DNA of 34,830 nt, from positions 1-34,830 of IMG/VR virus record IMGVR_UViG_3300043446_001781. One strand, written 5' to 3'. The notes below the pieces were generated by a model that was not told where the DNA came from, did not search any database, and worked only from the letters and a program-made list of their open reading frames with translations. Position numbers and translations under genes: made by a program. This DNA is from a virus. This document shows, piece after piece, positions 1 to 34,830 of this stretch. Every line of letters begins with the position of its first letter. The first letter of the stretch is position 1.

Positions 1-179
1 TTAGGGAGCTTACGACCAGTTGCCTTTTCGTGGTCTTCACGAGCCTTGTTCTTAGACTCGGTCTTCCAGCCGTCCTTGGTCTTGGTCTTCCATACGTAAA
101 TCTCACGCCCACCATTAGCGGCTGAGCCCTTATACGGGCCAAACTTCTTTCTTGAACCTACAGGAACTTTAGCTGGCAT
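1..179 (-). CDS. small basic phage protein, C-terminus cut by window edge
   Basis: Reading the minus strand from an ATG at 179 gives 59 codons without a stop, beginning MPAKVPVGSRKKFGPYKG and rich in Lys and Arg; it runs off the left end, so length and C-terminus are unknown. It follows the 96-residue gene at 181-471 with almost no gap, as do the other small basic proteins here. I do not recognise a family. The composition suggests a nucleic-acid-binding or virion-associated protein, but that is only inference. Confidence 0.6.
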   Translation of the reverse strand, partial: MPAKVPVGSRKKFGPYKGSAANGGREIYVWKTKTKDGWKTESKNKAREDHEKATGRKLP

Positions 180-180
180 G

Positions 181-471
181 CTACCACTTCACTTTATTAG
201 CCCAGTACGCAGCCGACATCTTACCCTTAGCAATGTTCTTTGCGTGACGCGCCTGAAAGCTGTGTCGGCGGTCAGCGTAAGCCTCAGACTCTCCCTTTTT
301 AGCAGGAGAGCCCTTAACGCCCTGCTGCCCAAAACGAATAGTCTTAATCTGGTCGCCCTCTTTAGCCACGACAATGTGCGACTTGGTTGGGTGGTCGGGA
401 GTTGCCTTAGGCTTGTTGTACCCCGTTACTCCAGCCCTAGCGAGTCTAGGGTCTTTCTTGGATGCTGGCAT
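181..471 (-). CDS. conserved small phage protein of unknown function
   Basis: 96 residues, strongly basic. The segments around SHIVVAKEGDQIKTIRFGQQG and the C-terminal ARHAKNIAKGKMSAAYWANK look like a conserved small protein recurring in cyanophages and other aquatic phages (recalled, not searched). No catalytic motif is visible. The start at 471 overlaps the stop of the upstream gene as TAATG, supporting both the start and translational coupling. Function is unknown; it may be a virion or DNA-associated component. Confidence 0.8.
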   Translation of the reverse strand: MPASKKDPRLARAGVTGYNKPKATPDHPTKSHIVVAKEGDQIKTIRFGQQGVKGSPAKKGESEAYADRRHSFQARHAKNIAKGKMSAAYWANKVKW

Positions 472-605
472 TATTTGGCTTTCTTCTTCCGCGATACTTT
501 TTTAGGTAACTTCTTATCTGAGGGCGTATGTGCTTCCCATTTTGCCGCCATTGCAGGATTGGTTGCATACATCCACTTTCTCTGAGCTGCTGATTTAAAC
601 GGCAT
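471..605 (-). CDS. 44-residue Lys-rich phage protein
   Basis: The likely start is the ATG at 605, giving MPFKSAAQRKWMYATNPAMA and ending in a run of Lys/Arg. Small phage proteins of the form MPFKS.AQR..., also ending in basic tails, are common beside head and tail genes. A longer reading from 692 would run through the preceding gene and has no such resemblance, so I rejected it. It overlaps the end of the 595-1170 gene by 11 bases and couples to the next gene through TAATG. Function unknown. Confidence 0.7.
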   Translation of the reverse strand: MPFKSAAQRKWMYATNPAMAAKWEAHTPSDKKLPKKVSRKKKAK

Positions 606-1170
606 TTCTAGGGTCCACCTTTGATGGTAGTGCGTACCTCTGGAACTGTGGGTCGTTAACGAGCTCTTCTGGGTTGACCTGGTTGCAGTCAACCGTAATT
701 ACTGCGTAGTTGTAGTGAAACTGTCCTCTAGGCAAAACGCGTGTTGGAACAAACACTTCGCCTCGGTAGATAATTCTATCTTTGATGTGGGTGTTGGGGT
801 CTGTAATCAGCTCTGGGAGCAATCTCTCCGCATCGCCAACGTTGATGATTAGGCGTAAGGTATCTGTCGTATAGAAACCGCGCTCGTTCATAATGTTAGT
901 ACCACGCAGCTGCTGCGCCATTACTACAGGCATCTTAAATGGGAGCATCCATCTACGTCCCTTACCAGAAATGCTAGACGATACATCGTAGATGCTATCT
1001 ACAATGTCGTTGTAGTTCTCTTCCAAGAAGTACTCTTGCCAACGGAACCAGTCGACGTCAACACCGACAGTACCGCCAAGTTCTTCCGCAATTCCTTCGT
1101 AAATTGACTTTGCTTCGTAGTCAATTCCAAAACGAGAATTACGGTCTGTGCCTTCGCTTCCTCCGCGCAT
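595..1170 (-). CDS. putative head-tail connector (head closure/neck-like) protein
   Basis: 191 residues, no signal peptide or membrane segment. The second half (about 120-190) holds a run of beta-type segments with IIYRGEVFVPTRVLP and a C-terminal V.C.QVNPEELVNDPQF pattern that I associate with small phage head-closure or neck proteins; this is recall, not a search. An AGGA sits just before the ATG at 1170, and the upstream stop is six bases away. Position downstream of fibre genes is unusual for a connector, so a baseplate or tail-completion role is an alternative. Confidence 0.5.
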   Translation of the reverse strand: MRGGSEGTDRNSRFGIDYEAKSIYEGIAEELGGTVGVDVDWFRWQEYFLEENYNDIVDSIYDVSSSISGKGRRWMLPFKMPVVMAQQLRGTNIMNERGFYTTDTLRLIINVGDAERLLPELITDPNTHIKDRIIYRGEVFVPTRVLPRGQFHYNYAVITVDCNQVNPEELVNDPQFQRYALPSKVDPRNAV

Positions 1171-1175
1171 ATGTC

Positions 1176-2048
1176 CTACTTACTGTTGGTCCAAGAGCTG
1201 CCGCTCCAGGTCTTTAGGGTTTTAGGAACCCAAGCGGTTCCGTTCCAGACTTTAACAACACGCTTTAACCACGACGAGCCATCCCAGATACGTATTCCAC
1301 CAGTAATTGTTCCAGAAAATGCTTGGTCAACTGAGCCGTAGGTATTGGTTGCTCTAATCGTGAACGAGTAATCCGCAGCACTAGAAACCGTTCCAGTAAT
1401 TGCTCCAGTAGAGGTGTTTAGTGATACACCGCTGGGTAATGAACCTGTTAGAACAGAGTAACTTCCGCTATATCCCATGTTGGTAGCTGTCACTCCGTCA
1501 GAGTATGCTTGCCCCGCTACAAACGCAGCTAGCGAGTTATCTGACCAAGCTGGCGGGTATGAAGGAGGTGTGTACTGGTATACGGTCATTGTGACTGTAG
1601 TACCTGCGGGTCTCCAACTACCAGCCGCAGGACTAAGCGACTTTACAGTGTTGTTATTTTCTGCAGTTGCACCTGACGACGTAAACGATGTGCTAGGAGA
1701 CAGGCTGGCGTTATTAATTGATTCAGCAGCAAGTCCGTACTGAACTCCAACCACGCTCGGCACCTGATACAGCTGTACAAGCGTAAGGCTAGTACTAGCG
1801 ACAATTGCACCTCCGCGGTTCAAACGGAATGTGTATGAGGTACCTGCACTTAGGCCCGATACAGTTGCGCTTACTGCAAAGCTAGTAGAGTATGGCGGAA
1901 TACTTCCGCTTCCGCCAGAAACGCTTCCGCCACCTGGTGAAGTAATCGACCATGTTACCGAAGAAGAAGTGGGGTTATCGATAGTGCCGCTAATGCTAGC
2001 GATTCCGTTTCCCGAATAGCTCTGTGACGCTGATATCGAGTCACTCAT
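1176..2048 (-). CDS. Ig-like/PASTA-like surface or fibre protein
   Basis: 290 residues with no signal peptide, Ser/Thr/Gly-rich. In order: a fibronectin/Ig-like beta domain (about 5-95), a PASTA-like unit starting VPSVVGVQYGLA and ending SLSPAAGSWRPAGTTVTMTV (about 96-158), a putative Ig domain of the type that reads LPSGVSLNTSTGAITGT (about 165-250), then three short repeats of the form W[DNS]G[ST][SA]W at the C-terminus. PASTA and Ig modules bind cell-wall polymers or sugars in other proteins, so host-surface adhesion by the virion is the likely role. It lies directly after the short collagen-like fibre. Confidence 0.75.
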   Translation of the reverse strand: MSDSISASQSYSGNGIASISGTIDNPTSSSVTWSITSPGGGSVSGGSGSIPPYSTSFAVSATVSGLSAGTSYTFRLNRGGAIVASTSLTLVQLYQVPSVVGVQYGLAAESINNASLSPSTSFTSSGATAENNNTVKSLSPAAGSWRPAGTTVTMTVYQYTPPSYPPAWSDNSLAAFVAGQAYSDGVTATNMGYSGSYSVLTGSLPSGVSLNTSTGAITGTVSSAADYSFTIRATNTYGSVDQAFSGTITGGIRIWDGSSWLKRVVKVWNGTAWVPKTLKTWSGSSWTNSK

Positions 2049-2051
2049 AGG

Positions 2052-2630
2052 TTATACCTGAACCCAGGCGTCACCAATACTCGGAGCAGTAGGCGCTGTT
2101 GCACTAACAGTAACTCCTACTGGGCCAGTCGGACCAGTAGGTCCTGTAGGGCCCGTTGGGCCCGTAGGGCCAGTTGGACCAGTAACGGTGCTAGCCGCAC
2201 CAGTCGGACCAACTGCCGACATGAGCGACCACCACGAAGTTTGCGTCGCAGGGTTCTTGTTAGTTCCAGCTTGAATGCACAGGTATGATGAGCCGTTGTA
2301 GTAGACCACGTCGTTTAGGGCGTACGTCGTGAGGCTAGACCACTCGCCCTTCCAAACAATTCCTACTGGGCCCGTAGGGCCAGTGGGACCAGTAGGGCCA
2401 GTCGGTCCCGCAGGACCAGTAGGGCCAGTCGGTCCTGAAGGACCAGTAGGGCCAGTAGCACCGACTGCATTTTGGTACGAAAGGTCAGTCCAGGCAGTAG
2501 AGCCGTTACCAATCTTGGTCTTAAGGGTGTCTGTCTCAAAGCCAATCTCACCAGCAGCAAGAGTAGGGTTTTGAGAGGTCCAGTTAGCGGCAGTATCACG
2601 TCTAACCTGAATAGTAGTTTGCGCAGGCAT
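2052..2630 (-). CDS. short collagen-like tail fibre protein
   Basis: 192 residues. The N-terminus (1-50, [20 protein letters not shown] then GEIGFETDT) matches the virion-attachment type domain found at the start of many phage fibres and hyaluronidase-like tail proteins. Two Gly-Pro-Thr collagen-like runs (about 57-90 and 147-175) flank a small Trp/Tyr-rich domain (about 92-140) of chitin-binding-module style, containing [20 protein letters not shown]. Collagen triplets form trimeric rods in phage fibres. The SD GAGAGG lies before the ATG at 2630. Thr in GPT triplets is a possible O-glycosylation site. Confidence 0.88.
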
Positions 2631-2654
2631 AATACCTCTCTAAAGTCTTTGCTT

Positions 2655-3698
2655 CTATTCTGGCTTATAGAAGTCCATATTTCTGGCTAAGCGGTCATCC
2701 TCTGGGTTGAAGCCCAAAGCAATCCCACCATAACGATAGGCAGCATCTTTCATCCCAAGATTGTACGCAGCAATTGCAGCCAGGTCGTAAGGCAGACCGC
2801 CCCAAGCAAATTCTTCGCACAAGTAGTCCAGCGGTTTCTCTTCAATCTCAATAGCCTGAAGAGCATACTCGTAGCATTTGTCCCAGTCACCATTTGTGTA
2901 GTGGTGTTGCGCCATTTCTACAACGGCTTCACGTCGTCCTGGCGCGTCAGCAATTGCATTACCAAGATACTCAAGGGTTAATTGCGGAGTACATTTAGCG
3001 AGATACCGCCATGACGCCGCACGCTCTGGTCCCCAGTTAGCTTTAGGATTACGCAGATGCTGCTTAAACATGTCCGCAGCCTTGTCGTACATACCGTGGA
3101 AGAAGTACTCACGAGCGAGGTAATACTGATTTCGGTCGTCTGTAGGGTCTTCTTTGACGGCAAGCTCTAGCAGGGGAAAGTACTGGCCGCGGCTCTTAGT
3201 GTTGTCTGGGAAGTGGTGAATCTCGAGGTCAATCCACTCCTGCACTTCTTGTAGGCGGTCAGTTACCAGGGTCTCATGAACAGGGTGCTTCCAGCGATAT
3301 CCGTGGCGTGCATGGATTTTATCGCCGCCATACTGGAGTCCTGGTTCGTCGCCATTCCATGACCAGGTGTACTGGTAACGAGGACGGGTAGTTTCTGGGT
3401 TTATTTTTTCAAGCGCTTTACGCCAGCCAGGAACCAGGATTTCGTCCATGTCCAAAGCAACACATAGGTCGATATCAGCAGGGAGGAGCCCCAAAGAAAC
3501 ATTCCGAGCATCATCAAAGCGCCAAGGGCTAAAACTTGCAACAGCGACTTCAACGCCTTGAGACCTCGCCAACTCCACAGTCTTGTCTGTAGAGCCAGTG
3601 TCCAGAATAAATCTATAGTCTGCGTCTTTGCAGGACTCTGCCCATCTCTCAACGAATTGCTCCTCATTCTTAGCGATTGTATAAACTGCAATCTTCAT
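2655..3698 (-). CDS. GT2-type glycosyltransferase with C-terminal helical (TPR-like) region
   Basis: 347 residues, cytoplasmic. The GT-A fold signature is clear: an N-terminal beta strand with AKNEE, DTGSTDKT (33-40) for the nucleotide sugar, and DMDE (83-86) as the metal-binding DxD. After about residue 180 the protein is helical with repeated Tyr/Ala pairs resembling TPR units, an arrangement seen in bacterial GT2/TPR proteins. SD GGAG lies six bases before the ATG. Downstream of a terminator and upstream of a collagen-like fibre, it probably adds a sugar to a fibre, or to host polymers; the acceptor is inferred. Confidence 0.85.
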   Translation of the reverse strand: MKIAVYTIAKNEEQFVERWAESCKDADYRFILDTGSTDKTVELARSQGVEVAVASFSPWRFDDARNVSLGLLPADIDLCVALDMDEILVPGWRKALEKINPETTRPRYQYTWSWNGDEPGLQYGGDKIHARHGYRWKHPVHETLVTDRLQEVQEWIDLEIHHFPDNTKSRGQYFPLLELAVKEDPTDDRNQYYLAREYFFHGMYDKAADMFKQHLRNPKANWGPERAASWRYLAKCTPQLTLEYLGNAIADAPGRREAVVEMAQHHYTNGDWDKCYEYALQAIEIEEKPLDYLCEEFAWGGLPYDLAAIAAYNLGMKDAAYRYGGIALGFNPEDDRLARNMDFYKPE

Positions 3699-3708
3699 CT
3701 AATACTCC

Positions 3709-3744
3709 AAAAACTAATGACCTAGAACTAGCCTAGGTCATTAG
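3709..3744 (-). terminator. Rho-independent-type terminator after the methyltransferase
   Basis: A perfect 12-bp inverted repeat (arms 3714-3725 and 3733-3744, loop of 7) is followed on the minus strand by five Ts (3713-3709). It starts 16 bases after the methyltransferase stop and ends just before the ribosome-binding site of the GT2 gene, so it separates the methyltransferase block from the downstream fibre block. Confidence 0.8.
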
Positions 3745-3759
3745 CCACCTTGTCGGGGG

Positions 3760-4524
3760 TTATGTTCTTACCTGCACGCCAGGTAAGTCTTGCGGCAATG
3801 TTAGCCTAATTCTTTCATGTGCAGCTTGCACCTGGTTCTCAGAGATATCCACCGAAATCCCTTTCCTGCCTAGTTCAGCTGCGGTAACCGCCACTATTCC
3901 AGACCCCCCAAAAGGGTCGAGCACAGTGTGGCCTCTTTTAGAGTACATCTCTATTAGTCGTTTTGGTATCTCTTTGTTTACTACATCTTCCATAAAAAAG
4001 CTTTTACTTAGCTCTTTATCCACAGGGTCAGCCACATTGTTGAAGGGAAATGACCAGACGGGGCCAGAATACCGCTTGCACATGAATGGGTTGGTATAGT
4101 GCGTCGGCAACTTAACCAGTTGGACCCAGGTCGATACCCTATCGGACCTCAGTGCTTCCGCGGAGTCTGCGGGTGTAAAGTAGTCGTGAACCATCATTCC
4201 TCCGACTTTTAACGCCGTCTTTTCAAGGGCTTTGCTGATGACCTTGAAATCCATGCCCTCCGAAGAGCCAACGCTAATCCATATGGAGCCAGACTCCTTT
4301 AGGACGCGCTCCATCTCCTGAACGGCTTTAGTCATCCTTTTTAAAAACCTACGGGAATTCCAGTTGAAGTTAATCTGCTTAGAGGTGTCCCCCCCGTACC
4401 TGCTGGTGCTGACCAGGAAGAACGGCGGATGAGTGACAATCAAGTCTACAGAGGAGTCCCTGAGCGGCAACTTACAGGCATCTCCAAGTAGAACTTCGGG
4501 GCTACTCCTTGTAGTCAATGCCAT
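3760..4524 (-). CDS. DNA methyltransferase (N4-cytosine/N6-adenine type)
   Basis: 254 residues. The order of motifs is that of the beta group of DNA methyltransferases: catalytic motif IV first (THPPF, 31-35) and the SAM-binding motif I late (DPFGGSG, 203-209), with ERVLKESG between them as usual in D12/N4-type enzymes. Motif IV departs from the common DPPY or SPPY, so base specificity cannot be read from it. No restriction partner lies alongside, so it is a solitary methyltransferase, probably protecting phage DNA from host nucleases or marking it. It overlaps the upstream Cys-rich gene by 23 bases. Confidence 0.85.
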   Translation of the reverse strand: MALTTRSSPEVLLGDACKLPLRDSSVDLIVTHPPFFLVSTSRYGGDTSKQINFNWNSRRFLKRMTKAVQEMERVLKESGSIWISVGSSEGMDFKVISKALEKTALKVGGMMVHDYFTPADSAEALRSDRVSTWVQLVKLPTHYTNPFMCKRYSGPVWSFPFNNVADPVDKELSKSFFMEDVVNKEIPKRLIEMYSKRGHTVLDPFGGSGIVAVTAAELGRKGISVDISENQVQAAHERIRLTLPQDLPGVQVRT

Positions 4525-4741
4525 TAGTATTTTCAGCTTCCCATTTATGTACGGGGCAATACGCCTCGGCCAGCTTTCCTTTGTGCTGCATGAAGCACCC
4601 GCATTTCTTACATTGTGAAGTTAACGAGATAAAGAACTCGCACTCTGAACAAATAGCTAGTCGTCGTTGGAGTACTTCTTCCATGACTCGCTCCTTGTTC
4701 TTATTGAACAAGTCCCAAGGCCGTACTGGACGCTCCGACAT
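4502..4741 (-). CDS. Cys-rich zinc-ribbon-like small phage protein
   Basis: 79 residues. Cysteines at 31, 34, 44, 47, 49 and 62 plus His65 form CxxC and CxxCxC clusters consistent with zinc binding. The opening RPWDLFNKNKERV followed by the Cys cluster resembles a widespread phage family of unknown function, related in my recollection to DUF6171. The start couples to the upstream glycosyltransferase stop as TAATG. A partner or regulator of the neighbouring transferases is possible but unsupported. Confidence 0.75.
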   Translation of the reverse strand: MSERPVRPWDLFNKNKERVMEEVLQRRLAICSECEFFISLTSQCKKCGCFMQHKGKLAEAYCPVHKWEAENTNGIDYKE

Positions 4742-5709
4742 TAAAACTCCTCGGGGACCTTTAGGGCTGGGCTCACCGCTCCAAGTCGAAGGTTGGTTTT
4801 AGCGTACTTCTCATACGCTTTCACTTTGTCTCTGTTTCTTGCCAAGTAGGTCAAATATGTTTCCTTGACTCTAGCCATAAACACTGCGCTATTTGCCACC
4901 TCTTGGTCAGGGGCGTAGTCCATCAGTGCCATGCGGCGTTGCTTCCGCGACTTAATGTCGTTTACGTACAGGTGGCCAACCAGAGGCTCACTGACAATCG
5001 GAAACACTAGGGCAAATCCCTTGCTGAATAGCTCCACGCTCTGAATGGGTTCTTCCTCGTAGAAAAGCACTCTATCGGGCAGGCTCTCCGCGAGCGCAAA
5101 AGCCCCAGTTGAAAAGGCAAAATTAGCGCAGAACTTTGCCGACGGAATGTACTTCTCGCCTTTAAAGTGGTTCAGCTCTAAGTCATCCCATCCAGGAATA
5201 ACCTCAAAAAACTTTCTAGAAGGAGTGTAGGACGAGTACGTAAAGCAATCCGATAGGAAAGTCCGTTTGCCGTCAACGTATGCGTATCCTGTGGCGTAGG
5301 CAGTTAAGACCACTACCTTGTGAGGAATTAGCTCTTGCGCTTCACGGTGCATCGTTACCAGCTTAGAATCCCAGTGCTCAGCCACTAGGGCATGGGAGTC
5401 AATCTGCAGGACATAGTCCTGACCAGAGTATTTACGTAGTGCCTCATTCCTGTTAGCCCCTACACCTAAGACCGTAATCTTGTCTTCAAATGAGCCCCCA
5501 GGAATGTCTTTAAGTTCAACTCGAAGAGTAGGGTACTTTTTCATCAGCTTGTTCAGTTGACGCTTCGTTTGCCAAGATTGCCCATATGCCACCAACGAGA
5601 CGTCTACCCGCTCAGGTAGCTGCGCACTACCGTACAGGTTCTTTACGGTAGGGATAAGCTCCCCGTCAGGGAGGGAAGCAAGGGAAACAAATATGCGTGG
5701 CTCAGCCAT
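4741..5709 (-). CDS. GlcNAc-transferase-like glycosyltransferase (GT60/Gnt1-like)
   Basis: 322 residues from the ATG at 5709, chosen because it overlaps the upstream stop as TAATG; an ATG at 5736 inside the upstream gene is less likely. Features of the PF11397 family (Skp1 hydroxyproline GlcNAc-transferase type) are FVSLASLPD near the start, YVLQIDSHALVAEHWD (99-114) with the DSH metal site, and a later STGAFALAE...FYEEEP segment for acceptor and catalysis. The family transfers GlcNAc to hydroxylated proline or similar hydroxyls. Beside collagen-like fibres, these are the obvious candidate substrate (inference). Confidence 0.75.
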   Translation of the reverse strand: MAEPRIFVSLASLPDGELIPTVKNLYGSAQLPERVDVSLVAYGQSWQTKRQLNKLMKKYPTLRVELKDIPGGSFEDKITVLGVGANRNEALRKYSGQDYVLQIDSHALVAEHWDSKLVTMHREAQELIPHKVVVLTAYATGYAYVDGKRTFLSDCFTYSSYTPSRKFFEVIPGWDDLELNHFKGEKYIPSAKFCANFAFSTGAFALAESLPDRVLFYEEEPIQSVELFSKGFALVFPIVSEPLVGHLYVNDIKSRKQRRMALMDYAPDQEVANSAVFMARVKETYLTYLARNRDKVKAYEKYAKTNLRLGAVSPALKVPEEF

Positions 5710-6374
5710 TACTGGTACTTCTTCTTCTTCCACCACTTGCGCTTATACCAGTTGTACGGCGGAGATAGCAGCTCGTACGACGCAAGGTAGTGCTTTGGCT
5801 CACGGTCGTCCACAATATCTGCAAACCAGTCATCACGCTTAAAGGGGATTACCTGCGCAATCGGGGTTCCAGCTGGAATCATCCCCTTGAAAGATGACTT
5901 AACCAGAAACGGGAAGTTAATAATTACAGGGTGAGTGTCAGTGTCTACAACACCAGTGAGCGTTCTAAAGGGCAGGTCTTCTCTGTTCGCTGGGTGGGTA
6001 ATGTAGCAGCTGTAGCCCTTAGGTGTCGTAATGTAAAAGCTGTTTCCCCACTTAAGTGGCGAGGCGTTTAGGCTAGCATCGACCAAAACATGCTGAGTCT
6101 GCTCTTCGAAGTGAGAAGAAATCACAGGAATACTGGCGTTCGTGCTGTACTCAGCGGTTTCTCCATCAATGTACACGTCAGCGGCTAACACGATTGTGTA
6201 GCCCGCCGTCATTGCGTCTAGAAATGGGATGCAGGTTTTTACGGTTGGCTTGCCCGAGTTTACTCTCGGCATCTTTCGATACCACTCAGGGATAGACTTT
6301 GCCGCAGGAATTGGCCTAGGGATATCTAGCTCAGGATAGCTAGACGTAAACTTAATCTTCTTCTGACGCTTCAT
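5709..6374 (-). CDS. phage protein of unknown function, paralogue of 6705-7397
   Basis: 221 residues. It shares with the gene at 6705-7397 the framework P[IV]PA...PEWY near 20-32, C[IV]PFLD.M.AGY (about 47-58), LPF...G[VI][IV]D[TS]D, and IPAGTPIAQ[VI]IP[FV]KR (about 166-182), plus a basic C-terminal tail. This resembles a family frequent near fibre genes in aquatic phages, possibly related to DUF6065 (recall only). No known catalytic motif is visible. Lying between a glycosyltransferase and fibres, a role in fibre modification or assembly is a guess. It overlaps the upstream gene by 23 bases. Confidence 0.75.
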   Translation of the reverse strand: MKRQKKIKFTSSYPELDIPRPIPAAKSIPEWYRKMPRVNSGKPTVKTCIPFLDAMTAGYTIVLAADVYIDGETAEYSTNASIPVISSHFEEQTQHVLVDASLNASPLKWGNSFYITTPKGYSCYITHPANREDLPFRTLTGVVDTDTHPVIINFPFLVKSSFKGMIPAGTPIAQVIPFKRDDWFADIVDDREPKHYLASYELLSPPYNWYKRKWWKKKKYQ

Positions 6375-6705
6375 TCGGGTCTATGAATCTTTCTCCGTTG
6401 TAACCCCAGCCAATAGTTGGTCTGATTTCTTCTGGGGTAAATTCTACAAATTGTGGCTGACTCAGGAATAGTGCAGCTAGTCTATTTTCTGCCCTGATGA
6501 CCTCTTCAACAACGCCGTCGAGGACAATTGCGATGTGATTAATCTGGATATTTGCGGGAGGAGGAAGCGGGTCACTGCCGCTAATTGGTTGCTTGGTGAT
6601 TACCCTAGAAAACTTCTTAGCCCACCAAGACCCAATGACTTCTCTAAGAGTCATCACATGGATGTGCCCAGGGTCAGAGTGGTCTACATGCTTCTTTTTT
6701 GCCAT
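6352..6705 (-). CDS. phage protein of unknown function between two paralogues
   Basis: 117 residues, soluble. A conserved-looking core runs NHIAIVLDGVVEEVIRAENR, then LFLSQPQFVEF and GWGYNGERF. I have seen similar small proteins next to phage fibre genes but know no function. It couples to the upstream gene by TAATG at 6705 and overlaps the downstream gene, so it is embedded in the decoration operon. It might form a complex with the two paralogues that flank it. Confidence 0.7.
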   Translation of the reverse strand: MAKKKHVDHSDPGHIHVMTLREVIGSWWAKKFSRVITKQPISGSDPLPPPANIQINHIAIVLDGVVEEVIRAENRLAALFLSQPQFVEFTPEEIRPTIGWGYNGERFIDPNEASEED

Positions 6706-7397
6706 TAGCGGTACTCCTTACGTACCCAGTACTTCTTCTTGTAGTTAGTGTCTTTCACACGTGCTTCCGCACCCTGCAGTGGAAACTCTAGTGCCATACC
6801 TCTATTAAACAAGGCAGACCATTTAGCTCGTTTTACTGGAATAATCTGAGCGATAGGTGTACCTGCAGGAATGGTACCTACCAAGTCGCTGCGCATAAAC
6901 ATAGGGATGCTGCCATTTGCCCAGAAGTTATCGCTATCGATAATGCCTGAAGTACACATAAACGGCAGGTCCGAGCGATTCAAAGGCGGAATAACCAGTG
7001 CACTCCAGCCACGAGGAAGCTTCCAGCCCCATGTGCCCTCAAAAGTTACCATACGCTCTTCGTAACCAGGAGGTCTAGGGATAGTGTGCCCCTGCTCAAC
7101 AGGGCGAAGAACAAACGCAGCCGCCAGGTCATCTGGGGCATTCCATCGAAGGCTTAGGTGGCCCTCTTCAGTCTTTGATACAAAAAGGTCAAAGGGAGTC
7201 ACGAGCATGTAACCAGCAATCATTCCGTCAAGAAAAGGAATGCACCGCTTCAAACCACTATCAGACTCTAGGCCGTTAGTGTGGTCAATAAAGCTGGCTT
7301 CAGCACGCTTATACCATTCTGGAAGGACCGCCTTAGCGGGAACGGGCTTGCCCAGTTCCAAAGCATTACCTCGAGATGAGAAACTAATAAACTTCAT
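6705..7397 (-). CDS. phage protein of unknown function, paralogue of 5709-6374
   Basis: 230 residues from the ATG at 7397 (MKFISFSS), preferred because GGAG lies six bases upstream; an ATG at 7409 has no such site and would place that SD inside the gene. The framework is the same as in the 5709-6374 gene (PVPA, PEWYK, IPFLDGMIAGY, SDLPF, GIIDSD, GTIPAGTPIAQIIPVKR), with an insertion around 85-110. The pair looks like a duplication followed by divergence. Function unknown; see the paralogue. Confidence 0.75.
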   Translation of the reverse strand: MKFISFSSRGNALELGKPVPAKAVLPEWYKRAEASFIDHTNGLESDSGLKRCIPFLDGMIAGYMLVTPFDLFVSKTEEGHLSLRWNAPDDLAAAFVLRPVEQGHTIPRPPGYEERMVTFEGTWGWKLPRGWSALVIPPLNRSDLPFMCTSGIIDSDNFWANGSIPMFMRSDLVGTIPAGTPIAQIIPVKRAKWSALFNRGMALEFPLQGAEARVKDTNYKKKYWVRKEYR

Positions 7398-7437
7398 GTT
7401 TTGCTCCAAATGTGTTCAATTAGTAGAGTCTAAAACA

Positions 7438-8334
7438 TTAATCGTTTCTCGTGATAGTAAGCGAATCTACGTTGTTTCCCTGGCTAACATCTGAGGGCGT
7501 AATAACAATTCCGTAGTTAGCAGTCAGGGTTGCACCCGTGGCCGTGTAAACCAGGTCACTTCCTAGCTGAGTGGTGAAACTGTCCGAGTAGGCTTTGGCA
7601 GTAATCTGGTTGCCAACCAGCGTTGCTCTAACTGCTGGGCTGTAGACAGAGTTGCCTAAAAACACGCTTGCCATTTGAGATACGGAGCCCGCAACCATTT
7701 TTAATACTCGAAGGTATTTTGGGTAAACAGTGCTTGACGAGCTGCAGACATAGTAGCCAGCAAACGAGTAATAAGTATAAGAGCCATTGCCATAAGTGCT
7801 GCAGCCAGTGTAGGCGTACCAGCCGCCAGAGCAGTTAAAGTTATACGCCTGGCAATACGTGGCGTTTTTGTAGTAGGCGTGATTGTACCCGTTGCAGGTT
7901 CCGCGAGACCAGGCGTTGCAGTATGAGGTATAAAACGGGACTACACAGTAGGTATAGTTTCCGTTCACTGTGTTATACGCCGCCGTATAGGCGTTGCACA
8001 CCGTGCTCACGCCTTGATAGACATCTACGGCCCACCAGTTATTGGCGTCTGTTGCCCACAGCAAGGCCCCCGCACCGTTTCCTCCACCAGAGATAGTCAT
8101 ATCTACGGTCAAGTTGGTACCAGGCATTGAGATTGTAGCAGCAGGGTACGACGTTGCAGCGGTGTTCGAGATTGCTGTGTTGGAAGAAATCTGCCATGCG
8201 CCGCGGATAGTAGTCCATAGCGAGCCATCATCTGCACGGCCAAGCTCAGTGCCGTTATTAGCCCTGTTGAAGGAGTCAGTGAACCTATTAGCGATACCCG
8301 AGGCGATACTCCCGATAATACGACGTAAACTCAT
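7438..8334 (-). CDS. lectin-like virion protein with a Cys/Tyr/Asn-rich insertion
   Basis: 298 residues. The start at 8334 overlaps the giant fibre stop as TAATG. Residues 15-110 and 205-298 look like two halves of a concanavalin/LamG-type beta sandwich (FNRANNGTELGRADDGSLW..., GAGALLWATDANNWWAVDVYQ; later VYSPAVRATLVGNQITAKAY). Between them, residues 112-204 hold eight Cys and very many Tyr, Asn and Gly, with the repeated motif C[NQ][AG][YW]. Following the fibre gene directly, it is likely a receptor-binding tip or fibre-associated adhesin (inference). Confidence 0.7.
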   Translation of the reverse strand: MSLRRIIGSIASGIANRFTDSFNRANNGTELGRADDGSLWTTIRGAWQISSNTAISNTAATSYPAATISMPGTNLTVDMTISGGGNGAGALLWATDANNWWAVDVYQGVSTVCNAYTAAYNTVNGNYTYCVVPFYTSYCNAWSRGTCNGYNHAYYKNATYCQAYNFNCSGGWYAYTGCSTYGNGSYTYYSFAGYYVCSSSSTVYPKYLRVLKMVAGSVSQMASVFLGNSVYSPAVRATLVGNQITAKAYSDSFTTQLGSDLVYTATGATLTANYGIVITPSDVSQGNNVDSLTITRND

Positions 8335-11300
8335 TAGACGCTCAAATCTCCAGCAACAAGCCAAGTGTCAGTAGCACGCTTAATCAACGTGGCAGTTGAC
8401 CACTGCGCACGCAACTTAAGTCCAGGGGTACCGTTTACTGTAACGCCCCCAGCACCAGCAATAGTCGTTTGTCCTGCACCAGTCTGCGCAATCGTAATCG
8501 TGGTTCCTACGTCAAATGCCACGGAAGCGTTGGTAGGAATGGTCAGGGTGTTAGCCGAGGCATTGCTTACTTCTACCAGCTTATCCTTGTCACCTAGAAC
8601 TAGCGTGTACGATGCGCTTTGGGCATTGATAGAAACAATGGTCGGCGCATCCGCGCCAGCAGGGCCAGTAGGTCCAGTCGGACCTGTAGCACCAGCAGTA
8701 CCAGTAGCGCCTGTCGGACCTGTAGGGCCAGTAACCGTAGACGCTGCGCCAGTAGGGCCCGTAGGGCCTTGAGGGCCTGTCGGACCAGTAGGTCCCGCGG
8801 CTCCTTGGACGCCCTGCACGCCCTGAATACCTTGTGGACCAGTAGGGCCGACGGCTCCTTGCGGACCAGTAGGGCCAGTAACAGTTGATGCTGCGCCTGT
8901 CGGGCCTGTTGCACCCGTCGGACCAGTAGGCCCCGCAACAGTAGACGCTGCACCAGTAGGGCCAGTTGGGCCAATACCAGTGGTCATCAAAGCCGCCGAG
9001 AAGAAGGTTCCCTGACCGTTGCTGTTACCGCCCCACTGGAGGCTCTGTGAAGACGAGTTGCCCGTGTAAGCAGTGAAGTCTACGTAGTCAGTAGAGCCGT
9101 TTAGGTAAATTAACTTTGTAGAAGCCTGTGACTGACCACCAGTTGTAATGGTCTCATTCTGAGTGATAGAAACAGTGTTTCCATTTTTGCGAATCTGAAT
9201 GTTGTTCTGGTTATTGGTGACGGCAGCAGTGGTCCACCAAGCCTGCAAGGTTACGTTGTAATAGCCAGCAATAGTCGGTGTGAACTTCTTGGTTGAAGCA
9301 TCCCACCAGTTATTCGGGTCAAAGTCATCCACAAAAGGAATAACTAGGTCAGAGTTTGGAGAGACCGTAGTGTCCCCCGTTAGACGGCCCTGAGCCACAG
9401 TATTGGTAGCAGAAATGTTTGCACTAGGGCCTGTCGGGCCCGTAGGACCAGTAGCACCTTGCGCCCCAGTCGGACCTGTAGGGCCTTGTGCACCAGTGGG
9501 TCCCGTAGCACCCGTGTCCCCCTGGACTCCTTGAGAACCCTGAACACCCTGTGGTCCAGTAGGTCCCTGAATACCTTGCGGTCCAGTAGGGCCTGTAGGT
9601 CCAGTGGCCCCATCAACACCGTTAGTACCATTTGTTCCAGCAGGACCTGTTGGCCCTGTAGGGCCCTGTGCGCCCTGTGGACCTGTAGGACCCGTCTCAC
9701 CCTGAGAGCCCTGCAAACCTGTAGCACCAGTCGGGCCTGTCGGTCCTTGAGGACCAGTATCGCCAACATATCCCTGAGGACCAGTCGCGCCAGTTGGTCC
9801 CGTTGGTCCTTGAGGACCCGTAGCACCAGTCTCGCCAGTAGCACCCGTCGGTCCCATAGGGCCAACGATTTGACCCACGTTGTTCCATGTGGAGCCGTTC
9901 CAGACGTAAAGGTCTCCGTCTGCCTCTACAATCCAAGCGTCGTTTAGCGAGTTTCCGCTTGCAGGCAGGTCCCCTACAGTGGCCTTAGTGCCCTTCAGGT
10001 TAATCGACGTACCTTGTTCGCCTTGTGGACCAGTAGGTCCCGTAGGGCCAGTAGGTGCTGGCTTATTCTTCCAAAGACTTGTGGATGACTCGTAGGTGAG
10101 GACCTCGTTGTTCTGTAGGTCAGTCAACAGTACGTTGTGAAGTTCGTCCAGTTCGTAACCGTTCTGGATAGCGACGTAAATGCCGCCATTACCAGAATTT
10201 GCTTTTTGGACTACACCAACAAAGACCAAGTGGTTAGGGGCAGTCGGCTTGGTCTTGGTGAATGTTCCTGGAGTAGAGCCTAGCCATAGGACATCGCCTG
10301 CACTGTAAGCAGACATGTCTAGTCCGTTAACAGTGCCCATACGAGTTACGTAGCCAAAGCCGCCCGCAGTAATAGGCTCCGTAACTACACCGAATGTTTT
10401 TGATGAGGTTGCGTCTGAGGTGTTGTACGCACGCTTTACGGTTGGGTGGTCACCTTGAGCGCCATAAAGATATACGACTTCGCCATCTTGAAGAGTAGTG
10501 GACTCAGCGTTACGGACGTAAGCAACGAACTCTTGACCAACCTGCAGATTTACGTTTCCACCAAGAAGACCAACCTGCATGGTGCCCTGAGCGGAGTCCC
10601 AAATAAGCTTTCCAACACCTTGTGTAGGAGTTGCTGAGGTGTCTAGTTGAACTCCGCTAACCGAGAAAACGCCGTTAGCATCACGCTGCGCAACATAGTT
10701 TGCGGTATTAGCTGAAGATGCGTTGATGCCGATTACCGCTTCAGTAGAAGTACCAGTGTTAGTGATAGGACCAGTTACAGAAACGATTCCTGAAGGGCCA
10801 GTGGCTCCAGTTGCGCCCGTAGGGCCAGTTACAGTCGACGCCGCTCCCGTTGGACCTGTAGGACCAGTAGGGCCTGTTGCTCCATCAGCACCTACGTATC
10901 CGTCTGCACCAGCTGGGCCTGTAGGTCCTACGTCACCTTGAGTGCCCTGAATGCCCTGAACGCCTTGGGGGCCAGTCGGTCCCAGAGGCCCCTGCTCGCC
11001 CTGTGGGCCTGTAGGCCCAGTCGGACCTTGTTCTCCTTGTGGTCCAGTCGGACCAACGGCACCTTCAGGGCCTGTTGGACCTGTGTCACCCTGAGCTCCA
11101 GTAGGGCCAGTCGGGCCAACCGCGCCAGTAGGGCCTGTAGCACCTTGGGGACCTACGTTTCCTTGTGGACCTGTGGCACCTGTCTCGCCCTGTACGCCTT
11201 GAATACCCTGTACGCCTTGCGGGCCCGTGGGCCCAACGTCTCCTTGCAGGCCAGTTGCGCCAGTAGGCCCTGTAGGTCCTGTTGGGCCTGTGTCGCCTTG

Positions 11301-12641
11301 AGGACCAGTAGGACCAGTGTCTCCTTGGATACCTGGGTCACCTTGAATAGACGCACCTTGAGGACCAGTAGGACCAGTAGGTCCGACTTCCCCTGTGGCA
11401 CCTGTCGGTCCTACAAATGAGTACGGGGCCCAATAAACGCCGATAGCACCATCGGCAGGGATGATGGCGTCATTGTTTGCTAGACAGATAAAGTAACTGC
11501 CTAGATACTCTACAATCTCTCCAACAACGTACTGGTTGTCAAAAGCGCGTCTAGAGTCATACTTGAATCCAGGGAAGCCGATGGCCCCTGTTGGACCTGT
11601 TGGGCCAACCTCACCCTGCGGACCAGTAGGGCCAGTAGGGCCTTGGTCACCTTGAGGGCCATCTACGCCTTGAATACCCTGCGGACCTACAGGTAGAGCT
11701 AGCTGGGAACTAGCCCAAGCGCCGCTGACGTATCGGTAGATAGAAACTAGCTCAGGAGTATTTGTAAGGTCGTCATACACAAACGCCCACTTGGCTGGAG
11801 ACGTAAACCCCGCAGGGAATGCTGTCTCAAGCTCGGCAAATGAGTTATAGGTCGAGACGTATTCTGCTGGGTCTCCAGGAAGGCCTTGTTCGCCCTGAAC
11901 ACCTTGAACGCCCTGGATACCCTGCTCACCTGTAGGGCCTTGTGCACCTGTAGGGCCTACGGCACCCTGAGGGCCGACGATTTGACCCACACTAGTCCAC
12001 GTACTACCATTCCAGACGTAAAGGTCTCCGTCTGCCTGTACGATATACGCGTCATTGACAGAGTTACCAGAAGCAGGTAAGTCGCCTACAGTGGCCACCG
12101 AACCCAAAAGGCTGATGGAGGTTCCCTGAGGGCCTGTAGGGCCAGTGTCACCCTGGATGCCCTGAGCACCCTGAGGGCCTACTTCTCCTTGCGGACCTGT
12201 GGCTCCTGTTGGACCAGTTGGACCAACATAGCCAATGGGCCCTGTAGGGCCTGTCGCTCCCTCTGCGCCAGTTGCACCAGTAGGTCCTGTTGGCCCAGTA
12301 GCCCCTGTAGGTCCCGTCGGACCCGTTGGTCCTGTACTACCTTGAACGCCTTGTGCGCCTGTCGGGCCTGTTGCACCCGTAGCCCCCGTTGGTCCCGTAG
12401 GGCCTGTCGGACCAGTCGAACCTGTAGGGCCAGTCGCACCTCTAGGGCCCGTAGGACCTCGCTGTCCAGGTACACCAGGAAGAAGTGCAATGTCTACCTC
12501 AGGCTGGGCCTGGTCATTGGGAATGCCAAAGCCAGGCTGGCTGTATGAAGGGCCAGTCGCTGGAACGTAGTTTGGGTCTACAGGCTGTAGGAGAGAAGTA
12601 TCGACTTCAGGATACTTCGGAGCCTCTGGGTTAATCGTCAC
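8334..12641 (-). CDS. giant collagen-like tail fibre protein
   Basis: 1435 residues; GTG start at 12641 overlapping the upstream TGA. Gly-Pro-Thr and related triplets ([12 protein letters not shown]) form long rods broken by folded domains: WNGSTW-type modules at about 174-223 and 877-927, small beta modules at about 258-317 and 355-413, a large fibre domain at about 619-864, a C1q/TNF-like jelly roll at about 1083-1222, and a beta-rich C-terminal domain from about 1329. Phage collagen-like fibres assemble as trimers. A trimer nucleated by the C1q-like and C-terminal domains fits. Probably the main host-adhesion fibre. Confidence 0.92.
9858..12120 (-). repeat. duplicated WNGSTW module within the giant fibre gene
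   Basis: Two copies of a roughly 50-codon module lie at 11972-12120 and 9858-10010. Both read [19 protein letters not shown] then [17 protein letters not shown], and share more than 20 identical consecutive bases around 12013 and 9901. They are the same strand and orientation, separated by about 2 kb of collagen-type and other sequence, so an internal duplication is the simplest explanation. Confidence 0.85.
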
Positions 12642-13696
12642 AGTACCACCGTGCTAGAACGTACAGTAAAGAAGTTGCCTCCCTTAACCTCGACGTTCCG
12701 CTCAGTGTCAGGGTCAACGTAGGCGATAGACCAGTAAGTGCGCTCTGCTAGACGCAGGGTTTGGTCTGCTGTCAAAGATAGGGTGGCAGTGTACGTTCCG
12801 TCCCCGTTGTCATCATTGACTAAAGTAAATTCCTGGACCTTTAGTACACTGCCACGTTGGTTAAGGAGATTAGCTACAACTGTAAGGTCTGTGTAGTCTC
12901 CTTCATAAGTCACTGTAGTAGCGAAGGCCCTGCCTTGGTACGCAGTCAGCTCATCGCCAGTTGTAGGCCACTCGACAGGTGCGTCTCCGTAGACAGGCTC
13001 TGGAAGATTGACTCGCTGAGGGTATGAGCGGTCGTCCACCTCTTGAGGCTTGTATACAGGAACGTAGCGATTGGTTGCCTTCGAAATACGACGTACAGTA
13101 AATACGTCAATCTTGTACAGACCAATACCCAGGTGAGTACATAGCTCGGCGTACTGAGCCTTGCGGGTCTGCACCATCTCCATAAGCTGGCGATAACGCT
13201 CTGCTCTAGGGATAGTTACGCCGTCTGGGGCCTGGATGTCAATATCAAAGGCTGCGTCAGTAGCAAGGGTGTACAGAGCGAGTGTGGTTGCGTACAGCGC
13301 AACAGGGTACTCTTCGATAGTTGGGAGATTAGCAACAGTTACCTGACGACCAACCGAGTCGGTGTGGTTGTGGCTGTGCTGGTGAATAGCGTCGGTGACG
13401 ATGCTGTTTAGTTCAGCTGCGGTGAAGTAGCGGTAGTATGTGCCGCTGACAGTGAACTCTACGCCATCAGCTGGAAGGTAATCCATTACCAAAACGCCAG
13501 TAGACTCCTCTACTGAGGCGTTGTCGGTCTTGTCTACTCCATCAGCAAACACGCTGACTTGGGTAGCGTCAAGCGGCGAATAGTGCAGCTTAAATCGGTT
13601 GGTTGTGCCATCGGCAACAAACTGCGTGACAAAGGACTTGCCAGTGTCACCGAGCTCGACACGAACTCTGTCTACTAGGCTAGAAAGGGTTGCCAC
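12638..13696 (-). CDS. putative virion structural protein, adaptor-like N-terminus
   Basis: 352 residues, no signal or membrane segment. The opening [20 protein letters not shown] and the mid region rich in helices (130-200) resemble phage head-tail adaptor proteins, while 235-352 is an Ig/BppU-like beta domain ([18 protein letters not shown]... [13 protein letters not shown]). Its place between head genes and the giant fibre fits an adaptor or fibre-attachment subunit. Its TGA overlaps the GTG of the fibre. The exact role is inferred. Confidence 0.6.
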
Positions 13697-13752
13697 GAAT
13701 CCTCCAAAAATCTCTTAATTATGGTCTCGCAAAACAGGCCTAAAATCAGCAT

Positions 13753-13803
13753 AAAAAAAGTCCGTTCTGCTGGCTGTTGAGGGCGGCGTCCAGCAGAACG
13801 GAC
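13753..13803 (-). terminator. strong intrinsic terminator after the head genes
   Basis: A perfect 14-bp, GC-rich inverted repeat (13760-13773 with 13790-13803, loop of 16) is followed on the minus strand by seven Ts (13759-13753). It begins 15 bases after the stop of the 126-residue gene, and about 57 bases separate it from the next start at 13696. It should end the capsid transcript and let fibre genes be expressed separately. Confidence 0.92.
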
Positions 13804-13817
13804 AAGTTTATTAGTGA

Positions 13818-14198
13818 CTATGCAAGCCAGAGATAGCCCAGGCTCTGCAGGTATACTGCTAGGTCACGAGGCACCGAGTACTTGACTCCAGCCTTAAACG
13901 AATAACTCTGAGGGGTACCGTTGATAACGCCGTACGTCATGTCTTCAATGTCTGAGATAGTACGGATTACGACCTTCTCGTTCTTGACTGCTACGCCCAC
14001 CTCTTCAATCTCATCGATGAGGATTGGTGCGTCAGGCTTCTTTGGGTCAAAAACTGCGGTCTCTAGAAGCTCCTCATCAGCTGCACGGCTGAGAGCGATT
14101 TCTTCTTTACGCTTTGCAAGCTCTTCGGCGTTGCGCTTTGCGGCCAGCTCTGCTGCACGGCCTGTTGCGTCCTGAGGACTAGTTGGTTTAGTTGCCAC
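13818..14198 (-). CDS. small head-associated protein of unknown function
   Basis: 126 residues. The first 45 residues are a charged, Ala/Glu/Lys-rich helix likely to be coiled; the rest is compact, with KVVIRTISDIEDMTYGVING and KYSVPRDLAVYLQSLGYLW. It follows the major capsid gene by a strong hairpin and is closed by a terminator, so it is expressed with the head genes. A head decoration or completion role fits; I cannot name a family. Confidence 0.75.
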   Translation of the reverse strand: MATKPTSPQDATGRAAELAAKRNAEELAKRKEEIALSRAADEELLETAVFDPKKPDAPILIDEIEEVGVAVKNEKVVIRTISDIEDMTYGVINGTPQSYSFKAGVKYSVPRDLAVYLQSLGYLWLA

Positions 14199-14238
14199 GA
14201 TGTTTGTCTTCCTGTTTGTTTATTTATTTGTTTGTGTT

Positions 14239-14264
14239 GGGGGGCCACCCGAAGGTGACCCCCC
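14239..14264 (-). other. UUCG-tetraloop hairpin downstream of the major capsid gene
   Basis: On the minus strand GGGGGGTCACC pairs with GGTGGCCCCCC around a TTCG loop closed by C-G, the extra-stable cUUCGg type; the single non-Watson-Crick pair is U.G only on this strand. No U tract follows: instead comes an A/C-rich unstructured leader with CAAA repeats up to the next ATG. It probably protects the capsid mRNA 3' end or attenuates read-through. Confidence 0.7.
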
Positions 14265-14282
14265 TCCACGAAAGGTTGGCTA

Positions 14283-15416
14283 TTAGTTGGTGTAAACCTT
14301 GTTGATAGCCTGGTCGGTGATGATACCGAGACCCCAGATAGCGTACCATGCCAGAGCGTGCTCACGACCGAAGTCAAGAACACCACCGTCACGGAGCTCA
14401 ACTGGAAGCGAGATTGCGTGACCGAATGCGTTGTCACCAATCATGATTGACTCGTAGACGTCAGCAGCGTTGCCAGTAGCACCAGTGAGGTAACCAGCAA
14501 GGGCGGTTGGGTCAGCGGTCTCTGGGTTACCACCCTGACCAGCACCAGTGTTAGGAAGTACTGGAACCGAGGTCTGGTTAGCAGGTGCGCCTACTAGCGA
14601 CGAGGTGGTGTAGCCCGACTGCGATGCAGCAAGCTTCTTAACCTGGGTGGTCTCGATGAAGACGACGTCGTATAGACGACCGATTTCACCAAGCATGAAG
14701 TTACCTGGAGCAGCGTACTTGGTTACTTCGATGAACTCTGGGTTCGAGCGAAGGTCACGCGACTGCTTAGGGTGGATGAACTGAACGTAGGTCTCACCAA
14801 TGCGAGGAATGTTCTTGCCAGCGAGGACAAGAGCCGAGTCCTTGATAGCACCAGTGGTAAGCTTGTAGTTACCGTCCAGTGCACCAATCGAGGTACCAAC
14901 GGTGCCCTCGTCGTAGTTGGTGAATGCGCCGCCCGAGATACCCGAACGGTCGTAACCGAAGGTAGCCGAGGTAGCAGCCGAGAGGGTGTCACGAGCCTGT
15001 ACGTCGAGGTACTGAGCCATGTGACGACCAAGCAGACGCGAAGCCGATGCCATGATGTCGTCGAACGAAGCGTTCAGGAGCAGCTCTGAAACTGCAACTG
15101 CGTAGCCGTGCTCAGCAACGGTGATAGCAATCTGCTCTGCGGTCAGAGCGTTGGTGGTCATACGTACACCTTCGGTCAGTGGGGTTGGGTCCACTGCGAA
15201 GTTCTTGTAACGGAGGAAGTTAACACGCAGACCAGGAGCAACACCAAGCTCGGTCTTCTTAACAGCGAACTGCTCGAAGCGGAGGATTGGCATGGCCTGG
15301 AAAAGGATTTCCTTCGACCAGATGGTTTGAATTGCCTGCGAGAGCTGCGAGTTGCTGCCCGAGTAGGCTGTAGGGGCCGAAGCGAGTTGGCCCGAACCAG
15401 TAATAGCTGACGCCAT
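14283..15416 (-). CDS. major capsid protein, N4-gp56 family
   Basis: 377 residues. The overall pattern is that of the N4-gp56 family (HK97-fold): SQAIQTIWSKEILFQAMPILRF near the start, then TPLTEGV, AITVAEHGYAVAVSE, LGRHMAQYLDVQARDTL, YVQFIHPKQSRDLRSNPEF in the middle, and DNAFGHAISLPVELRDGG before the C-terminus. It forms the icosahedral shell on the scaffold encoded just upstream. GAAAGGAAAC precedes the ATG. Codons are biased toward C/G-ending ones compared with neighbours, as usual for a highly expressed capsid gene. Confidence 0.92.
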   Translation of the reverse strand: MASAITGSGQLASAPTAYSGSNSQLSQAIQTIWSKEILFQAMPILRFEQFAVKKTELGVAPGLRVNFLRYKNFAVDPTPLTEGVRMTTNALTAEQIAITVAEHGYAVAVSELLLNASFDDIMASASRLLGRHMAQYLDVQARDTLSAATSATFGYDRSGISGGAFTNYDEGTVGTSIGALDGNYKLTTGAIKDSALVLAGKNIPRIGETYVQFIHPKQSRDLRSNPEFIEVTKYAAPGNFMLGEIGRLYDVVFIETTQVKKLAASQSGYTTSSLVGAPANQTSVPVLPNTGAGQGGNPETADPTALAGYLTGATGNAADVYESIMIGDNAFGHAISLPVELRDGGVLDFGREHALAWYAIWGLGIITDQAINKVYTN

Positions 15417-15463
15417 TATGGGTTTCCTTTCGGTTGATTATCAGTTAGTTTTTTCTTTTGGGA

Positions 15464-16216
15464 TTACCCGAAAAGACCCTGACCTCTATTAGTTGCGCTG
15501 CCAATTAGCTTTTGGCGGTGTTTTGCGTACTCAGCCTGAGACATGTTTGCAATGCTCTCAGGAGTGAACGAACTTTGTGCCGAATCGTTGTCGAGGGGTC
15601 CAGAGGCAGGTACTGTGATACGAGTACCAACCATGTCTTTGCGGCTCTGCTGCGATGCACTCGCAACCGAGTCAAAGATTTGTGCAGATTTGGCCTTCAA
15701 CGCCAGGACGCTCTGCTCAATCTCGTCCTTGGTGTTGCCTGAGATTAGGTCAATAAGCTCAGGGATGATGTTGTCGCGCTCGTCCTGGATGCGCTGCTGA
15801 CGGTAGGTCTGCAGTTCCTGGAACTCACGCTCACGCTCAAGAAGGGCGAACGCCTTCTCGCGCTCTGCACGTTCCGCGTTGAGTTGAGCCTGCCACTCCT
15901 GCTCCTTCTTAGTTAGAAGGTCTCGGACTTCGAGCTCGGCCTCTTCTTGCTTCTTGCGCTCTGCGGCTGCCTCTGCCTCGCGTGCGGCACGCTGTGCTCT
16001 ACGCTCGGCTTCCTTAGCCTCTCGCTCCTGCTCCTTAGCCTTAAGGGCAGATAGCTCTTCCTGCAGCTTCTCCACTTGTGGGTAGAGCTTTGCCTTCTCC
16101 TGTGCACGTGCCTTAGCAATATCCTCGGCACTGAACTGGTTCTGGGTTGCAACTTCCTCAGCGAAAGTAGCGGCAGGTGTTACAACAGCGTCAACTGTCT
16201 CGTTCTGTTCTTCCAT
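15464..16216 (-). CDS. capsid scaffolding protein
   Basis: 250 residues, with an acidic N-terminus, then a long uninterrupted Glu/Lys/Arg/Ala helix (about 30-150) typical of coiled-coil scaffolds, and a short C-terminal region (215-250) rich in Asn, Ser and Gln that could contact the capsid protein. Position between portal and major capsid is the classical scaffold place. No protease triad is visible. Assignment rests on position and composition. Confidence 0.82.
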   Translation of the reverse strand: MEEQNETVDAVVTPAATFAEEVATQNQFSAEDIAKARAQEKAKLYPQVEKLQEELSALKAKEQEREAKEAERRAQRAAREAEAAAERKKQEEAELEVRDLLTKKEQEWQAQLNAERAEREKAFALLEREREFQELQTYRQQRIQDERDNIIPELIDLISGNTKDEIEQSVLALKAKSAQIFDSVASASQQSRKDMVGTRITVPASGPLDNDSAQSSFTPESIANMSQAEYAKHRQKLIGSATNRGQGLFG

Positions 16217-16277
16217 CGAAGTTCTCTTTTCTTACTCTTGGTCGTTTTCCGAATTAATGCCACATGACCTATTACTT

Positions 16278-16336
16278 GTACAAAACAAGTTCACCGTATT
16301 ACAGAGAACTTGTCTCGCTATATTCAGTTATTTACT
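16278..16336. repeat. short inverted repeats in the portal-scaffold gap
   Basis: The 128-base gap 16217-16344 has a 6-bp repeat ACTTGT/ACAAGT near 16278 and a 6-bp repeat TTCAGT/ACTGAA near 16321-16337 followed on the plus strand by several Ts. Neither has a T tract on the minus strand, where the genes run. I see no convincing promoter here. They may be weak pause or processing signals. Confidence 0.35.
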
Positions 16337-16344
16337 GAAATTTT

Positions 16345-18066
16345 TTACTCACTTGTGGCGACTCTTCGGCTTGGAATGTTAGTTCCATATGCCTCGGTAA
16401 CCAATGTGTTGCGAATCTCTTGTTCAGCGTTCAGGTTCTCCTGCTCTACTTCTCCAGCAGCAGGGTCACCGCCTTGCTCGCCAATCTGTCCATCACCAAG
16501 AACATCTCCATCACCCATCATCATTGGGTCGATAGGAGTAGCAGTTCCGTCAGGGCCAGCCATCATGCCAGTCATGTCCATAATTTGCTTCTGAATCTGG
16601 ACCTTAAGCAGGTTGAGGGCACCCTCAGCCTCAGCGTCAGCCATGAGCTCTTGACGAATCTCAACAAGCTTCTCTTCTGGGAACTCTTCACCAAGTGCAC
16701 GCAGTGCGCCTTCCTTCGACTCAAGGCCCATCGACATCTTCTGTGAGAGCTCGTTAAGGAGCACCAGCTTGTCTAGAGGCAGAGGAGGAGGGAAGTGCGC
16801 GTAAGTTACGTACGTAAGGGGGTCGTTAGGGTCCAGCTGAGGAAGCTGCCCATCCTTGATAGGCCCGTCAGTGTCTGGGTTGTAAGTAAGGGTCTCTGGC
16901 TCCTTAACAGCAAGGTTAAGGATTACTAGCTCATTGATGCGCTCAAGGCCCTTACCGTACTGGGCAACCTTCTGGGTCCAGCGGTTCATGAGAGGCTGGA
17001 ACTGAATCGAAAGTGCAACACCTGAGGTGTTCGAGATAGGCTGTGCCTGACCAAGGGCAGTCTCAGGGATGTTCATGAGCTCATGCATCGACATCTTCAG
17101 ACGGTCTAGATACTCAAGAGCACCCTGAATACCAGCCCCGCCACCTTCAAGGTTGAATACCTGAGCGTCCTTTGGAAGACCGCCCCAGACCTTCTTGGCA
17201 CCCTTTTCAAGGTTAGAGGCCTTTGCACCAACGATAACTGTCACAGGGGCAGCGTGGTAGTTGATGATGTCCGCAATGTCGGTCGAGATTTCATTGTACG
17301 AGCGGTTGACGCTAATGATATCGTGAGCATCCGACAGACCCCATGGCGAACCCGAAACAGGAATGTTAGGGATGTGCACGACAGGAATCTGGCCCAGTGG
17401 GTTAGGGCGTGAGTCAATCAGCTCGTCGTTAATGTACTCTTCGATGATGTCATCGGTAAGAATCTCGGTGTAGGTAAACACCTGACGGGTACCCTCTAGC
17501 GAGGTGCCCCAGAAGCGGTACTTCTGCTTGAATCTGAGCAAGCGAGTACGGTCGTGTGGGTGGAACTCAGGGAAAGCAAACGCCGAGTTCAACGGAAGAA
17601 TACGCACACGCCCTGGGTGTACACGGCCAATGCTGTCCTGCCACGCTTCCTCATAAGCAACCTTTACGAAGCAGTCACCAGTGATTGAGCCAAGCTGTGC
17701 CATCTCAAAGAGGACACGCATTTTGTCGTTGTCAATCTCCCAGACTCTCTCAAGTCGGTCAGGGATGATTGCTTCGGTTGCCTTAGGAGAACGGAAGTGA
17801 ACTCCATTACCAAAAGTAAATCGGTCTAGGTAGTCAATAAACGCTCTGTAGTAGTTGAGCGAGATTTGCATTTCGCCCTGCTCACGGCGGTATCCCCAGT
17901 GGTGACCCAAATACATTGCCCAGTTAAGCGAGTAGCGGTTTAGACGAGGACCGTGGACCTCAAACTCTTCGTCAGCGAGCTCAACAAGACCCAATGGAGA
18001 AATGGAGATTGTTAGGTCAGAAGACGACGCCCTATAGCTTGGAGGCGAAAAGTCCATGAAAGACAT
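16345..18066 (-). CDS. portal protein
   Basis: 573 residues, usual portal length. It carries the SPP1-gp6/HK97-portal style layout: an N-terminal clip region, LFEMAQLGSITGDCFVKVAY (about 115), PLGQIPVVHIPN (about 225), a long helix with DIISVNRSYNEISTDIADII (about 250), and the LDRLKMSMHELMNIPETALG-type stem segment (about 325). The C-terminal 100 residues are Gln/Glu/Met-rich and probably flexible. It sits at one capsid vertex and docks the terminase. Its ATG overlaps the upstream stop as TAATG. Confidence 0.92.
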   Translation of the reverse strand: MSFMDFSPPSYRASSSDLTISISPLGLVELADEEFEVHGPRLNRYSLNWAMYLGHHWGYRREQGEMQISLNYYRAFIDYLDRFTFGNGVHFRSPKATEAIIPDRLERVWEIDNDKMRVLFEMAQLGSITGDCFVKVAYEEAWQDSIGRVHPGRVRILPLNSAFAFPEFHPHDRTRLLRFKQKYRFWGTSLEGTRQVFTYTEILTDDIIEEYINDELIDSRPNPLGQIPVVHIPNIPVSGSPWGLSDAHDIISVNRSYNEISTDIADIINYHAAPVTVIVGAKASNLEKGAKKVWGGLPKDAQVFNLEGGGAGIQGALEYLDRLKMSMHELMNIPETALGQAQPISNTSGVALSIQFQPLMNRWTQKVAQYGKGLERINELVILNLAVKEPETLTYNPDTDGPIKDGQLPQLDPNDPLTYVTYAHFPPPLPLDKLVLLNELSQKMSMGLESKEGALRALGEEFPEEKLVEIRQELMADAEAEGALNLLKVQIQKQIMDMTGMMAGPDGTATPIDPMMMGDGDVLGDGQIGEQGGDPAAGEVEQENLNAEQEIRNTLVTEAYGTNIPSRRVATSE

Positions 18067-18350
18067 TACTTATCCTCGTGCTTCTTGTGCTTCTTGTCCT
18101 TAGGGTGGCGACCAGCCTTATCGTGCTCTTCGCCGTGCGCAAGTTTCTTGCGTCTGTACGACTCTACTGCGGCCTTTACCATCTTGTCACGGTAAGTCTT
18201 CTCGCTAGAGTCTTCAAATCTTCCGCCCAGCTCTAGGTAGCGGCGGTGAACCCAGTGCGATGCGCCTGGGGAAGGGTAAACTCTGTACTTCGCTTTAGCC
18301 TGGAACACAACCATGGCGTAAAGCTTCTCATTAACTGGTATCTGCGACAT
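18066..18350 (-). CDS. small basic protein between portal and terminase
   Basis: 94 residues. A conserved-looking N-terminal half, KYRVYPSPGASHWVHRRYLE, is followed by a Lys/His-rich tail (KKHKKHEDK at the end). The motif resembles small phage proteins with YPS.YAS.W..., which lie in packaging regions; function unknown. GAGGAGT precedes the ATG at 18350. The tail could bind DNA during packaging, which is inference. Confidence 0.72.
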   Translation of the reverse strand: MSQIPVNEKLYAMVVFQAKAKYRVYPSPGASHWVHRRYLELGGRFEDSSEKTYRDKMVKAAVESYRRKKLAHGEEHDKAGRHPKDKKHKKHEDK

Positions 18351-18370
18351 ACCTACTCCTCAACCTGTAG

Positions 18371-18405
18371 CCTGTCCCAGCCTACTAAGTGCAGGCTGGG
18401 ACAGG
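18371..18405 (-). other. GC-rich intergenic hairpin, terminator-like without U tract
   Basis: A perfect 13-bp inverted repeat (18371-18383 with 18393-18405, loop of 9) lies directly after the 131-residue gene. On the minus strand no U tract follows; the ribosome-binding site of the next gene comes within about 12 bases. It is likely an mRNA stabiliser or partial attenuator. Confidence 0.65.
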
Positions 18406-18422
18406 TTGCTAAACGAATAGAA

Positions 18423-18818
18423 TTAGTCGTTTACTACGGTTGGGTTTACACGCATGGTGCGGCCGCCCGAGACCAGCTTGGTCTCGACAACCTGCTCGGC
18501 GTTCTGCGAGAACGAACCGTGCGAGAACTCGCCAAGGAAGGTTGGTGCTTCAATCCAAGCTGCCGAACCGACGTGCGCACGCTCGCTGAGAGTCTCAGCA
18601 GCTGGCTTCTGCCATACTGGTGCGTTACGGTTTGGACGACCAGGAGCGGCTGCGAAGCCGTTCATGATGCCTACCTGGAAATCGTTCGGAACGTCGGTGT
18701 CAGTTGCAACGCCTTCTTCGAAACGAAGAGGGCCACGACGCTCGAGGTTACCTGCTGCCTTGATGTCGTACGACTGTGGCGCACGCTCAGGGAACTGTGG
18801 TGCTGGACCAATGCCCAT
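18423..18818 (-). CDS. putative virion protein of unknown function
   Basis: 131 residues, Pro/Gly/Ala/Asn-rich, with little predicted helix (GPAPQFPERAPQSYD..., GFAAAPGRPNRNAPVW, ending RTMRVNPTVVND). AAGGAG precedes the ATG at 18818. It lies between terminase and portal with a hairpin behind it. The codon choice is C/G-ending like the major capsid gene, which hints at high expression and hence a virion component. I do not recognise a family. Confidence 0.7.
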   Translation of the reverse strand: MGIGPAPQFPERAPQSYDIKAAGNLERRGPLRFEEGVATDTDVPNDFQVGIMNGFAAAPGRPNRNAPVWQKPAAETLSERAHVGSAAWIEAPTFLGEFSHGSFSQNAEQVVETKLVSGGRTMRVNPTVVND

Positions 18819-18899
18819 GGGGGACTCCTTAAAATAACAAATGGAAAGTGACTAGTATTTCCAATAAATAGTGTGACTGTTTATTTCCGTTATGTCAGG

Positions 18900-20522
18900 C
18901 TAAAAGAACGGATTTGACACTACTTCTACCGTAGGCATTACTAGCTCCTGAGTAAGTGAGCAAGCAATAGCCAGCGAGTCCACGAAGTCGTCGTGAGCGT
19001 ATGCCTCGTCGGGAGCAGCGACCATGAAGTTAGGGCCTTTGTACTGCACTTCGGCGTCAGTCATTTGCTGGTAGAAACGCTTCCAAATGCGCAAACGACG
19101 AGTCTTAGCGTGAGCTGGCCAGCCAATCATACGACGCTGAATAAGGGCCTGGAGGTGCTTAAACCTCTTAGATTGCTCTGACTGGCTAGAGGTTACGGAG
19201 TGAACCTCAGCTCTACCCATAAGAATCTTGAGACGCTGGGCTACTGCGTCACCGACACCGTTCGCGTCTACTCCGATAGCAAGCACGTCGTAGTTCTGTA
19301 GGAAGTTTACAATCTGGAAGTACTGTTCCTCCCAGTCATCGCCCTGAAGCTCGAGCCAGTTGAGGACCTGGTGCGGGAAGTAACCAAACTCGTCTGGTCT
19401 ATCCCAGTCAACCCAGACCACAGTTACTACGGTGGAGTCCATCTTACGGGCAGGGTCAATGCCCACTACTACTGGAGTCTGGTGCCAGTTACGTACTAAC
19501 TCCTGCGAGGTATCGCCCAGCTCATCCATGATGGAGGAGGTTACAAACATGCCTCGTTCTAGGAGCCACTTACAGCAGTATGACATTTGGAACTCATCGG
19601 AGTCTTCTCCAATACGGAGCTTCTCCTTTTTGATGTGAGTTTCGTAGTTAGGGTTAACCTTGGCTACCTCACGCCAGTCCCACTGGAAGTGGTTTTGCTT
19701 TCTACCCTTGGCAGCCTGCATACGCTTGTTCAGCTGAATAGCCTTGTAGAAGTTGTTCTTAGAGGTCGTAGGAGTACCAGTCTTGACCATGGTGCCTGCG
19801 TAGTACGCAAGCATCGGGGAAATTGACTTGGCTACTACAAAGTCGTCGGCTTCCTGACACTCATCGATAAAGATGATATGGAATGACTTCGACTCAATCT
19901 TTGCTCTAGGGTTAGCTGTCATCATGGTCATAGTCGAGCCAGACTTCTTCAGCTTAATGGTCTTGGTTACGCCACCAATACGGGCTGCAACGTCATCAAT
20001 CTCAGGGTCACCTAGAATCTCCAACGCTCTTTCAGAGGTTAGACGAGTAACAGTACGGCCGAATAGAGTTTCCGCCTGGCCTTCAGTAGGTGCAAACAAG
20101 CCCACCCATAGTCCATCTTTAAACTTGCCCAGCAGGTCTGGGTAAATCTTCGCAAGTCTAGGAAGCAGCACCATCATTGTAGCTACTGTGTCAGCCACTG
20201 TCTCCGACTTACCTGACTGACGTGCTGCAAGTGCGGTGATTTCTGCACCATCACCAAGCACCACAGACTCGATGATTCTTCTAGCTAGAGGCTTCTGGTA
20301 CGGATGCAAGTCGTGACCGACAAGCACGTGCATGAACTTAAGCATCTTGTCAACTAGTCGGTCGACAAAGCCCTGAGTTAGCTCATCGACGTCATCGTCA
20401 AGGGCGAACTCATCCTCAACCTCATGGTCTTCCTGGTAGAACTCAGGGTTGATTTCCTCAAACTGAGGCTCTTGGTCGTCGAACTCGTCGTAGAGCTCTT
20501 CTTCAGTATCCGCCATTGTCAT
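18900..20522 (-). CDS. terL: terminase large subunit
   Basis: About 540 residues. After an acidic 50-residue N-terminus come the ATPase Walker A (AARQSGKSE, about 100-108), Walker B (IIFIDEC), a coupling TGTPT segment, then the RNase-H-like nuclease with GIDPAR, GVDANGVGDAV and the final HDDFVDSLAIA acidic pair. It cuts and pumps DNA into the head through the portal. The start is ambiguous: GTG 20525, ATG 20522 and ATG 20516 are all in frame within the upstream gene's end; I chose 20522. Confidence 0.95.
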   Translation of the reverse strand: MTMADTEEELYDEFDDQEPQFEEINPEFYQEDHEVEDEFALDDDVDELTQGFVDRLVDKMLKFMHVLVGHDLHPYQKPLARRIIESVVLGDGAEITALAARQSGKSETVADTVATMMVLLPRLAKIYPDLLGKFKDGLWVGLFAPTEGQAETLFGRTVTRLTSERALEILGDPEIDDVAARIGGVTKTIKLKKSGSTMTMMTANPRAKIESKSFHIIFIDECQEADDFVVAKSISPMLAYYAGTMVKTGTPTTSKNNFYKAIQLNKRMQAAKGRKQNHFQWDWREVAKVNPNYETHIKKEKLRIGEDSDEFQMSYCCKWLLERGMFVTSSIMDELGDTSQELVRNWHQTPVVVGIDPARKMDSTVVTVVWVDWDRPDEFGYFPHQVLNWLELQGDDWEEQYFQIVNFLQNYDVLAIGVDANGVGDAVAQRLKILMGRAEVHSVTSSQSEQSKRFKHLQALIQRRMIGWPAHAKTRRLRIWKRFYQQMTDAEVQYKGPNFMVAAPDEAYAHDDFVDSLAIACSLTQELVMPTVEVVSNPFF

Positions 20523-20736
20523 CACGTCGCTTCAGTTCACGTACAATTTCCAGGAGTGCTTCAGCACCCAGTTCAGCTTCATCAAGATTATGGTCACGCT
20601 TGTGGTGCACAACCATGCGGCCGATTTGAGCCAAGGCATTCTCGGCCCACATAACTAGCTCAGGAGTAGATATCCCAGCTATCCTCTTCTGCATTTTTGT
20701 AGGCTGGGGCTGTCCAGCCTTCTTGAAAATCTTCAT
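20503..20736 (-). CDS. small helical protein upstream of terminase
   Basis: 77 residues, mainly helical after residue 20 (TPELVMWAENALAQIGRM..., AELGAEALLEIVRELKRR). It overlaps both neighbours: about 20 bases with terL and 77 bases with the gene behind. A later in-frame ATG at 20694 would shorten the latter overlap but has no ribosome-binding site. Position next to terL allows a small-terminase-like or packaging accessory role, but there is no visible helix-turn-helix, so I leave it unknown. Confidence 0.65.
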   Translation of the reverse strand: MKIFKKAGQPQPTKMQKRIAGISTPELVMWAENALAQIGRMVVHHKRDHNLDEAELGAEALLEIVRELKRRDDNGGY

Positions 20737-20983
20737 CTTTTAGTACTCGTCCTTGTAGTGCTCTGTTTAGTGCGTCTTCTTCGTCGTCAACACGACCAGT
20801 CCATTTACCACATACTAGTGCCTTGTCAAAAGGAAGTCTCACTATCCACGGAGCGGATGTGCGGAATGGTTCGTTAATTTCTTGAGTCCAGCCTTTTACG
20901 GCGACTCTAAACCCCCACTCAACCCTGTAGTTAGTGAGAAGTTGTACGAAGTGTTGTTTACCGATGTTGTGTACTTTTGGCAT
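20660..20983 (-). CDS. phage protein of unknown function
   Basis: 107 residues, soluble, mixed alpha/beta with aromatic residues (YRVEWGFRVAVKGWTQE, APWIVRLPFD) and an acidic C-terminal third (DDEEDALNRALQ, EEDSWDIYS). It starts three bases after the stop of the KTSC-domain gene and overlaps the following gene by 77 bases, so it is coupled to the packaging block. No recognised family. Confidence 0.65.
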   Translation of the reverse strand: MPKVHNIGKQHFVQLLTNYRVEWGFRVAVKGWTQEINEPFRTSAPWIVRLPFDKALVCGKWTGRVDDEEDALNRALQGRVLKDEDFQEGWTAPAYKNAEEDSWDIYS

Positions 20984-20985
20984 AG

Positions 20986-21696
20986 TTAGTGTGGGTTTTT
21001 TCCTCTGTTACGAGCTGGGTTGATGGCCTTACCTAGGCCTGACTTACGTCGGGCGTTCTTTGGCACCGTATTGCGCAGTGTTGCCGTTCTATTTCCTAGG
21101 TCAACTGTCGTAGCTCTACGGTTAGCAAAGTGTACCTGAGCGGCACGGGAGACTCGCTGAATAGTGCGCTGCACCTTGTCAGAAACCTGAGAAAGGTCTG
21201 CGGGACCGTGGTCCTTGGCCAACAAGAATCCAGGGACAGGCTTCCAGTTAAGGAACTTTCCTTTAGAAAGTGCGCCTCGGAAATTAACCCATTCTTCTGG
21301 GGTTACACCGTAGTAGTTGTACAGCGTTCCATCACGAAACATAACTGTGAGCTTACCCTGGCGGTCCTCATAAGGGACTCTACCCTCACCTACGTAGAGC
21401 TGGTATCCAGCGGCTACTGTTCTAGGACGCGCGGCGTTGGATGACGAAGTAGGGATATCTGTCAAAGGTGCAGGGCCCATGTTGCCTCGGGCACTGAAGT
21501 CCTCGTCTTCATCCAGAGACTCCTCGCCATAGTAACCAGGGATGACAGTTGCGCTACTGCCTAAGGCTGTATCAGCGTAGTAGTCGGGAGTCTTCGGGTC
21601 ATACTGTGCGTTACCGCGAGCTCGGCCGCCTGTCAGTGCCTCAAACTGCGCCTTGAGTGCGGCTTCAGCATATGGGTCGTAACCTCTAGCAGCCAT
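20986..21696 (-). CDS. KTSC-domain protein
   Basis: 236 residues from the ATG at 21696, chosen for the AAGGAG seven bases upstream; a TTG at 21714 is less likely. Residues 1-95 are low-complexity and acidic. Residues about 98-160 form a KTSC-like domain: VAAGYQLYVGE then LTVMFRDGTLYNYYGVTPEEW and ALSKGKFLNW. The last 70 residues are strongly basic. KTSC domains are short RNA/DNA-associated modules found in phages and other genomes, of unclear function. Location at the head of the terminase block suggests a packaging or virion role. Confidence 0.72.
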   Translation of the reverse strand: MAARGYDPYAEAALKAQFEALTGGRARGNAQYDPKTPDYYADTALGSSATVIPGYYGEESLDEDEDFSARGNMGPAPLTDIPTSSSNAARPRTVAAGYQLYVGEGRVPYEDRQGKLTVMFRDGTLYNYYGVTPEEWVNFRGALSKGKFLNWKPVPGFLLAKDHGPADLSQVSDKVQRTIQRVSRAAQVHFANRRATTVDLGNRTATLRNTVPKNARRKSGLGKAINPARNRGKNPH

Positions 21697-21712
21697 ACTT
21701 CTCCTTAAACGC

Positions 21713-21753
21713 AAATAACCCGTGCCACCAGTTTACGATGACACGGGTTATTT
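21713..21753 (-). terminator. hairpin terminator after the 219-residue structural gene
   Basis: A perfect 12-bp inverted repeat (21713-21724 with 21742-21753, loop of 17) begins about 10 bases after the stop at 21764. The stem ends in TTATTT on the minus strand, a weak U-rich tail, and the SD of the next gene follows. Probably a partial terminator. Confidence 0.65.
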
Positions 21754-21763
21754 AGGGGGCTAA

Positions 21764-22423
21764 TTAACTAGCGGCTGCGTAAGCAACGATAGTGATAGCG
21801 TCGCCAACCTCAACCTCGTCTGCGCCTGCGGCAATCGACTGGGTCTTAACGGTGCCTGCAACACCAGCAACCGAAGCAGTCTGGGCCGATAGGCTAACAG
21901 TAGTGGTTGCAGTAGTGTATACAGTGAACGTGTTGGTTGCCTTGTCAGTGACGGTGTAAGTACCATTTAGAACTGCGTCGTCACCAGTGAACGCCGATAC
22001 GGTGACCTTGGCTCCAACTGGGTAAGCTGCGCCTGCGCCCGATGCGGTGAACACTAGGTTGTGTGAGCCGTTTGAACGAGCAGCAGCAGTTACGGTCTTA
22101 GCGGCGTTAGTTGCCGCTGAGCCAACAGTAACAACAAGGCCTGCATCTTCAAGAATGTCGGTTGCGTTAGCAGTGGTCTCACCAATTACGCTACGAACTA
22201 CAATGAAGCCAGCACCTTCCGCACCCTCAGTGTTAGGGGTGTAAAGTGGGTAGCCATTCCAGCCTTCGTAAGCGATGCTGTGGTTGTCGAGGGTTGCGTC
22301 CAGAAGGCCGCCACCGTTCTCTTCACGTACGTCGTTTGGCTGCAGTGGGAAGTTGCCCCACACGAAGTCAACAGCGACGTTACCTGCGGTGTCGAGCAGG
22401 TTTCCGTTCTCATTTGTTGCCAT
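21764..22423 (-). CDS. putative virion decoration/minor structural protein
   Basis: 219 residues, rich in Ala, Thr, Val and Gly. The N-terminus (VAVDFVWGNFPLQPNDVRE then LDNHSIAYEGWNGYPLY) resembles a small conserved domain in actinophage minor structural proteins (recall). Residues 75-219 are beta-rich and repetitive, like an Ig or fibre shaft. High-expression codon style, own terminator and place upstream of the packaging genes suggest a head fibre or decoration protein; not proven. Confidence 0.65.
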   Translation of the reverse strand: MATNENGNLLDTAGNVAVDFVWGNFPLQPNDVREENGGGLLDATLDNHSIAYEGWNGYPLYTPNTEGAEGAGFIVVRSVIGETTANATDILEDAGLVVTVGSAATNAAKTVTAAARSNGSHNLVFTASGAGAAYPVGAKVTVSAFTGDDAVLNGTYTVTDKATNTFTVYTTATTTVSLSAQTASVAGVAGTVKTQSIAAGADEVEVGDAITIVAYAAAS

Positions 22424-22454
22424 AATCTATTCTTTCTCTAGAGTTATTTTTTAC

Positions 22455-22473
22455 TTCCCCGTGCACAGGGGAA
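22455..22473 (-). other. small intergenic hairpin
   Basis: TTCCCC (22455-22460) pairs with GGGGAA (22468-22473) around a 7-base loop in the gap between the 78- and 219-residue genes. No U tract follows on the coding strand. Only a minor structural signal. Confidence 0.4.
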
Positions 22474-22475
22474 AC

Positions 22476-22712
22476 TTAATCTTCTTCGTTGCAGACATGC
22501 GCTTCGAGCTCCTCTTCATAGAGGACCTCTCCGCAGTAGGTACAGCGAAAAAGCCGTATGTCGTCTAGTGCTTCGTGTAACGAGTCCGAGTGGTTCTCCT
22601 CATACGCCATTTTGTTTCCTGCCAGAACTTCTGGAGGAAATGGTCCATGAGGTCGATATGGGCCGTTAGGGACAGCGTGCCCCTGTACAGCAAACTTTCG
22701 TACTAGAGGCAT
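22476..22712 (-). CDS. small zinc-finger-like protein
   Basis: 78 residues. The C-terminal part has C-x2-C (CTYC) and H-x-C (AHVC) spaced by about 12 residues, consistent with one zinc site, inside an acidic context (YEEELEAHVCNEED). The N-terminus is Pro/Gly-rich. It couples to the upstream gene by TAATG at 22712. A second start at 22610 (MAYEEN) is possible. Function unknown; likely protein or nucleic-acid binding. Confidence 0.65.
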   Translation of the reverse strand: MPLVRKFAVQGHAVPNGPYRPHGPFPPEVLAGNKMAYEENHSDSLHEALDDIRLFRCTYCGEVLYEEELEAHVCNEED

Positions 22713-22930
22713 TACTCCTCCGTTGGAGCGTCCTCAACCACCGCAGTCTTCTTCTTGCTGGCCTTAGGCAGTTCAGCAGTAATCTCAACAGGCTTCGGAG
22801 TTAGTGCGCCAATTTTCTTTTGTGGGTAAAGGAAGCGGGGTAGGTGGGCATCACAGTAGCTAGCAATGAGCGCATCTGCGACGCGATACTCATACTTAAC
22901 AGGTGCGCTGCAATTTGAACAAGTGCTCAT
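22712..22930 (-). CDS. small Cys-motif phage protein
   Basis: 72 residues. MSTCSNCSAPVKYEYRV with a second YC..H pair (about 25-29) looks like a zinc ribbon of two knuckles; the C-terminal half is Lys/Ala/Pro-rich and charged. TAGGAGC precedes the ATG at 22930. Similar small ribbons are common in actinophages. Function unknown. Confidence 0.68.
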   Translation of the reverse strand: MSTCSNCSAPVKYEYRVADALIASYCDAHLPRFLYPQKKIGALTPKPVEITAELPKASKKKTAVVEDAPTEE

Positions 22931-22937
22931 GGTGCTC

Positions 22938-23807
22938 CTAGTCGTTGTACGCGTCAGCCGCAGCTTCGTCTAGCTTAGGTCGGGCTGTCGCACGGGTTCT
23001 TTTTACGGTGGTCGGTTTCTTGGTGGCCTTTGCCGTTGGCTTCTTAGGCGCAGGGGCTGCTTCTGCGGCAGCAGGCACCTCAGGGGCCTTAGGGTTGACA
23101 TTAAACGAGAAGCTCATGCCCTTATCGCTGTCGCTGTAGGTGAGCGCACCAGGAGCGACAGCTGGGTTAGATACAATTCTTTCCGCAATCGTAGCGCGGT
23201 CTGCACGACCCTTTTTGGCTGCCTTAGCAGTTGCTTTGATTTCAGCGAGCTTTGCTGCGCTCTGTGCGGCGATGTTCTTTCGGCTCTGCTTGCCAGCAGC
23301 CTTTGCGCCAACCCGTAGCTCGTCTTGCTTCAGCAGACCTTGGCGGGTTGCAAGAGCCAAGTCCGCCTCCGACTGTGCACGAGTGCGACGAACTGCGCCC
23401 TCTGTTTCGGCAGCGGTACGGCTGTTATCGATATCGCGTTGTGCATACGCCTGTCCATAAGCAATTGATGCTGCGTGAGTTCTGGCAGCGGCGTCAATCG
23501 AGGCTGCGTGCTCGCGGGCTTCTCTATCCAGCATTGCCTTGTGTGCGTCCATGCTGAGACCAGCGCGGTGAATACGGTCAATTCCTTCAAGAACCGTTTC
23601 GTGACGACGCTGGGATTCCTCGGCCTCAGCAGTAAGCTGGGCCTGGTGCATGCGTTCCATGGCTCTGTGACCAGTAATAGCGCCTAGCGCGTCAAGCAGG
23701 CCGCCACCCTTACCGCTGCCCTTGGCCTTTTGACCAATCTTGCCTACCGCGCTGGAAATTGCGGCTCTACTTCCGCCAACGGGCTCAATGTTACCGTAAG
23801 GCTCCAT
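22938..23807 (-). CDS. helical virion-type protein with histone H1-like tail
   Basis: 289 residues. A short Gly-rich N-terminus (GKGGGLLDALGAITG) is followed by about 150 residues of charged, Ala-rich helix, then a C-terminal 60-residue tail of Lys/Pro/Ala/Thr (PKKPTAKATKKPTTVKRTR) as in histone H1-like DNA-binding tails. This fits an internal virion or DNA-ejection protein, though no ejection family is recognised. Its ATG overlaps the upstream stop as TAATG. Confidence 0.62.
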   Translation of the reverse strand: MEPYGNIEPVGGSRAAISSAVGKIGQKAKGSGKGGGLLDALGAITGHRAMERMHQAQLTAEAEESQRRHETVLEGIDRIHRAGLSMDAHKAMLDREAREHAASIDAAARTHAASIAYGQAYAQRDIDNSRTAAETEGAVRRTRAQSEADLALATRQGLLKQDELRVGAKAAGKQSRKNIAAQSAAKLAEIKATAKAAKKGRADRATIAERIVSNPAVAPGALTYSDSDKGMSFSFNVNPKAPEVPAAAEAAPAPKKPTAKATKKPTTVKRTRATARPKLDEAAADAYND

Positions 23808-24157
23808 TACTTAATCCTTTTCTCAATTTCGGACATGCGCTTATCTCCAGCTTCAAGCCTAGCGTCAATCTTCTCTAATTTCTGCTCAACTCTTTTTAGG
23901 GCGTCTTTCATTGTCGAGCCCCCATTGTGCTTCAGTTCGCCATCAATGTTGTTGAGTCTTTCCATAACTCCAGGAACTTTGTCTCTTCCAGGAGCAGCGT
24001 CTTCGCCCTCCCAGTCACGGACAAAGCGTGACAGGGCCTCCATAAGCTCCTTAGTCTTTCTAACTAAAGGCCTAATCAGCTTCCACAAAATCGTTACTGC
24101 ACCACCTACGGCTATAATTGCACCAGCCCAGGCCAAAATGATTTGGTCAGGAGTCAT
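23807..24157 (-). CDS. membrane protein with coiled coil, holin candidate
   Basis: 116 residues. One N-terminal membrane helix (about 7-28, IILAWAGAIIAVGGAVTILW) is followed by a basic patch and a charged coiled-coil tail (about 65-116), which also carries NNIDGELKHNGGSTMKD, a pattern found in actinophage holin-region proteins of the DUF2746 kind (recall). Directly downstream of the endolysin group, it may be a holin partner or a spanin-like regulator. Its ATG overlaps the upstream TGA as ATGA. Confidence 0.65.
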   Translation of the reverse strand: MTPDQIILAWAGAIIAVGGAVTILWKLIRPLVRKTKELMEALSRFVRDWEGEDAAPGRDKVPGVMERLNNIDGELKHNGGSTMKDALKRVEQKLEKIDARLEAGDKRMSEIEKRIK

Positions 24158-24345
24158 CGTCCTACAACTCTTCCTCCACCAAAACCCTCTGAGTTTTGAC
24201 GGCCACGTCTAGCCCACAATCTTATGCTCGGTTGCTCATTCGATTTGTATTTAAAAGATGCAGGAGCCACTGACCCCAGGGTCGACAAAAACTGGGACAT
24301 ATTCCCTTGTCGATTGTTTGGGGCCAGTGGCTTGCGTGGAATCAT
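24154..24345 (-). CDS. 63-residue basic protein in the lysis cluster
   Basis: 63 residues, Arg/Gly/Ser-rich (SIRLWARRGRQNSEGFGGGRV), no membrane helix. I accept it mainly because it exactly fills the gap: its ATG overlaps the upstream stop as TAATG at 24345 and its TGA overlaps the next ATG as ATGA at 24154-24157. A shorter start at MSQFLSTL is possible. Function unknown. Confidence 0.6.
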   Translation of the reverse strand: MIPRKPLAPNNRQGNMSQFLSTLGSVAPASFKYKSNEQPSIRLWARRGRQNSEGFGGGRVVGR

Positions 24346-24698
24346 TACTTCAGGTCGTCTCCGTCGAAGAGCTCCTCTAGGTCACCGAGGATGTCATCGA
24401 AGTCTTCAGGAGTGTCTTCAGCATTCTGCTTGACAGCTTCAGCAACGTCCTTGTTGTCACTGGCCTGCTTAGCAACCGCTGCACGGAAGCCCTTCTCGAT
24501 GTCTTCGTGTGAGACGTTTGCGTCCCAAGCGAGCTGGACACCGAAGAAGATGATGATTGACGAGAATACTGTTGCAACACCGTTAAGTGCGCCCAACAGT
24601 GGGCCGATGCCAGTTGCGGCACCAGTGGCCATTCCTGGAATGGCGGCAAACATGATTACACCGACTGAACGGGTAAGTAGTTCCTTTAGCTTTTGCAT
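24345..24698 (-). CDS. holin candidate (two-membrane-helix protein)
   Basis: 117 residues with two hydrophobic segments (about 12-32 and 38-58, separated by a short Gly-rich turn) and a long acidic C-terminal tail (EDTPEDFDDILGDLEELF). This is the usual topology of a class II holin, and it directly follows the endolysin with a TAATG overlap. It would form pores that release the endolysin to the wall. Family-level identity not verified. Confidence 0.72.
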   Translation of the reverse strand: MQKLKELLTRSVGVIMFAAIPGMATGAATGIGPLLGALNGVATVFSSIIIFFGVQLAWDANVSHEDIEKGFRAAVAKQASDNKDVAEAVKQNAEDTPEDFDDILGDLEELFDGDDLK

Positions 24699-25144
24699 TA
24701 CTTTGCTGCCTTTGCTCTTGCGGTCTGTACGGCGATTACCTTCTTTAGGAAGCCGTCTGCGTCGAACACCTTGCCACCGAATACTGCATCCTTGGTAAGG
24801 CCAAGTGTGAGGTGGAGGTGAACACCGCTCGAGGCGCTACCAGTTGTTCCTGCGGTGCCAATTACCTGGCCCGAAGTAACCTTGGTGCCTACCTTTAGCG
24901 GGCTAGGCTTATCCATGTGGCAGTAGCCAAAGAAGTGCTTGCCTACCTGGAGAACTACTACGTTGCCCAGGATTGCACTCGACTTATTTACTGCAATTAC
25001 GCCGTCATTTACAGCGTAGTAAGGGGTTCCACCCTTGAATCCGTTGTAGTCCACGCCGCGGTGACCATTTGGGTGCCACGAGTCAACTACGCCGAATAGT
25101 GGACCATACTTGTATTTGCCTTTAAGCGGCATTGTCCAAGCCAT
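24698..25144 (-). CDS. M23-family peptidase endolysin
   Basis: 148 residues, a minimal M23 (lysostaphin/LytM-type) zinc metallopeptidase: HxxxD at 28-32 (HRGVD), YCHMD near 74-78, and HLHL at 109-112 give the metal ligands and catalytic His. These enzymes cut peptide cross-bridges of peptidoglycan. There is no signal peptide and no separate wall-binding domain, so release depends on a holin. GAAAGGAA precedes the ATG. It heads a group of membrane genes typical of a lysis cassette. Confidence 0.88.
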   Translation of the reverse strand: MAWTMPLKGKYKYGPLFGVVDSWHPNGHRGVDYNGFKGGTPYYAVNDGVIAVNKSSAILGNVVVLQVGKHFFGYCHMDKPSPLKVGTKVTSGQVIGTAGTTGSASSGVHLHLTLGLTKDAVFGGKVFDADGFLKKVIAVQTARAKAAK

Positions 25145-25178
25145 GATGTTCCTTTCGGTATCTATTTATTGTCGGTTA

Positions 25179-25388
25179 TTATTGAGCCAAATTCTGGCTC
25201 AACTTGCTTTGGGCATAGGCCCGTCTATACGCACGCACGAACCCCATTTGGTATGCCTGGAACTCTCGTGTGCGTAAGTCATATGAGTTAAACGGTTTTT
25301 CTCTGTAGTACTCGATGGCAGAGCTGTACGCCTTTTCACGCACTTCTTTGGCCGATGGCTCCATGTAGTACTTCAAATACTTGAACAC
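25179..25388 (-). CDS. small basic/aromatic protein of unknown function
   Basis: 69 residues, Tyr/Arg-rich (KYLKYYMEPSAKEVREKAY, MGFVRAYRRAYAQ). The start is GTG at 25388: a strong GAGGAG lies at the end of the upstream gene, five bases before it. An internal ATG at 25364 is the alternative. It lies between two membrane-protein genes and the endolysin. No family recognised. Confidence 0.62.
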   Translation of the reverse strand: MFKYLKYYMEPSAKEVREKAYSSAIEYYREKPFNSYDLRTREFQAYQMGFVRAYRRAYAQSKLSQNLAQ

Positions 25389-25390
25389 GT

Positions 25391-25561
25391 TTACTCCTCG
25401 TCGTCCTTACGTAGCGGGTATGTGACCGCCCACGCAGCGGCCGTGCCGAGGATGCACCAGCCGACGATGGTCTTGGCAGAGCCCTCCAGCACTACCCAGG
25501 CCACGAACATACCTAGCAGGGTCCAAAGCTGGCCCAGCATGTCATTTAGGAATTTCTTCAT
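25391..25561 (-). CDS. 56-residue two-helix membrane protein, holin-like
   Basis: Minus-strand ATG at 25561, stop at 25391-25393. Two hydrophobic stretches (about 9-26, LGQLWTLLGMFVAWVVL, and 31-49, TIVGWCILGTAAAWAVTY) are joined by a short polar turn, and the C-terminus is charged (RKDDEE). The ATG overlaps the stop of the lectin gene as TAATG, and its last codons carry the GAGGAG used by the next gene. It is a second holin or antiholin candidate in the cassette. Confidence 0.75.
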   Translation of the reverse strand: MKKFLNDMLGQLWTLLGMFVAWVVLEGSAKTIVGWCILGTAAAWAVTYPLRKDDEE

Positions 25562-27162
25562 TACTTTCTCCTTACAGAAGAGGTTGAGTTTGAGGCAGCG
25601 GCTACGGTTGTAGCTGCGCCTACGGCATTTACAGCGGCTTGTACACCGATGACCGAAGCGATAACGGTCTTCTTAGCGGTTTCACGAACTTGCGGTGCCA
25701 TGTCAGCACCGACGTTACCTAGGTCATTGAAGGCGTTAAGAACAGCTGTTGCTGCACCACCAATGAGTGGGATAGCAGCAATTTCTTCAGGTACCTCTGG
25801 GTCGTCTGCTTGCGCGGCTACTGCCAGAGCTTCCAGAGCCTGCTCATATGCTGGCGAACCCTGTTCTGCAGTCTGGAACGTTTCCATAGCTGCAGCCACT
25901 AGCTCTTCGACCTGCGCTGTGGTAAGCTCTTCAGCAGGAACAGTTAGAAGTTCCTCTACTACAGCAGATGGAGTATCAGGTGTTTGTGAAGGCGTTGGCG
26001 TCGGTGTTGGCGTTGGTTCTACGGGTAGCACTACAGGTTGTTTTGTGGGCGTGGGTGTGGGCGTACTTACCACAGTCGCTGTGGGTGTGGGCGTTGGCTC
26101 AGTTGGTGCTGTTGGAGTTGGTGTTGGGGATGGTTCGACTGGCTGTGAAGGCGAAGGAGTCGGGCTCGGCTGCGGAGGCACGGAAGGTTCAGGAGTTGGT
26201 GTCACAGGCACTTCAGGAGCAGGCACGACAGCAGGGACGTCAGCCACGTAAGTAAGAACCACCTGGAGGCGCTTGTATGTTCCCCCACAAGGGTCACCGA
26301 AGACACCGTTACTAGATGCGATAGTAGCGGTGTTTTTGCCTAAGAAGACCTCTTCAACTTTCTGTACGGACACTTCCGCATTACACCACTGCACGGTATA
26401 GTTGTCTGGTACACCATAAGATGCAAAGTAAACCGCATCAAACTTGTAACCTTCAGGAGCCGTCAATGTCAAGTCCCAGCCCTCGTCAGCACTTCCGTGC
26501 ACCGAGTTCTCAGGAAATTGCTGAGTGGGTGGCGTCGGGTCAGGGGTTTGAGAAGGCTCAGGAGTGGTGGTTGGCACAGGAGAAGGCTCTACTGGAGTCA
26601 CTGTCGGCTCAGGAACAGCAGGAGTATCTGAAGGCGAAGGCGTTGGTTGCACAGGCTCTGGCGTCGGAGTCGCTGCAATAAACGGGTTTAGCCAAGGGCT
26701 GCACATAACTGGGCCGTAATAGCCGCCCCAGAAACCGTTGTCAATTCCTCTTAGGGTGACGTTTACTGAGTCTACGTGGCCTGTGTAGCCAGTGCCAATC
26801 TGTCTAGGCTGATTAACGTGCTTAGTACGAGTCTCCTCATATAGAACGGTATCGACAATCGCACCGCCCTCAATGAGGTCCATCTGGATACTGTACGAGT
26901 CAAAGACCTCACCATTACCGCCAATCTTGTTGGTGGTGTCATTCTGAACATCGATATTGAATTGGATGCCAGTTACATTGCTGCCCACAGGGTACGACTT
27001 ACTGGCACTGCCCCATGTGTAAGAAAATTGCACACAGTCAGCGGCCTTGTTTACGTTGTACCCAGTTGTCCAGTCGTTGAACGAATCCGCAAAAGCGGGG
27101 TCTGTAATAAATAGTGTTGAGAGTGCTACGAATAGTGCTGCGAGTAAACGCAGTCTCTTCAC
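25561..27162 (-). CDS. secreted, membrane-anchored protein with SUEL-type lectin domain
   Basis: 533 residues; GTG start at 27162 with AAGGAG six bases upstream. A Sec signal peptide (1-25, cleavage near AFA-DS) leads to an unknown beta domain (27-158, LRGIDNGFWGGYYGP), a Pro/Thr/Ser stalk, a SUEL/Gal_lectin-like domain (about 235-306: YFASYGVPDN, FLGKNTATI, VFGDPCGGTYKRL), a longer PTPTP stalk (310-398), and a C-terminal helical domain ending in a hydrophobic stretch with a basic tail. That is a stalked surface protein on the infected cell, not a virion fibre. Role is inferred: binding host sugars, blocking superinfection, or aiding release. Confidence 0.78.
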   Translation of the reverse strand: MKRLRLLAALFVALSTLFITDPAFADSFNDWTTGYNVNKAADCVQFSYTWGSASKSYPVGSNVTGIQFNIDVQNDTTNKIGGNGEVFDSYSIQMDLIEGGAIVDTVLYEETRTKHVNQPRQIGTGYTGHVDSVNVTLRGIDNGFWGGYYGPVMCSPWLNPFIAATPTPEPVQPTPSPSDTPAVPEPTVTPVEPSPVPTTTPEPSQTPDPTPPTQQFPENSVHGSADEGWDLTLTAPEGYKFDAVYFASYGVPDNYTVQWCNAEVSVQKVEEVFLGKNTATIASSNGVFGDPCGGTYKRLQVVLTYVADVPAVVPAPEVPVTPTPEPSVPPQPSPTPSPSQPVEPSPTPTPTAPTEPTPTPTATVVSTPTPTPTKQPVVLPVEPTPTPTPTPSQTPDTPSAVVEELLTVPAEELTTAQVEELVAAAMETFQTAEQGSPAYEQALEALAVAAQADDPEVPEEIAAIPLIGGAATAVLNAFNDLGNVGADMAPQVRETAKKTVIASVIGVQAAVNAVGAATTVAAASNSTSSVRRK

Positions 27163-27170
27163 TTATCTCC

Positions 27171-27485
27171 TTAATATGCGGCTGTGCCGCCTACGCTACT
27201 TCCTGTAGGAGTACTGTCTACTCCTGCTTCTTTTGCGATGTTTTGCGCCCCATCAGCCACTGCCTGAACGGTTGCGCCAGGTTGGCCATAATTCGGGTCG
27301 TAATTGGTCATTCCCATGAAAAACATAGGGCTTAGAGTCCAAGCAGCCTCTGGGATACCCATGCCGCCTGCATATGACAGGCCCACGTTGCTGCCAACAG
27401 AGGCCTTTGAGCTAGGAATGTAGAGGCCCTGACTGCCTTTTTGACTGGCGTACTGCCCCGACGTTCTGTCGGTGATTTTAGCCAT
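27171..27485 (-). CDS. phage protein of unknown function
   Basis: 104 residues from the ATG at 27485, preceded by GGA at seven bases and overlapping the end of the upstream gene by eight bases; a longer reading from 27560 runs inside that gene. Gly/Ser/Ala-rich with an aromatic/Met central part (AAWTLSPMFFMGMTNYDPNY). No signal or certain membrane helix. It precedes the lectin gene in the same operon. Function unknown. Confidence 0.62.
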   Translation of the reverse strand: MAKITDRTSGQYASQKGSQGLYIPSSKASVGSNVGLSYAGGMGIPEAAWTLSPMFFMGMTNYDPNYGQPGATVQAVADGAQNIAKEAGVDSTPTGSSVGGTAAY

Positions 27486-27708
27486 TCTTAATCCAAGGAC
27501 CGTAGCCTTCGCTCGATTGCGGCTGCGATTGCTGCTTCTGCTGGCCACCGCCGCCGCCAAGGCTTCCTGAGTTGGTTGAAGCGTAGTTCTTAAACATTGT
27601 GCTCAGGTTGCTGCTGCGGCTTGCCGCAGCTCCAGCAGCTGCGCCGCCTTCAGCGGCTGCTCCGCCCTCTAGCATAGGGAGAGCGAGTCTTGCTAGTGCA
27701 GCCCACAT
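27478..27708 (-). CDS. small Ala/Gly/Ser-rich protein
   Basis: 76 residues. A short hydrophobic N-terminus (MWAALARLALPMLEGG) precedes Ala/Gly repeats, then Ser/Asn, Gly and Gln runs. AGGAAG lies before the ATG at 27708. Low complexity prevents any family assignment. The pattern fits a flexible virion or membrane-edge protein; this is a guess. Confidence 0.55.
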   Translation of the reverse strand: MWAALARLALPMLEGGAAAEGGAAAGAAASRSSNLSTMFKNYASTNSGSLGGGGGQQKQQSQPQSSEGYGPWIKNG

Positions 27709-27709
27709 A

Positions 27710-27922
27710 TTAACTTCCTGCCAATCCGTTGTCTTGAGTCTTTACAGACTTGTTGTCGCTGTAGTTAGTTTCTCCAGCTTCGGTTTCCTTGCCACCGTAC
27801 TTTGCAGCATTTGTGGTCAAACCACGCTCCGCAGTCGCAGGAGATGCGCCGTATTTAGTCATGGCCTCGTCCCCACCATTAGCGGCGTCCTTTAGCTGAA
27901 CGCTTAGGCAATCATGTGCCAT
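27710..27922 (-). CDS. small phage protein, first gene of the left operon
   Basis: 70 residues from the ATG at 27922, chosen for the AAAGGAG seven bases upstream. An upstream in-frame ATG at 27961 would add 13 residues and lies just after a possible -10, so a leaderless longer form is possible. MAHDCLSVQLKDAANGGDEA is followed by a polar, Gly/Thr/Asn-rich tail. Unknown function. It begins the long minus-strand block, opposite the tRNA/thyX block. Confidence 0.6.
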   Translation of the reverse strand: MAHDCLSVQLKDAANGGDEAMTKYGASPATAERGLTTNAAKYGGKETEAGETNYSDNKSVKTQDNGLAGS

Positions 27923-27962
27923 AAAAGACTCCTTTAAACTCTCAACAAGTTTCTCAAACATC

Positions 27963-27991
27963 TTGCAGTATGTCAGGATAACTACTAGACT
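27963..27991 (+). promoter_or_regulatory. candidate promoter for the tRNA-Gln/HNH/thyX block
   Basis: TTGCAG (27963-27968), a 17-base spacer, then TAGACT (27986-27991). The expected transcription start falls within one or two bases of the tRNA-Gln 5' end. Both boxes are imperfect, so support comes mainly from spacing and position. On the opposite strand CATACT at 27967-27972 with TTAGAG 17 bases before could serve the minus-strand genes. Confidence 0.45.
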
Positions 27992-27999
27992 CTAAGTAT

Positions 28000-28070
28000 T
28001 GCCCCGTGGTGTAAAGGAAGCACGTGACTCTTTGGAAGTCGAGGATTTGGGTCGGTACCAGACGGGGCAG
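28000..28070 (+). tRNA. tRNA-Gln(UUG)
   Basis: 71 bases fold as a cloverleaf: 7-bp acceptor TGCCCCG/CGGGGCA, D stem GTGT/GCAC, anticodon stem TGACT/AGTCG (one T.G) with loop CTTTGGA (anticodon TTG), a 4-base variable loop, and T stem TTTGG/CCAGA. The U1-A72 pair and G73 are glutamine identity features. The T loop GTCGGTA is unusual, with G at position 54. No CCA is encoded. It ends 11 bases before the HNH start codon. Confidence 0.85.
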
Positions 28071-28081
28071 CTTAGGAAGAT

Positions 28082-28516
28082 ATGGACTACGCTGAAGTAA
28101 TACCTAAACTGCGGGCAGAAGGTAAGACCTATGCCGAGATTCGCGCGATTACTGGGGCGGCTAAAAGCACCATCTCCTACTACTGTGGGGATAATCAACG
28201 GGAGAAAACTGTGAATCGCACAAGGAGCTACGACGCAGTCATTCGTGGGTACTTGGTGCACACGAAAGAGACTACTCCCTGTGCAGACTGCTATAACTTA
28301 TTCCCGTATTACGTAATGCAGTTTGACCACTTGCCTGGATTTGTCAAGCTATTCAACTTGTCAGCATTTAGGGACTACACTCACGACTTAGATGTTGTAA
28401 AACGCGAGGTAAGTAAATGCGACGTGGTCTGCGCCAATTGCCACGCCATTCGAGAACATCACCGACGCGGGGCCCGTAAGAATATTGACGGAGTCTACGA
28501 CGATGAGCTAGACTAA
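28082..28516 (+). CDS. HNH endonuclease with N-terminal helix-turn-helix
   Basis: 144 residues. Residues 1-36 form a small DNA-binding helix-turn-helix (AEGKTYAEIRAITGAAKSTI). The HNH fold follows: CADC (67-70) and CANC (117-120) as zinc knuckles, FDH (81-83) for the catalytic His, then CH and EHHRR at 120-129. Such enzymes are homing or DNA-processing nucleases. Standing between tRNA-Gln and tRNA-Arg, it looks like a free-standing homing endonuclease inserted in the tRNA cluster. AGGAAG precedes the ATG. Confidence 0.85.
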   Translation: MDYAEVIPKLRAEGKTYAEIRAITGAAKSTISYYCGDNQREKTVNRTRSYDAVIRGYLVHTKETTPCADCYNLFPYYVMQFDHLPGFVKLFNLSAFRDYTHDLDVVKREVSKCDVVCANCHAIREHHRRGARKNIDGVYDDELD

Positions 28517-28522
28517 ACCCAA

Positions 28523-28595
28523 GCCCGATTAGCTCAGTGGATAGAGCAAGAGCCTTCTAATCTCTTGGTCGTAGGTTCGATTCCTACATCGGGCG
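28523..28595 (+). tRNA. tRNA-Arg(UCU)
   Basis: 73 bases: acceptor GCCCGAT/ATCGGGC, D stem GCTC/GAGC, anticodon loop CTTCTAA (anticodon TCT), 5-base variable loop, T arm GTAGG-TTCGATT-CCTAC, discriminator G. The anticodon stem has one C.T mismatch at 31-39. CCA is not encoded. It would read AGA and AGG. Confidence 0.96.
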
Positions 28596-28600
28596 CGTAA

Positions 28601-28672
28601 GCCCCAGTAGCTCAGTGGTAGAGCGACGCTCTTGTAAAGCGTAGGTCAAGAGTTCAATCCTCTTCTGGGGCT
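28601..28672 (+). tRNA. tRNA-Thr(UGU)
   Basis: 72 bases: acceptor GCCCCAG/CTGGGGC, D stem GCTC/GAGC, anticodon stem ACGCT/AGCGT with loop CTTGTAA (anticodon TGT), T arm AAGAG-TTCAATC-CTCTT, discriminator T. All stems pair. It lies five bases after tRNA-Arg, so the two are probably processed from one transcript. Confidence 0.97.
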
Positions 28673-28689
28673 CTCACAGAAAGGTAACC

Positions 28690-29034
28690 ATGTCAAAGAA
28701 AACAGACCGTGACGCCCTCACAGAGAAGGCAAAAAACAAGCAACTAGACTTTGCTACTACTAAGTGGCAAAACGCCCAGATGGCGGCAGCACAGGCCGCT
28801 GAGACCCTGGATAAGGCCCTTGCAGTAGTGCTCCTGCACAAGGACGAGCTATCAGAGGCTCAGATTGAGGAAATCTATGAGCAGATGCGCCTGAAGAAGG
28901 ACGAGCTCAAGTCATTCCTAATTGAGGAACAGCGCAAGTATGCGGAGGCACTTGACGCCGTTAATCTTGAGGCAGTAGTGTATGACAAGGACGAGCTGCC
29001 ACAACTCAAGCTCGTAAACCTAGAGGACCTATAA
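28690..29034 (+). CDS. coiled-coil protein of unknown function
   Basis: 114 residues, almost entirely charged helix (about 8-90: AQAAETLDKALAVVLLHKDE, then EEIYEQMRLKKDELKSFLIE) with a short C-terminal tail. AAAGG precedes the ATG at 28690. Its TAA overlaps the next ATG as TAATG. First protein gene after the tRNAs in the nucleotide block; no family recognised. Confidence 0.75.
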   Translation: MSKKTDRDALTEKAKNKQLDFATTKWQNAQMAAAQAAETLDKALAVVLLHKDELSEAQIEEIYEQMRLKKDELKSFLIEEQRKYAEALDAVNLEAVVYDKDELPQLKLVNLEDL

Positions 29035-29201
29035 TGCCGATTTATAACTACAAGTGCCCTACCTGTGAGCAGGTCACTGAAGTAAGCCACCCGATGTTCG
29101 ACGAACCAACTATCATCTGCCCAGAGTGCTCAATCCCTAAGATTAAGACTCCAGGCGTAGGCGCAGTTACTTTCAATGGTTCAGGGTGGGGGCACCAGTA
29201 A
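29034..29201 (+). CDS. FmdB-like zinc-ribbon protein
   Basis: 55 residues. MPIYNYKCPTCEQVTEV is the classic FmdB-type opening, with CPTC at 8-11 and CPEC at 29-32 binding zinc, and an FNGSGWGHQ-like end typical of the family. Such small ribbons are called regulatory proteins but their role is unclear. It overlaps both neighbours by one base (TAATG at 29034 and TAATG at 29201), tying it translationally to thyX. Confidence 0.85.
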   Translation: MPIYNYKCPTCEQVTEVSHPMFDEPTIICPECSIPKIKTPGVGAVTFNGSGWGHQ

Positions 29202-29893
29202 TGGATGTTAAATTCCGTACAGATGTTACCGTAGACCTAATCCAACAGATGGGAGATGATTCAAGTGTTGTGCGTGCTGCTCGTGTTAGTTCTGGCTCTG
29301 TCAGTGTATCTGGCGAAAAAGACAAAGGACTAATCAACTACCTGATGCGTGACCGCCACGGCTCACCTTTTGAGCACAATGCGTTCACGTTCTACATTGA
29401 GGCACCCATCTTCGTGTTCCGTGAGTTCATGCGTCACCGTATTGCTTCCTACAACGAAGAGTCAGGCCGCTACAAGGAATTGGAGCCTGTTTTCTACGTC
29501 CCAAGCCTTGAGCGTAAGTTGGTTCAGATAGGTAAGCCTGGTGCATACACGTTCGAGCCAGGAACTGAAGAGCAGATGGAGGACGTGCAGTCTTACACCG
29601 AGTGCGCCAGTGAGGACGCTTACGATGTATACCAGAGCCTTCTAAATAAGGGAATCGCCCGTGAAGTGGCTCGCATGGTGCTTCCATTAAACATTTACAG
29701 TTCTATGTACGTAACTATGAACGCACGTTCCCTAATGAACTTCTTGAGCCTCCGCTCAGAGAAGCAGGGAACCTATCCGTCGTTCCCACAGCACGAGATT
29801 GCTATGGTGGCAGATAAGATGGAAAACATCTTTAGTGGCTTTATGCCAGTAACTTATAAGGCTTTTGTAGAGAACGGACGTGTGGCCCCATAA
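29201..29893 (+). CDS. thyX: flavin-dependent thymidylate synthase ThyX
   Basis: 230 residues. The ThyX signature RHRxxSxNxxSxR appears as RHRIASYNEESGR (78-90), and the preceding RDRHGSPFEHNAFTFYIEAP is typical. ThyX methylates dUMP to dTMP using methylene-tetrahydrofolate and FAD/NADPH. I take the ATG at 29201, which overlaps the FmdB-like stop, over an in-frame ATG 15 bases earlier. Downstream dut would supply dUMP. Actinobacteria commonly use ThyX. Confidence 0.95.
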   Translation: MDVKFRTDVTVDLIQQMGDDSSVVRAARVSSGSVSVSGEKDKGLINYLMRDRHGSPFEHNAFTFYIEAPIFVFREFMRHRIASYNEESGRYKELEPVFYVPSLERKLVQIGKPGAYTFEPGTEEQMEDVQSYTECASEDAYDVYQSLLNKGIAREVARMVLPLNIYSSMYVTMNARSLMNFLSLRSEKQGTYPSFPQHEIAMVADKMENIFSGFMPVTYKAFVENGRVAP

Positions 29894-30318
29894 TGTTTGT
29901 AGTTGCAGACTGCGCTGACTCACAGTCCCCTGTCTATGCCACCAGCGGCGCGGCAGGGGCGGATTTGCGCTCAAATGAAGAAGTGACTATCTACCCAGGA
30001 GACTGGATGCTGGTAGGCACTGGAGTCAAACTTGAAATGCCTAAGGGCGTTGTAGGACTTATTCACCCACGTAGTGGCCTGGCATTGAAGCACGGTATCA
30101 CCGTCCTAAACGCCCCAGGAACGATTGACTGTGACTACCGCGGTGAGATTAAGGTGATGCTGTATAACGCCTACACAGAGCCGTACACGGTGCTTCCTGG
30201 TGACCGTATCGCCCAGATTGTGTTCCAGCAGTATCTCACCGCTGAGTTCTTCTTAGGAACTGTGTCTGAGAACAGCTACCGTGGCTCAGGTGGTTTTGGC
30301 TCCACAGGCACCAACTAA
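29893..30318 (+). CDS. dut: dUTP diphosphatase (dUTPase)
   Basis: 141 residues, the usual trimeric dUTPase size. All five motifs are recognisable: AGADLRS (about 21-27), PRSGLALKHG (59-68), GITVLNAPGTIDCDYRGE (68-85), GDRIAQI (about 103-109) and the C-terminal arm RGSGGFGSTG. It hydrolyses dUTP to dUMP, the substrate of the adjacent ThyX. Coupled to thyX by TAATG at 29893. Confidence 0.95.
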   Translation: MFVVADCADSQSPVYATSGAAGADLRSNEEVTIYPGDWMLVGTGVKLEMPKGVVGLIHPRSGLALKHGITVLNAPGTIDCDYRGEIKVMLYNAYTEPYTVLPGDRIAQIVFQQYLTAEFFLGTVSENSYRGSGGFGSTGTN

Positions 30319-30359
30319 AAGAGAAAAAGAAAACCCCTCAGGATTACCTGGGGGGGTTT
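30319..30359 (-). terminator. bidirectional terminator: dut (+) and large ncRNA (-)
   Basis: AAACCCCTCAGG (30331-30342) pairs with CCTGGGGGGGTTT (30347-30359) around ATTA, with one bulge. Plus strand: a weak tail (TTTCTTATT), enough to end the thyX/dut transcript. Minus strand: the tail reads TCTTTTTCTCTTTT, a better U tract, so it also serves as a strong end for the RNA coming from the right. Confidence 0.8.
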
Positions 30360-30699
30360 CTTATTAAATTAAGCAGTACCGCCACCCCGAATGACGTTCA
30401 ACGGACAGGATAGGGTTGTCTACTGGCGGCACTGCTAGTGGGATTGTCGGATTTGCACCGTTTGACATGGCTTCACCTGGAGTGCTTCCAGTTACCATAC
30501 AATCCCTAGCCGTTCTCTTACGAGGGTGGACTAACCTTGACGGATGCACCATGGATGGCCTATCGCATGTAGCCATGTTTAACCAACCAAGTGTGGTGCA
30601 CTCTATTTATCCTACTACCTGCCGCAGCAAAGGGTAATAGGACCAGCAATTCCGTAGGTCGGACGAGTATTCCCATCCCATGAAGGGAACTGCTGTTTG

Positions 30700-30781
30700 T
30701 TGGAGCAGTGAGATTTGCACTCACTCAGCATAAGCAACGGTTTTACAGACCGCCCCGACTCTCTAACTTCGGCGTGCTCCA
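30700..30781 (-). tRNA. tRNA-Tyr(GUA) embedded in the large ncRNA
   Basis: 82 bases: acceptor TGGAGCA/TGCTCCA, D stem CCGA/TCGG, anticodon stem GCGGT/ACCGT with loop CTGTAAA (anticodon GTA), a 12-base class II variable arm, T stem GTGAG/CTCAC with loop TGCAAAT, discriminator A. The long variable arm and A73 suit Tyr. The T loop with G at position 55 is unusual. It lies on the same strand as the ncRNA and directly abuts its neighbouring stems. Confidence 0.9.
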
Positions 30782-30907
30782 GTTGCCCTTGGATAAGTAC
30801 TCACCTTGCGGCATTCCCATCTTTCGCACGTGCTTGGGCGACACACGTGAAGATACGTTCCTAAACGTTTGCTGGTTTATCCTGTGGACTCTGCAACTAA
30901 CGTACCG

Positions 30908-30987
30908 TGGACCTGCACAGAATCGAACTGTGGTCTTACAGACTCCGACTAGCGGCCTTGTTCTGTAATCGACACCATTTCAAGCCC
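30908..30987 (-). other. tRNA-like element with a canonical T arm, no cloverleaf
   Basis: Minus strand CACAG-TTCGATT-CTGTG (30916-30932) is a perfect tRNA T arm and its flanks GGGCTTG and CAGGTCC can pair over seven bases with two G.U pairs. However, no acceptable anticodon stem-loop exists in the 46 bases between, so I treat it as part of the ncRNA fold or a decayed tRNA. Confidence 0.45.
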
Positions 30988-31085
30988 TTGTTTGAAGACC
31001 CCAGCAGGGAAAGGGGAGGAACCTGCTGGGGCCTTATCACCAAACACACCCGCAGAAAGGAAAGGAGGAACTACGAGCAATATTT

Positions 31086-31113
31086 AGTTTACTGCCTTTT
31101 GCGACACTGTCAA
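31086..31113 (-). promoter_or_regulatory. promoter for the large ncRNA
   Basis: On the minus strand a consensus -35 TTGACA (31113-31108) and a -10 TAAACT (31091-31086) are separated by 16 bases. The start is expected near 31079, just downstream of the gene at 31143. No ORF with a ribosome-binding site follows, which supports a non-coding product. It is the best -35 match I noticed in the window. Confidence 0.65.
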
Positions 31114-31142
31114 GTTATTGCCAGCACTTTATGCCTGTTTTA

Positions 31143-31550
31143 TTAGGCAACTCCGTTTGCAAAGTCTTGATTAAAACGGCGTAAAGGAGTGTGCACACCC
31201 TCGTCTTCTCCCTTGAAAGAAGACATGCGAGTTAGCTTAACGGGGGTTCCTGGCTTTACTGGAACCTCCGACTCTCCAGGAGCTAAGGCATATCCAGCAG
31301 CTTCGGCGTCATCATTAGAGAGGACGTGGTCCTTGTGGATGTATCCTTCTAGCACTGAGCCGCCGTACTGCTCCTGCTTCCAACCACCAGCCTGGTGGCG
31401 AGCAAACGCCTGGGCTACTGCCTCGTTTGTTGTCCAGTGAGTTCCTAGACCCTGGAAGTTAACTACAGGCTCAGATGGGTAGTGCTTAAATCCGCGGTAA
31501 ACCTTGATGTGGTCCGCAAACTGCGGCCCAAGGTTCTCTTCCATAGCCAT
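31143..31550 (-). CDS. ADP-ribosyltransferase-like protein (R-S-E type)
   Basis: 135 residues. Three landmarks of R-S-E ADP-ribosyltransferases appear in order and with sensible spacing: Arg in VYRGF (17-21), an STS-like strand GTHWTTNEAVAQAFA (36-50), and an ExE-like ESEVPV (93-98) before the beta strand VKLTRM. The fold would use NAD to modify a protein Arg or similar. The STS motif is HWT rather than S-T-S, so activity is uncertain. Phage enzymes of this class modify host proteins (T4 Alt, ModA, ModB). GGAGA precedes the start; the upstream stop is two bases away. Confidence 0.62.
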   Translation of the reverse strand: MAMEENLGPQFADHIKVYRGFKHYPSEPVVNFQGLGTHWTTNEAVAQAFARHQAGGWKQEQYGGSVLEGYIHKDHVLSNDDAEAAGYALAPGESEVPVKPGTPVKLTRMSSFKGEDEGVHTPLRRFNQDFANGVA

Positions 31551-31552
31551 TG

Positions 31553-31957
31553 CTAGTGGTCTCCGAACTGACGGCCCGAAAGACCGCTGTGCCCCATAAT
31601 CTCATTGAACGCAGCATCAGTCTTAGCCTTTTCGGCTGCTGCAGTGTCAGCGCGGTCTTTTAGCATGGCCGTTGATACAGCCATATCTGAGTTGTGCTGG
31701 TCAGCTAGGCTTCTACCGTCATGAGGGGTAGCAGTGTGGGTGCTAGTCTCGTGCAGAGGGTCGTCCATGTGGTACCAGCCGTGAGTAGCTTCTTTAGGCT
31801 CAATGAAGTCCGAGTTTTCCATGGTTACACCAAGTTTGCCGATTGTTACCCCGTCTTTCCACGATGGGAAGATAGGTTGCTTGCACTTAGCGCACTTAGG
31901 CTCGTTTAGAAAACCGCTCTCTTTGTCGGCGTCTAGTTTCTTTCTTTTACCAAACAT
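31553..31957 (-). CDS. phage protein with Cys/His motif
   Basis: 134 residues. CAKCKQPIFPSWKDG (22-36) and HGWYHMDDPLHE (about 59-70) could form a zinc site, with CxxC and paired His. The C-terminal half is a charged helix (TAMLKDRADTAAAEKAKTDA) and ends with Gly/His. The purine-rich GAAAGAAAG precedes the ATG. No family recognised; it is coupled to the ADP-ribosyltransferase-like gene. Confidence 0.62.
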   Translation of the reverse strand: MFGKRKKLDADKESGFLNEPKCAKCKQPIFPSWKDGVTIGKLGVTMENSDFIEPKEATHGWYHMDDPLHETSTHTATPHDGRSLADQHNSDMAVSTAMLKDRADTAAAEKAKTDAAFNEIMGHSGLSGRQFGDH

Positions 31958-31974
31958 AATCTTTCTTTCAGAAA

Positions 31975-32250
31975 CTAGTCGGTGTGGGTCTCTGCGTGAG
32001 CCATTACGCTACCTGTGTAGCGTTGTTTACAGACGTGACACACGATGCCTCGGTCTTCATCATCAGGCTGGTAGCCGTCTTTCGCTTTGTCAGGGGCGTT
32101 GAACTGGGCCGCTGACAGACTGGCTGCAGCTGCAATCCTGTCCTGACGCTTGAGCTCTTCTTTGCCCGCAGTAGTGCCCTGCTTAGCTAGGGCTGCGTCA
32201 CGCTTCTTAATTCTGCGCACAGCTCTTCTGTGCATATCTTCTAGGCTCAT
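31975..32250 (-). CDS. small protein with C2H2-type zinc finger
   Basis: 91 residues. The N-terminal half is a basic helix (MHRRAVRRIKKRDAALAKQG). The C-terminus carries VCHVCKQRYTGSVMAHAETH, a CxxC...HxxxH pattern as in C2H2 fingers, probably binding one zinc. It could bind nucleic acid or protein. Function unknown; GGGAAAG lies before the ATG. Confidence 0.65.
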   Translation of the reverse strand: MSLEDMHRRAVRRIKKRDAALAKQGTTAGKEELKRQDRIAAAASLSAAQFNAPDKAKDGYQPDDEDRGIVCHVCKQRYTGSVMAHAETHTD

Positions 32251-32284
32251 AGTACTTTCCCGCGGGCCCCCAATTTTTTTTAAC

Positions 32285-32806
32285 TTACTTGGCTACTGCC
32301 TTGCGAGGAGGTAGCGAAGGCTTTGGGCCCTTAGGCTTGGCTGGTACCTTGCTGCCGCCTGCTGGAGGGTTGTGGTCAGGGTACTCAGGGCCGTTCTTTG
32401 AGGCGTAACCATTCTGGTTACCCAGAGGGGCCTTCTTCTTTGCTGCGGAAGGACGTGCGTTAACAAATCTAGGGTTGCGCATCTGGCCGCCATCGGCAGC
32501 GTTCATTTCACGGACTTTGTTTCCAAGCTGTCCTAGAAATGCGCCGTAAGCTGCTTCCTTAGGAGTACCATAGTCCCGAGTGCTGTCAGGCTTTCTAGGC
32601 TGCTTCAGGCCGTGAGGAACAAACTTCTGCTCTTGACGGTCCCAGATAGCGTGACCATTGTCAGTCTCAGGCATGCTGTAGCGGTTAATGAACTCTGGCT
32701 CTGGCTGCTTCTTTACGGTGTAACCACCCTGGTCATAGATGCCTTGTTGGTGCTTAGCCTGAGCGTACAGGTCTTGACGCTTAGAGTGGTCTCTGTTGTC
32801 TGACAT
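32285..32806 (-). CDS. basic, disordered phage protein
   Basis: 173 residues, very rich in Lys, Pro, Gln, Asn and Gly, with no hydrophobic core (ending PKGPKPSLPPRKAVAK). A central block DYGTPKEAAYGAFLGQLGNK might be helical. AAGGACAG precedes the ATG at 32806. It is probably intrinsically disordered and DNA- or virion-associated. No family recognised. Its stop lies before an A/T tract at 32272-32282. Confidence 0.6.
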   Translation of the reverse strand: MSDNRDHSKRQDLYAQAKHQQGIYDQGGYTVKKQPEPEFINRYSMPETDNGHAIWDRQEQKFVPHGLKQPRKPDSTRDYGTPKEAAYGAFLGQLGNKVREMNAADGGQMRNPRFVNARPSAAKKKAPLGNQNGYASKNGPEYPDHNPPAGGSKVPAKPKGPKPSLPPRKAVAK

Positions 32807-32814
32807 GGCTGTCC

Positions 32815-33144
32815 TTACTTAAACTGACGACCGAGGTTGCGGTTACGGCGGTGAGCTACATACGCACCAAGGCCTGCGCCTAGAATAGCACCAGTGACAG
32901 CTCCACCTACGTGCTGTGCAGCAACAGTGGCGTGCAGAGCAGCTTCGTTGACGTATGGGTGCAGAGCGTCTACAGCCTTACCGATGCTGACGCTGCCATC
33001 GTCGTTGGTGACACGGCCTGTCGAAACCATGTTCTTAGCCCAACCAGCTTCAGTCGATGCTGCGATACGGTTACCTGCGTACAGACCTGCCAGGCCGAGA
33101 CCCGCAGCTCCCTTAGCGGCACCCTTAATGATGTTCTTAGCCAT
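32815..33144 (-). CDS. Gly-zipper membrane-associated protein
   Basis: 109 residues. Two Ala/Gly-rich hydrophobic segments (about 8-24, GAAKGAAGLGLAGLYAGN, and 79-95, GGAVTGAILGAGLGAYVA) have small-xxx-small spacing typical of glycine-zipper membrane or pore-forming helices. The C-terminus is basic (HRRNRNLGRQFK). It could act at the membrane during DNA entry or as a virion component. It starts just after the upstream stop. Confidence 0.65.
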   Translation of the reverse strand: MAKNIIKGAAKGAAGLGLAGLYAGNRIAASTEAGWAKNMVSTGRVTNDDGSVSIGKAVDALHPYVNEAALHATVAAQHVGGAVTGAILGAGLGAYVAHRRNRNLGRQFK

Positions 33145-33146
33145 AA

Positions 33147-33581
33147 TTATTTACCCTTCTTCTGAGCGTTACGCTCTAGTTGGTCTGCCTTGTTCTTTAG
33201 AGCCTTACGACTAAACCCGTACGAGGTACTGGTAGCGTACAGGGGGCCAACATAGCCCTTTGCTTTGCTGGAACCGATAATCTCACCGTCTGGAGCCTGG
33301 TTGATAAGTCGGGCCGCAGTCCCGTTATCTTTAGCAAAGTTACTTCTTCCCTGGGCCATCAAGTCGTCATTACGGCGAACTGTGTGCGAGATGCGGGTGA
33401 CGGCTGCCTGCTGTAGCTGTGCGTCTAGGCTGTCCGAGTCTCGTTTTGCGTTGACGCGTTCGGAAGGGCTCATCTTCCAGGTTGGCTTACTAGGGTCGTA
33501 GTAGCGCAAGATACTATCAGGGATTGGGTTACTTAGCTCGTGGATGACTCCACTAGCTCTGTCGTGGAAATAGACTCCCAT
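33147..33581 (-). CDS. phage protein of unknown function
   Basis: 144 residues from the ATG at 33581, chosen for AAAGGAG six bases upstream; a reading from 33620 would include that site. MGVYFHDRASGVIHELSNPI opens a small beta region, then charged helices with many Arg, Asp, Asn and Gln. No signal or membrane segment. First gene of the five-gene minus block that ends at 31143. Confidence 0.65.
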   Translation of the reverse strand: MGVYFHDRASGVIHELSNPIPDSILRYYDPSKPTWKMSPSERVNAKRDSDSLDAQLQQAAVTRISHTVRRNDDLMAQGRSNFAKDNGTAARLINQAPDGEIIGSSKAKGYVGPLYATSTSYGFSRKALKNKADQLERNAQKKGK

Positions 33582-33623
33582 GACTGCTCCTTTAAAAACT
33601 TTGTACCACCATGGTGACACACT

Positions 33624-33669
33624 GCAGGGGCATTTTAAGGTTAAAATTTTAAATTTGGAACGCCCCTGC
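33624..33669. repeat. inverted repeat with AT-rich loop in a 217-base gap
   Basis: The gap 33582-33798 holds no ORF I can support. GCAGGGGC (33624-33631) and GCCCCTGC (33662-33669) form an 8-bp stem around a 30-base, almost all A/T loop; six Ts follow on the plus strand only (33672-33677). A short palindrome CACCATGGTG lies at 33608-33617. A protein-binding or regulatory site upstream of the 33581 gene is plausible. Confidence 0.45.
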
Positions 33670-33754
33670 CATTTTTTGCTATCTTGGACGAAAAGTGCCT
33701 CTGTCAGCGCCTCGTACAGGCCTTTTTGACACTTGGCTGGTGTGATTGTTCATT

Positions 33755-33791
33755 CCAAAAGGAAAAGCCCTGTACATGGCGTACAAGGCTT
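33755..33791 (-). terminator. terminator after the 77-residue gene
   Basis: 11-bp stem 33765-33775 with 33781-33791, loop of 5, starting eight bases after the stop at 33799. The only non-Watson-Crick pair is G.U on the minus strand (C.A on the plus), and TTTTCCTTTT follows the stem on the minus strand. Strand assignment is therefore clear. Confidence 0.8.
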
Positions 33792-33798
33792 ATTTGAC

Positions 33799-34032
33799 CT
33801 ACATGGGGTATTTTAGGTACTTTTTAGAGTCCTTTAGCTGCATCCAGAGGGCAATCAAGGCAATTTCGGCCTTTTCTGGGTCCTCATACTCCTTTTTGAG
33901 CGTATCGATGAGCTGCAAAATTGACGCCTCATCATTCAACATGACATACCACCACATCTGAACCAAATGGTCCCACATAGCCTGGCCGCCATGCTCCTCT
34001 ACAAACCGATTAAAAACGTCATTTATGCTCAT
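33799..34032 (-). CDS. small acidic protein of unknown function
   Basis: 77 residues, helical, with a Trp/Met-rich centre (AMWDHLVQMWWYVMLNDE) and acidic C-terminal helix (KKEYEDPEKAEIALIALWMQ). No family recognised. It is a single-gene unit: a promoter candidate ends six bases before its ATG and a terminator follows its stop, so it is regulated apart from its neighbours. There is no clear ribosome-binding site, consistent with leaderless translation. Confidence 0.68.
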   Translation of the reverse strand: MSINDVFNRFVEEHGGQAMWDHLVQMWWYVMLNDEASILQLIDTLKKEYEDPEKAEIALIALWMQLKDSKKYLKYPM

Positions 34033-34038
34033 GTAACC

Positions 34039-34068
34039 ATCTTAACCACTTCGGCAGGGGCGAGTCAA
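34039..34068 (-). promoter_or_regulatory. promoter candidate, probably leaderless
   Basis: On the minus strand TTGACT (34068-34063), 18 bases, TAAGAT (34044-34039), then six bases to the ATG at 34032. A start 6-7 bases after the -10 would coincide with the start codon. Leaderless mRNAs of this geometry are common in Actinobacteria. Confidence 0.5.
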
Positions 34069-34240
34069 ACCTAAGGTGTTTGTTCCTTGGGAAAAACCGA
34101 CACTTTTGGCTACTGCCCCACCAAAAAGGTCGCACCTATGGGTGAGCTCTGGCCATAGTCTGACCAAAAATCGGTCTAACCCGCCCCCCTCGAAATTGTT
34201 TCCCGAAAAACTAGGGCAACCCGAAAACTTGAGTAATGTT

Positions 34241-34620
34241 GTTGTTGCTTACGGATAACCGCTCGCTAACGCGACTCGCTTATCGCCGTTGCTTGGTCAT
34301 TAGCCACCGCTTGCGGTGGCTATCAGGATACCGCTCTCGCGGTTGTGACCCGATACACGCTCACCGCGTGACCATACCGCGGTTGTGTATCGCTTGCGCT
34401 TAGTGTCCCTAATCGGCTAACGACACTAGGGGCGTGGCTATTGTCGCGCCCCTAGTGTGTCGTTCACACGCCCCCGATACTCGCCTAGTGTGTGTCACCT
34501 TTGGCACACGCTAGGGGTCTATTGACCCGTCACTACACACAACCGATTAGGGCGCGTATGGATGCCGTAAACGGCGGGCTAATCACCGTCTAGGCACACG
34601 CTAACTAATCATTCACGATA
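34241..34620 (+). repeat. hairpin- and repeat-dense intergenic region (possible origin or structured leader)
   Basis: The 600-base gap 34033-34632 has no supported ORF. Its right part holds: 34301-34310/34313-34322 (10 bp), 34330-34334/34339-34343, 34351-34358/34385-34392 (8) enclosing 34361-34364/34368-34371, 34423-34434/34447-34458 (12), 34484-34494/34505-34515 (11, with one U.G that pairs only on the plus strand). GGCACACGCTA recurs at 34503 and 34593, and CTAG(T)GTG-like motifs repeat. The left part 34069-34240 has small ACC(A)nGGT repeats and C/A-rich sequence, nothing I can name. Confidence 0.65.
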
Positions 34621-34632
34621 AGGAAAACCACT

Positions 34633-34830
34633 ATGTCCGCTATCACTATTTCGTTCGACGAACTGGCACTGCTGGAGGCAACCGCCCCTAAGCAGTTCAA
34701 GGCGCTTGCGGAGCACCCAATGTTCAAGACCCTCATCTTGGACTTCAAGAAGCAGGCTAACGCCGAATTCATCGAGTTCAGCAACCAGACTTCTTGGGAA
34801 GTAGAGGGCTTCGGCACTCTCTCGCTCGCT
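34633..34830 (+). CDS. phage protein, C-terminus cut by window edge
   Basis: 66 codons from the ATG at 34633 to the window end, without a stop. AAGGAA lies nine bases upstream. It begins MSAITISFDELALLEATAPK and continues with a helical stretch (ALAEHPMFKTLILDFKKQAN). Codon use is C/G-ending, like the well-expressed genes of this phage. No family recognised. It is the first gene of a plus-strand block that lies to the right. Confidence 0.72.
   Translation, partial: MSAITISFDELALLEATAPKQFKALAEHPMFKTLILDFKKQANAEFIEFSNQTSWEVEGFGTLSLA

What the first reader, a model, noticed from the sequence alone, without database searches (positions are those of the whole stretch)
30319..31113. A self-contained ~750-base structured RNA gene, GOLLD/ROOL-like
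The region has no credible ORF but at least eight ordered inverted repeats, a TTGACA-16-TAAACT promoter at one end and a hairpin with a U-rich minus-strand tail at the other. All three imperfect long stems (13, 10, 10 bp) show A.C on the plus strand but G.U on the minus, so the RNA, not the DNA, is under selection, and the transcribed strand agrees with promoter, terminator and the embedded tRNA-Tyr. Size, phage setting and tRNA proximity match GOLLD and ROOL RNAs, large ornate phage RNAs shown by cryo-EM to form multimeric cages. Whether it is one of these or a new class I cannot tell.
Basis: partly seen in the sequence, partly recalled or inferred. Interest (0 to 1): 0.92.

Follow-up and report, generated by a model that had tools for sequence, protein, structure and literature searches.

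The report
Phage RNA island with mini-tmRNA
This phage stretch makes no protein but encodes several folded RNAs, including a stripped-down tmRNA (the bacterial ribosome-rescue RNA) that keeps the half loaded with alanine and lacks the half encoding the degradation tag; the same mini-tmRNA occurs, mostly unannotated, in many other phages and may interfere with or reroute ribosome rescue in infected cells.

Summary
The observation largely holds: the minus strand of 30319-31113 is non-coding, structured and oriented as stated. It is not GOLLD or ROOL (no Rfam match at E<=10) but an island of several RNAs. (1) 30987-30909: a 79-nt mini-tmRNA, the tRNA-like domain of tmRNA with alanine-identity pair G3.U70, lacking mRNA-like domain, pseudoknots and tag. 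I collected 82 distinct copies (73-80 nt), 79 viral, with strong covariation; 257 Gb of prokaryote genomes gave 3. A covariance model adds more, including five Streptomyces phage isolates with no tmRNA annotated. No full tmRNA passed threshold in 35 carrier records, no SmpB in 43. (2) tRNA-Tyr. (3) Directly behind it, 30698-30440: new contiguous domains A-B-F-G, optional but nearly always in the same order across 29 viruses, absent from Rfam, covarying. The promoter recurs in two other viruses. Most likely the mini-tmRNA is charged by host AlaRS, bound by host SmpB, enters stalled ribosomes without a tag template and competes with host trans-translation (inferred; no expression or biochemical data). 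The role of A-B-F-G is unknown. tmRNAs without the tag part were known from jakobid mitochondria; I found no phage report in open papers.

The parts
31086..31113 (-). promoter TTGACA-16-TAAACT
   Evidence: sequence; the same hexamers at the matching place in L023 (spacer 18) and L011 (spacer 16)
31051..31075 (-). module J hairpin 1, loop containing UUCCUCCUUUC
   Evidence: aligned in L023 and L011 with compensatory stem changes (CGTAG/CTGCG versus CATAG/CTATG)
30995..31035 (-). module J hairpin 2 (14 bp, pyrimidine-rich loop)
   Evidence: homologous hairpin in L023 and L011 with a different stem sequence and similar loop
30909..30987 (-). mini-tmRNA: tmRNA tRNA-like domain without mRNA-like domain, 79 nt, G3.U70
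   Evidence: model R2 76.4 bits; homologues L023, L114, L084, L096, L083 and dozens of other viruses
30782..30908 (-). unassigned spacer between mini-tmRNA and tRNA-Tyr; predicted hairpins
   Evidence: no homologue except a weak hit of 30938-30870 to L054; fold
30699..30781 (-). tRNA-Tyr (GTA)
   Evidence: ARAGORN; similar to tRNA-Tyr of Streptomyces phages
30608..30698 (-). domain A: two abutting helices, P2 with CWU bulge and YGMG tetraloop
   Evidence: 20 viruses; covariation; model R1 89.6 bits
30544..30601 (-). domain B (GUGCACC...GGUGCAU, nested stems)
   Evidence: six viruses; stem changes read by eye
30507..30540 (-). domain F hairpin (UAGUC/GGCUA around CCACCC..GAACG)
   Evidence: L037, L096, L104, L105, L108, L115; related form I in L020, L023, L044, L117
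30440..30506 (-). domain G: acceptor-like stem, long arm, T-loop-like UGCAAAU hairpin; tRNA-like
   Evidence: 9 viruses; 152/152 cells paired in 8 of them, 5 pairs changed on both sides
30372..30436 (-). 3' hairpin, 13 bp stem, no homologue found
   Evidence: I4
30324..30365 (-). probable two-way terminator hairpin

Best explanation
The stretch is a minus-strand RNA island, probably one transcript cut at tRNA-type ends: leader hairpins J, a mini-tmRNA, tRNA-Tyr, then a contiguous multi-domain RNA A-B-F-G and a terminator. Shown by sequence comparison: the mini-tmRNA is a real, conserved, mainly viral RNA family with the acceptor stem, T-arm, D-loop and G3.U70 of the tmRNA tRNA-like domain (TLD), and a short covarying helix plus hairpin (AAARCC..GGA) in place of the roughly 300-nt mRNA-like part. 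Inferred: host AlaRS charges it, host SmpB and EF-Tu carry it into ribosomes stalled on broken mRNA, it takes over the nascent chain but offers no tag codons, so it competes with host tmRNA and yields untagged or alanine-tailed products instead of tagged, degraded ones. The function of A-B-F-G is open; its order, contiguity and flanking tRNA and tRNA-like element suggest one RNA released by RNase P and RNase Z. Confidence that the element is a TLD-only tmRNA gene: about 0.9. That it acts on trans-translation as a competitor or tag-less rescuer: about 0.5.
For: 82 distinct copies of 73-80 nt, all with 7/7 acceptor pairs, at least 4/5 T pairs and G3.U70; pairs 4 and 5 take 5-6 types; 69 different P2 5' strands. 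Covariation score 0.811 versus 0.184 shuffled, 97.8% of cells paired. U70 was fixed by the search pattern but G3 and pairing were not; copies found outside the pattern (L096, L083, LuckySocke, pSt2308, BRock, Shaeky, Alone3) also keep G3.U70. R2 separates copies (>=50 bits) from full tmRNAs and tRNAs in viral loci (<=34 bits) and from anything in 296 genomes of one bacterial phylum (<=38.3 bits). Carriers lack SmpB (0 of 43 viral records; control rings in 10 of 14 genomes) and any other tmRNA above threshold. Same-strand tRNAs within 3 kb for 31 of 86, opposite for 2. A lab-made TLD fragment binds SmpB, and with SmpB supports poly-alanine synthesis without mRNA (PMC3929946). Domain order K-A-D-B-F/I-G with near-constant spacing.
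Against: No transcript, charging or binding data. The window copy scores only 21.9 bits with Rfam's nearest tmRNA model, and a whole-record RF00023 search of the window gave no match. Most copies (55 of 86) have no same-strand tRNA within 3 kb on the DNA held, so the island setting is not general. 66 of 86 do not encode CCA, so they need CCA addition. Several module boundaries rest on few sequences. Domain order has exceptions (L105, L089).
Confidence: 0.6

Rival explanations
1. The mini-tmRNA is a helpful rescue RNA: it frees stalled ribosomes with only alanine added, and survives mRNA-cutting or anticodon-cutting defence nucleases because it has neither codons nor an anticodon.
For: Lies in tRNA islands of isolates near an RNA ligase gene (LuckySocke, pSt2308), a setting often read as defence against tRNA cleavage; related island phages carry full tmRNAs instead (L044, L095, L106, L116); jakobid mitochondria keep tmRNA without the tag part (PMC3985003).
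Against: With no template the ribosome cannot terminate in a known way; no defence-challenge data.
Confidence: 0.25
2. The mini-tmRNA is an alanine carrier for a non-ribosomal reaction (for example Ala-tRNA-dependent wall or lipid modification), not a trans-translation part.
For: AlaRS identity pair kept in all copies; no anticodon.
Against: The tmRNA D-loop motif (GGUUUCGAC type) is kept in most copies, which an alanine carrier would not need; no matching transferase was looked for.
Confidence: 0.08
3. The whole interval is one large ornate RNA (a new GOLLD/ROOL-like class) with an embedded tRNA and tRNA-like domains.
For: Single promoter and terminator; A-B-F-G contiguous with near-constant spacing and order in many viruses, which freely shuffled genes would not show.
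Against: A, D, G and the mini-tmRNA each occur without the others; tRNA-type ends inside the transcript predict cutting; 30908-30782 and 30436-30372 have no clear homologues; no GOLLD/ROOL match.
Confidence: 0.15
4. Remnant of host ssrA picked up at a prophage attachment site.
For: ssrA is a known phage integration site and ssrA fragments occur in prophages (PMC9004378).
Against: Both 5' and 3' halves are present with compensatory changes over dozens of viruses and a fixed length.
Confidence: 0.02

Closest known systems
Bacterial one-piece tmRNA (ssrA, RF00023)
   Same: Acceptor stem, T-arm, D-loop without stem, G3.U70, helix P2; the Rfam tmRNA model scores most copies above its cut-off
   Different: No mRNA-like domain, tag or pseudoknots; 73-80 nt instead of about 350; viral, no SmpB gene in the same virus
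Jakobid mitochondrial tmRNA (Jacob et al. 2004, via PMC3985003)
   Same: tmRNA that has lost tag region and pseudoknots
   Different: Organelle versus phage; not compared by sequence here
Laboratory TLD fragment of T. thermophilus tmRNA (5' 25 nt and 3' 34 nt joined by UUCG; via PMC3929946)
   Same: Same architecture; binds SmpB
   Different: Man-made; the natural loop is a conserved hairpin with AAARCC
Phage-encoded tmRNAs (402 of 18,146 phages, PMC9004378)
   Same: Phage tmRNA-type genes, often beside tRNAs
   Different: Those were counted as one- or two-piece tmRNAs by ARAGORN, which calls only 1 of 86 minis
GOLLD and ROOL RNAs
   Same: Large phage non-coding RNAs near tRNA islands, sometimes with tRNAs inside (PMC12286853)
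   Different: No covariance-model match; conserved part 259 nt; domains optional

Membership tests
GOLLD | match to the Rfam covariance model (universally conserved 3' region) | tested here: not met
   no GOLLD hit at E<=10 in 30250-31200, none in five related loci; no positive-control GOLLD sequence was run
ROOL | match to the Rfam covariance model | tested here: not met
   no positive control run
GOLLD/ROOL | self-assembly into RNA cages | not testable with these tools
   needs cryo-EM or mass photometry
tmRNA | tRNA-like domain: acceptor stem, T-arm, stemless D-loop with the UGGNUUCGAC-type motif | tested here: met
tmRNA | alanine identity pair G3.U70 | tested here: met
   82 of 82 (U70 fixed by the pattern, G3 not) and all copies found outside the pattern
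tmRNA | mRNA-like domain with tag reading frame and pseudoknots | tested here: not met
   5' and 3' halves joined by a short helix and hairpin; total 73-80 nt
tmRNA | SmpB binding and alanylation | not testable with these tools
   biochemistry needed
two-piece (permuted) tmRNA | 3' half encoded before 5' half | tested here: not met
   order is 5' half then 3' half in every copy
ordinary tRNA | D-stem and anticodon arm with 7-nt loop | tested here: not met
   ARAGORN does not call the window copy and calls only 1 of 86 copies, as tmRNA
domains A, B, F, G versus known RNA families | match to any Rfam family | tested here: not met
   none at gathering score, none credible at E<=10 in the window or E<=5 in five related loci

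The most novel reading that the evidence does not exclude
Phages have evolved a tag-less tmRNA as a dedicated trans-translation effector that is charged by host AlaRS, carried by host SmpB, and turns ribosome rescue into untagged release or alanine tailing; and in a group of viruses related to this one it sits in an RNA island with a second, unrelated, modular structured RNA class (K-A-D-B-F-G) of new function.
Probability: 0.4. Interest if true: 0.92.

Novelty: new variant of a known kind. Interest (0 to 1): 0.84.

Why it matters
tmRNA is known as a two-in-one RNA whose tag part is central to what it does. A widespread viral family that keeps only the tRNA-like half, with the alanine identity pair kept in every copy, suggests that phages target or replace ribosome rescue, and provides natural, minimal candidate SmpB ligands. 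It is testable now, because isolates on laboratory Streptomyces carry it where no tmRNA is annotated. The A-B-F-G RNA adds a new structured RNA class absent from Rfam.

Tried and rejected
GOLLD/ROOL: no match. rRNA mimicry of the modules (suggested by a CCUCC loop and by module D): local alignment with E. coli 16S/23S no better than shuffles apart from one weak antisense match of module C. Anti-Shine-Dalgarno role of the J loops: only a 9-nt resemblance, not tested. Relatives of the neighbouring gene 31143-31550: no match. Genome-contig search for domain A: none. blastn of A-containing queries in isolated phages: mainly tRNA or T-arm hits, no domain A. Pattern AARGCCGCTNGTCGGAG: 30 hits, only L114 and the L023 contig recognised as mini-tmRNAs. 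Some isolates with partial T-arm hits (SM1, JWDelta, S-CRM01, RpAliso, Phynn, Phabba, GMA2) are not minis by R2. ssrA attachment-site remnant: rejected on covariation.

Full report
WHAT IS THERE. The window is a 34,830-base virus record with phage head, portal, terminase and tail genes, an HNH endonuclease, ThyX and dUTPase. Between dUTPase (+, ending 30318) and a minus-strand gene (31550-31143) lies a non-coding stretch read on the minus strand. The longest ORFs there are 86 and 70 aa. The minus strand folds at z -5.6, the plus strand at z -1.4. ARAGORN finds only tRNA-Tyr at 30781-30699.

NOT GOLLD OR ROOL. Rfam cmscan of 30250-31200 at E<=10 lists only weak unrelated families; related loci give only tRNA and tmRNA above threshold. 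I did not run a positive-control GOLLD sequence, but the same scans recover tRNA and tmRNA families well.

FINDING RELATIVES. ThyX neighbours in viral contigs gave 80 loci. Blastn and nhmmer of the window RNA found pieces in L065, L037, L023, L044, L020, L012 and others, each hit covering a different part of the island. Sequence patterns then brought in further viruses.

DOMAIN A (30698-30608). Twenty viruses. In 9 of 20 it begins within a few bases of the 3' end of a recognised tRNA or tmRNA on the same strand, and several more have a tRNA-like T-arm there. Two abutting helices; P2 has a CWU bulge, an invariant UGC/GCA and a YGMG tetraloop. Anchored without gaps, P2 outer columns pair in 173 of 180 cells (shuffled mean 115, maximum 153 of 2000), while unrelated pattern hits pair in 20 of 54. 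On alignment A1 the two helices give covariation score 0.443 versus 0.173 shuffled; sliding the partner by one column destroys it. Model R1 scores the 20 members 52-90 bits, including L082 which was not in the model, and chance hits at most 20. In five viruses P2 is followed by a T-rich stretch, as in a terminator.

DOMAINS B, F, G (30601-30440). B in six viruses; F in several more plus a related form I; G in nine, with 152 of 152 cells paired in eight of them and five pairs changed on both sides. G has a T-loop-like hairpin (UGCAAAU) and an acceptor-like stem; in L037 and L044 the same place holds other tRNA-like folds. Where several domains co-occur the order is K-A-(C/H)-D-B-F/I-G with near-constant spacing (A to B 36-37, B to F 58-60, F to G 52), and any domain may be missing; exceptions are L105 and L089, where A comes last. 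So this looks like one multi-domain RNA with optional domains, 259 nt in the window, behind tRNA-Tyr. None of it is in Rfam. Its function is unknown.

MINI-tmRNA (30987-30909). GGGCTTG-AAA-TGGTGTCGA-[TTACAGA ... TCTGTAA]-GAC-CACAGTTCGATTCTGTG-CAGGTCC. A homologue in L023 scores 64.6 bits with Rfam tmRNA, with 11 nt replacing 302 model positions. After testing pairing, 82 distinct sequences remain; three are in metagenome-assembled genome contigs (L266, L267, L270), which may be viral, and the rest are viral. All have 7 of 7 acceptor pairs and G3.U70; length 73-80. Pairs 4 and 5 covary, four of five T-stem pairs covary, P2 has 69 different 5' strands. On alignment A4 (24 sequences) 97.8% of cells pair and the covariation score is 0.811 versus 0.184 shuffled. 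R2 finds further copies outside the pattern: L096 and L083, both domain-A islands, and Streptomyces phages LuckySocke, pSt2308, BRock, Shaeky and Alone3; GiJojo has it too by blastn. In these records no feature is annotated at that place, except in GiJojo, where it lies under a hypothetical protein. The best score in 296 genomes of one bacterial phylum is 38.3 bits; true copies score 50-80.

CONTEXT. 31 of 86 copies have a same-strand tRNA within 3 kb, 2 an opposite one; ARAGORN of 86. 20 of 86 encode CCA. No SmpB in 43 viral records. In 35 carrier records (window included) every RF00023 match above threshold is the mini itself; one record has a weak 332-base match (25.5 bits). Other island viruses carry a full tmRNA instead, several with tags ending in FALAA. 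So full and tag-less forms look like alternatives. Most records are fragments, so absence is weak evidence. Rfam's tmRNA model scores most copies 50-81 bits, so Rfam-based pipelines may already label some as tmRNA without noting the missing part.

PROMOTER AND LEADER. TTGACA-16-TAAACT at 31113-31086 is by itself a chance-level match, but L023 and L011 have TTGACA-18/16-TAAACT at the same place, followed by two hairpins with pyrimidine-rich loops and compensatory stem changes.

HOW IT LIKELY WORKS. Shown: a conserved RNA family with the features by which AlaRS recognises tmRNA and with the tmRNA D-loop and T-arm. Known from others: the globular part of SmpB binds a TLD fragment and supplies the missing lower half of the tRNA, and TLD plus SmpB supports poly-alanine synthesis without mRNA (PMC3929946); jakobid mitochondrial tmRNAs lack tag and pseudoknots (PMC3985003). 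Inferred: in the infected cell the mini-tmRNA is charged, binds host SmpB and EF-Tu, enters stalled ribosomes and competes with host tmRNA, giving untagged or alanine-tailed products. Whether this poisons host quality control or gives the phage a nuclease-proof rescue RNA is open.

LIMITS. No expression data; the search pattern favours copies with UGGUKUCG and UCC; module borders come from few sequences; the host of the window virus is not known (its tRNA-Tyr and the isolates with the mini point to actinobacteria); novelty was judged against an open-access library only.

Noticed in passing
L218 12313-12382 and L177 6093-6154: Pistol self-cleaving ribozyme (Rfam, 57 and 52 bits) roughly 100 nt upstream of the mini-tmRNA on the same strand: possible processing device.
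   Followed up: no
L037 1034-1101; L044 about 1835-1900: tRNA-like folds in which the anticodon loop seems replaced by a tetraloop (GATA, GTAT), at the place held by domain G in the window.
   Followed up: partly
L020 3063, L086, L108, L114-L118 (module D): Another conserved structured motif, CTGCGGTTCGTAAYTGTTCAGCACC with a GNRA-type hairpin, often directly behind a tRNA 3' end; not in Rfam, not in the window.
   Followed up: partly
L044, L095, L106, L116, L024, L025, L031, L041: Related viral loci encode full tmRNAs, several with tags such as ANSRSAFALAA or AESRSAFALAA.
   Followed up: partly
window 28000-28673: Three further tRNAs (Gln, Arg, Thr) on the plus strand around an HNH endonuclease gene, opposite to the island.
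   Followed up: no
OR725497.1 (LuckySocke) 19655-20737; PV588686.1 (pSt2308) 35215-36327: RNA ligase gene in the tRNA island that holds the mini-tmRNA: hints at tRNA repair against defence nucleases.
   Followed up: no
L023 7806-7718 and L020 3227-3313: ARAGORN reports tRNAs with a 4-base anticodon 'cagg' (possible frameshift suppressor or tRNA-like) in two islands.
   Followed up: no
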